Assembly (NCBI GenBank): GCA_021324975.1
Contig: JAJPIA010000143.1
Location: 1 to 40,616 of the forward strand
DNA length: 40,616 nt
From: Bacillota bacterium
Lineage (GTDB): Bacteria > Sysuimicrobiota > Sysuimicrobiia > Sysuimicrobiales > Segetimicrobiaceae
Direction: 5' to 3'
Positions within the stretch are counted from its first letter, which is position 1, and each line of letters opens with the position of its first letter. The notes below the pieces were generated by a model. That model was not told the DNA's origin. It ran no database searches and saw only the letters and a list, made by a program, of their open reading frames with translations. Below are positions 1-40,616 of the stretch, piece after piece. The position numbers were made by a program, and so were the translations under genes.

Positions 1-108
1 CCTCGACCACCTTCACGATATCACCAATTTCCCAAAGGCGGGACTCGACGCCAGCAGCCATCGCAGGGGGCATACGATGCGCGCCGCTGATTTTCACGAA
101 GTTGGGCG
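1..108 (-). mobile_element. C-terminal fragment of an IS1-type transposase at the window edge
   Basis: Read leftward, the frame that runs off base 1 contains NFVKISGAHR followed by a stretch with MPPAMAAGVESRLWEI. This matches the family pattern of IS1-like transposases near the C-terminus, where an N-F-V/C-R/K-I/V-H segment is followed by a P-A-M-A-A-G box and L-W. About 35 residues are recognisable. Upstream of about base 108 the resemblance stops, so only the tail is left or the 5' part has diverged. The stop codon lies outside the window. No terminal inverted repeat is visible here. Confidence 0.5.
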
Positions 109-257
109 GCGCGGCATAAGGCTGGTCCCAAGTATTGATCATCAATAGGTGGGACGAGCGTATCGCGGACGTCAAGAGCGAGAGTTTTCAAACTGACCCA
201 CTACCCGGGTGGGCAGTATCTTTGTAGATCAAACTCGACGAAGCGGAGGCAACGTTC

Positions 258-1220
258 ATGAGACTGACTGCAGTGCTCACCGTTAGCCTCGCGGTGGTCA
301 TCGGTCTCGTTCGCGGGGCTGGCGCTCAAGGAGTGCCTGTAGGCGCCCCCGCCCTCGCGGTACCAGTGAACGGGCAAATCGCCGTTGTCGGCGGCAGTGC
401 CTCGCAAACAAACATCTTTGCCCCACCCTTTTTCTCGACCGTCTACGTTGGTAGCAAGACCACGCAGCGTGTGGATGTCCACATCTCGCTACCAGTGCTT
501 GGCATACCGATGGAGGGACAGGCATCCACCGAGATGGTGTTTGAATCCAAGAGGCAATTTATCGTGTTCTCTTCAACCAGCGGGATGGCAAAGGGCGAAG
601 CCACGCTGCACGGTTCCGCTGGCGATGCGACGGTTGCTATCCTCGTTGACAACCTTATCCACGGGACGTCTTACGATCCGAACAATGCCTTGATCCACGT
701 GCGGGGGGTCCGCGGGACGGGGATGTTTGAGGGGGTCGCAATGGCCGGAACGCTCAAGAATATGTTCCAGCCCACAGGGACGATCTACCTTACCTACCCC
801 TCGACAGACGCAGCGCTTGCAGCGATCGAACGCGGCCTTGCCGGGAACCCTTCGTTGACCGACGCGCTGCGTCAACAGTATCTGGCCGACGCGCGCCAGG
901 CCTTGGCGCAGGCGAGCCTGAGCGCCTTTCCTCCAGCCACAGCGACCCCCGGCCCCAGTGGCACCGAGGGCGCAGCTCCTGCCCGGGCAGAGGTAGCGAG
1001 CGCGGTGACCTACCCTAGCGCCGGGCAGGCGCAGATCGCGCTGCGAATCGTGGTCCCCGCCGGTCCGTCGCCTCAGGTAGTGAAGATTGTGGCCGTCGGC
1101 CCCGACGGTAGCGTGAGGACAATTCTCAATGAAACGCATGCGCCCGGAGATGTGATTACAACCACTGCGGCCGCTCGGTCCCGCTCATCGTGCAGGTATA
1201 CGTGGAAAGTGCGATGGTGA
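258..1220 (+). CDS. Secreted protein of unknown function with a probable C-terminal frameshift
   Basis: I do not recognise the family. The ATG has a GGAGG eight bases upstream. Residues 1-24 form a signal peptide (R at 3, a hydrophobic core, then A-G-A before Q), so the product is exported. The mature part is beta-rich, and a Pro/Ala/Thr-rich linker at about residues 225-245 separates two segments. The last 20 residues (A-A-R-S-R-S-S-C) look unnatural. A one-base shift near 1175 gives SVPLIVQVYVESAMVKQIEA and then a stop at 1244-1246, which reads like the native final beta strand. The true gene therefore probably ended at 1246. It converges on the DUF192 gene and overlaps its 3' end. Confidence 0.6.
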   Translation: MRLTAVLTVSLAVVIGLVRGAGAQGVPVGAPALAVPVNGQIAVVGGSASQTNIFAPPFFSTVYVGSKTTQRVDVHISLPVLGIPMEGQASTEMVFESKRQFIVFSSTSGMAKGEATLHGSAGDATVAILVDNLIHGTSYDPNNALIHVRGVRGTGMFEGVAMAGTLKNMFQPTGTIYLTYPSTDAALAAIERGLAGNPSLTDALRQQYLADARQALAQASLSAFPPATATPGPSGTEGAAPARAEVASAVTYPSAGQAQIALRIVVPAGPSPQVVKIVAVGPDGSVRTILNETHAPGDVITTTAAARSRSSCRYTWKVRW

Positions 1221-1604
1221 AGCAGATCGAGGCGACCGGTCCATAACGGTTTGTGACGCCGCTGACCATACGAGCACGTCACCGCGATTGATTCCCTCCG
1301 AAAACCCCGCGGCCAGCTCAAGCGCGTAGTAGGCTCGCCAGGCCGGCGGGGCGATGCGCCACGGGCGAAGACCGCGGACAACTCGCACCACTCGGAACCC
1401 GCGGTCCAGGTAGAGAACGTCGATCGCACCGCGCATGCCCATGCTGTGCACCCAGCGCGCATGGGGAATGAGAATCGCCTCATTCGTACCGGGTCGTGTT
1501 GGAATCGCCCCGCGCAGCCGGGCCCACAGTGATCTGGCAACACGCACGCCCCGCGCGAGGCAGCGTCCCGACCGCTCGTGGTAGACGGAGCCGCTGCAGG
1601 TCAC
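1185..1604 (-). CDS. DUF192 (COG1430) family protein
   Basis: The protein fits the DUF192 pattern throughout: an N-terminal R-V-A-x-S-L-W-A-R-L-R-G segment, VHSMGMRGAIDVLYLD in the middle, then VVRGLRPWR and LELAAG, ending near GDVLVW. Members are small single-domain proteins of unknown biochemical role, often exported. No signal peptide is seen with the GTG start at 1604 chosen here, which was picked because family similarity begins just after it. The ribosome-binding site is weak, so the start is uncertain. About 25 residues follow the usual family end and overlap the 3' end of the convergent secreted-protein gene, so the native stop may have been lost. Confidence 0.65.
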   Translation of the reverse strand: MTCSGSVYHERSGRCLARGVRVARSLWARLRGAIPTRPGTNEAILIPHARWVHSMGMRGAIDVLYLDRGFRVVRVVRGLRPWRIAPPAWRAYYALELAAGFSEGINRGDVLVWSAASQTVMDRSPRSASPSHFPRIPAR

Positions 1605-1726
1605 CGGGGCGCCACCACCGGTAGGAGTGCCGCAGTGAGGGTGACCCCAGCGGCTGGCCCCCACGGGCTGCGCCAGGCGAGGCGCACGATCCCGGGGTCC
1701 GCGAGCAACGAGCCGCTGCAGAACGA

Positions 1727-3292
1727 TTGGGTTATACGATCTTGGACAAGCATATTTTTGCCGATGAGGAAGTAAGCGGGGCGAACAGCCATCGGCCAGG
1801 GTACCAACGGCTATTAACCGCCGCCCGTGTGCACGAGTTCGACTGTATTTTTGTCGAGGCACAAGATCGGCTGTGGCGATCTCAGGCTGAAATGTACCAT
1901 GCGCTGGACCGGCTCCGGTTCTGGGGGATTCGCGTGATCGTGGGCAATACGGGCGCGGACCTGACGGACAGAACCGGCAGGCTCGTTGCCTCGGTGATGG
2001 GGTGGAAGGATGAGGCATTTCTGGAGGACCTCCGCGACAAGACACGGCGCGGCATGTCGGGTCAGATCGCACGAGGGTTCGGGGTCGGTGGCCGCCCCTA
2101 CGGCTACCGAAGCGAGCCGGTGAAAGAGAACGATGGCCGCATCATAGGCTATCGGCGGACCATCGATCCCGCCGAAGCCGAGATAGTGCGCCATATCTAT
2201 CGGCTCTACGCCGACGGTCTCACGCCAAGAGCAATCGCTCATCGGCTCAATAAAGAGCGCGTTGCACCGCCCCGCGGGCCCAATGGGCGCATGACGGGAT
2301 CCTGGACGCCAGCCACCATCATTGGGTCTGCGCAGCGGGCGCTCGGCATTCTACGGAATCCTATGTATGAAGGGCGAGTCGTCTGGAACCGCAGCCGGAA
2401 AGTCCGCGACCCTGACATCGGGAAACGGACCATGCGAGTTCGGCCGCGCTCGGAATGGATTTGGGTGAACGCCCCTGAGCTACGCATTGTGCCCGAGCAC
2501 CTGTATCGACGCGTACAAGCAAGACTCCAGCAACGCGCATGGGTACCGGGAAGCCGCGAGGGCGCTCGTCCGAAGTATCTGCTCAGCGGTTTGCTTGTCT
2601 GCGGAGAGTGTGGCGCACGTTACGTGATCCAGACGCACCGACGTGGCGACGGCGGCCACTACGGCTGCGCAGCGCATGCCGACCGCGGCCCAACCGTCTG
2701 TTCGAATGGAAGACTCGTCCGACGGGAAGTCGCCGAGCAGAAGATATTGGATTACGTATTCGCCGGGCTGTTTACGCCAGCGCGCCTGGACTATCTCGAG
2801 CGCGCCGTAGACGCCGCCCTCGAACGGGCACTCACGCAGTCGACAGATATCGCCGCCGGTCGTGAGGCCGCGCTACGTGAGGCCCGCCGGGAGCTGGAAA
2901 ATATCGCAAACGCTATCCGGGCCGGCATCATTACGCCCACCACAAAATCCATGCTCGAAGATGCCGAGCGCCGCGTCGCAGCGCTGGAACAAGCCGTACG
3001 AGATGCTCACCGGCAGCCGGCGCCTGTCGTCTCCGTAAGGTCTGTGGTCGAACGCTACCTGCACAATCTACGCGCGACCCTGGAGACGAACGTGGAGCAG
3101 GCGCGGCGGCTGCTTGCGCTCGCGCTGGATAAGGTAGTGCTTGTTCGGGAAGGACGGCTCCTGGTGGCCGAAATCACCGGCAATTTCGCAGGCGTCCTGA
3201 CGTTGGAGTACAGTCCGTTCGGTAGCGTTGGTGCCGGGAGGGGGATTCTGGCGTTATCACTACGGCCTCGAGCCGCGCGACTGGTCGCATAG
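1727..3292 (+). CDS. Large serine recombinase, 5'-truncated
   Basis: This is a large serine recombinase (resolvase N-terminal, recombinase and zinc-ribbon domains). Visible parts are the resolvase-core remnant (YTILDKHIFADEEVSG, then D-R-L-W-R and GRLVASVMGWKDEAFLEDL), the recombinase domain with GRPYGYR, the zinc ribbon (LLVCGECGARY and a later pair of Cys) and a C-terminal coiled coil. The only start in frame is the TTG at 1727, but homologous sequence (EQRAAAERLG) already reads at 1703-1726, and a stop sits at 1622. The usual first 20-30 residues, Y-x-R-V-S with the catalytic serine, are absent. The protein is therefore probably inactive. It may have belonged to an integrative element whose other parts are not recognisable here. 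Confidence 0.75.
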   Translation: MGYTILDKHIFADEEVSGANSHRPGYQRLLTAARVHEFDCIFVEAQDRLWRSQAEMYHALDRLRFWGIRVIVGNTGADLTDRTGRLVASVMGWKDEAFLEDLRDKTRRGMSGQIARGFGVGGRPYGYRSEPVKENDGRIIGYRRTIDPAEAEIVRHIYRLYADGLTPRAIAHRLNKERVAPPRGPNGRMTGSWTPATIIGSAQRALGILRNPMYEGRVVWNRSRKVRDPDIGKRTMRVRPRSEWIWVNAPELRIVPEHLYRRVQARLQQRAWVPGSREGARPKYLLSGLLVCGECGARYVIQTHRRGDGGHYGCAAHADRGPTVCSNGRLVRREVAEQKILDYVFAGLFTPARLDYLERAVDAALERALTQSTDIAAGREAALREARRELENIANAIRAGIITPTTKSMLEDAERRVAALEQAVRDAHRQPAPVVSVRSVVERYLHNLRATLETNVEQARRLLALALDKVVLVREGRLLVAEITGNFAGVLTLEYSPFGSVGAGRGILALSLRPRAARLVA

Positions 3293-3452
3293 ACGTGCAA
3301 TCCCACCCGCGTTCGCCCCAGAATACGTTCCTGGTCGTGCATATTTTGGGGCTGCTAATGCGCGCTCGGGCGCTCTCAAGGCGACCCGGGAGAATGCCGG
3401 CCGGCACCGCTTCCCGGCTTGGCAGCGCCGACCGACAGTCCCCGATCAGCGG

Positions 3453-3903
3453 CTACTTTTTGACTTCAATCTTGACCTGCGTGGAGCGGACACGCTCAGA
3501 CTTCGGTATCGTGACCTCAAGAACGCCGTCCTTGTAGGTGACCTTCGCGTCCCCGGCCTTCACTTCGGTTGCGAGCGGCAGCGTCCGAGTGAAGGTATCG
3601 TACCGTAACTCGCGCCGGTATACGCTCGGGCCCTATGCTCGGTGTCGCGCTTTGCCTCGCCTTTGAGCGTGATGGCGTCGCCGCTGACCGTCAGTTCTAC
3701 TTGCTGTGGGTCGGTGTTGGTCAGCTCCACCCGCATCACCGCGTCGTCTTAGTCTCGAACATCTCCACGGGTGGTTGCCACCATGCCGCCTCTGACCCAC
3801 CCGTCCGGGTTCGACGGGGCGTCAAGAAGTCGTCGAACATGCGCTCCATGGAACGGCGGAGCGTCGTGACTTCGTCGAACGGATCCCACCGCGTGATGCT
3901 CAT
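3453..3903 (-). pseudogene. Hsp20 small heat shock protein with two frameshifts
   Basis: The ATG at 3903 follows an AAGGAGGTG ribosome-binding site and starts MSITRWDPFDEVTTLRRSME, the usual Hsp20 opening. The frame then breaks after EMFETK. One base off, it continues as DDAVMRVELTNTDPQQ and DAITLKGEAKRDTE. A second shift near 3625 restores VYRRELRYDTFTRTLPL, then KVTYKDGVLEVTIPK and a stop at 3453. The alpha-crystallin domain is thus complete once two single-base errors are repaired. A functional copy would be a cytosolic ATP-independent holdase of about 145 residues. The intact cytochrome b gene begins its 3' end 57 bases upstream. Confidence 0.8.
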
Positions 3904-3960
3904 TGAGCGCACCTCCTTGGAGACCTGCACAATAGATAACAGCGTGCTCAGGGTAGCACT

Positions 3961-5334
3961 TTACTTGAGCGACTCAAGATAATCCAAGAGGGCGCTCAAC
4001 GCGTCCGGGGATATGTGCGGAAACGCGGGCATCCTGCCGCGGCCCTGGACGATGAATGTCCGCAGTTGGTCTCGCGTCATGGCCGCCCCGATGTGGGATA
4101 GGTTCGGTCCCGCCGTTCCCCCCACTCCGGCGATCGTGTGGCAGCCAGCGCACGCCTGCGCCTGGAACTCGCGGGCCCCGGGAGCGGTCGCGGCTCCGGA
4201 CGCGGGTGGCGCCTGGGTCGCGGCCGGCTTGCGCCCTCCGAGGTACGTGAGCCCCATCACGGCGACAACGCCCACAGCAGCGCAGACCATGGCAACCGGC
4301 CTCCGTCCGGGGTGCCGCTCAGGGCCACGATCGTAGAACGGCAGGAGCAGCAGCATCAGCACCACGCCGAGCACGATGAGAAAGATCCAGAGCGGCTCCC
4401 ACTGGCCCTGCAGGTACCAGAGAAGCTGAAAGAAATCGAGGAAGTACCACTCCGGCCGCGGCACGTAGCTCGTTGCGTTGGGATCCGCCGGCGGCTCGAG
4501 CGGCGTTCCGATGGTGACAGCGAGGACGGCGATGGCCAGGAACAGCAGCAGCGCAAAGACGGCATCCTTGAGGATCGATACGTAGAATGGGTGCCCAACT
4601 TGCTTCTCCATCGCGTACTGTCGCTCGTAGCGCTCACGCCGCGGCAGGCGGGCCGCAGCAGAGCCGAGATCGAGCGGCCACCGCCGGGGCGGCGCCGCGA
4701 TCCCTTGCCGGATGACCATGAACAGATGTGCGGCCACGAACAGGACGAGCGCCGCCGGCAGCACCCAAATGTGAAACGCGTAGAACCGCTGCAGCGTGAG
4801 CGCGCCGACCGCGGTGCCTCCCCGGAGGATGCGGAGCGCCCAGTCGCCGACGAGCGGAGCGGCACCGGCGATATTCGTGCCGACGACGGTCGCCCAATAC
4901 GCCTTTTGATCGTATGGTAGCAGGTACCCGGTAAACGCGAACGCCAGCACGAGCAAGAGGAGCACCGCCCCGGTGATCCAGGTGGCCTCCCGCGGATACT
5001 TGTATGCGCCGTACACGAACGTCCGGAGCATGTGCACTCCGATGACGACCACGAGGATGCTCGCCGACCACAGGTGCACACCCGCCACGAACCTGCCGAA
5101 CGGCACCTGCCCGGTGATGAACTCGATGCTCCGGTACGCGTGCTCGGTCGACGGCGCGTAGTAGACCGTTAAGAAAATACCAGTGACAAACTGCAGCACC
5201 AGCAGGAACAGCGTGGCGCTCCCGAACACGTGGAACCAGCCGATGCCCTTTGGGACCTTGCGGTCGAGGAAACCATGCCACAGGGGCATGATGTTGAGCC
5301 GCTCGTCCACCCACGATACGACACGACGCCACAC
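3961..5334 (-). CDS. qcrB: Cytochrome b (b6 plus subunit IV) fused to a C-terminal cytochrome c
   Basis: This is the membrane core of a quinol:cytochrome c oxidoreductase. Residues 30-210 form the b6-like four-helix part with heme ligands His87/His101 and His188/His203. Residues 250-335 resemble subunit IV and include the Qo motif PEWY (294-297). After another helix (about 345-362) and an A/P-rich linker, residues 388-457 are a cytochrome c domain with CAGCH (395-399) and a likely Met435 ligand. The fusion places a c heme on the periplasmic side of the b subunit. The gene starts two bases after the Rieske stop, so the two are surely cotranscribed. No defect is seen. Confidence 0.93.
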   Translation of the reverse strand: MWRRVVSWVDERLNIMPLWHGFLDRKVPKGIGWFHVFGSATLFLLVLQFVTGIFLTVYYAPSTEHAYRSIEFITGQVPFGRFVAGVHLWSASILVVVIGVHMLRTFVYGAYKYPREATWITGAVLLLLVLAFAFTGYLLPYDQKAYWATVVGTNIAGAAPLVGDWALRILRGGTAVGALTLQRFYAFHIWVLPAALVLFVAAHLFMVIRQGIAAPPRRWPLDLGSAAARLPRRERYERQYAMEKQVGHPFYVSILKDAVFALLLFLAIAVLAVTIGTPLEPPADPNATSYVPRPEWYFLDFFQLLWYLQGQWEPLWIFLIVLGVVLMLLLLPFYDRGPERHPGRRPVAMVCAAVGVVAVMGLTYLGGRKPAATQAPPASGAATAPGAREFQAQACAGCHTIAGVGGTAGPNLSHIGAAMTRDQLRTFIVQGRGRMPAFPHISPDALSALLDYLESLK

Positions 5335-5336
5335 GG

Positions 5337-5891
5337 CTACGTTCCCGGTAGCTGGAGGGCGCCCATATACACGGCGCCGCCGTCCACCCTGACCGCGTAG
5401 CGATCGAGCGGACGCGGCGGCGGTCCTGAGAGGACTCGCCCGTCGCTATTGAACACGCCGCCGTGACATGGGCACAAGAACCGTCCGGCCGCGTGATTCC
5501 AGGTCACCGGGCAGCCCATGTGGGTACAGTGCACGTCGAAGATCGTCACGCTATCGGCGCCGGTGCGCAGCACGTAAACTGCGACGGGCACGGTCGATTG
5601 GATCCACCCTTCCTGGACGGGCATCTGCACCGTGGTGATGGTTGGCTCCCCCTGTTGCAACCCGCCAAGGTCGCCGACGCGGGTCCAGGGCTCGCGCGGC
5701 CGTGGCGTCGGCGGGATAGACCGGCCGAGGAGGCCGCCAATGGTCGTACCGCGGACGGCGGGCCCAAAGAGGAACACCAGAAGCGGAGCGGCAAGCGCGG
5801 CACCGATGAACCCGACAATGGCGCCGAGGGCGCTCATCACCGCTTCGCGCCTGGTCGGCTTGATCTCGCTCTCCGGTGCTGTCGAGCTCAC
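5337..5891 (-). CDS. qcrA: Rieske 2Fe-2S protein of the bc complex
   Basis: The GTG at 5891 is chosen because AAGGAGG lies just upstream. Upstream residues in the open frame do not resemble the family. The 184-residue product has an N-terminal cytosolic tail, a membrane anchor at about residues 20-45 and a Rieske domain with both boxes: C-T-H-M-G-C at 122-127 and C-P-C-H-G-G at 140-145. These supply Cys122/His124 and Cys140/His143 to the cluster, with Cys127 and Cys142 as the conserved disulphide pair. It oxidises quinol at the Qo site of the neighbouring cytochrome b and passes electrons to c-type hemes. Confidence 0.93.
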   Translation of the reverse strand: MSSTAPESEIKPTRREAVMSALGAIVGFIGAALAAPLLVFLFGPAVRGTTIGGLLGRSIPPTPRPREPWTRVGDLGGLQQGEPTITTVQMPVQEGWIQSTVPVAVYVLRTGADSVTIFDVHCTHMGCPVTWNHAAGRFLCPCHGGVFNSDGRVLSGPPPRPLDRYAVRVDGGAVYMGALQLPGT

Positions 5892-5968
5892 CCGATCGCC
5901 TCCTTCGCGTCGGCGAGGCCCGATGCTTCGCGGTGCCGTCGCCGGACATCGCCCCTTGTGCGTCGCCT

Positions 5969-6625
5969 CTACTGTTTCGCCGCGTGAGCCTGGAGCCACT
6001 TGAGGATCAAATCCGCCTGCCCTTGCGTCAATGACGTCCGCGGCACCATCGCGCGGAACTGGCTGACCCACTGGCGCCCGGTGAACTCGCTGGGATCATG
6101 CGGCGTGTGACACGTACCGCAACTCTGCGCGTAGAGCGACGATGCCTGGGACCATAAGGCGCTTAGATCTGGCGCCGTCGCGGAGCGCGTGACCCAACCG
6201 GCAAGATGAACGCGTTGCCACGGAGATCCGGCGACCGTGACCGAACCTGCTGGTTGGGCCGCACTTGGTGACGCCAACACACCTGCCCGTACCAAGGTTG
6301 CGGGGTCCTGATACACGATGGTCGGCGAGTCCAGCGAGCGATAGAGGTCCAATCCTGCCTGCAAGGACGCCCCTTGGGCACCGAGCACCTGGAGCGCCGT
6401 CGCCGGCGTGAGCGTGGCCAGCGTGCTTCCGCCGGGTGAAGCCGCAAGTGGCGTAGCCTGCACAGTGTACACGGTAGTCTGTGTGGCCGCCGGCATTGTG
6501 GACGTCGGCGACGGCGATGGCCCACCGAGGCTCAAGGGCGTGAGCTTCCAGACCACAAGCGCGAACACAATACCGAGGATCATGCCGCCAATGAGAGCAG
6601 CACCCGGGCGAATCGGCGAGCGCAT
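5969..6625 (-). CDS. Membrane-anchored monoheme cytochrome c with an SH3-like domain
   Basis: The ATG at 6625 is preferred over two upstream ATGs because GAGG precedes it and the hydrophobic anchor (about residues 9-27) follows at once. After a Thr/Pro linker comes an SH3-like region, then a terminal cytochrome c domain with CGTCH at 169-173, exactly 50 residues from the end. That domain (H-D-P-S-E-F-T-G-R-Q-W) resembles the monoheme C-terminal domain of TorC. A paralogue with the same layout lies in the TMAO/DMSO reductase operon at 29591-30280. It is first in the cytochrome-Rieske-cytochrome b run and probably accepts electrons from the complex. Confidence 0.85.
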   Translation of the reverse strand: MRSPIRPGAALIGGMILGIVFALVVWKLTPLSLGGPSPSPTSTMPAATQTTVYTVQATPLAASPGGSTLATLTPATALQVLGAQGASLQAGLDLYRSLDSPTIVYQDPATLVRAGVLASPSAAQPAGSVTVAGSPWQRVHLAGWVTRSATAPDLSALWSQASSLYAQSCGTCHTPHDPSEFTGRQWVSQFRAMVPRTSLTQGQADLILKWLQAHAAKQ

Positions 6626-6846
6626 ACGCGTCCTCGCTAGCATTGAATTAGTGGATCGTCGTGTCCAATTCAACGTACTTCAACATCAATGCCGGATCGT
6701 CCCCACCCGAGGGGCATCGCCGGCGCGGTCCCGAAGCTGCGTCCGTGGCGGATATCGGCCGCCCTCAAACAGCCCGGTCCACAGCGCAACCCGAGGAGGT
6801 CGCCCCGGTGGGCGCGTGAGTGATGCGCGACAAAGTGACGGCCATG

Positions 6847-7026
6847 CTACGCGGTTCGGGCCAGCCCGACCGACTTCTTCGCTCCGTCACTCCCGCGAGA
6901 CGTGCCGTCACCCTGAACTTCGCCCCAATAGCAGTCGTCGCAGAAGCGCACGATCACGCCGTTTCGCTCCAGCTCATATCGAACCGCACGAAGGCCGCAC
7001 CGCTCACATGGTGTTTGAGACTTCAT
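6847..7026 (-). CDS. Small zinc-ribbon protein
   Basis: The 59-residue product has two C-x2-C pairs, Cys7/Cys10 and Cys29/Cys32, which should bind one zinc. A beta-hairpin-like stretch lies between them and a Lys/Ser/Gly-rich tail follows. The internal ATG at 7026 is preferred over an upstream one because GGGGGAGAAGGG precedes it. It lies 221 bases upstream of the cytochrome c gene on the same strand and may share its transcript. I do not recognise a specific family. Confidence 0.55.
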   Translation of the reverse strand: MKSQTPCERCGLRAVRYELERNGVIVRFCDDCYWGEVQGDGTSRGSDGAKKSVGLARTA

Positions 7027-7087
7027 CCCTTCTCCCCCTTCTATGTCATAGTGTGTGTCGAATGATAGCCGTCGAGGATGCCCTCCC

Positions 7088-7265
7088 GGGGAGAAGATCA
7101 ACTCCCCCCTCGCGGCGTGACCGCTTGGGAAAGACTATCTCTCCCTGGGAGCGGCGCGGCATCTGACCACCGATAGGGAGACGCCGTCTCGAACGCCGTT
7201 CTTATAGAAGGCTGTGGCGACGCCGCGCGTGGTGCTCTCAAGATGTTGTCGGGAGGTGGGAGCCA
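7088..7265 (+). ncRNA. Possible bridge-RNA region of the IS110 element
   Basis: The stretch upstream of the IS110 transposase has no gene and contains three small hairpins: GGGGAG/CTCCCC at 7088-7107, CTCCC-T-GGGAG at 7141-7151 and GAGACG-C-CGTCTC at 7178-7190. IS110-group elements are known to encode a structured bridge RNA in the non-coding end upstream of the transposase. Position and structure fit, but no target- or donor-binding loop was identified, and the element is decayed. The element's left end is unknown. Confidence 0.22.
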
Positions 7266-8489
7266 GTGCTGTTGGTCGGGATTGATTGGGCCGATACCGA
7301 GCATGTCTATTGTCTGATGGACGACGCTGGGACCACGCTGGCCACGGGGACGATCGACCACACCGCGGAGGGGCTGGAGCGTTTTATGGCCCTGGTCCGG
7401 GCCCGCGTTCAGAATCCGCAGGATGTCCTTGTCGCGCTCGAGACGTCCCATGGCCCGCTCGTGGGCGCGCTGCTCGACCAGCAGTTCACGGTCTACGCGA
7501 TCAACCCTAAGGCGGTCGACCGGCATCGGGAGCGGTTTCGTGTCGCGAGCGCCAAGTCGGATCTGCGGGATGCCTGGGTCCTGGCGACCCTCCTGCGCAC
7601 GGATCGGGCGCAATATCGCCCTCTGCGGCCGGACTCGGAGATCGCCCAGGAGTTGCGTGCCCTCACCCGGGACCGTGCCGAGTTGGTGCGCACCCGCACC
7701 ATACTCAGCAATCAGCTGACCGCGTGTCTGAAGGCCTATTTCCCCGAGTTCTTGGCCCTGTTCGCGGATCCCGACCGGCCCGTCGCGCTGGCGCTGCTTC
7801 GGGCATTTCCGACCCGCGAGGCGCTGCAGACGGTATCGGCGGAGAAGATCGAGACATTCCTCCGTCGCCATCACTGCCCCCGTAGCCGGGAGTGGGCGGC
7901 CGAGATTCATACGCGGATGCAGGCCCGCGGCTTCATATCGCCCCGCCCATCGTCCGCGCGAAGGCGCGTCTGGCTGCGACGCTGGCGTCCCAGCTGCAAA
8001 CGCTTGCCGAGCACCTGGCCGCGTACGATCGGGAGATTCAGCGGGTGTTGAAACTCCATCCTGACGGCGAGCTCTACGACAGCCTGCCAGGCGCTGCAGC
8101 TCTTCTCGCCGCCAGGATGGTCGGAGAACTGGGCGACAATCGCGACCGGTATCGCGATGCCAGCACCGCCCAGTGCGAAGCCGGTACCGCCCCCCGTCAC
8201 CCGGAAAAGCGGGGCCAGTCGCACAGTCCATGTTCGTCGGGCCTGTATTCATCCTTTGCGCGAGACCCTGTGGCAGTTTGCCTTTGTCAGCATGCGCCAC
8301 TGTGAGTGGGCCAAAACCTACTACGATCGCGCCCGGCTGCGCGGCAAGAAGCACGCCGAAGCGGTGCGGATGCTCGGCAACGTGTGGCTGCGCCTTATCA
8401 TCGCTATGCGCCGCGACCACCGGCCGTACGACGAAGCTCTTTTCCTTAAAGCGCGCTCTGCTCATCCATCCTTGGCCCTATGCTCTTGA
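7266..8489 (+). pseudogene. IS110-family transposase with at least two frameshifts
   Basis: The GTG at 7266 follows GGGAGGTGGGAG. The N-terminal DEDD (RuvC-like) domain is clear: VGIDWAD, then LETSHGPLV, INPKAVDRHRERF and SAKSDLRDAWVLA. The frame breaks near 7930 and resumes as APPIVRAKARLAATLASQL and LPGAAALLAARMVGELG. A second break near 8190 leads to PVTRKSGASRTVHVRRACI (the Ser-containing transposase 20-like domain), then HAEAVRMLGNVWLRLI and a stop at 8489. All family parts are present over about 400 residues, so this was once a complete IS. It cannot now make a full transposase. IS110 elements lack inverted ends, and none was seen. Confidence 0.85.
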
Positions 8490-8624
8490 CATAGGGAGTC
8501 TTCCCTTGCCGATCGGCGGAGCACTGGGCCTCGCACGCAACTTTGAACGATGGCGCGGCGGGCCTCGGCGGCTGCCCGACCGTCCCTTCGGCCGGGCCAA
8601 AACGCGAGACCGCGGACAGGCGGA

Positions 8625-9224
8625 TTACTGCGAGGGAGCCCGCACGGACGTGGCGATCGCTGCATGCCGCCCGAACAACCTACCAGCTCGCCCCGGAACC
8701 CCGACCTCGGGGAGGACCCACCGGTCTAGGCCATAGTACCCCGCGATACGCCACGCCAAGACGAGCCACGTCGCGAGGATGAAGAAGATAGGGTTGACGC
8801 TCACCGTACCGGCGAACAGATAGCTCGCATTCATGAATCCGCCGAAGAACGCCGCAATCCCCGTAAACAGCCCCACGATCAGCCCCAGGCCGACGAGGAG
8901 TTCACCCGCGGCCACGCCGTAGCTCCACGCCGCTGCGTGTGGCAGCACGACCTCGTGGAGGAAGCTGGCGTACCACCCTGAGACGTCGGGATGCGCGCCG
9001 CCCGTCTTTTTCAGCGCTCCGGTAACGAACCCCGCAAGCGCCACGCCGGCTCTGGGCCCGGTCCAGACGGCGCTGTGAAGCTTGTCCCACCCCTCCGTGA
9101 GCCACATGTACCCGGCATAGAGACGCACGATCAACCACAGCCATGCCATACGGGTGTCGGCAAACAAGAGCCTCGCGATCGGCGGCTCACCGACCTGCAC
9201 GGTGTGCTCGCTGTGTCGACACAT
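8625..9224 (-). CDS. DoxX/DoxD-family membrane protein
   Basis: This is a 199-residue membrane protein of the DoxX/TQO small-subunit type. The first helix (about residues 26-45) contains RLYAGYMWLTEGWDKL, and a soluble loop with WY and H-E-V-V-L-P follows. Helices then run at about 95-118 (AAGELLVGLGLIVGLFTG), 120-140 and 143-165, ending in a short basic tail. GGGAGGG sits seven bases before the ATG. Family members are linked to thiosulfate:quinone oxidoreductase or to redox and detoxification complexes, but the substrate here cannot be told. It is followed by the decayed IS110 element and lies downstream of the first molybdoenzyme gene on the same strand. Confidence 0.8.
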   Translation of the reverse strand: MCRHSEHTVQVGEPPIARLLFADTRMAWLWLIVRLYAGYMWLTEGWDKLHSAVWTGPRAGVALAGFVTGALKKTGGAHPDVSGWYASFLHEVVLPHAAAWSYGVAAGELLVGLGLIVGLFTGIAAFFGGFMNASYLFAGTVSVNPIFFILATWLVLAWRIAGYYGLDRWVLPEVGVPGRAGRLFGRHAAIATSVRAPSQ

Positions 9225-9389
9225 TGATGCACCCTCCCGTGTGCCCGCTTCGCGCGATATCGCGCCCTCTCAGGCTACACGCCCGTGTGCGTGCGGACTA
9301 TCAGTGGACGGCCTGATTTCGAGATCGTGTAACAGGCTGATATGGCCGTCCGGGAAAGGCCGACTCGGCCCGCCCGCGCACTGACGCGG

Positions 9390-9416
9390 GGGAGGGCCCT
9401 TCGGTAGAGCCCTCCC
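9390..9416 (-). terminator. Hairpin downstream of the first molybdoenzyme gene
   Basis: GGGAGGGC and GCCCTCCC form a perfect eight-base stem with an 11-base loop, 34 bases after the molybdoenzyme stop at 9451. It lacks a U-tract on the leftward transcript, so it may slow or protect the mRNA rather than terminate it intrinsically. Confidence 0.45.
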
Positions 9417-9450
9417 TCCCGTCCAGTCCAGGCGATTGCGCGCGCCCGCG

Positions 9451-11910
9451 CTATCCGGCTTTCACGGTCGGTGGCGCGTACGCGGTCACCGGCGGGGGCG
9501 CGGCCGTGTACTTCTCGACCTGTACCAGCGCGGTGTGCGCCACGTTCCCCTGGGCGAGCTTCGAGGTGCCGATGTCGAGCGTCAGCACGTTGACGCTGCC
9601 CTCCTTATCCAGCGTGGCCTGGCGCCCGGGAGCGGTGGGATCGTACCAACCGCCCTCCGGAAGGCGCACCACCTCCGGCCGCACGCGGCCCGTCACCTGG
9701 GCCGCTGCCAGGACGGCGCCGCGATCGTTGTAGATGCGCACGACGTCCCCGCTGCGGATGCCGCGAGCCGCGGCATCCGTGGGGTTGATCCACACGACCT
9801 GCCGGCTCTTCACCTTCCGTTGCGTCAGCTGCGTCGGCGTCTGGTCGAGCTGCGAGTGCAGCCGGTATGAGGGGTGCGGTGACACAAGGTGGAGCGGGTA
9901 TCGAGCCGCTTTCGCGCCGCCGAGCCATTCCGACGGCTCAAGCCAGGTCGGGTGCGCCGGGCAATCCGCATAGCCGAACCTCTCGATCGTCTCCGAGTAC
10001 AACTCGACCTTGCCCGACGGCGTCCCAAGCGGGTTCCCCGCGGGATCCTTAATAAACGCGGCATACCGCACGTATTGATTGGACGACGCCGGCGGCTGGA
10101 ACACGAGGATGCCCTTCTTCCAGAAGTCCGCAAAGGGCGGGAGACTGACACCCGCTTTGCCATTGTTCTCCCCGCCCGTGAACCAGGGCACGCCTCCGGC
10201 CGGTTTAGCGTTCGCATACGCTGTCTGGACCCACTGCAGATCGGTTCGGCCCTGCGTATACTGCGCGCGGAAGCCCAGCCGATCGGCGAGGTCGCTAAAG
10301 ATGTCGTAGTCGCCACGCGATTGCCCGACCGGCTCGATGGCCTTTACCATGGCCACCAGGTACCGGCTCGCGTAGAATCCACCCGCATCGATGTCGTTGC
10401 GCTCGACGGTTGTCGCCGCCGGGAGCACGATGTCGGCGAACTTCGCGGTGGGCGTCCACCACGGCTCGTTGACGATGATGGTCTCGGGCCGCTGCCACGC
10501 CTTGATCAGCCGGTTCGTGTCCTGATGATGGACGAACGGGTTCCCGCCGGCCCAGTAGACGAGCTTGATGTCCGGGAACGTAATCTGCTTGCCGTTGAAG
10601 TCGATTGTCTGTCCGGGCCCGAGCAGCATGTCGACGAACCGGGCGACAGGAACGCTCACGTTCACCGGGTTCTTGCCAATCCCCAACCCCGACGGCAGGG
10701 GCGCCCCCGCCGATGGCACGCCGCCGCTGCTGTAGTGATAGCTGAACCCCACCCCGCCGCCCGGCGAGCCAAACTGGCCCGTCATCGTGGCGAGGGCCAC
10801 GAGCATCCACGGCGCTTGTTCCCCGTGGTGCTGACGCTGCGGCCCCCAGCCGCTCATCAGCATGGTCCGCTGACTGCTGATGGCGCGCGCCAGGTCGACG
10901 ATCGTCCCGGCCGGGACGCCGGTGATCTTGGCGGCCCACTCGGGCGTCTTGGGCTGGTGGTCGGCGGTGCCGAGCACGTAGGCCTTGAGTCGGTCATACC
11001 CAACGGCGTACTTGGCGATAAAGTCCTCGCGGACTCGATGCTCGGTCATGAGGACATACGCCATGCTCAGCATCAAGGCTGTGTCCGTGTTCGGCCGCGG
11101 GGCGATCCACTGACCGCCGAGCGTCTCCGCGCTGTCCGTTTGGACCGGATTGACGTGGATGAACTTGATGCCGCGCTGCTTGGCCTGTGCAAAGTACGGA
11201 TACGAGAGATGATCCGGAACGACCCAGTCAATGGCGTTGGTCGTCACCGGGTCGGCGCCCCACAGCACGATGAGCTTGGTGTTGGCCAAGATCTCCGGCC
11301 ACACCGTCTGCTGCTCGTACACCTCAAGGGTGCCGAGCACGTGCGGGAGGATCACCTGGGCCGCCCCCGTGCTGTAGTCGCCGATGTCGTCGACGAAGCC
11401 ACCGTTGAGCGCGAGGAACCGCTTGAGCGCGGTCGTCGGCTTGTGAATGACGCCCGCGCTGCTCCAACCGTACGAGCCGCCGTAGATCGCCTTCGCGCCA
11501 TACTGGGCCTTCACACGCCGGAGTTCGTCCGCAACCAACTTGAGGGCCTGATCCCACGAAACTCGAACAAAGGGTTCCGCCCCGCGCTTGGTTCGGTCAC
11601 TGGCGCTGCGCTTGACGAGGAAGCTCTCACGCACCATCGGATATTGAACGCGGCTCGGCGCATACACCCACCCGGGCAACTGGTCGAGATAGCCTTTCGG
11701 CACAGGATCGAACCCGTACGGCACGGCCTCGACGAACTTGCCGTCACGGACGCGGGCGTAAAACCCACCCCAGTGCGTTGCCTGGGGAACCAAGACCTCG
11801 CCGGCGGCGAATGCCGGCTTCACCCCGCCCGGTAGCTGCCAGGGCGCCACCGCCGCCGCGGCTGCGCCGGTTCCGGCCAAGCGAATGAACTCCCGTCGGC
11901 TGATGCGCAC
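9451..11910 (-). CDS. torA: Tat-exported DMSO/TMAO reductase-family molybdoenzyme
   Basis: This 819-residue periplasmic bis-MGD molybdenum reductase resembles DorA/TorA/BisC. The GTG at 11910 has GGGAGGG upstream and is followed at once by a Tat signal (S-R-R-E-F-I-R-L, then an Ala-rich core). There is no N-terminal Fe-S Cys cluster, as in the single-cofactor DMSO reductases. IYGGSYGW (Tyr147, Trp149) lines the active site, and Ser180 in GDYSTGAAQVILPHV is the expected Mo ligand. Further family blocks are WGADPVTTN, GWGPQRQHHGEQ, YWAGGNPFVHHQD and SPHPSYRLHSQLD. It reduces an N- or S-oxide, and which one cannot be told. No TorD or cytochrome is adjacent, so it may use those of the second locus. 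Confidence 0.93.
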   Translation of the reverse strand: MRISRREFIRLAGTGAAAAAVAPWQLPGGVKPAFAAGEVLVPQATHWGGFYARVRDGKFVEAVPYGFDPVPKGYLDQLPGWVYAPSRVQYPMVRESFLVKRSASDRTKRGAEPFVRVSWDQALKLVADELRRVKAQYGAKAIYGGSYGWSSAGVIHKPTTALKRFLALNGGFVDDIGDYSTGAAQVILPHVLGTLEVYEQQTVWPEILANTKLIVLWGADPVTTNAIDWVVPDHLSYPYFAQAKQRGIKFIHVNPVQTDSAETLGGQWIAPRPNTDTALMLSMAYVLMTEHRVREDFIAKYAVGYDRLKAYVLGTADHQPKTPEWAAKITGVPAGTIVDLARAISSQRTMLMSGWGPQRQHHGEQAPWMLVALATMTGQFGSPGGGVGFSYHYSSGGVPSAGAPLPSGLGIGKNPVNVSVPVARFVDMLLGPGQTIDFNGKQITFPDIKLVYWAGGNPFVHHQDTNRLIKAWQRPETIIVNEPWWTPTAKFADIVLPAATTVERNDIDAGGFYASRYLVAMVKAIEPVGQSRGDYDIFSDLADRLGFRAQYTQGRTDLQWVQTAYANAKPAGGVPWFTGGENNGKAGVSLPPFADFWKKGILVFQPPASSNQYVRYAAFIKDPAGNPLGTPSGKVELYSETIERFGYADCPAHPTWLEPSEWLGGAKAARYPLHLVSPHPSYRLHSQLDQTPTQLTQRKVKSRQVVWINPTDAAARGIRSGDVVRIYNDRGAVLAAAQVTGRVRPEVVRLPEGGWYDPTAPGRQATLDKEGSVNVLTLDIGTSKLAQGNVAHTALVQVEKYTAAPPPVTAYAPPTVKAG

Positions 11911-12167
11911 ACTCGATCCCTCCCTATGCTCACGTACAGCACGATCGTATCCTCCCTGAGCATACTGAGCACCGGATCCGTCCAACAATCGGGCCGCGGC
12001 CGTATTCTGAGCTCATGCGCGCAGGTGCGGTGCACCGATCAACGAAATACGCGGTGAGTCAGCAAGAGAGCACCGGGGAACGGTGTGGATCGGCGACGAG
12101 GCTCATCGGGTCCTGACAGGCGTCCGATCACAGCACAAGCGCATCGTGGCTCGAGAGGAGGACCTTT

Positions 12168-12494
12168 ATGACGGGTTTGCCTGCCGCATACGAGGAGTTC
12201 AAGCGAGCGTATCCCGCGATGTGGGAGGCCTACGATCGCCTCGGCGCCACCGCCCACAGCGCCGGCCCGTTGGACGAGAAGGCACGGGCCCTCGTCAAGC
12301 TCGGCATGGCCATCGGCCGGCAGATGGAGGGCGCCACGCACGCACATGTCAGGCTCGCCCTGCGGTCAGGTGCCAGTCCCGACGAAATCCGCCACGTAGT
12401 CGTGCTGGCCGTCACGACGCTCGGATTCCCAGCGATGATGACGGTGCGCACCTGGGTGGAAGAGGCCCTGTCGGCGCCGCAGACGACCAGGTAG
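12168..12494 (+). CDS. Carboxymuconolactone decarboxylase/AhpD-like protein
   Basis: The 108-residue product is a single CMD domain with ALVKLGMAIGRQMEGATHAH and then ALRSGASPDEIRHVVVLAVT. The C-x2-C peroxidatic pair of true AhpD is absent: Glu54, His58 and His60 occupy the region. It is therefore a CMD-fold protein without the AhpD disulphide chemistry, and its substrate is unknown. GGAGG lies a few bases before the ATG. It is divergent from the molybdoenzyme gene across a 257-base spacer and converges on the frameshifted universal stress gene. Confidence 0.85.
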   Translation: MTGLPAAYEEFKRAYPAMWEAYDRLGATAHSAGPLDEKARALVKLGMAIGRQMEGATHAHVRLALRSGASPDEIRHVVVLAVTTLGFPAMMTVRTWVEEALSAPQTTR

Positions 12495-12574
12495 CCTCGG
12501 CCCACTTCGCCGTGTGGCCGGCCGGCGGCTGGGTCTTTGGCTGTCGGCCGTCGCGCTGCGGTCATGCCTTCGCT

Positions 12575-13008
12575 CTACTTCACGACAAGCACAGGGATGT
12601 GGGCCGCGTGCAGCACGCGCTCGCTGACGCTCCCGAGGATCAGGCCGCCGATTCGACCGCGGCCGCGGCTCCCGACGATGATCATGTCCGCCCGGCCTCC
12701 TGGGCCGTCTTGACGATCTCAGTGGCCGGGTCTCCTTTCCGATACGCGGTGGCGACGGCGACGCCCGTGCCGTCGAACTCCCGCCTCGTTTGATCGAGTA
12801 TCGCCCGCGCGGCCTCTGCCAGCCCCTGCTCAATGATCTTGAGATCGACGATCATGTCACCGGCCACCCCTCCCATCGCCAACGTGGACACGTGCCCGAC
12901 CGTAATCAAAAGCACCTCGCTCTTGGACAACTCGCGAGTCAAGCGCGCAGTCAGCGACGCCGCGCGAATGGCGTGCGCTGACCCGTCGGTTGCCACAACG
13001 AGTTTCAT
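12575..13008 (-). pseudogene. Universal stress protein with one frameshift
   Basis: The ATG at 13008 starts MKLVVATDGSAHAIRAASLT, the UspA opening with the ATP-site Asp. The frame is lost after KTAQEAG near 12690. One base off, it continues as DMIIVGSRGRGRIGGLILGS, the G-x2-G-x9-G-S ATP-binding motif, then HAAHIPVLVVK and a stop at 12575. The intact paralogue at 21128-21565 aligns along its whole length and shows the frame expected here. The break lies in a G-rich run, so either a real mutation or a sequencing slip is possible. It sits 87 bases downstream of the metal ATPase. Confidence 0.85.
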
Positions 13009-13095
13009 GACGACTCCTCCCTTTGCCTAACCTCACCGAATTCGTTCGAGGCCGGGATTGTGGTGCGTTTCGATCCGTCAGGCACGGCAAACCGC

Positions 13096-15144
13096 TTACG
13101 CAGCCCGAGGCGCCTTGAGGCGCTGCTTGATCATAGCCGGAGTAGATTGGACCGAACGATAACCCAACAAGCGAAGCCCGTTCAAGATGACAATGACCGT
13201 GCTCCCTTCGTGCCCGACCACGCCTAGCGCCAGCCGCAAGCCGACCCCGAGGACGAGCGTCACGAGCAGGGCGACCACCGTGAGTGCAAACGTGAGATTT
13301 TGAACGATCACGCGGCGCGCTCGACGGCTGAGACCGATTGCATACGCGAGTCGGGTCAGATCGTCGCTCATGAGCACAACGTCCGCGGTCTCCATCGCGG
13401 CGTCGGTGCCGGCGGCGCCCATCGCGATGCCGACGGACGCCGCCGCCAGTGCGGGCGCGTCGTTCACGCCGTCGCCGACCATGGCCACGGGACCGAGCTG
13501 CTCCAGCCCTTCGACGGCGCGAACTTTGTGTTCGGGCAGCAGGTCCCCACGGGCCTCATCGAGCTGCAGTTGCGCGGCAACCGCGCGCACCGCCTGCGCG
13601 TGATCTCCGGACAGCGCGACGAGGCGCCTGATCCCGAGGTCTCTCAAGGCCTGGATGGCAGCGCCAGCCCGCGGGCGCACGGCGTCAGCGAGTGCGATGA
13701 TGCCGCGGAGGCGGGTATCGCCGACGAGGATCGGCGTCTTACCAGCCTCACGGAGCGCGGCCAGCGATGCATGTGCACTGTCGGATACCGGCACTCCTTC
13801 TTCAGCGAAAAACACCTCATTGCCAACGCGCACGGTACGGCCACCAACCATACCGCGCACGCCACGCCCGGTGACGGCCTCGAACGTGTCTGGCACCCGC
13901 GGCGCGATGCCGCGTACACGGCACACGGCGACCACGGCATCCGCCAACGCGTGCTCCGACCGTTGCTCCAGGGCCGCGGCCGCCGCTAGCACGGCGTTGG
14001 CATTGCCTTCCACCGGGATGACGTCCGTCACGACCGGACGGCCCACGGTGAGCGTACCGGTCTTGTCGAACACCACCGCCGCAACCGAGCCGAGCCGTTC
14101 GAGATGCGCCCCACCTTTGAACAGGACGCCGTGGCGGGCCGCGTTGGCGATGGCCGACAGCACCGTAGCCGGCGTCGAGATCACAACCGCGCACGGGGAC
14201 GCGACCACGAGGAGCGTAATGGCGCGATACAAGGCGGAGCCGGTCGCAGCGCCGCTCCCGGCCAACGTCACGTACGTGATCGCCGCAGCGACGATCACGC
14301 CGAGTGCGTATACTTGACCGAACCGATCGATGAGGCGCTGCGCGGGAGCCTTGACGGCTTGGGTTTCCTCGACCATGGCGATGATACGGGCGAGCGTCGT
14401 GTCCTGGGGGCCGCGCGTCACTTGTACCTCGATACTTCCACGTTCGTTGATGGTGCCGGCGAACACCCTGGAGCCGGGCGCGACGTCGACGGGGATCGCT
14501 TCGCCGGTGATCGTAGATTGGTCCACGCTTGAAGTGCCATGGACGACGATCCCATCCGCGGCCAGCCGCTCTCCCGGCCGAACGATCACGATGTCCCCGA
14601 TCTCGAGTGTACCGGCGGCGACGAGCACCTGCCCGTCTCCGCGGCGGACAAGCGCTTCGGCGGGGCGCAGCGTCATGAGCGCGCGGATCGCGCCGCGCGT
14701 ACGTCCCATGACATAAAACTCCAGGGCGTTACTGGTCGAAAACAGCACGAGGAGCACCGCGCCTTCGGTCCAGGAGCCGAGGTACGCGGCTCCGGTCGCG
14801 GCGACCAACATCAGCACATTGACGTCGACCCGGCGCTGCCGAAGGGCTCGCCACGCGACGAGCGCGCTCCCCGTACCGCCCGCCAGATAGGAGGCGACGT
14901 AGAGCATGAGGGCACCGTGTGGGACCGCCGTGTCGATTGCGCGCCCGGCGCCCAGAAAGAGCGCACACAACACAGGCTGCGCACCGGGGAGAAGCCGCGC
15001 GGCGCGATGGAACAGCCCCGTCGACCAGCCAAGTTCGCCGGACAACGGTTTCCCGCGCGGTGTTCTCCCGACAGATGGGCGTCCGCCGCCGGGGCCGTCC
15101 TGCCGGGCCGAAGCTTCTCGACTTGCGGACAATGCGGGTTGCAT
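13096..15144 (-). CDS. P1B-4-type heavy-metal-transporting ATPase
   Basis: This 682-residue P-type ATPase has the actuator motif TGE (212-215), the transmembrane metal site S-P-C at 316-318, the phosphorylation site DKTGT at 360-364, GDGVND before the last helices, and HEGST at 645-649 in the final helix. The pair of S-P-C and H-E-G-S-T defines the P1B-4 group (CoaT/CtpD/CzcP), usually exporters of Co, Fe, Zn or Ni. No heavy-metal-associated N-terminal domain is seen. The ATG at 15144 follows GGGGGG. A short open frame just upstream in another phase makes the start slightly uncertain. A 55-residue membrane protein precedes it and a universal stress gene follows. Confidence 0.92.
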   Translation of the reverse strand: MQPALSASREASARQDGPGGGRPSVGRTPRGKPLSGELGWSTGLFHRAARLLPGAQPVLCALFLGAGRAIDTAVPHGALMLYVASYLAGGTGSALVAWRALRQRRVDVNVLMLVAATGAAYLGSWTEGAVLLVLFSTSNALEFYVMGRTRGAIRALMTLRPAEALVRRGDGQVLVAAGTLEIGDIVIVRPGERLAADGIVVHGTSSVDQSTITGEAIPVDVAPGSRVFAGTINERGSIEVQVTRGPQDTTLARIIAMVEETQAVKAPAQRLIDRFGQVYALGVIVAAAITYVTLAGSGAATGSALYRAITLLVVASPCAVVISTPATVLSAIANAARHGVLFKGGAHLERLGSVAAVVFDKTGTLTVGRPVVTDVIPVEGNANAVLAAAAALEQRSEHALADAVVAVCRVRGIAPRVPDTFEAVTGRGVRGMVGGRTVRVGNEVFFAEEGVPVSDSAHASLAALREAGKTPILVGDTRLRGIIALADAVRPRAGAAIQALRDLGIRRLVALSGDHAQAVRAVAAQLQLDEARGDLLPEHKVRAVEGLEQLGPVAMVGDGVNDAPALAAASVGIAMGAAGTDAAMETADVVLMSDDLTRLAYAIGLSRRARRVIVQNLTFALTVVALLVTLVLGVGLRLALGVVGHEGSTVIVILNGLRLLGYRSVQSTPAMIKQRLKAPRAA

Positions 15145-15241
15145 CCGCGCCCCCCAAGAAGGACTTGTACAGCGCCTCGACTGCCCCGTCGATCACTCCC
15201 AAACGACGTGGGTCCGGGCGCCTTGCCTTACCTCCCCTCCC

Positions 15242-15409
15242 TCACGGAGCCGGCCGGCTGACGGCTACACCCAGGTAGTATGGCCACACCACGATCGCAA
15301 GCACGGCCTTCCAAAATGCGAGGTGGAGGAATCCGATCGTAAACAGCCATCCCGCGATCCACAATAGCCCCAGCGACCCCGGTGCCGGGTCGACCGTCGC
15401 CTTCCCCAT
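15242..15409 (-). CDS. 55-residue two-helix membrane protein
   Basis: The ATG at 15409 is preceded by GGGAGG with eight bases of spacing. The product opens MGKATVDPAPGS, then has a helix LLWIAGWLFTIGFLHL, a central Lys, a second helix AVLAIVVWPYYLGVAV and the tail SRPAP. The Trp/Tyr placement and the W-P-Y-Y-L-G motif look like a real membrane protein rather than chance coding. It lies 97 bases upstream of the P1B-4 ATPase on the same strand and may be a small partner or regulator of that pump. The family is not recognised. Confidence 0.6.
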   Translation of the reverse strand: MGKATVDPAPGSLGLLWIAGWLFTIGFLHLAFWKAVLAIVVWPYYLGVAVSRPAP

Positions 15410-15595
15410 GACATCTGCCTCCCGTTGAGAACAGGACCATGCCTCCCTGAGAATCTCCCCACAGCGCCACTGCTACCCTGTCCACGAACGTTTACCGCCA
15501 ATATCCGGTGCTCGCCCGATACAATGACGGTTCAATGCGCTTTATGGTCTCGTTGGATCGCCTTGCGGTATTCTTATCGGGAGGCGAGAAAGCTG

Positions 15596-15898
15596 ATGGG
15601 CGACGAGAGCAAGCCCAAGACATTCCTAGTCGCCACGGCGAAAGATGGCCGCCTCCGGTTCCCAGGACTATCGTCGTCGGGACCATGGGACCCGAGGCGC
15701 TTAACCTACGTGACCCTTCAAGCTGAACACAACCTTCGAACTCGTGACATCCTGGAACGAAGGTGGACCGTGCTGAACGCTGAGGAACTCGATCACGTTC
15801 TTGTCGTGTCGCACGGCATTTCGGCCTGCATCAGCCTGTTGATCGGTGAGGCTCTGCTCGACCATGCCCACAAGAAATGGGAGAGACGAACGTCATGA
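15596..15898 (+). CDS. Hypothetical protein
   Basis: This is a 100-residue open frame starting MGDESKPKTFLVATAKDGRL and containing DHVLVVSHGISACISLLIGE. GGGAGG lies 11 bases before the ATG. I recognise no family, and codon quality is only moderate. It lies between two leftward genes and could be a degraded or chance frame. Confidence 0.3.
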   Translation: MGDESKPKTFLVATAKDGRLRFPGLSSSGPWDPRRLTYVTLQAEHNLRTRDILERRWTVLNAEELDHVLVVSHGISACISLLIGEALLDHAHKKWERRTS

Positions 15899-15925
15899 GG
15901 ACGCACTGGTAGGCTCGGCGCGGCG

Positions 15926-17278
15926 CTACGAGATGCGCCGGCCCCACTGGAACGGAAGCCGCCCTGATAGCACGGACGGAATCCATCGGTACGCCAGCAT
16001 GTAAGCGAGTGCGAGCGCCGACAACGTCATCACGACCGCCCCTACCTGGACCATTGATGTGGCACGCTCCCAAATGCCAATGGTGACGAGCAGCACGCCG
16101 GCATTGCTCGACCAGAATACCCCGTCGCCGACGCGTGGTCTGTACAGATTGGGGTTGTGAGGGATCGTCGGCATGTCTTGAAGGGTTGCGCGATAATACC
16201 ACATGAGGAACGGCGTGATCTTGTACAACTGCCCGATCATTGCTTGGGTTACCCATCCGAGCAGAAATAGCACGACAACACACTCGCCGAGCCGGTCGGG
16301 CGGGTCGCTGCGCATCGGCCAGATCCCCCAGCCCGCGGCAACACCTCCCAAGGCGGCTGAGTAGGCGGCCACGGCGTACCAGTGGCTGACGTTCAGGTCC
16401 CCGGCGCGCCTTCGGCGACGGCGGAGGACATGCACGATCTCCGAACCGAACAACAGCAACGCAGCCGATGCCAGGAATGCTGCGACGCGGAACGCCCAGT
16501 CGACTTTTGCAGCCACGCCAGCGAAGATCGCGAAGATGGCGCACATCACCAACAACAGAATGGCCAGGCCTCGGTGCCCGCTTGCGACCCGCGCCCCGTG
16601 TATCAGCGGGACCACTCGATAGAACGTGCCCACGACCATGAGGCCGAACCAGCCTCCCAGGCCGAGGGTAAGGTGCACCACGACGCCGCGATGCTCCGCC
16701 AGGAGCCCCGGCCAAAATTCCCGCCACAGGTTCAACGCGAGCACGGTGCCCCACAGCACCACGAGCCCGAAGCACGCAAACGCGACCGGCAGGTGCGCCG
16801 GCATGGCCGCCGTCGGTCGCGCAGTCCGCCCAGTCCACAGGATCAATACCACAAACCACAAAGAGGCGAGAGCGACGCCCGCTCCCCCGGCTGCGGCCGC
16901 AGTGAGTTGACCTCGCGTAAAGCCGATGACGATCAGCAGCGCTCCGAGGGTGAACACCCCGTACTGGTACGGAAGCGTTGCTTCGCCTCGAATCCGAGCG
17001 CCGAGAAGAGCAGGAGCCATCTGGGCGGCCGCGCCCATGATCATCATGGTGACCCACCCGAGCGTCGCCACGTGCGTGCTCGCGAGGACCGGGAGGGTTT
17101 CCCACGCGCCTCTGGCCAGAGAGCCGGCCACGGAAATGAGGAACAACCCGAGCGCCGGCAACGCCACCCCGATCGCCGTCCACGTAAACCAACTCCCGAG
17201 GGTGAACACGAGCGGCCCGCCTGCGCCGCTCGCGATCGCGGGCTTAGAACGCGGCTCCGCTGCCATCGGTTTCGCCAT
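15926..17278 (-). CDS. Twelve-helix membrane protein of the heme-copper-oxidase-like/NnrS-like type
   Basis: This 450-residue integral membrane protein has about twelve hydrophobic segments. Histidines lie at helix edges: His69 in ASTHVATLGWVTMMIMGA, His196 and His202 in EHRGVVVHLTLGLGGWFGLM, and His227 in YRVVPLIHG. The last block and YKITPFLMWYYR resemble a family of COX1-like proteins, often found near NO-related genes, that lack the full catalytic His set. Heme binding is an inference. The ATG at 17278 has only a weak GGGATG upstream, and Met5 is an alternative. The gene stands alone, with a 319-base spacer toward the divergent zinc-finger gene. Confidence 0.75.
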   Translation of the reverse strand: MAKPMAAEPRSKPAIASGAGGPLVFTLGSWFTWTAIGVALPALGLFLISVAGSLARGAWETLPVLASTHVATLGWVTMMIMGAAAQMAPALLGARIRGEATLPYQYGVFTLGALLIVIGFTRGQLTAAAAGGAGVALASLWFVVLILWTGRTARPTAAMPAHLPVAFACFGLVVLWGTVLALNLWREFWPGLLAEHRGVVVHLTLGLGGWFGLMVVGTFYRVVPLIHGARVASGHRGLAILLLVMCAIFAIFAGVAAKVDWAFRVAAFLASAALLLFGSEIVHVLRRRRRRAGDLNVSHWYAVAAYSAALGGVAAGWGIWPMRSDPPDRLGECVVVLFLLGWVTQAMIGQLYKITPFLMWYYRATLQDMPTIPHNPNLYRPRVGDGVFWSSNAGVLLVTIGIWERATSMVQVGAVVMTLSALALAYMLAYRWIPSVLSGRLPFQWGRRIS

Positions 17279-17597
17279 ATGCGATCATCCCGATCCCGGT
17301 ACTGGTCGGTTTGGCGCTTGGACAGCGTTGGGGCAATCCCCTTGGCCTGGGCGCACTGCGCTGCTCCTTGTTCGGGCCGTTGGCAATGATCGATACGCCG
17401 GCCGGAAGAGGCAGAAATGCGTCGGAAGTGAAAACGGCGACAGAGGCCACGGGAGGCACGGTGAACGCTGGCAGATCGGGCCGTCGTCCGATACCGTGCG
17501 GACTTGAGACGAGGTATCTTCTTAGTGAAGGATTAGTCCAAATCTGCCAACGAGCAAAACGTGGCAGTGTTGGGCACGAAAGGACGGGGGAGCGCTC
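17279..17597. other. Gene-free divergent spacer
   Basis: I see no convincing gene or stable hairpin between the leftward membrane protein and the rightward zinc-finger gene. The stretch should hold the promoters for both. A rightward open frame beginning at 17311 overlaps the zinc-finger gene in another phase and has no family resemblance. Confidence 0.5.
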
Positions 17598-17849
17598 ATG
17601 GGGTACGTCAGCCAATGGAAAGGTCGCGTGGTTGACAAAAGGGACGCATGCCCCAGCTGCACAGGGCTCGGAGCCATCGCCGGGCGAGCCGGCGGCCTGA
17701 TCTTGTGCCCAGTTTGCCACGGTACCGGCGTGGACCCGGCCATACATGCGAATCACCAAGACACGGTCAGACGGTGCAAGCCACCCCACACCCGCTCGTC
17801 CAATCGCGACAGGGCAGCGGCCGCGTCGAGAGGATCACGAGACCTCTAG
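17598..17849 (+). CDS. Small protein with two DnaJ-type CxxCxGxG zinc-finger repeats
   Basis: The 83-residue product has CPSCTGLGAI (Cys18, Cys21) and CPVCHGTGVD (Cys37, Cys40), which form one zinc site of the DnaJ cysteine-rich type. The tail is basic and low in complexity. GGGGGAGCGCTC leads into the ATG. Stand-alone proteins of this kind are usually unannotated. It may help protein folding or redox sensing, but nothing here shows that. The next gene, an acyl-CoA synthetase fusion, starts 124 bases downstream. Confidence 0.55.
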   Translation: MGYVSQWKGRVVDKRDACPSCTGLGAIAGRAGGLILCPVCHGTGVDPAIHANHQDTVRRCKPPHTRSSNRDRAAAASRGSRDL

Positions 17850-17973
17850 GAGCCTGGCGAGCATCCGACCGTATTTGTTCGCCCAGTCGCTCCTACTTCG
17901 CATGATGGATACGAACGGCTGAAGTCGGACCTCGATCCGAGGTTGGCCGCCCGGGCGAAACGTAACAAGACGT

Positions 17974-20679
17974 ATGAACAAACTACCCAGCGTGTACCCC
18001 GCCGACGCCGTGCTGCGCGACGGCACGGCGATCCGGATCCGGCCGATCCGTCGAGATGACGAACCGGGCCTCCGGGCATTCTTCCTTGGCCTCTCGCCCG
18101 AATCACGGGCCCTGCGATTCTTCGGCCCCACGTCGGACGACGCGGTTATCGCGTACACTGGCCGCGCGGTCGAGGTGGATTACGATCGCGACTTCGGCCT
18201 GGTGGCCGTGCTGGGCGCAGACGAGCGTATCGTCGGCCACTCAGCCTATAACGCGGCAACGCACGATACGGCGGAGGCGTCGTTCGCCATCGCCGACGGC
18301 TTCCAAGGACGCGGGCTCGGGACGATCCTCCTCGGGCACCTTTGCGAAATCGCCGCCGCGCACCGGATCGGCCTCTTCGAGGCGCTGGTGCTGCCCCATA
18401 ACGATCAGATGCTGTCCGTCTTCCGGGAAGCCGGCTTTCCGATCAACGTCCGCTTCACCGGATCGGAACTGTCCGTCACGTTTCCGACCGCGCTCACACA
18501 CGACGCCCTGGACCGCTTCTACCGCCGGGACCAGATCGCCGCGGAGCACGCGCTGCAGGCCTTCTTTGCCCCGCGCGGGGTGGCGGTCATCGGCGCATCG
18601 CGCCGGCGCGGGACGATCGGTGGCGAAATCTTCCACAACGTCTGCGACTACGGGCTCCGCGTGCCCGTCTACCCGGTCAACGTGGGGGCCGACACGGTCC
18701 AAGGCGTCACCGCCTACCGCACGATCGAGGACGTCCCACGGCCGGTGGATTTGGCGATCCTCGCCGTGCCCGCCTCCAAGGTCGTCGACGTCGCCGCGGC
18801 CTGCGGCCGCAAGGGGGTCCGCGCGCTCGTCGTTGTCTCCGCCGGATTTGGCGAGATTGGCGCTGACGGCCGGGCGCGGCAGGCCGAGTTGCTCCGCGTC
18901 TGCCGCGAGACTGGCATGCGGCTCATCGGCCCCAACTGTATGGGCATCATCAATACCGATTCTACCGTCCGGCTCAACGCGACCTTCGTGCCCCGCACGC
19001 CTCCGGCCGGCCGGGTGGCGTTCTCCTCCCAAGGCGGCGGCTTGGGGCTCGCCATCATCGAGTACGCGAGCCGGATGGGGCTCGGACTGTCGACCTTTGT
19101 GTCGATCGGCAACAAGGCGGACATCTCGGGCAACGACCTGCTCAACTACTGGGAGTCCGATCCCAACACCGATGTGATCCTTCTCTATCTGGAGTCGTTC
19201 GGGAATCCGAGGCGCTTTTCGCAGATTGCCCGCCGTGTCGCGCGGACGAAGCCGATCGTGGCGGTCAAGAGCGGCCGATCGCTCGCGGGCATCCGTGCGA
19301 CATCCTCCCACACCGGCGCGCTCGTGGCGGCCTCCGACGTCACCGTGGACGCGCTCTTCCGCCAGGCAGGAGTCATCCGGACCGACACGCTGGAAGAGCT
19401 CTTTGACGTCGCCACGCTCCTGGCCAGCCAGCCGGCGCCCGCGGGACGCCGTGTCGCGGTCGTGACGAACGGGGGCGGACCGGGTATTCTATGCGCCGAC
19501 GCCTGCGAGGCGCACAACCTCACCGTGCCGGAGTTATCGCCCGCCACGCAGGCGCGGCTTCGCACGTTCCTGCCGCCGGAGGCGAGCGTTCGGAACCCCG
19601 TGGACACGATCGCGTCTGCGCCGGCCGACGCCTACCGGGACGCCATCGAGGCTGTCGCGGCTGACCCCGACATCGATGCCGTGGTCGCGATCTGGGTGCC
19701 TCCGCTCGTCACCCAGGCCGCCGATGTGGCCCGTGCGATCCTCGTCGCGGCGCGCCGACTCACGGCGCCGAAGCCGATCGTGACGGTGTTCATGTCGGCC
19801 CACGGGGTGCCGGAGGAGCTCCGCACGACCACGTTGCGGATCCCGTCGTTCTCCTTTCCGGAATCGGCAGCGATCGCGCTCGCGCGGGCCGCGCGCTACG
19901 GGGAATGGCGGGCACGGCCGCCCGCGCCCGTCGTGCCGTTGCCGGACGTCCGTCGCGCGCCAGCGGCCGCCGTGGTCGCGACCGCGCTGCAGCGGGGCGC
20001 TGGATGGCTGACTCCCGAGGAGACCGCCGACATTCTCGACGCCTACGGCCTCCCCCTGGCTCCGCAGCGAGTGGTGCTGACGCCCGAGGATGCGGGCCGG
20101 GCGGCCGATGAGATCGGCGGCGAAGTGGCGCTCAAGGCGGTGAGTGCGGATCTCCTGCACAAGACGGATCTTGGTGGGGTGCGGCTCCACCTCAAGGGGG
20201 CCTGGGCCGTCCGGGAGGCTGCACGCACGATGCGGGAGTCCCTTGCGGCCGCTGGCCACCCCGTCTCGAGGTACCTTGTACAAGCCATGGCCGAGCCCGG
20301 TCCCGAGATGATCCTCGGCGTTGTCCAGGATCCCCACTTCGGAGCATTGGTCGCGTGTGGCGCGGGCGGCACGGCGGTGGAGCTGATCCGCGACGTCGCC
20401 GTACGGCTCACACCCATCTCCCGACCCGATGCCGAGGAGATGATCCGCAGCCTCAAAACATTCCCGCTCCTGACCGGCTATCGCGGCCGCCCGCCGGCCG
20501 ACCTTGCGGCGCTCGTCGACACGCTGGTCCGCGTCGGTGCGCTCGCGGACAACTTACCGCAGATCGTGGAGCTGGACTGCAACCCGATCATTGCTGCCCC
20601 GCGCGGCGCCTCGATCGTGGACGCGCGCATGCGCGTGGCGCCGGTCGAGCCGCCCTCCCATCTCAAGCGCCGCGCCTGA
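17974..20679 (+). CDS. GNAT acetyltransferase fused to ADP-forming acyl-CoA synthetase domains
   Basis: This 901-residue protein has residues 1-170 as a GNAT fold (acetyl-CoA loop QGRGLGTILLGHL), then a CoA-binding domain from about 190 (GVAVIGASRRRGTIGGEIFHN), a succinyl-CoA-synthetase-like flavodoxin region with SSHTGALVA (His446, the position that carries phosphate in active synthetases), and a C-terminal ATP-grasp from about 680 (EVALKAVSADLLHKTDLGGV). The layout is that of protein lysine acetyltransferases such as mycobacterial Pat, or of bifunctional acetate-CoA ligases. Because the His and ATP-grasp motifs are kept, synthetase activity is possible, and acetylation of a CoA synthetase is the other main role. 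No strong ribosome-binding site precedes the ATG. Confidence 0.9.
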   Translation: MNKLPSVYPADAVLRDGTAIRIRPIRRDDEPGLRAFFLGLSPESRALRFFGPTSDDAVIAYTGRAVEVDYDRDFGLVAVLGADERIVGHSAYNAATHDTAEASFAIADGFQGRGLGTILLGHLCEIAAAHRIGLFEALVLPHNDQMLSVFREAGFPINVRFTGSELSVTFPTALTHDALDRFYRRDQIAAEHALQAFFAPRGVAVIGASRRRGTIGGEIFHNVCDYGLRVPVYPVNVGADTVQGVTAYRTIEDVPRPVDLAILAVPASKVVDVAAACGRKGVRALVVVSAGFGEIGADGRARQAELLRVCRETGMRLIGPNCMGIINTDSTVRLNATFVPRTPPAGRVAFSSQGGGLGLAIIEYASRMGLGLSTFVSIGNKADISGNDLLNYWESDPNTDVILLYLESFGNPRRFSQIARRVARTKPIVAVKSGRSLAGIRATSSHTGALVAASDVTVDALFRQAGVIRTDTLEELFDVATLLASQPAPAGRRVAVVTNGGGPGILCADACEAHNLTVPELSPATQARLRTFLPPEASVRNPVDTIASAPADAYRDAIEAVAADPDIDAVVAIWVPPLVTQAADVARAILVAARRLTAPKPIVTVFMSAHGVPEELRTTTLRIPSFSFPESAAIALARAARYGEWRARPPAPVVPLPDVRRAPAAAVVATALQRGAGWLTPEETADILDAYGLPLAPQRVVLTPEDAGRAADEIGGEVALKAVSADLLHKTDLGGVRLHLKGAWAVREAARTMRESLAAAGHPVSRYLVQAMAEPGPEMILGVVQDPHFGALVACGAGGTAVELIRDVAVRLTPISRPDAEEMIRSLKTFPLLTGYRGRPPADLAALVDTLVRVGALADNLPQIVELDCNPIIAAPRGASIVDARMRVAPVEPPSHLKRRA

Positions 20680-20848
20680 ACCAGGGCGATGCACACATGG
20701 GTAGCCGGTTCAGTTCCGCGTGCTGGTGTGACGCGAAGCGCCCGCCGGCAGGCCCGGCGCCGCTTCTTTGATGTGCACCACCCTCATGACCGTACAGGGG
20801 CTGCGAAACTTCGCTTGCGATGCGCCGTGTGTGCGGAGGGAGCAACGT

Positions 20849-21037
20849 TCAGTCGTGCAGACGGGCCTCGCGGTCTTGAGCGCTCTTCAGCAACAGTCCC
20901 TTGATCCCTCTGAGATCCTTCGGGTCCTTTCCGCCGGTGGCCGTCCGCGCTCCCCGAAACGGAGACCGTCCTCGCGCGATCGCCCATACGAGCTTCGCCT
21001 TCTCGACCTTCTTCGCGACAATGATCCGCCCTTGCAT
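20849..21037 (-). CDS. Small basic hypothetical protein
   Basis: The 62-residue product opens MQGRIIVAKKVEKAKLVWAI, is rich in Lys and Arg, and has no hydrophobic segment. AGGAGGG lies four bases before the ATG, a strong initiation signal. It follows the universal stress gene at 21128 on the same strand by 90 bases and may be on that transcript. The family is not recognised, and nucleic-acid binding is only suggested by charge. Confidence 0.5.
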   Translation of the reverse strand: MQGRIIVAKKVEKAKLVWAIARGRSPFRGARTATGGKDPKDLRGIKGLLLKSAQDREARLHD

Positions 21038-21127
21038 ACGCCCTCCTGGGACACTGCCGTCGCAGCCCCGCGCGTCACGCCGGCACGCAAGCCTCGAGTC
21101 CGCCGACAGCCGATGGCACCCCGATGA

Positions 21128-21565
21128 CTACCGCACGATAAGCACGGGCATGTGCGCTCCGTGCAGTACCCGCTCGCTCACGCTCCCGAGGATGAGGCCG
21201 CCGAACTGGCCGAGACCACGGCATCCCATCACGATGAGGTCCACGTCCTTGGCCTTCGCCGCCTCCAGGATCTGGCCGCCGGGATCCCCGCGGCGATATT
21301 CCTTGGCGATGTCCGCATCGATCCCCGCGAGCTCGCGCAGGGTGTTGTTCAAAATCTCCTGACCGGCGCGCTCCAGTCCCTCCTCCAGCACCCCAAAGTC
21401 CACCATGGCGCCGGCTCCCGGACCGCCAAGGGCCACGGCGGGCACGTGGCCGACGTTTACGAGGATCAGCTCAACCCCTCGCGTTTCCCGCACGAGCCGC
21501 GCCACAAACGCAGCCGCGCGGAGCGCGTGTGGAGATCCGTCCGTTGCCAGCAGGATGCGCATCAT
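21128..21565 (-). CDS. Universal stress protein (UspA family)
   Basis: This 145-residue UspA-fold cytosolic protein starts RILLATDGSPHALRAAAFVA and ends with the ATP-binding loop GCRGLGQFGGLILGS, then HMPVLIV, so it is of the nucleotide-binding class. The ATG at 21565 overlaps the TGA of the upstream CBS gene (ATGA), which implies translational coupling, and GGAGGG is present upstream. An alternative ATG is one codon further in. It is the intact paralogue of the broken copy at 12575-13008. Pairing of a CBS and a USP protein suggests a shared adenylate-sensing stress role, which is an inference. Confidence 0.92.
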   Translation of the reverse strand: MMRILLATDGSPHALRAAAFVARLVRETRGVELILVNVGHVPAVALGGPGAGAMVDFGVLEEGLERAGQEILNNTLRELAGIDADIAKEYRRGDPGGQILEAAKAKDVDLIVMGCRGLGQFGGLILGSVSERVLHGAHMPVLIVR

Positions 21566-22038
21566 CGCCGTCCCTCCCTCCGCCGCCTCCCCGCGACCGC
21601 TGGGCGCGGCATCCGATGGAGCAGGTCGCCCGCGCGCTGCGCCGCGGGCGCCGCGACCGCGCCGGGGCGCTGCGGAGCCCACTCGTGCAGGTTCAAGAAC
21701 ACCTGAATGATATCGCTCGCACTGATCACGCCGACGACCCGGCCGCCTTCCACAACGGGAACGCGGCGCACCATCTGGTCCAGCATCAGGGCCGCGACAT
21801 CCTCGACCGGCGTGTCCTCGCCGACGGTGATCGGATCCGGGGTCATCACGTCGCGCACCGACCGGCCGGGGCGTGCGGAGAGGTCCGTGAAGCTGACCAT
21901 GCCGACCAACTGCCCCGCACCACCGACCACGGGCGCCCCGTGGATCCGATAGTGCAAGAGCGCATCCTGCGCCTCCGGGATGGACATCTCCGGGCCAAAC
22001 GTCACCACGTCCCTGGTCATAATCTCGCGCGCTTCCAT
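21562..22038 (-). CDS. Tandem CBS-domain protein
   Basis: This 158-residue protein has two CBS motifs: MEAREIMTRDVVTFGPEMSI to FTDLS, and VRDVMTPDPITVGEDT to VVEGGRVVGVISASDI. Such pairs bind adenine nucleotides and act as energy sensors. A 40-residue Arg/Ala/Pro-rich tail follows. The ATG at 22038 is chosen because the CBS fold begins there. The upstream extension is not family-like, and the ribosome-binding site is weak. The stop overlaps the start of the universal stress gene. It is divergent from the CBS-BON gene across about 245 bases. Confidence 0.9.
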   Translation of the reverse strand: MEAREIMTRDVVTFGPEMSIPEAQDALLHYRIHGAPVVGGAGQLVGMVSFTDLSARPGRSVRDVMTPDPITVGEDTPVEDVAALMLDQMVRRVPVVEGGRVVGVISASDIIQVFLNLHEWAPQRPGAVAAPAAQRAGDLLHRMPRPAVAGRRRREGRR

Positions 22039-22282
22039 CGCCCCACTATCCCTTCGGCTGTGGGCGCTGCCATCCCACACGCAGCCTAACATCGTGCCCA
22101 AACCTTGGGGATCGGGCGCGGCACCGATTTGGCGGTCCCCGTTGCGACACCGCAGCGGGCGCGATAATCAGCCGCCCGCCCGATAGCCCCACGACGCGAC
22201 AGTGCGTATCCTACACAATGATCGAGAGGAGTCAGGCGCTGCCCGCCAGGCAGTGTGCCAGTACCCCGAGAGGGAGACAACG

Positions 22283-22966
22283 ATGCGTGCACGGGAAATC
22301 ATGAGCACCCCGGTGATAACGGTCTACCGGGACACCGCGCTCAAAGAGGTCGCCGAGACGATGGCGACCCGTCACATCAGCGGCGTCCCGGTGGTGGAAC
22401 GGGACGGCCGCCTTTGCGGGATCATCTCCGAATCGGACGTTCTGATCAAGCTCGAGTACGCCGCGCTCCGCGACGAGAACCGCCTCGGCCTCCTGGACCG
22501 GCTCGCGGACAAGCTTGGGGCTGTCCCCAAGCCTCACGCACGAACAGCGGGCGAGCTGATGACCGTCGACGTCATCACCGCGGGTCCCGACGCGACGCTG
22601 CGTGAGGTCGTGCACCTCATGACGAGCCGCGCGGTGAACCGCCTCCCCATCGTCGAGGGGACGCGAGTGATCGGCATCATCACACGCGCAGATGTCCTCA
22701 GAATCCTCGCGCGCCCGGACGACGCGATCACCCAAGAGGTGCGCTGGCGTCTCCAGCACGACCTGTGGATCGATCCGAAGACCGTGACGGTCGTGACGCA
22801 GAATGGTGTCGTCACACTGGGCGGCATGGTCGAGACGCGCGTGGACGCAGAGCTCGCAGCGCGGTGGGCGGCCACCGTCGCCGGCGTCGTGGATGTGGAC
22901 GCCGTCGGTCTCCGCTACCATATCGATGACCACAGCGTGCGAGCGTTTACCGACCGCCTCCGGTAG
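22283..22966 (+). CDS. CBS-pair protein with a C-terminal BON domain
   Basis: This 227-residue protein has two CBS units (MRAREIMSTPVITVYRDTAL to IISESDVL, and AGELMTVDVITAGPDA to GIITRADVLRIL), then a BON domain from about residue 155 (D-L-W-I-D-P-K-T-V-T, NGVVTLGGMVETRVDAELAA). BON domains commonly contact membranes or phospholipid, and CBS pairs sense nucleotides. GAGGGAGA precedes the chosen ATG. A decayed paralogue lies at 24455-25065. A cold-shock gene follows 17 bases later, so the two are probably cotranscribed. Confidence 0.92.
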   Translation: MRAREIMSTPVITVYRDTALKEVAETMATRHISGVPVVERDGRLCGIISESDVLIKLEYAALRDENRLGLLDRLADKLGAVPKPHARTAGELMTVDVITAGPDATLREVVHLMTSRAVNRLPIVEGTRVIGIITRADVLRILARPDDAITQEVRWRLQHDLWIDPKTVTVVTQNGVVTLGGMVETRVDAELAARWAATVAGVVDVDAVGLRYHIDDHSVRAFTDRLR

Positions 22967-22983
22967 GGGCGGGGTGACCGGGC

Positions 22984-23220
22984 ATGGGAGTCACATCGAC
23001 GCGAGAACCGAGAGTCCGTGGAATCGTCTGCTGGTACAATCGCGTGAGCGGTTTTGGCTTCATTCGAGTGGAGGGACATCGTGACATCTTCGTCACGGAG
23101 TCGGCGATTCGGATCCCGGGACCGCGCGTCCTCAACGAAGGGCAGCCGGTAGAGCTCACGATCGTCGAGCGGGACGGCGGCTACGACGCTGATGATGTCG
23201 CCCCCCTGAAGACCGCTTGA
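22984..23220 (+). CDS. Cold-shock-domain protein
   Basis: The 78-residue product is one CSD with RNP1 as GFGFIRV (23-29) and RNP2 as DIFVTES (34-40), preceded by a ten-residue basic extension. RVRGIVCWYN replaces the usual start of a classical CspA. It should bind single-stranded RNA or DNA. The usual Phe-rich RNP1 (K-G-F-G-F-I) is kept only in part. GGGGTGACCGGGC precedes the ATG. It follows the CBS-BON gene closely. Confidence 0.88.
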   Translation: MGVTSTREPRVRGIVCWYNRVSGFGFIRVEGHRDIFVTESAIRIPGPRVLNEGQPVELTIVERDGGYDADDVAPLKTA

Positions 23221-23830
23221 CCGTAGGGCAGGAGAAGCCCGACCGCAACCTACCATGAACGGCCGGCCTCTGCGCCGCCGCTCCGGCACCCGACTTCTTC
23301 CGTCCGCAACACTCGCGGGAGCGTGCCGGTGCGAGGACAAACCTGCGGGCCACAATACTCCGGCGGCCGGATAGCCAACAAGCCGCACCAGCCTATGCTA
23401 GGTATGGAGCGCACGCGGCGACGTGTCGAATCGATCGTGCGACGCGGGAAGTCCGAGAGCCGGCTCATGCTTCGGGCGGTGAGTCCCGGAGCGCACTGCC
23501 GACGGTAGGCCCCGGGTCACACGAAGGACGGCACAGGGTGCACCCGAAGTGCGCTCCGCATCGTTATCCTCGGCAGGCGCCACGCAGATGCTAGGCACCG
23601 AAACAGAGCACCGCTTCCGGCCCATCCGCACTTCCGGGAGGATCGCGTGGTTAATACATTCATCGCCGGATGGCTGGGGCATTGCCACGCGCATAGAATA
23701 CGCGTGGGATGCGCTCGAGGTTGCCGAGACCATCCCGGATGGGTCGCAGCAAGGTGAAGCCTGGCGACGCGTGCGGCGTCGCGCGAGCCTACCTCAGGGC
23801 GACGACGCAACAACTCCAAGGAGGAAGCAC
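23221..23830. other. 610-base stretch without a recognisable gene
   Basis: Several short frames exist on both strands, but none has a ribosome-binding site, family motif or believable composition. The last 100 bases should hold the promoter of the cyclic-nucleotide-binding gene. No strong inverted repeat was seen. It may contain an eroded gene beyond recognition. Confidence 0.4.
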
Positions 23831-24301
23831 ATGGACGCCGCAATCATGGATGTGCAAGCATCAGGACTAACGACACGTGAGGCAGAGGATCGCACCAGCC
23901 TGCTGCGGAGCGACTGGCTCGCAGACCTCGATCCTATCGATCTTGAATTTCTGGTGAGGTTTGCGGAACGGCACACGTATGAGCCGGGGAGCTGGTTGTT
24001 CCACGAAGGCGCGGCCCGGGAATGGTTTGGCTTCGTGATCGGCGGCGAGGTCGAGCTCGTGCACCCTCGTGACCGCTCGGTTCCTGTGTCCACGCTCGGC
24101 GTCGGATCTCCGCTGGGCGAGGGCATCCTGCTCGAGACACGTCTGCATACGGTCAGCGCGTTAACACGAACCGGTGCGATCGTCCTGCGGTGGCCGCTGG
24201 TGGCACTGGACGAGATTCGGTGTGCGCGGCCAACGGTGTTCCGCCGACTGAAAGTCCGGGCCGCGCAGCTGACGACGCACGGACGGTCTCACGCAGGGTA
24301 A
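23831..24301 (+). CDS. Cyclic-nucleotide-binding-domain protein without a DNA-binding domain
   Basis: This 156-residue protein is a single CNMP beta-roll: LADLDPIDLEFLVRFAERHT, YEPGSWLFHEGAA, FGFVIGGEVEL, and L-G-V-G-S-P-L-G-E-G-I. No C-terminal helix-turn-helix follows, so it is not a Crp-type transcription factor as it stands. It could sense a ligand for another protein. AAGGAGGAAGCAC before the ATG at 23831 decides the start over the longer open frame. A strong hairpin follows 27 bases after the stop. Confidence 0.85.
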   Translation: MDAAIMDVQASGLTTREAEDRTSLLRSDWLADLDPIDLEFLVRFAERHTYEPGSWLFHEGAAREWFGFVIGGEVELVHPRDRSVPVSTLGVGSPLGEGILLETRLHTVSALTRTGAIVLRWPLVALDEIRCARPTVFRRLKVRAAQLTTHGRSHAG

Positions 24302-24327
24302 CCCGGTGACACGGACACCCTGACACG

Positions 24328-24366
24328 GCTCGACGAGGAAAGTAGCGACCGAATCCCTCGTCGAGC
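24328..24366 (+). terminator. Strong hairpin between convergent genes
   Basis: GCTCGACGAGG and CCTCGTCGAGC form an 11-base perfect stem around a 17-base loop. It lies 27 bases after the cyclic-nucleotide-binding gene and faces the 3' end of the decayed CBS-BON gene, the usual place for a bidirectional terminator. No T-run follows. Confidence 0.55.
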
Positions 24367-24454
24367 GATAGTGACGAGGCGCCCACCTGAAAGGATGGGC
24401 AGCGGGCTGGCCCGTGCGCGAGCCCTCCTCTCCGCGCACTTTCGAGGAGCGCGG

Positions 24455-25065
24455 TCAGTCCGCGACCCCGCACGTGATCCGATCGTCCACTTGAATGACG
24501 CCGTCGATCGCCTCGATGGCGCGCCGCGCCAGCACACGTTCGCACCGAGATGCCGTCGTACCCTCCAAGCACACGACGCCGTTGCGCACCCAGAAGCGCA
24601 AGTGACTGAGGTCGATCCGCACGCCGTCACAGAGCACCTGCCGCACGGCCGCGGCCACCGCGTCATCGGGCCGGACGAGGCCACGCAGCGCGTCCGCGCG
24701 GGAGATGCCGACGAGCCGACCGTCGTGGACGACGAGGACTCGGTTAACCTGTTTGCGGAGCATGAGTTCGGCAATCGTGCTGAGAGCGGCATCGTCTCGC
24801 ACGGTGATCACCGGCGCGCTAATGAGTTCGCGCGCAGTCGTCGCGCCGCGGGTTTCCTCACGGGGCCAGGCCCCGCGTCGGCGCCTAGGGCTGACGGCGT
24901 TCCTGCACCCCGTGCTTCTCGACGCAGCAGGTCGCCCTCAGTGATAACGCCGAGAATCTCGCCCTGATCAGACACAACCGGAATCCCACTATATAACCTG
25001 GTGGGCCAGCATGAGAGCCGCCACCTCGCGGATATCCGCCGCCGGCCCCACGGTCACGACGGCAG
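24455..25065 (-). pseudogene. CBS-BON protein gene with two disruptions
   Basis: Read leftward from about 25065 the frame gives DVMATAVVTVGPAADIREVA and MLAHQV, then a premature stop. Another phase continues SGIPVVSDQGEILGVITEGD. A second shift near 24850 restores T-A-R-E-L-I-S-A-P-V-I-T-V-R-D-D and the rest of the protein to 24455: the second CBS unit and a BON domain with NGVVCLEGTTASRCERVLAR. Once repaired it is a full-length paralogue of the intact gene at 22283. A four-base insertion near 24992 (ATAT) and a one-base change near 24850 explain the breaks. The downstream part (MITVRDD onward, 24455-24811) could still be made as a fragment. Confidence 0.8.
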
Positions 25066-25219
25066 TCGCCATCACGTCACCGGCGGGTCAAATTCCGCTG
25101 CGCACCCGTGATCGCCATCGTTGGTTGCCCTCCCCGTCGCGTCACTCGCCGAGCCGCGAGACTCGCCGGTGTCCCCGCGCATACGGTACCATAGGACCCC
25201 GGCCTAACGCATCTGGCCG

Positions 25220-26161
25220 CTACTTCGCCGGCAGCACCTTGATGAGGCCGATCGCACCCTTGCCCGTGTACGCGAACGCGTGCGTCACGAACGGATACGT
25301 GCCCGGCTGTGTAATGGTCAGCTCAAGTGTCGCCCCGCCCCCCGGCGGAATCTGATACGTCTGAATGCCGTGGAGCGTGTTCGCCGGGTTTCCGTCGACG
25401 TAAACTTTGTCGAAGATCCACCCGATGACGTGGAACGCGGAGAAGAGCGATGGGCCAGCGTTCAGCACATACAGCCGGATCCGGTCGCCAGCGCGCACGA
25501 CCAGCGGGTGCGCCTGGTACTGATCGGCGGCGCCGTTGAACACGACGTAGTCGGGCCGCACGTCGAGCACCTTCTGGGCGTCCGGCTGGTAGGTGTTATT
25601 GGGGCCGGCGTGGACGTAGAACTCGCTCTCGACTAGGACGAACTCCTTGGCGGGCGGCAGCGGTGTCGCCGGGTCCACGATGATAGCGCCGTACATCCCG
25701 CTCGAGATGTGCATGAACGCCGGCGGCGTGCCGCAGTGATACATGAAGACCCCGGGATACCTCGGCACGAAGGAGAAGCTGATGGACTTGCCCGGGTTCA
25801 CAGGCTGATACCACACGTTCCACGGCGTCGTGGCGGCGTGAAAATCGACCGAGTGCTGCATCGGCGTCTTGTTGACAAACGTCACCCGCACCTCGTCCCC
25901 TTGGCGGACGTGGAAAATCGGACCCGGCACCGACCCGTTAAAGGTCCAAAGGGGCACCTTGACCCCAGGCGCGACCTCGACGATTTGATCCTTGGCAATG
26001 AGGGTGAGCCGCTGGACGTGCTGCGGACTCGCGGGCACGAGGGCGGGATCGTAGCCTCCCTCGCCGTTCTGCGCAGCCACCGGGAGTGCCAGCAGGCCGC
26101 CCGAGATGATCACCCCGAGCACGTACAGGATCCACCGTCCTCGGCCTAACCGCGTTGCCAT
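25220..26161 (-). CDS. nirK: Copper-containing nitrite reductase
   Basis: This 313-residue two-cupredoxin-domain NirK reduces nitrite to NO in the periplasm. A signal peptide covers residues 1-30 (ends PVAAQ). Type-1 copper ligands are His103, Cys143, His151 and Met156. Type-2 ligands are His108, His142 and His294. The catalytic Asp106 and the His equivalent to His255 (His244) are also present. The loop between Cys143 and His151 is G-T-P-P-A-F-M, shorter than in classic NirK. The ATG at 26161 has AGGAGG 11 bases upstream. It has no nir accessory gene beside it. A possible operator lies at 26258-26290. Confidence 0.94.
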   Translation of the reverse strand: MATRLGRGRWILYVLGVIISGGLLALPVAAQNGEGGYDPALVPASPQHVQRLTLIAKDQIVEVAPGVKVPLWTFNGSVPGPIFHVRQGDEVRVTFVNKTPMQHSVDFHAATTPWNVWYQPVNPGKSISFSFVPRYPGVFMYHCGTPPAFMHISSGMYGAIIVDPATPLPPAKEFVLVESEFYVHAGPNNTYQPDAQKVLDVRPDYVVFNGAADQYQAHPLVVRAGDRIRLYVLNAGPSLFSAFHVIGWIFDKVYVDGNPANTLHGIQTYQIPPGGGATLELTITQPGTYPFVTHAFAYTGKGAIGLIKVLPAK

Positions 26162-26257
26162 ACGGATCACCGCCTCCTGTTCGTACCGGCGTGCGGCACC
26201 CGGCTCGCCGGGATTCTGCCGTCCACGATACGGAGGGAGGCGCGTCTCTCGCAATCG

Positions 26258-26290
26258 GGTCGACAGTGTATGATCGACCGGGTCAAGACC
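26258..26290 (-). promoter_or_regulatory. Candidate operator upstream of nirK
   Basis: GGTCGA and TCGACC form an inverted repeat with a ten-base spacer (26258-26279). Directly next to it, on the nirK strand, is GGTCTTGACCCG, 129 to 118 bases upstream of the ATG. The same 12-mer sits at exactly the same distance upstream of the response regulator at 27534. No FNR box (TTGAT-N4-ATCAA) is seen. Binding is untested. Confidence 0.4.
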
Positions 26291-26442
26291 TCGTGCCGAA
26301 CGTTGGTTCCGGGACCGTGGAGGAGCCGATCTTCGTCTATCCGGGGCGCCCGGACACGAGCGCAACGAGGGAAGAGGCTACAATCCTACAACCTCAGCGT
26401 TCCGGCCCGGCATACACCGACTTCAGCCGAGAGCGGTATTCC

Positions 26443-26970
26443 TCACGCGCTGCCCGCTTCGACGCCCTCACGAAGGATCTCGGCGTAGATCCACGAGTCC
26501 CTGTACAGGAGGTCCTGGGACGGCGGAATCTTCACGGAGATCAGGTGGACCCTGCGCGAAACGTCCGGCTTATCCAGACTCGCCCGAACGTCCGCACTCA
26601 TCGGGGATTGCGCGTGGCGAACCAGGAGCACCTCTACGTGCTCCGCGCGCCCGAGCGCCACAAGCTTCGCCAGAACGTCGCGTGTCACCGCAGGGTACTC
26701 GCACAGCGCGACCACCACGCGCTCGCCCCGTCGGGCCGCGACATCCACGCGGATCGTGCGGTCCCCCACGCGCACGACCGGCCGAACGAGCAGCGGGCGG
26801 TAGCCGGATCTCGCAAGCGTACGCACCACATAGAACCGAAGCAGGTGCCGTTGATGATCGCACTCCAAGAGAGGCTTCGGGCAGCACGCGCGAAACGCCA
26901 GGTAGTTAGCGGTCGCCGCCGCTTCCACTTCCGTGCCCAGGTTTTCCGGAAGGTCGAGATCGAGGTCCAC
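26443..26970 (-). CDS. Conserved-looking hypothetical protein, possible nuclease-like fold
   Basis: The 175-residue product starts at a GTG with GGGAGGG just upstream. After an acidic N-terminus (D-L-D-L-D-L) comes a helix, then YRPLLVRPVVRVGDRTIRVD and VVVALCEYP, an alternating strand pattern with D and E placed as in PD-(D/E)xK-type folds, and an alpha/beta tail (KLVALGRAEHVEVLLVRHAQ). No catalytic set can be asserted. It is upstream of nirK on the same strand, 281 bases away. Confidence 0.65.
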   Translation of the reverse strand: MDLDLDLPENLGTEVEAAATANYLAFRACCPKPLLECDHQRHLLRFYVVRTLARSGYRPLLVRPVVRVGDRTIRVDVAARRGERVVVALCEYPAVTRDVLAKLVALGRAEHVEVLLVRHAQSPMSADVRASLDKPDVSRRVHLISVKIPPSQDLLYRDSWIYAEILREGVEAGSA

Positions 26971-27533
26971 AGCGCCCTCCCTTCCCGGGCCGGACTCGGC
27001 TCACGCCAGTGCCGGGGCGATCATCGCGGGCATCGTGCCGAGCCCGGCCAGCCCAACCGGTGGGTCCGCAACTCATCGTGCCGCTATTAGGATAGGCGCC
27101 TCGGCGGGGACCGCGCATCCGGCCGCCGCCCGATTCTACTGGTCCGGGTACGGCGAGCCAGGTTTAACGCAGCCCCCAGCCTTCCCGTCGTGGTGTGCGC
27201 GGAGGTCTGAGGCTGACGCTACAACGCGGTGCTGCCACCGATCGGCAACGTCGGGTTCGACTTCTACATGATCCGGAAGGAGTAGCGGGCCCCGATTACT
27301 GGAATGGCGCGGGCGCCGGCCCGATCTCCCCGGTTCAGGATCCGGTCCGATGCCGTCGCCCCCCAGTACCCGCCTCGCCACCGGCGCCTCGACCGCCGCT
27401 ATCGGGTCTTGACCCGATAGCGTGCCGCCTCAGGCCGGCCTATCGTACATCCGTATGCGGCGTCGAACCGGGGATTAGAGTGCCCCGGCATCTGACAAGA
27501 CTAGTCAGTGCCGATAGCGAACTCAAACACTTG
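26971..27533. other. Gene-free regulatory spacer ahead of the response regulator
   Basis: I see no gene in this 563-base stretch. It holds the perfect palindrome at 27397-27422 and the half-site copy at 27511-27519, both on the response-regulator side. Confidence 0.5.
27397..27422 (+). promoter_or_regulatory. 26-base perfect palindrome upstream of the response regulator
   Basis: CGCTATCGGGTC and GACCCGATAGCG are exact inverted arms of 12 bases separated by TT. The half-site CCGATAGCG recurs at 27511-27519, 15 bases before the ATG at 27534. The two-base loop is too small for a terminator hairpin, so a dimeric protein-binding site is more likely. Its core GGTCTTGACCCG is shared with the nirK upstream region. 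Confidence 0.55.
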
Positions 27534-28211
27534 ATGACGGAGACACGGCAGCCTGCAACCCGCAAGATCCGCGTGCTGCTCGCGGACGACCACGCGATCG
27601 TCCGCGAGGGCGTCAAGATGATCCTCACCGCCGAGCCGGACATTGAGGTCGTGGGGGAAGCCGAGGACGGCGTCGCCGCCGTCGACCTGGCCCGCCGGCT
27701 GAAACCCGACGTGGCCGTAATCGACATCAGCATGCCGCGCCTCAACGGTGTCGAGGCGACTCGCCAGATCAAGGCCGCCCTGCCCGACACCCACACCCTC
27801 GCGCTCACCATGCACGCTGACGATACGTACGTCTTCCAACTCCTCAAGGCTGGCGCCTCGGGCTACGTGCTCAAGCGGGCGGCCGCGACCGACCTTGTGC
27901 AGGCCATCCGGGCGGCGCGCCGCGGGGAAGCGTTTCTCTACCCATCTGTCGCCAAGGCGGTCGTGGCGGACTACCTGAAGCGCCTGGAGGCCGGGGAAGG
28001 ACGGGAAGCGTACGACGGGCTGACCGAGCGCGAGAAACAAATTCTAACGCTCGTCGCCGAGGGCGCCTCCAACCAGGACATCGCGGAGCGCCTGTTCATC
28101 AGCGTCAAGACTGTCCAAACCCATCGCGCCCACATCATGGAGAAACTCGAGCTGCACGACCGAACGCAGCTCGTGCGGTATGCGATCCGCAAAGGCCTGA
28201 TCGAGCCCTGA
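27534..28211 (+). CDS. NarL/LuxR-family response regulator
   Basis: The 225-residue product has a receiver domain (acidic Asp18/Asp19, phosphoacceptor Asp64 in VAVIDISMPRLNG, Lys114 in YVLKRAA) and a LuxR-type HTH from about residue 160 (LTEREKQILTLVAEGASNQD, then ERLFISVKTVQTH). It should be a DNA-binding output regulator. It converges on a histidine kinase of the matching class (HisKA_3) at 28260-29519, the natural partner. No clear ribosome-binding site precedes the ATG, and a GTG at 27479 in the same frame is an alternative start. A palindrome upstream may allow autoregulation. Confidence 0.9.
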   Translation: MTETRQPATRKIRVLLADDHAIVREGVKMILTAEPDIEVVGEAEDGVAAVDLARRLKPDVAVIDISMPRLNGVEATRQIKAALPDTHTLALTMHADDTYVFQLLKAGASGYVLKRAAATDLVQAIRAARRGEAFLYPSVAKAVVADYLKRLEAGEGREAYDGLTEREKQILTLVAEGASNQDIAERLFISVKTVQTHRAHIMEKLELHDRTQLVRYAIRKGLIEP

Positions 28212-28222
28212 CGTCCATGGGT

Positions 28223-28239
28223 CTCCCGGCGCCCGGGAG
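28223..28239. terminator. Hairpin between convergent regulator genes
   Basis: CTCCCGG and CCGGGAG form a seven-base perfect stem with a three-base loop, in the 48-base gap between the response regulator stop and the histidine kinase stop. It probably serves both transcripts. No T-run is present. Confidence 0.5.
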
Positions 28240-28259
28240 GCTGGACCGACACCGCAGGG

Positions 28260-29519
28260 TCAGTGTGCCTTGGAGAGCGGCAGTCGGGCGAGGATCGTCG
28301 TCCCCGCTTCGGGGACCGACAACACCTGCAGGTGGCCACCCACGAGCTGCGCGCGCTCGCGCATGCCCTGCAGCCCGAGGCTCTTTTTCGGCTCCGTGTC
28401 CTCCGGGACGAACCCCTTGCCGTCGTCGCGCACCATCACGATCAGCCAGTCGTCGCGGCGATCCACACGGATCTCGAGCTGTTCCGCGGCGGCGTAGCGC
28501 AGGGTATTCGTCGCCGCTTCCTGGATGATCCGGTAGGCCGTGGTCTCGATGTCTCGCGGCAGCCGCTCTTCTGGCCCGATGATCTTGAGGCTGACGTGCA
28601 GACCCGTGGGCTTCAGGTGCGTGTCGACATAGGAGCGGACCGCGGCCGTCAGCCCATGGTCATCTAAGATCAGCGGACGGAGATCATACACCAGCTTGTG
28701 CAGCTCATCCAGGCTTCGCTCGGCGACCGTACGGAACCGCTCGAGCTCCGAGCCGATCGCCTGCTTGTCCATCCCGTCGACATGGCCCGCCAAGTGCGCG
28801 AGCTGAATGATAAGCGCGGTCATCGTCTGACCCGCGTGGTCGTGGAGGTCCTGCGCGATGCGCCGGCGTTCTTCCTCCTGGACGGTCAGCAGCCGCTGCA
28901 TCAGCTCGCGCGTCGTGGCTTCTTTGTCCCGCACGGCTTCAAACAGCCGGCCGCGCTGGATGGTCACCGCCACGTCATGGCCCAACGCTTCGAGCAAATC
29001 AAGATCGGGCTGCTGGAGCACGCGCCCGGACGGCAGCATCAGGTTGAGGATGCCGACGGGGACCTCCGTCTGCGAGCGTAGGGGGATCGTGGCGTGTTGA
29101 TGCCCTTCCGGCGTGTGCGGCAGCGCCTGCTCGAGTCTGAGACAGTCGATCACGTTGACCGCATGTGTCAGACGCCCTTCGCGCAGCATCTGCATGCACC
29201 GGCACTCCCCCGTCATCCGGCGCTTGCCCGACACGGCGAGCGCGGGCGGGAGATTGACGTCGGCGGCGAGCAAAAACGTGTCGGATTCCGCGTCGTGCAA
29301 GAAAATCCACCCGGCGTCCGCTTCCGCGAGCTCGACAATCCTGGGCAGCGCACCATCGAGGGCCTCCCGAAGCGTAAAGGACCGGTTCAGCGCCTGCGAG
29401 CATGCTCGAAGGAGTCCGGTTCGACTTTCCAACGACATGCCGGCACCCAGGCCTGCCTTCACCCAGACTCGTCTACGGGGTCTCAGCAGCCCCACAAAGA
29501 GTTGGCCGAAGAGCCGCAC
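28260..29519 (-). CDS. GAF-domain sensor histidine kinase (HisKA_3 type)
   Basis: The 419-residue soluble kinase has a GAF domain at about 45-190, a coiled coil at 195-220, a HisKA_3 dimerisation domain with the phosphoacceptor His226 (RRRIAQDLHDHAGQT), and an HATPase domain (EAATNTLRYA, VRDDGKGF, GLQGMRERA). The GAF pocket contains Cys106 and Cys108 (GECRCMQ) and Cys126 (DC), which could be redox active. No transmembrane sensor segment is obvious, so sensing is cytosolic. GTG at 29519 follows a GGAGGGGAC ribosome-binding site, and a Met at residue 28 is an alternative. It is the last gene of the operon with the second molybdoenzyme. Confidence 0.9.
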   Translation of the reverse strand: MRLFGQLFVGLLRPRRRVWVKAGLGAGMSLESRTGLLRACSQALNRSFTLREALDGALPRIVELAEADAGWIFLHDAESDTFLLAADVNLPPALAVSGKRRMTGECRCMQMLREGRLTHAVNVIDCLRLEQALPHTPEGHQHATIPLRSQTEVPVGILNLMLPSGRVLQQPDLDLLEALGHDVAVTIQRGRLFEAVRDKEATTRELMQRLLTVQEEERRRIAQDLHDHAGQTMTALIIQLAHLAGHVDGMDKQAIGSELERFRTVAERSLDELHKLVYDLRPLILDDHGLTAAVRSYVDTHLKPTGLHVSLKIIGPEERLPRDIETTAYRIIQEAATNTLRYAAAEQLEIRVDRRDDWLIVMVRDDGKGFVPEDTEPKKSLGLQGMRERAQLVGGHLQVLSVPEAGTTILARLPLSKAH

Positions 29520-29590
29520 GTCCCCTCCCCCCTCCGGGTAGGCGGCTCGGCCATCTGCGAACTATGGGGTGTTGAGCCCGGAATTAGACG

Positions 29591-30280
29591 TCACTGCGTC
29601 TTCGCGTGCGTTTGGAGGTACTTAAGCACCAACACTAGATCATCTCCGCTTAGACCTGCACGATCGGCCATGGGTTGCAGGGTACCCGGCCATTGGTTCG
29701 CCGTGTACTGGTCAGGCGCGTAAAGGGAGTGGCAGGTACTGCAGTGGGATTCGTAGACTTCCCGGCCATGCGCCCACACGGTCTGCACGTCCGCCGTCAG
29801 TGCGCCCGCGGCGACCCAGCCGGTGACCGTCACCTGCGTCCACACCGTCCCGTACGTGTCCTTCGTTTGCGCGCCCGTCTGACGCTGGGCTTGGTCTGGT
29901 GCCGTGAGACTCACGAGCACCACGCGCTGCCCAACCGCGGCCACGATCGCGTTGCTCCCCGCGGATGACCATCCCTGGACGGACACGTGCGCGTCCGAAC
30001 CCCTCGTCTCCGTTACCGAAAGCGGTGTGCCGGGCGTGACGGTCCCCACCACGGCCCCGCCCGGATTGTTTCTCAACGGCGTCGAGCTGGCCGCATAGGC
30101 GCCTTTTCCTACCGCTGCTGGTGCGGCTGCGGCAAGGCGCGGCACGATGGTGATCCCGGCCTGGACGGCCGTTGCCGAGGCCACGGCGCCAGCACCGCCG
30201 GACCACGTCAATCCCGCTCCGGCGAAACTGGCCGCCACCACCACGGCGACAAACACCATCAGTCGCATCACACGCGGCAT
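29591..30280 (-). CDS. TorC-like monoheme cytochrome c with an SH3-like domain
   Basis: The 229-residue exported cytochrome has an N-terminal signal or anchor (residues 6-25) and an SH3-like region at about 60-165. The terminal heme domain has CSTCH at 180-184, exactly 50 residues from the end, and YTANQWPGTLQPMADRAGLS, which closely matches the monoheme C-terminal domain of TorC. The pentaheme NapC/NrfH-type part of TorC is missing. AAGGAG lies eight bases before the ATG. It lies between TorD and the histidine kinase and should deliver electrons to the molybdoenzyme. The bc-complex cytochrome at 5969-6625 has the same layout. Confidence 0.88.
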   Translation of the reverse strand: MPRVMRLMVFVAVVVAASFAGAGLTWSGGAGAVASATAVQAGITIVPRLAAAAPAAVGKGAYAASSTPLRNNPGGAVVGTVTPGTPLSVTETRGSDAHVSVQGWSSAGSNAIVAAVGQRVVLVSLTAPDQAQRQTGAQTKDTYGTVWTQVTVTGWVAAGALTADVQTVWAHGREVYESHCSTCHSLYAPDQYTANQWPGTLQPMADRAGLSGDDLVLVLKYLQTHAKTQ

Positions 30281-30346
30281 CTCGTCGACTCCTTTCAGCG
30301 CACGATATACGTCGCGTTGGAATCCGGCAACGCTCCGGACGGACGC

Positions 30347-31066
30347 TCACTCGGCCGTGCCTGCGCGGACGACCGCACGATCTAGCCACGCGCGGTCCCG
30401 CCGGAGAAACGCCACGAGCAATGCCGCCGCTTCGCGGTAGAAACTGGCCACGGCCTCGCGAGCCACGTCCTCGGCCCACCGCGGCACCCAGCGCAGTAGG
30501 TGATTGTCGAGGAACGCGAGTTGTTTCTGATAATTCCCGGACGCAATCGGATGGCCGGCGTCACCGGCGGGTGCGGCGCTCTCGGCAAGGTGCCGCATGA
30601 TCACGAGTTCGACGGCGACGTGGTCGGCGGGGGCGCCGAACTCCGACCCGACCCCCAGCCCCTCCTGGCGTAGCACCGCGGTGATCTCCGAGAACGCCTC
30701 TCCATAGAATCGCCGGGTCGAACTTGTGTAGACGGACTCGTACGGCGGCGCCAGCCCCGGCCCCGGCCCGATGAACACCCTCGCGTAGTCGACGGCGAGA
30801 TCCTCGACCACGTCCACGCGGGGTTGGGCCGCCAAGGCCGCGGCGACCCCGAGGAGGCGTGCGGCCTCGCGCTCCACGCCGCACTCGGCTGCGACGTGCA
30901 GTAGCGACGCCTGCGCCTCCTCGGCGGACAGACGCACCCAGGCATCCTCCGTGAGTTCACGCGCAAAGATCGCCGAGAGCACACCGTAGAGTTCGACGCG
31001 GGCGAGCCGAGCATCCGTGCCGTCGCCAGCGCCGCCGGTATTGCTCTGCGCACGGACGTCTGTCAC
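30347..31066 (-). CDS. torD: TorD-family molybdoenzyme chaperone
   Basis: The 239-residue cytosolic all-helical protein matches the TorD/DmsD family: RVELYGVLSAIFARELTEDA near the start, VDYARVFIGPGPGLAPPYES with the family G-P-x-x-x-P-P-Y-E motif, and later HLLRWVPRWAEDVAREAVAS. It binds the Tat signal of its partner and helps insert the molybdenum cofactor. The GTG at 31066 has GGGAG upstream and follows the molybdoenzyme stop (31071) by four bases, so the pair is surely cotranscribed. It may also serve the orphan molybdoenzyme at 9451-11910. Confidence 0.92.
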   Translation of the reverse strand: MTDVRAQSNTGGAGDGTDARLARVELYGVLSAIFARELTEDAWVRLSAEEAQASLLHVAAECGVEREAARLLGVAAALAAQPRVDVVEDLAVDYARVFIGPGPGLAPPYESVYTSSTRRFYGEAFSEITAVLRQEGLGVGSEFGAPADHVAVELVIMRHLAESAAPAGDAGHPIASGNYQKQLAFLDNHLLRWVPRWAEDVAREAVASFYREAAALLVAFLRRDRAWLDRAVVRAGTAE

Positions 31067-31070
31067 AGGA

Positions 31071-33515
31071 TTACGCTCCCGGCGGCGGCTGAAACGCGGT
31101 CACGGCAGGCGGTGTGCCCACATACTTCTCCACCTGCACGAGCGCCGTGTGCGACGGGTTGCCGTCGGCCAGGCGCGAACTCGGAGCGTCCGAGGTGAGC
31201 ATGTTCACGTTCCCGTGGCGGTCCAGGGTGCCGGGGCGGCCGGGCTCGAGCGGATCGTACCAGCCGCCCTCGTGCATCGCCACCACGCCGCGCCGGGTGC
31301 GCGAGGTGACCAGGGCGCCGGCGAGCGTTTGCCCGCGGTCGTTGTACACGCGCACGATGTCGCCGTTGGCGATCCCCCGCGCCGCGGCGTCCTGGGGGTG
31401 GATCCAGATCGGTTCTCGGTCCCCGACCTCGTAGGTGCGGCGCAACCCCGTCTCGTCGAGCTGGGAGTGCAGCCGCTCCCGGGGATGCGGCGAGACGAGG
31501 TGGAGGGGGAACCGGCGCGCCAGCGGGCTCCCCAGCCACTCGGGCGGCGGCACCCACGCGGGATGCGGCGGCACGTCGTCGTACCTGAACGAGGCGATCG
31601 TCTCCGAGTAGATCTCGATCTTGCCCGACGGGGTCGACAACGGATGGTTGGCCGGGTCGGCCCGGAAGCCCGCGTACGCCACCACCTGGTTCGCCGCGTC
31701 GGGCACGGGAAACTCGAGATACCCACGCCGCCAAAACGTGTCGAAATCGGGGAGCTCGGCACCGCCCGAGCCACCTTGCTGCTGCGCGGGCGCCTCGGCA
31801 TTGCGCGCTTTCCACTGCTGCTGCGCCGTCCCGTAGAATTGGCGCAGCCACGCCATCTCGTCCATCCCCTCCGTGTACTGTGCGCCGAACCCGAGCCGCT
31901 CGGCCAGGGCGGCGCAGATATCGAAGTCGTGCCGGGCCTCGAACAGCGGGGGCACGACCTGCTGCATCGCGATCAGGAACTTGTCGGTGCCCACGAGATC
32001 GTTACGCTCGAGCGTGGTTGTCGCCGGCAAGACGATGTCCGCGTGCTTCGCGGTCGCCGTCCAGACATAGTCGTGTACGATCGTCACCTCGGGATGCTGC
32101 CATGCCCGAACGGTGCGGTTCGTGTCCTGTGCGTGATGCAGAGGGTTGCCACCGGCCCAGTAGACCAGCTTGATGTCGGGATAGGTGAGCTTGCGCCCGT
32201 CGTAATCGATCGTCTTGCCGGGGTTGAGTAGCATGTCGACCCACATGTTGATCGGGACGAAATCTTTGACGGGGTTGCTGCCGGCCGGGAGCCCCGGGAG
32301 CGGGGGTGCGCTGCCGAGCGGCGACCCGAGCCCGCTCGGGAAGTTGATCTGCGCGCCGCCGCCAGCCAGGCCAAACTGGCCGAGCATCGTCGCGAGCGTG
32401 ATCATCATCCACACGGGTTGCTCCCCGTGCGCGGCTCGCTGGAGCGAAAACCCGCCGACGAGCGCCGTCCGCGATCGGGCCATGCGGCGGGCCAGCGACC
32501 GGATCGTGTCGGCCGGCACGTCTGTGATCGACGCCGCCCACTCCGGCGATTTTGACTGGCCGTCGGCTTTGCCGCTCAGGTAGTCCGCGAACCGCTCGAA
32601 CCCGACCGTGTACTTCGCCAAAAAATCCTTGTCGTAGAGGTTCTCGGTGACCAGCGCATGCGCGATACCGAGCAGGAGCGCGGTGTCGGTGTTCGGGCGA
32701 ATCGCGAGGCGCTCAGCCCGGACGTACTGATCCGTATCGGTCTCGAGCGGATTCACGGCCACGATCGGCGTCTTCTTGTCTCGAAGCTGCGTGAGCCACC
32801 CTTTATCAAGGTGGGCGCCGTCCCCGCCGGAGAGGATCTCGGCCGTCGTGAGCGGGTCCGTGCCGATGAGCACGACGAGCGTGCTGTGCTGCACGATCGT
32901 GGGCCACGCCGATGCCGCGGGCCGGGCATCGCCGAGCACGTGCGGCGTGATCACGGGCAGCACCGGCGCGCTGTACGTGTTGACGTACGAGACATAGCCG
33001 CCGAACATCCCCAGCAGGCGCTGCAGCGCCTGCGTGGCCCCATGCAACTTGCCCGCGCTCTGCCAGCCGTAGCTGCCGCCGTAAATCGCCCTGTTGTCGT
33101 ACTGGCTCTTGACCCGCCGCAGCTCGGCGGCCACGAGGTCGAGTGCCTGGTCCCATGAGACCCGGACAAACGGCTCGGCGCCGCGGCCCGTTGTGTCACT
33201 GCGCTCGCGGTTGCGGTAGAAGCCTTGCCGAATCATCGGGTACTTGATCCGGTTGGGCGCGTACAGGACGTCCGGCATCGCGGTGATCATACGGTTGGGG
33301 TTCGGGTCACGGGCGAAGGGCCGCGTGCGGACCAGGCGCCCTCCGACGATCTCCGCGGTGAATGCGCCCCAGTGCGCGACGCTGAGCCGGGTCACCGGGG
33401 CCGTGGCCGCTGGTGCGGCGCTCGCCGGGATGGCGCGCACCAGTGGTGCCGCAACGAGTCCGCCGATTGCCGTTGTGGTGTGGCGAAGCAACGCGCGCCG
33501 TGTAAGCGTATGCAT
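31071..33515 (-). CDS. torA: Second Tat-exported DMSO/TMAO reductase-family molybdoenzyme
   Basis: This 814-residue paralogue of the 9451-11910 enzyme has the ATG at 33515 with GGAGG eight bases upstream and a Tat signal (L-T-R-R-A-L-L-R). IYGGSYGW (Tyr149, Trp151) and Ser182 in VNTYSAPVLPVITPHV mark the bis-MGD site. Ser at this place defines the DMSO/TMAO reductase class. Other blocks are FSLQRAAHGEQ, YWAGGNPLHHAQD and SPHPRERLHSQLD. The active-site neighbourhood (N-T-Y-S-A-P rather than G-D-Y-S-T-G) differs from the first copy, so the two may prefer different oxides. It heads the torA-torD-cytochrome-kinase operon. Confidence 0.93.
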   Translation of the reverse strand: MHTLTRRALLRHTTTAIGGLVAAPLVRAIPASAAPAATAPVTRLSVAHWGAFTAEIVGGRLVRTRPFARDPNPNRMITAMPDVLYAPNRIKYPMIRQGFYRNRERSDTTGRGAEPFVRVSWDQALDLVAAELRRVKSQYDNRAIYGGSYGWQSAGKLHGATQALQRLLGMFGGYVSYVNTYSAPVLPVITPHVLGDARPAASAWPTIVQHSTLVVLIGTDPLTTAEILSGGDGAHLDKGWLTQLRDKKTPIVAVNPLETDTDQYVRAERLAIRPNTDTALLLGIAHALVTENLYDKDFLAKYTVGFERFADYLSGKADGQSKSPEWAASITDVPADTIRSLARRMARSRTALVGGFSLQRAAHGEQPVWMMITLATMLGQFGLAGGGAQINFPSGLGSPLGSAPPLPGLPAGSNPVKDFVPINMWVDMLLNPGKTIDYDGRKLTYPDIKLVYWAGGNPLHHAQDTNRTVRAWQHPEVTIVHDYVWTATAKHADIVLPATTTLERNDLVGTDKFLIAMQQVVPPLFEARHDFDICAALAERLGFGAQYTEGMDEMAWLRQFYGTAQQQWKARNAEAPAQQQGGSGGAELPDFDTFWRRGYLEFPVPDAANQVVAYAGFRADPANHPLSTPSGKIEIYSETIASFRYDDVPPHPAWVPPPEWLGSPLARRFPLHLVSPHPRERLHSQLDETGLRRTYEVGDREPIWIHPQDAAARGIANGDIVRVYNDRGQTLAGALVTSRTRRGVVAMHEGGWYDPLEPGRPGTLDRHGNVNMLTSDAPSSRLADGNPSHTALVQVEKYVGTPPAVTAFQPPPGA

Positions 33516-33633
33516 CACGCCTGCCTCCGTGCTTAGGATTGGAATCGATCGGACGCTTCCCGTGTCCGCGCCCGCTACGGGGCCCTCGCGACGATCGTCT
33601 TCGGAACGTGCACCCGCCCCGCCGCGTCGGCCG

Positions 33634-33755
33634 CTACGCACCGGGCGGTGGCGCGAACGCCGTGATCGCCCGTGGGCGTCCGACGTCTTCTCGACCTGCG
33701 CCAGCGCCACGAGGGACGGGTTCCCCGTGAGCCGCCACCGTTCAAAATAACATAC
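33634..33755 (-). pseudogene. C-terminal remnant of a third DMSO/TMAO reductase gene
   Basis: Leftward translation gives WRLTGNPSLVALAQVEKTSD, and one base off it ends AITAFAPPPGA and a stop at 33634. The end of the neighbouring molybdoenzyme is SRLADGNPSHTALVQVEKY and AVTAFQPPPGA, so this is about 38 codons of a paralogue's tail. Nothing of the rest remains upstream. It lies 118 bases before the start of the intact gene and marks either a tandem array reduced by deletion or an unequal duplication scar. Confidence 0.75.
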
Positions 33756-34069
33756 GGTGGCGGGCTCTTGGCTTGTCCACCGACAAGTTGGATGGTGCGC
33801 GCGGTATGCGATTCCAGGCAGCAGCCGCGCCGCTGTGCGCCGCAGCGGTTCAGGTCCTATCGGCGGATGCAGTGTCGCAATGCCGAGTTGACGAACACAC
33901 CGGGTCACGTAGCCGGCGGTTCACACCCCCGACCAGCGCTTCGCGAAATACACGAGCCACCGCGGCATCGCCGCCCGCGGGTAGGCACCCACCCAGAGGA
34001 GCGCACCTGCCTGGGGGGGGTGGACGTCGCTGCGCCACGCCGAAGGAGGCGACCAGTCGCTCGATGGCG
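33756..34069. other. Stretch without a gene between the remnant and the Crp-type regulator
   Basis: I see no gene. The open frame that extends the remnant upstream is not family-like. A run of eight G occurs near 34014-34021. Confidence 0.4.
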
Positions 34070-34768
34070 CTACGGATCGTCTGCGATCGCACGCACCTTG
34101 TCGGGCGCCCGAAGCTGCACGCTGGCGCGACTCGCGCTCACGATCCCCTGGCGCCGCCAGCCCCGCAGAACGCGCGACAACGTCGGCGGGGTGGTGCCCA
34201 CGAATTCGGCGAGATCTCGGTGCAATAGCAAGAGGGGCCGACTGGTACCCCGTGTGAGCCGGAGCAGCGTGCGCGCGACGCGCTGTTCCACGGGCTCCGT
34301 GGCGAGATCCTCGACACGCATCCAGTACGATTGCACCCGGCGGGCCATCCAGCGCAGCGCGTTCGCCACGACGACGGGATGCTGATCCACGATCCGCTGC
34401 ATGCTCTCCCGAGACCAGCTGAGGACCTGGCTGTCCTGCGCCATCTGCGCGGTGTACGTTTGGTCGCCGCGTCCGTAGAGGTCGATGAGTCCGAAGACAT
34501 CGCCGGGGCGGAGAAACGCGAGCACCACGCGGTGGCCCTTCGGCGCCGTACGGACCAAGGTGCCGGCGCCATCGAGCAGCAGGTACACACGCGTGGGCCG
34601 CTCGCCCTGCCGAAACAGGATGTTGCCTTTGCGCACCCGCTGGATGCTTGCGGAACGCAGCAACGCGGCCAACTGGTCCTGCCCGACCGCGTGAAAAAGC
34701 GGGCAGTGGGCGAGGAATGCTGGCAGGGTGGGACTCGAAAGCTTTAGCGGCTGCACGCGGCGCGTCAT
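34070..34768 (-). CDS. Crp/Fnr-family regulator without Fe-S cysteines
   Basis: The 232-residue product has a CNMP-type beta-roll (FHAVGQDQLAALLRSASIQR, RKGNILFRQGERPTRVYLLL, LRPGDVFGLIDLYG), a long dimer helix and an HTH (HRDLAEFVGTTPPTLSRVLR). Only one Cys is near the N-terminus, so it is not an oxygen-sensing FNR. It fits NnrR/DNR-type or other Crp regulators. GGGGGATATTCGAC before the ATG at 34768 favours this start, and an upstream ATG at 34813 is possible. Divergence from the NO reductase gene (194 bases) suggests NO-responsive control, an inference from position. Confidence 0.88.
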   Translation of the reverse strand: MTRRVQPLKLSSPTLPAFLAHCPLFHAVGQDQLAALLRSASIQRVRKGNILFRQGERPTRVYLLLDGAGTLVRTAPKGHRVVLAFLRPGDVFGLIDLYGRGDQTYTAQMAQDSQVLSWSRESMQRIVDQHPVVVANALRWMARRVQSYWMRVEDLATEPVEQRVARTLLRLTRGTSRPLLLLHRDLAEFVGTTPPTLSRVLRGWRRQGIVSASRASVQLRAPDKVRAIADDP

Positions 34769-34874
34769 GTCGAATATCCCCCGCTCTCCGTCACCGATTG
34801 CCGCATTCAGCATACGCGCGGGGCGCTGTCTCGCCTATCGGGTTCTCAGCGTATTCGCGCATCGGTCTACCGTA

Positions 34875-34889
34875 TCACGAGGAACGTGA
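34875..34889 (+). promoter_or_regulatory. Inverted repeat upstream of the NO reductase gene
   Basis: TCACG-AGGAA-CGTGA is a 15-base dyad in the divergent spacer, 73 bases before the NO reductase ATG and 107 before the Crp-type regulator. Its half-sites resemble the TCACA/TGTGA of Crp sites read inside out. It is a candidate site for the divergent regulator, but short dyads occur by chance. Confidence 0.3.
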
Positions 34890-34961
34890 CGCCGCGGGAC
34901 GAAGTCGTTGTGGCAGCGGATCTGTAGGAACCCTTCGGCTGGGTCCTCGACGGAGGCCACG

Positions 34962-37247
34962 ATGAATTCGAAGCGGCCGCTCATGATCTCCCGAGCGTGG
35001 GTGCAGGCGGTCCTCTTGGTTTTTGTGTTCGGCTTCCTCGTGCTCGGCATGCTCGCGTGGGGCACGTATGTGGCTGCGCCGCCCATCCCCAGAACGGTCA
35101 CCGACCCGACCGGTCGGGTGCTCTACACGCGCAACGACGTGATCGCAGGTCAGGAGGTGTTTCTGCGCAACGGGCTCATGGAGTACGGCTCCATCTTCGG
35201 TCACGGGGCGTATCTCGGCCCCGACTACACCGCCGATTACCTCCACCGAGCCGCCCTCTTCGTCCTCGCCGCCTACGGCGGCCCTGGGTCCAATCAAGGG
35301 CAGGCGCGGACGATCGCAGATTTCAAGACAAACCGATACGATGCGAAGACGGACTCGCTGACGTACACGAGCGCGCAGGCCCGCGCGTTGGACGAGTTAG
35401 CCGGGCACTATCGGGATGTGTTTCGAAATCCCACGACGCGATACGGGCTCCGGCCGGGCGCGATCTCAAGCCCGCAGGCGGTGCAACAGCTGACCGCCTT
35501 CTTCAGCTGGTCCGCCTGGGCGGCGGCGGCCCTGCGGCCCGGACGCTCGTATTCCTACACGAACAACTGGCCGCCTGAGCCGCTCGTCGATAACCATCCG
35601 ACGGCGGAGACGTTAGTGTGGAGCGTCCTCTCGCTCGTCGCGCTGCTGGGCGGCATCGGCCTCCTCCTCGCCGCGTTCGGCCGTTGGAACCTCCTCGGCT
35701 GGCACGGCCGCGAGCGGCAGGCCCTCGCGTTTCGGCCTCCCGGCGAGGTCGCCCTCACGCCGGCGCAACGAGCATGCGCGTGGTTCTTCCTCGTCATGGC
35801 GGCGTTGTTCGTGCTGCAGGCGCTGCTCGGCGGGGCGACCCAGCACTACCGCGCTGACCTCTCCACCTTCTTCGGCGTCGATCTCGCTCGGGTGCTGCCC
35901 TTCAATGTGGCACGCACCTGGCACGTTCAGCTCGCCATCTTCTGGGTGTCCACGTCGTATCTCGCGGCCGGCATCTTTCTTGCGCCGATGATCGCGGGCC
36001 GCGAGCCCCGGGGGCAACAGTGGCTTGCGTACGCCCTGCTCGCGGCGCTGGCGCTCGTGGTCTTTGGCAGCCTGGCGGGCGAGTATGCCGGGATCTTCGG
36101 CTGGATCACGCGGGGCTGGAGCTGGATCGGCGATCAGGGATTCGAGTATCTCGATCTCGGGCGCCTGTGGCAGGTGCTGCTGACGCTCGGTCTGTTCTTC
36201 TGGGTCGCGCTCCTGTTTCGCGGCCTCCGGGGCCGGCTCGCGCAGGAACACGCCGGCAACATGCCGTGGCTGTTCTTCTTCTCCGCGCTCTCGATCCCGG
36301 CATTCTACGCGGTCGGGCTCCTGGCACAGCCCTCGGCCCAATTCACGAGCACCGACTTCTGGCGCTTCTGGGTCGTGCACCTCTGGGTCGAGGATTTCCT
36401 GGAACTGTTCACGACGATCATGGTGGCGTATCTGTTCGTGCTGCTGGGGGTGGTCGACGAGCGGGTCGCGCTCACGATGTGCTACCTCGACATCCTGCTA
36501 TATTCGGTGGGCGGCATGATCGGGACGATGCACCACCTGTACTTCTCGGGGGAGCCGGCGGTGCACATGGCGCTCGGCGCCTTCTTCTCGGCGGCGGAGG
36601 TCATCCCGCTCACGTTCCTGACGGTCGATGCGTGGAGCTTCCTGCAGTTGGGCGCGTTCCAGGGCGCCCGCGCTCGCACGCCGTTCCCGCACTACTGGGC
36701 GGTCATGTTCCTGGCCGCGGTCGGATTCTGGAACTTCCTCGGCGCCGGCATCTTCGGGTTCCTCATCAACCTCCCGATCGTCTCGTACTACGAGATCGGG
36801 ACGGCCCTTACCGCCAATCACGCCCACGCGGCGATGATGGGCGTCTACGGCATGCTCGCCGTGGGGCTCGCGCTGTTCTGCCTGCGCTATATGATACCGA
36901 CGGAACGCTGGTCCGACCGGGCGGCCCGGCTCAGCTTCTGGTCCCTTAATATCGGACTTGCCTGGATGGTGTTCGCCACGTTGTTCCCGCTCGGCATGCT
37001 GCAACTGTATCACTCGGTGAGCCAAGGGTATTACGACGCGCGCAGCCTGGACTACATTACCGGAGGGCTCAACCCCATCATCGAGTGGCTCCGCTTCCCG
37101 GGCGACGTCCTCTTCATCGTGGGCGGCACGCTCCCAGTCCTCTACCTCGCCTGGCTTGGCGTCCGACACCTGGTACCGCGGGTGACGCTCGAGGAGCCCG
37201 CGGACATCCTGGTCAGCGAGTTGACCGAACCGGTGCACGGATCATGA
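34962..37247 (+). CDS. norZ: Quinol-dependent nitric oxide reductase (qNOR)
   Basis: This 761-residue single-subunit NO reductase reduces two NO to N2O with quinol. The N-terminal helix and a periplasmic domain (residues 36-210, with DPTGRVLYTRNDVIAGQEVF) mimic NorC without a heme. The NorB core follows: TWHVQLAIFW (His321), VVHLWVEDF (His473 and the conserved Glu477), GTMHHLYFSGEP (His524, His525) and NHAHAAMMG (His620, His622), the heme b, heme b3 and FeB ligands. FSAAEVIPL carries a further conserved Glu. GGAGG precedes the ATG at 34962. Its last bases overlap the next gene as ATGA. It detoxifies or respires the NO made by NirK. Confidence 0.94.
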   Translation: MNSKRPLMISRAWVQAVLLVFVFGFLVLGMLAWGTYVAAPPIPRTVTDPTGRVLYTRNDVIAGQEVFLRNGLMEYGSIFGHGAYLGPDYTADYLHRAALFVLAAYGGPGSNQGQARTIADFKTNRYDAKTDSLTYTSAQARALDELAGHYRDVFRNPTTRYGLRPGAISSPQAVQQLTAFFSWSAWAAAALRPGRSYSYTNNWPPEPLVDNHPTAETLVWSVLSLVALLGGIGLLLAAFGRWNLLGWHGRERQALAFRPPGEVALTPAQRACAWFFLVMAALFVLQALLGGATQHYRADLSTFFGVDLARVLPFNVARTWHVQLAIFWVSTSYLAAGIFLAPMIAGREPRGQQWLAYALLAALALVVFGSLAGEYAGIFGWITRGWSWIGDQGFEYLDLGRLWQVLLTLGLFFWVALLFRGLRGRLAQEHAGNMPWLFFFSALSIPAFYAVGLLAQPSAQFTSTDFWRFWVVHLWVEDFLELFTTIMVAYLFVLLGVVDERVALTMCYLDILLYSVGGMIGTMHHLYFSGEPAVHMALGAFFSAAEVIPLTFLTVDAWSFLQLGAFQGARARTPFPHYWAVMFLAAVGFWNFLGAGIFGFLINLPIVSYYEIGTALTANHAHAAMMGVYGMLAVGLALFCLRYMIPTERWSDRAARLSFWSLNIGLAWMVFATLFPLGMLQLYHSVSQGYYDARSLDYITGGLNPIIEWLRFPGDVLFIVGGTLPVLYLAWLGVRHLVPRVTLEEPADILVSELTEPVHGS

Positions 37248-37825
37248 GCACGACCGCGGTGCATGCCGAGGTTCTCTTCGCCGCCGGCTATGCGCTCGGG
37301 CTCGTGCTGCTCGCCGGCGGTCTCGAGTGCGTGGCGCGTTATACGCTGTGGCAGGCGCACCGCTACCATGCGGCGGGCTTCCGCTACCGCCGCGGGCTGG
37401 ACGCATGGATTTGCCCCGAGGGTGAGCATCTGCGGCGCATCGCCGTGGACCCGGCGGAACGCGTCGCCCGATACCGTGCACCCGCACGCACGTGCAACGC
37501 GTGCCCCGCGAAGCCCCGCTGCACCGATTCTGACGGCGGGCGCGAGATCCAGCACGACCTCCGCCCGTGGCTCGGCACCGCGATCGGGCAATTTCAGCGG
37601 GGCATGTCGCTCGCGATCCTCGGGTTCGCCGCGCTCATCTCTTCGATCGAGCTCGTCCGCTATCCTGATGTGGCGGACGCCGCGGCGCTTGGCACGCTGT
37701 TGCTCGCGGTGGCGGTCCTCGCGCAGCGAGGTTACGGTTCGATGCGCCGGGACGGACGGCGACGTGCTGCGGCTGAGTCTCAGTTCAGGGGCTTCAGGGG
37801 CTTCAGCGGCTCCAACGACAGCTGA
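37244..37825 (+). CDS. Membrane protein with a transposase-type cysteine cluster, coupled to the NO reductase
   Basis: The 193-residue protein has one helix at about 8-32, a soluble segment at 45-110 and two helices at about 120-138 and 146-162, then a basic tail. The soluble part reads WICPEGEHLRR, YRAPARTCNACPAKPRCT, with Cys57, His62, Cys84, Cys87 and Cys93. The spacing and surrounding residues match the zinc segment found near the C-terminus of DDE transposases of the IS1182/DDE_Tnp_1_6 type, yet no catalytic DDE domain is present. The ATG overlaps the NO reductase stop (ATGA), so translation is coupled. A metal- or NO-sensing role for the cluster is an inference. A short repeat (TTCAGGGGC) lies at the 3' end. 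Confidence 0.85.
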   Translation: MSTTAVHAEVLFAAGYALGLVLLAGGLECVARYTLWQAHRYHAAGFRYRRGLDAWICPEGEHLRRIAVDPAERVARYRAPARTCNACPAKPRCTDSDGGREIQHDLRPWLGTAIGQFQRGMSLAILGFAALISSIELVRYPDVADAAALGTLLLAVAVLAQRGYGSMRRDGRRRAAAESQFRGFRGFSGSNDS

Positions 37826-37849
37826 GTAACCCTGATCCGACGGTTCATG

Positions 37850-38235
37850 AGGGTGCTCGCTCCCACCAACTCCCTCTTCGACTACGCGATCTTTGCGATC
37901 GTGCTCCTCGTCTTCCACGCGAATCCCACGTTGCGTCACTCCGTGTACTTCGTCAGGACGCTGGTCACCCAAACGCTGATCACTTTTTGCGATCCGCACA
38001 CACCGGGTGCCCGTTCCTTCGGAGCTGCCCGAGTCGGCCACGCACGGCTACGATTGTCGGCGGCGCCTATGTCGTCGCGGCGATGCCGTTCTCGCCGATC
38101 AGCGCAGCCTTGAGGTTTGCACCCCCTGCCTCCGGCATTCTTCGGCGTGCGGGCCGCGCTAGTGCTGAGTTAGATCGTGCTCGTGGACCCTGGCAAGACG
38201 TGGCTCTTTCGCACCGTTGTGGCGCGTCCGACATC
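37850..38235 (+). pseudogene. 3'-terminal remnant of an MgtA-type P-type ATPase
   Basis: Three frames together rebuild the end of a magnesium-translocating P-type ATPase: LAPTNSLFDYAIFAIVLLVF and FHANPTLRHSVYFVRTLVTQ in the first, CPFLRSCPSRPRTATIVGG then VVAAMPFSPISAALRFAPP in the second, and VLVDPGKTWLFRTVVARP in the third. The family's last three helices (S-L-F-D, W-F-V-E-S-L-x-T-Q-T, R-S-R-P-S-R) are recognisable. The catalytic domains are absent. It begins 22 bases after the NO reductase partner gene, so the deletion end lies there. Confidence 0.8.
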
Positions 38236-38367
38236 CCAGCCGGATCCTGGTGCACTTTCTAACCGCAGGACCGCGTCCCCACCGACACCGTCGGCGCGCC
38301 CCGGTAGGCTATCCCCGCAAATACACTACCCGCCCGATGGCGCCGCGCGCCTCCCACCCTATCCTGG

Positions 38368-38916
38368 ATGTCAGGAGACAATCCGGCCAACAATTCGACT
38401 ACCGAGGCAAAGGACGCTACCGGGATGGCAATCGGTTGGGCAAGCTCGCACGGACGCACAAGGGACGGGAGCACCTACCGCTTGCACCTCACGGCGGCGG
38501 GCACTGCGGTGCTGGTCGTCACAACCTTGACGGTACTACTAATGTCCGCCGTCCCCCCTCGGCTGACGTCCAATAGCGTACGGACCGTCGCGGCTGCGGG
38601 CATGCCGACCCTGTATACGGTCGACCTTTCATCGAATCGCACCCTCCAACTCTACCTCGACCCGGGCAGTCCCGGCTTCAACGGGATCCACGCGACGTTC
38701 TTCGATGGACAAGGGCGCGAAGTGCCGTGCTCCAGCGCCACGAGCATCATGGTCCGTAGGGGGGCAGATGCAGTCGCGAGGCTCCCCGTTCTGCAAGAAG
38801 GCCCCGGCCACTTCTACTCGGACTTCAACTTCCGGCCCGGCGACTGGCGACTGGAGATCTCCGCGACCGAACAAGCAGGCCGAGTCTTCCGTACGCATGT
38901 TGTAGTACACCTCTAA
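38368..38916 (+). CDS. Membrane-anchored beta-sandwich hypothetical protein
   Basis: The 182-residue product has a cytosolic N-terminus of about 42 residues, one transmembrane helix (LTAAGTAVLVVTTLTVLLMS) and an extracytoplasmic domain with YTVDLSSNRTLQLYLDPGSP, FNGIHATFFDGQGREVPC and a tail SDFNFRPGDWRLEISATEQA. The tail resembles the C-terminal CopC/YtkA-like beta domain of copper-resistance proteins, but the usual Met/His copper ligands are not obvious. No ribosome-binding site precedes the ATG at 38368, and ATG at 38425 is an alternative. A hairpin follows ten bases after the stop. Confidence 0.65.
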   Translation: MSGDNPANNSTTEAKDATGMAIGWASSHGRTRDGSTYRLHLTAAGTAVLVVTTLTVLLMSAVPPRLTSNSVRTVAAAGMPTLYTVDLSSNRTLQLYLDPGSPGFNGIHATFFDGQGREVPCSSATSIMVRRGADAVARLPVLQEGPGHFYSDFNFRPGDWRLEISATEQAGRVFRTHVVVHL

Positions 38917-38926
38917 CCTCACCTTT

Positions 38927-38956
38927 CGCCCTCGCCCCCGCGTACGCATGAGGGCG
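38927..38956 (+). terminator. Hairpin after the beta-sandwich protein gene
   Basis: CGCCCTC and GAGGGCG form a seven-base perfect stem around a 16-base loop, beginning ten bases after the stop at 38916. No T-run follows. Confidence 0.45.
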
Positions 38957-39082
38957 TCGGGCCTCTATAATCAACACTGGCCGCTGCTGCTAAGGATTCT
39001 GAGCCAACTCGGCCGACCCGACAAACCAATCAAAACACCTTCGGCGCGGCGGATCCTGAATCCACGGCGACGGGAGCGAGCA

Positions 39083-39545
39083 TGGCAGTATACGGGGAAA
39101 TGAAGCTTACGGCCCGCTTGGCCCTGGTCTTTGTGAGCACCGGCGCTTACCTCGGCCTGGCGGCACTGCGCCGCGGCGGTGTCGTGTCCCTGTTTTTCGA
39201 TCCAGCGTCGAATGCGTTAGTGGTCGCGGTAGTCGCCAGGCCGGCGTAGCGTTCCTGGCCGGAGGGAATCTGAGCCCGGGCGTGCGCGAGGACCGGTCCA
39301 ACCGGAGGGTTGTTGCCGCGTTGGGATTGGTCGGCCTGCTGGGCGGCTATTGCCGGCGTGGTCGGACCGTATAGGGTTGTGGACCCTGGACGGCGATGCG
39401 GTTCGGTGGCCTGGCGTGGGCGTCTTCGTCGTGGGAGGCGCGTTACGGCTCTGGCTAGTGTTCGTGCTCGGCCACCGCTTCAGCGGGCTCGTGGCAATCC
39501 AACACGAGCACACCCCTCGTCACGGGCGGCATCTATGGTCCCCCT
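39083..39545 (+). pseudogene. Isoprenylcysteine carboxyl methyltransferase-like gene, multiply frameshifted and truncated
   Basis: The ATG at 39083 opens MAVYGEMKLTARLALVFVST and GAYLGLAALRRGG, but stops at 39247. A second frame gives LAGGNLSPGVREDRSNRR and AALGLVGLLGG. A third gives LPAWSDRIGLWTLDGDAVRW, GGALRLWLVFVLGHRFSGL and VAIQHEHT. A fourth gives PLVTGGIYG. In order these fit the N-terminal two-thirds of ICMT-family membrane methyltransferases. The C-terminal catalytic motif R-H-P-x-Y is missing. At least three shifts are needed. Confidence 0.75.
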
Positions 39546-40198
39546 GATCGAAATCCCGGGCGGGGCGACTGAATCCGTGGCAGGGGATCAGGTACCGTTA
39601 CAAACACGTAAGTCCCCGCCGATGCGCCGAGATGCAGCGTCGATTTCTATGATATCGCCGGCAACGGGGAACGTCCTTTCGGGCTGGCGCAAGACGCCCG
39701 CAAACTCGTCAGCGACGTTCCTGAACATAAGCAAGGTCGGGTTGTCCCGCCCCTGTTCGAAACCTGTTCTCGCCTACCAACGCCCCCACCGGTCTCGGCG
39801 ATAGTCGCGCGCAAATTGCCGGTGGTCCCAACAAAGCTCGGTCATAACGACGATCACGACCCCAGTAGTGGCCGTAACGGTCACTTCGGCACTATCCACC
39901 CCACATGTCCGGCCCCCAATGGATGCCAAAGTAAATGCTCGGCCCCCACTGATGAGATCCTTGGGCGTGCGCTGGAGCGGGCGCAAGGCTTAGAGGTACT
40001 CCCGCCAACATCAAACAAGCAACCACTAGTACCAACGGCTTTGCAACTCATGTTAGCATTGCGCGTTCCCTCCTTTGGTGCCCTCACTCAGACATTTCCC
40101 TAGCGCGAATACTCTCCAAAACCCTAGGCTCGGTGCACGTTCCTGCCGAACGAGACCCCCGAGTGGCGAAGGTGGTGTAAGGCGACGTAGAGGGGCAC
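39546..40198. other. 650-base stretch without a supportable gene
   Basis: One rightward frame reads VDFYDIAGNGERPFGLAQDA near 39630-39690 with a protein-like composition, but it lacks a start, an upstream ribosome-binding site and a family. The base composition drifts toward A+T after about 39950. Possible further gene debris or an acquired segment. Confidence 0.35.
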
Positions 40199-40525
40199 TT
40201 AGTCGTCCTTCGCAAGGCAGTGAAGCATAACGTCATGCGCGCGGGGGGCGCGGCGATGTGCATCTTCGTAGTTTCTCGCCACCCCATGACTAACCGCGAT
40301 TGCTACGATCGGTGAATCTTTGAAGCCGCGTAGCACTTGCCAATCGTATCTGTCGCCCGAAGCCCGCCGTGTAATGCGCATGCGGTATTCATAGCGTCCC
40401 CGTTCTAAGGGCGGTGGTTGTGAGCGCCTTTCGGTATTTGCGGCAGACTCCTGATTATCGGCGCTCCAATAGCTGTGCCCAAATCGTTGCTGACCCGAGG
40501 CCCATAGGAATGTCTCAGCTAACAC
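40199..40525 (-). CDS. Hypothetical protein
   Basis: The open frame of 108 residues begins at a GTG at 40525 with no ribosome-binding site. An internal ATG at 40381 would give 60 residues. The stretch RGRYEYRMRITRRASGDRYD and FKDSPIVAIAVSHGVARNYE has the strand pattern of a small single-domain protein, but I recognise no family. The base composition is less GC-rich than upstream. It may be a fragment. Confidence 0.35.
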   Translation of the reverse strand: MLAETFLWASGQQRFGHSYWSADNQESAANTERRSQPPPLERGRYEYRMRITRRASGDRYDWQVLRGFKDSPIVAIAVSHGVARNYEDAHRRAPRAHDVMLHCLAKDD

Positions 40526-40616
40526 GCAAGGAAGCGCGAGTCAACCTCCCTAACTCTCACGGCAATGGCAGGAGTGAAGACATCCGGGTCGAGCACCGGT
40601 GTGGAGGTGACGGACG

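Follow-up and report, generated by a model that had tools for sequence, protein, structure and literature searches.

The window analysed here, a stretch of 40,616 nucleotides (contig JAJPIA010000143.1 of assembly GCA_021324975.1, a Bacillota bacterium placed by GTDB in the Segetimicrobiaceae of the Sysuimicrobiota), carries a nitric oxide reductase gene that is directly followed by the gene for a small membrane protein, hereafter the partner. The features of this locus are the following.

34070..34813, minus strand: divergent gene for a CRP/FNR-type regulator (Pfam cNMP_binding and HTH_Crp_2)
34962..37247, plus strand: norZ, quinol-dependent nitric oxide reductase (qNOR), 761 amino acids (Pfam, PDB alignment)
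37244..37825, plus strand: small membrane partner gene, 193 amino acids (22 full-length homologues, each directly 3' of a qNOR gene)
37244..37247, plus strand: ATGA start/stop overlap of norZ and the partner gene (spacing -7 to +12 at 23 loci)
37271..37327, plus strand: predicted transmembrane helix 1 (TM1), residues 10-28 (hydropathy; AlphaFold2 helix 8-43)
37370..37561, plus strand: transposase-derived cysteine block, residues 43-106, predicted to be cytoplasmic (NF033551 and PF13751 matches in 23 of 23 homologues; hhalign E=7.7e-16)
37601..37657, plus strand: predicted transmembrane helix 2 (TM2), residues 120-138 (hydropathy; AlphaFold2 helix 109-139)
37670..37726, plus strand: predicted transmembrane helix 3 (TM3), residues 143-161 (hydropathy; AlphaFold2 helix 143-185)

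The norZ product combines a NorB cytochrome c-like domain and a COX1 core in one fused chain (Pfam). It aligns with the qNOR chains of the PDB at E=1.4e-161, including the metal-site residues HLWVE..E and MHH (the FeB His/Glu ligands), and is, judged by its sequence, a canonical qNOR. The CRP/FNR-type gene (34070-34813, minus strand), which diverges from norZ, possibly encodes a regulator of the norZ operon. A molybdopterin oxidoreductase gene of the DMSO reductase type also lies nearby (31071-33908, minus strand); its true start probably lies downstream of the listed GTG.

The ATG of the partner gene (37244) overlaps the TGA of norZ (37245-37247). A GGAGG is found upstream of norZ at 34952-34956, and at the three loci inspected GGAGG or GGGAGG precedes norZ while neither precedes the small gene. 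This pattern and the spacing at the 23 loci fit re-initiation of translation at the norZ stop codon. The preliminary description had the partner made together with the NO reductase; spacing and ribosome-site pattern speak for this, and the coupling itself we infer from them.

The partner contains four cysteines, C57 within CPEGEH followed by C84-x2-C87-x5-C93, that are invariant in all 23 homologues. Conservation in these sequences is also complete or almost complete at W55, the CP.G region, T94, G99 and R100, and does not extend to C29 of the window protein. Hydropathy identifies three hydrophobic segments (10-28, 120-138 and 143-161), and the charge distribution predicts that the N terminus faces out and the cysteine block lies in the cytoplasm. 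An AlphaFold2 model built from the 23 sequences (mean pLDDT 85.7) places helices 8-43, 109-139 and 143-185 around a beta-rich block at 47-105. The three helices, the cysteine positions and the ATGA overlap of the preliminary description are all confirmed. A Foldseek search with this model returned no solved relative and nothing meaningful. The four cysteines would form a structural metal site, most likely for zinc.

The cysteine segment had also been described as transposase-derived and devoid of a DDE core, which the profile comparisons bear out. Residues 56-104 match Pfam PF13751 (DDE_Tnp_1_6) with E=8.2e-6 and 26.6 bits, above the gathering score of 25.1 bits, over positions 1-53 of the 125-position profile only. 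Genes of this kind may therefore be labelled automatically as transposase fragments, since they are able to pass the PF13751 score. The NCBIfam model of IS1182 transposases, NF033551, matches residues 29-103 to its positions 337-414 of 488 with E=3.1e-10; the score of 39.6 bits, over 78 of 488 positions, is below the NCBIfam cut-off of 270 bits. The cysteine segment of this model is matched by all 23 homologues at E<=0.1 (best 2e-13), and a profile-profile comparison (hhalign) of residues 43-106 of the 23 homologues with full-length IS1182-type transposases gave E=7.7e-16. Neither the N-terminal helix alone (E=0.07) nor the C-terminal helices alone (E=0.93) showed a relationship to transposases, so that the homology is limited to the cysteine block. 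The DDE core is absent, the NF033551 match spanning the cysteine segment and the helices being unrelated. By these comparisons, IS1182-type transposases carry in their cysteine segment the homologue of the block at residues ~43-106. Two further derivations were rejected. For TM1, a possible origin in the part of the transposase that follows the second catalytic Asp (DAGY becoming AAGY in the full alignment) was not significant by itself, at E=0.07 and with shuffled controls scoring higher; for TM2-TM3, an origin in the transposase C terminus gave no signal.

In a tree of the block, which is unrooted and short, 12 transposases and the 23 membrane proteins are separated by one split at 98% support, as would fit a single exaptation. 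Given the wide distribution of IS1182 transposases and the restricted occurrence of the membrane form, it is simpler to assume that the membrane protein arose from a transposase than the reverse. In two family genomes, IS1182-type elements (L046, L047 and L054, in G001 and G004) match the model as far as ~346 and resume at ~416, with hardly any match between these positions; the cysteine segment thus seems to be missing from them, and another lineage of elements was probably the donor. Short profile matches outside the qNOR loci (L004, L016, L017 and L023) proved to be whole or fragmentary transposases that have no membrane helices. The homology of the block to a transposase segment, and its richness in Arg, could suggest that the partner has kept a DNA-binding role as a membrane-tethered nucleic-acid-binding protein. 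We regard this as very improbable, since the protein is tied to an enzyme gene and not to a regulon, and the DNA-binding role of the block in transposases is itself putative.

Within the family of the window (12 genomes), a close qNOR is present in three genomes, which represent three genera, and the partner is present in exactly these three, following the qNOR gene by -4, +2 or +4 bp; none of the nine genomes without qNOR carries it. It is absent from 43 genomes in the rest of the class, and a sample of 386 genomes, mostly domain-wide, yielded only transposases outside the window's family. Full-length homologues reappear in the distant class of G265, a genome whose own qNOR is 50% identical: 19 of 299 genomes carry them at 20 loci, in every case directly downstream of a qNOR gene on the same strand. 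In total, 23 of 23 homologues lie directly behind qNOR, on the same strand and with a spacing of -7 to +12 bp. At some of the distant-class loci, L083, L086 and L088 among them, the qNOR gene runs off the end of its contig or is divided over contigs, and a 21st locus in this class, L105, ends 48 bp past its qNOR gene with the partner start still readable. Searches of 195 genomes from the phylum of G217 and of 9 from the class of G247 gave no partner gene. In the phylum of G265 (294 genomes), the full-length form occurs in the already counted G500 only, the other matches being transposases; a search of plasmids returned a single IS1182 transposase, and one of viral contigs returned nothing. In these large searches, only the best candidates per genome were scored. 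At locus L008 (8364-11395), the pair is followed by genes for a multicopper/NirK-like protein and a hemerythrin-DUF2249 protein, a neighbourhood that suggests a denitrification or NO-stress setting.

The pairing with qNOR put forward in the preliminary description thus withstands the comparison, with the cysteines kept and a qNOR alongside in each case, one of these enzymes being truncated. At that locus (L096 of G629, 6679-7272, minus strand), an intact partner gene stands beside the last ~119 residues of a qNOR, and the genome has no other qNOR match; the partner may persist when its enzyme is lost, or qNOR may have been lost only recently. That the partner is a chance transposon remnant left behind norZ might be imagined, IS1182 elements being present in related genomes. 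However, 23 full-length homologues with conserved helices and cysteines, a fixed position and a dN/dS well below 1 leave this explanation with practically no probability, and we consider it refuted by the recurrence.

The partner is linked to one clade of qNOR rather than to qNOR at large. In the distant class, 69 of 299 genomes encode a qNOR. The partner is found in 18 of the 18 genomes whose qNOR is at least 68% identical to that of the window and in one of the 281 others; it is missing from the 51 genomes that have more distant qNORs only (mostly up to 59% identical), and the 230 genomes without a qNOR match contain it only in G629, beside the remnant. No homologue lies behind any checked more distant qNOR, including those of L117-L119 (57-59% identity), whose flanks were checked. 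A tree of qNOR sets the partner-bearing enzymes apart from the rest with full support and groups the window's three genomes inside them (0.987), which suggests that the partner was gained once and that both genes were later transferred together between distant bacteria.

Estimates of dN/dS for the partner range from about 0.09 to 0.38 in the ten closest pairs, with synonymous sites near saturation. Partner and qNOR distances are correlated (Mantel r=0.84, p=1e-4, n=20), as shared descent alone can produce. The partner evolves faster, with a mean identity of 44% against 73% for qNOR. The flanking genes vary between loci, so that the conserved unit is the pair and not a larger cluster. Together, the purifying selection, the parallel divergence of the two proteins and the variable flanks speak for a functional unit. 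The preliminary description had suggested that the partner may sense NO or protect against it, and neither role receives direct support from the comparisons. One conceivable role for the partner is that of a membrane sensor of NO or redox state, in which NO or oxidants would release the metal from the four cysteines and qNOR or another target would be adjusted. The invariant cysteines, their cytoplasmic side and the production of the protein with an NO-consuming enzyme are in line with such a role, but the partner has no output domain, the variable neighbourhood contains no fixed regulator and the same cysteine pattern is presumably structural in transposases; a sensor therefore seems to us rather improbable.

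Features of the enzyme bear on the place where the partner might act. qNORs are dimeric, and their proton uptake is thought to occur from the cytoplasmic side, with Arg255 and Glu572 of AxqNOR near the entry (PMC6713497). S559 of the window NorZ aligns with Glu572, next to the proposed proton entry, and this position is Ser in 20 of 20 partner-bearing qNORs; in 19 other qNORs it is occupied by E, D, G or N. The link of S559 to the partner is weak, however, because the Glu572Ala variant of AxqNOR is slightly more active (PMC6713497). In seven partnerless qNORs (L026, L028, L029 and L121-L124), the cytoplasmic loop that follows this position, equivalent to residues 565-576 of the window NorZ, holds a conserved C-x2-C; partner-bearing qNORs have none there. 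This motif is possibly a built-in counterpart of the partner's cysteine site, or a coincidence. From the S559 pattern and the C-x2-C of the partnerless relatives, we infer that the cytoplasmic face near this loop is a plausible docking place.

Taken together, the co-occurrence, the gene order and the S559 and loop evidence lead us to favour, with moderate confidence, an accessory or assembly subunit that acts at the cytoplasmic face of qNOR and contains a structural metal site. In such a scheme, a cytoplasmic cysteine block taken from an IS1182-type transposase would have gained TM1 on its N-terminal side and a TM2-TM3 hairpin on its C-terminal side, and would have become fixed behind norZ a single time, at the root of the qNOR clade. 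Re-initiation at the norZ stop would provide matched amounts of the two proteins; the partner would sit beside NorZ, with its block on the cytoplasmic side, close to the presumed site of proton uptake, and would stabilise, assemble or tune the enzyme. A bolder and clearly tentative version would make the qNOR of this clade a two-subunit enzyme, with a transposase fragment turned membrane protein as its second subunit, in which the four-cysteine domain would lie over the cytoplasmic proton entry and set turnover or stability. Against a dedicated partner or subunit it may be said that characterised qNORs work from one gene (PMC9976466, PMC6713497), that the intact partner of L096 has only a qNOR remnant beside it and that Foldseek gave no solved relative. 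The protein could instead be a transient biogenesis factor, a chaperone or insertase for qNOR or an aid to Fe, heme or Ca loading, and not a stable subunit. Its restriction to one clade, co-expression by position and faster evolution agree with this, and NorQ and NorD have such a role for cNOR (PMC9976466); on the other hand, FeB is reported to be inserted into qNOR without the help of further genes (PMC9976466), and the partner has no ATPase or known insertase domain. We hold a transient factor to be unlikely, if worth keeping in mind beside the accessory or assembly subunit that we prefer.

qNOR converts toxic nitric oxide to the greenhouse gas N2O and has been described as needing no other gene. 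The locus is also a clear example of a respiratory membrane protein that has acquired a cysteine domain from a transposase. IS1182-family transposases (NF033551) and PF13751 (DDE_Tnp_1_6) share the same block, F-x-Y...W/Y-x-C-P-x-G-x2-L ... C-x2-C-x5-C-T-x-S ... G-R. Unlike these transposases, the partner lacks the DDE core, is ~190 instead of 450-550 amino acids long, has three membrane helices and is fixed behind norZ. In the literature covered, mostly outside subscription journals, we found no matching account of qNOR accessory genes or of membrane proteins domesticated from transposases. The accessory genes norQDEF of cNOR are likewise conserved beside an NO reductase, and NorQ and NorD take part in the insertion of FeB (PMC9976466); the partner has no Pfam or NCBIfam match to NorQ, NorD, NorE or NorF (AAA+ or VWA domain, NorE/NorF families). 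The window norZ itself encodes a canonical qNOR like those of Alcaligenes (Achromobacter) xylosoxidans, Neisseria meningitidis and Geobacillus stearothermophilus. Those enzymes are described as single-subunit products of single genes (PMC6713497, PMC9976466), whereas the clade of the window has a second conserved gene, present across the whole clade in two unrelated bacterial groups, which changes what must be co-expressed and measured.
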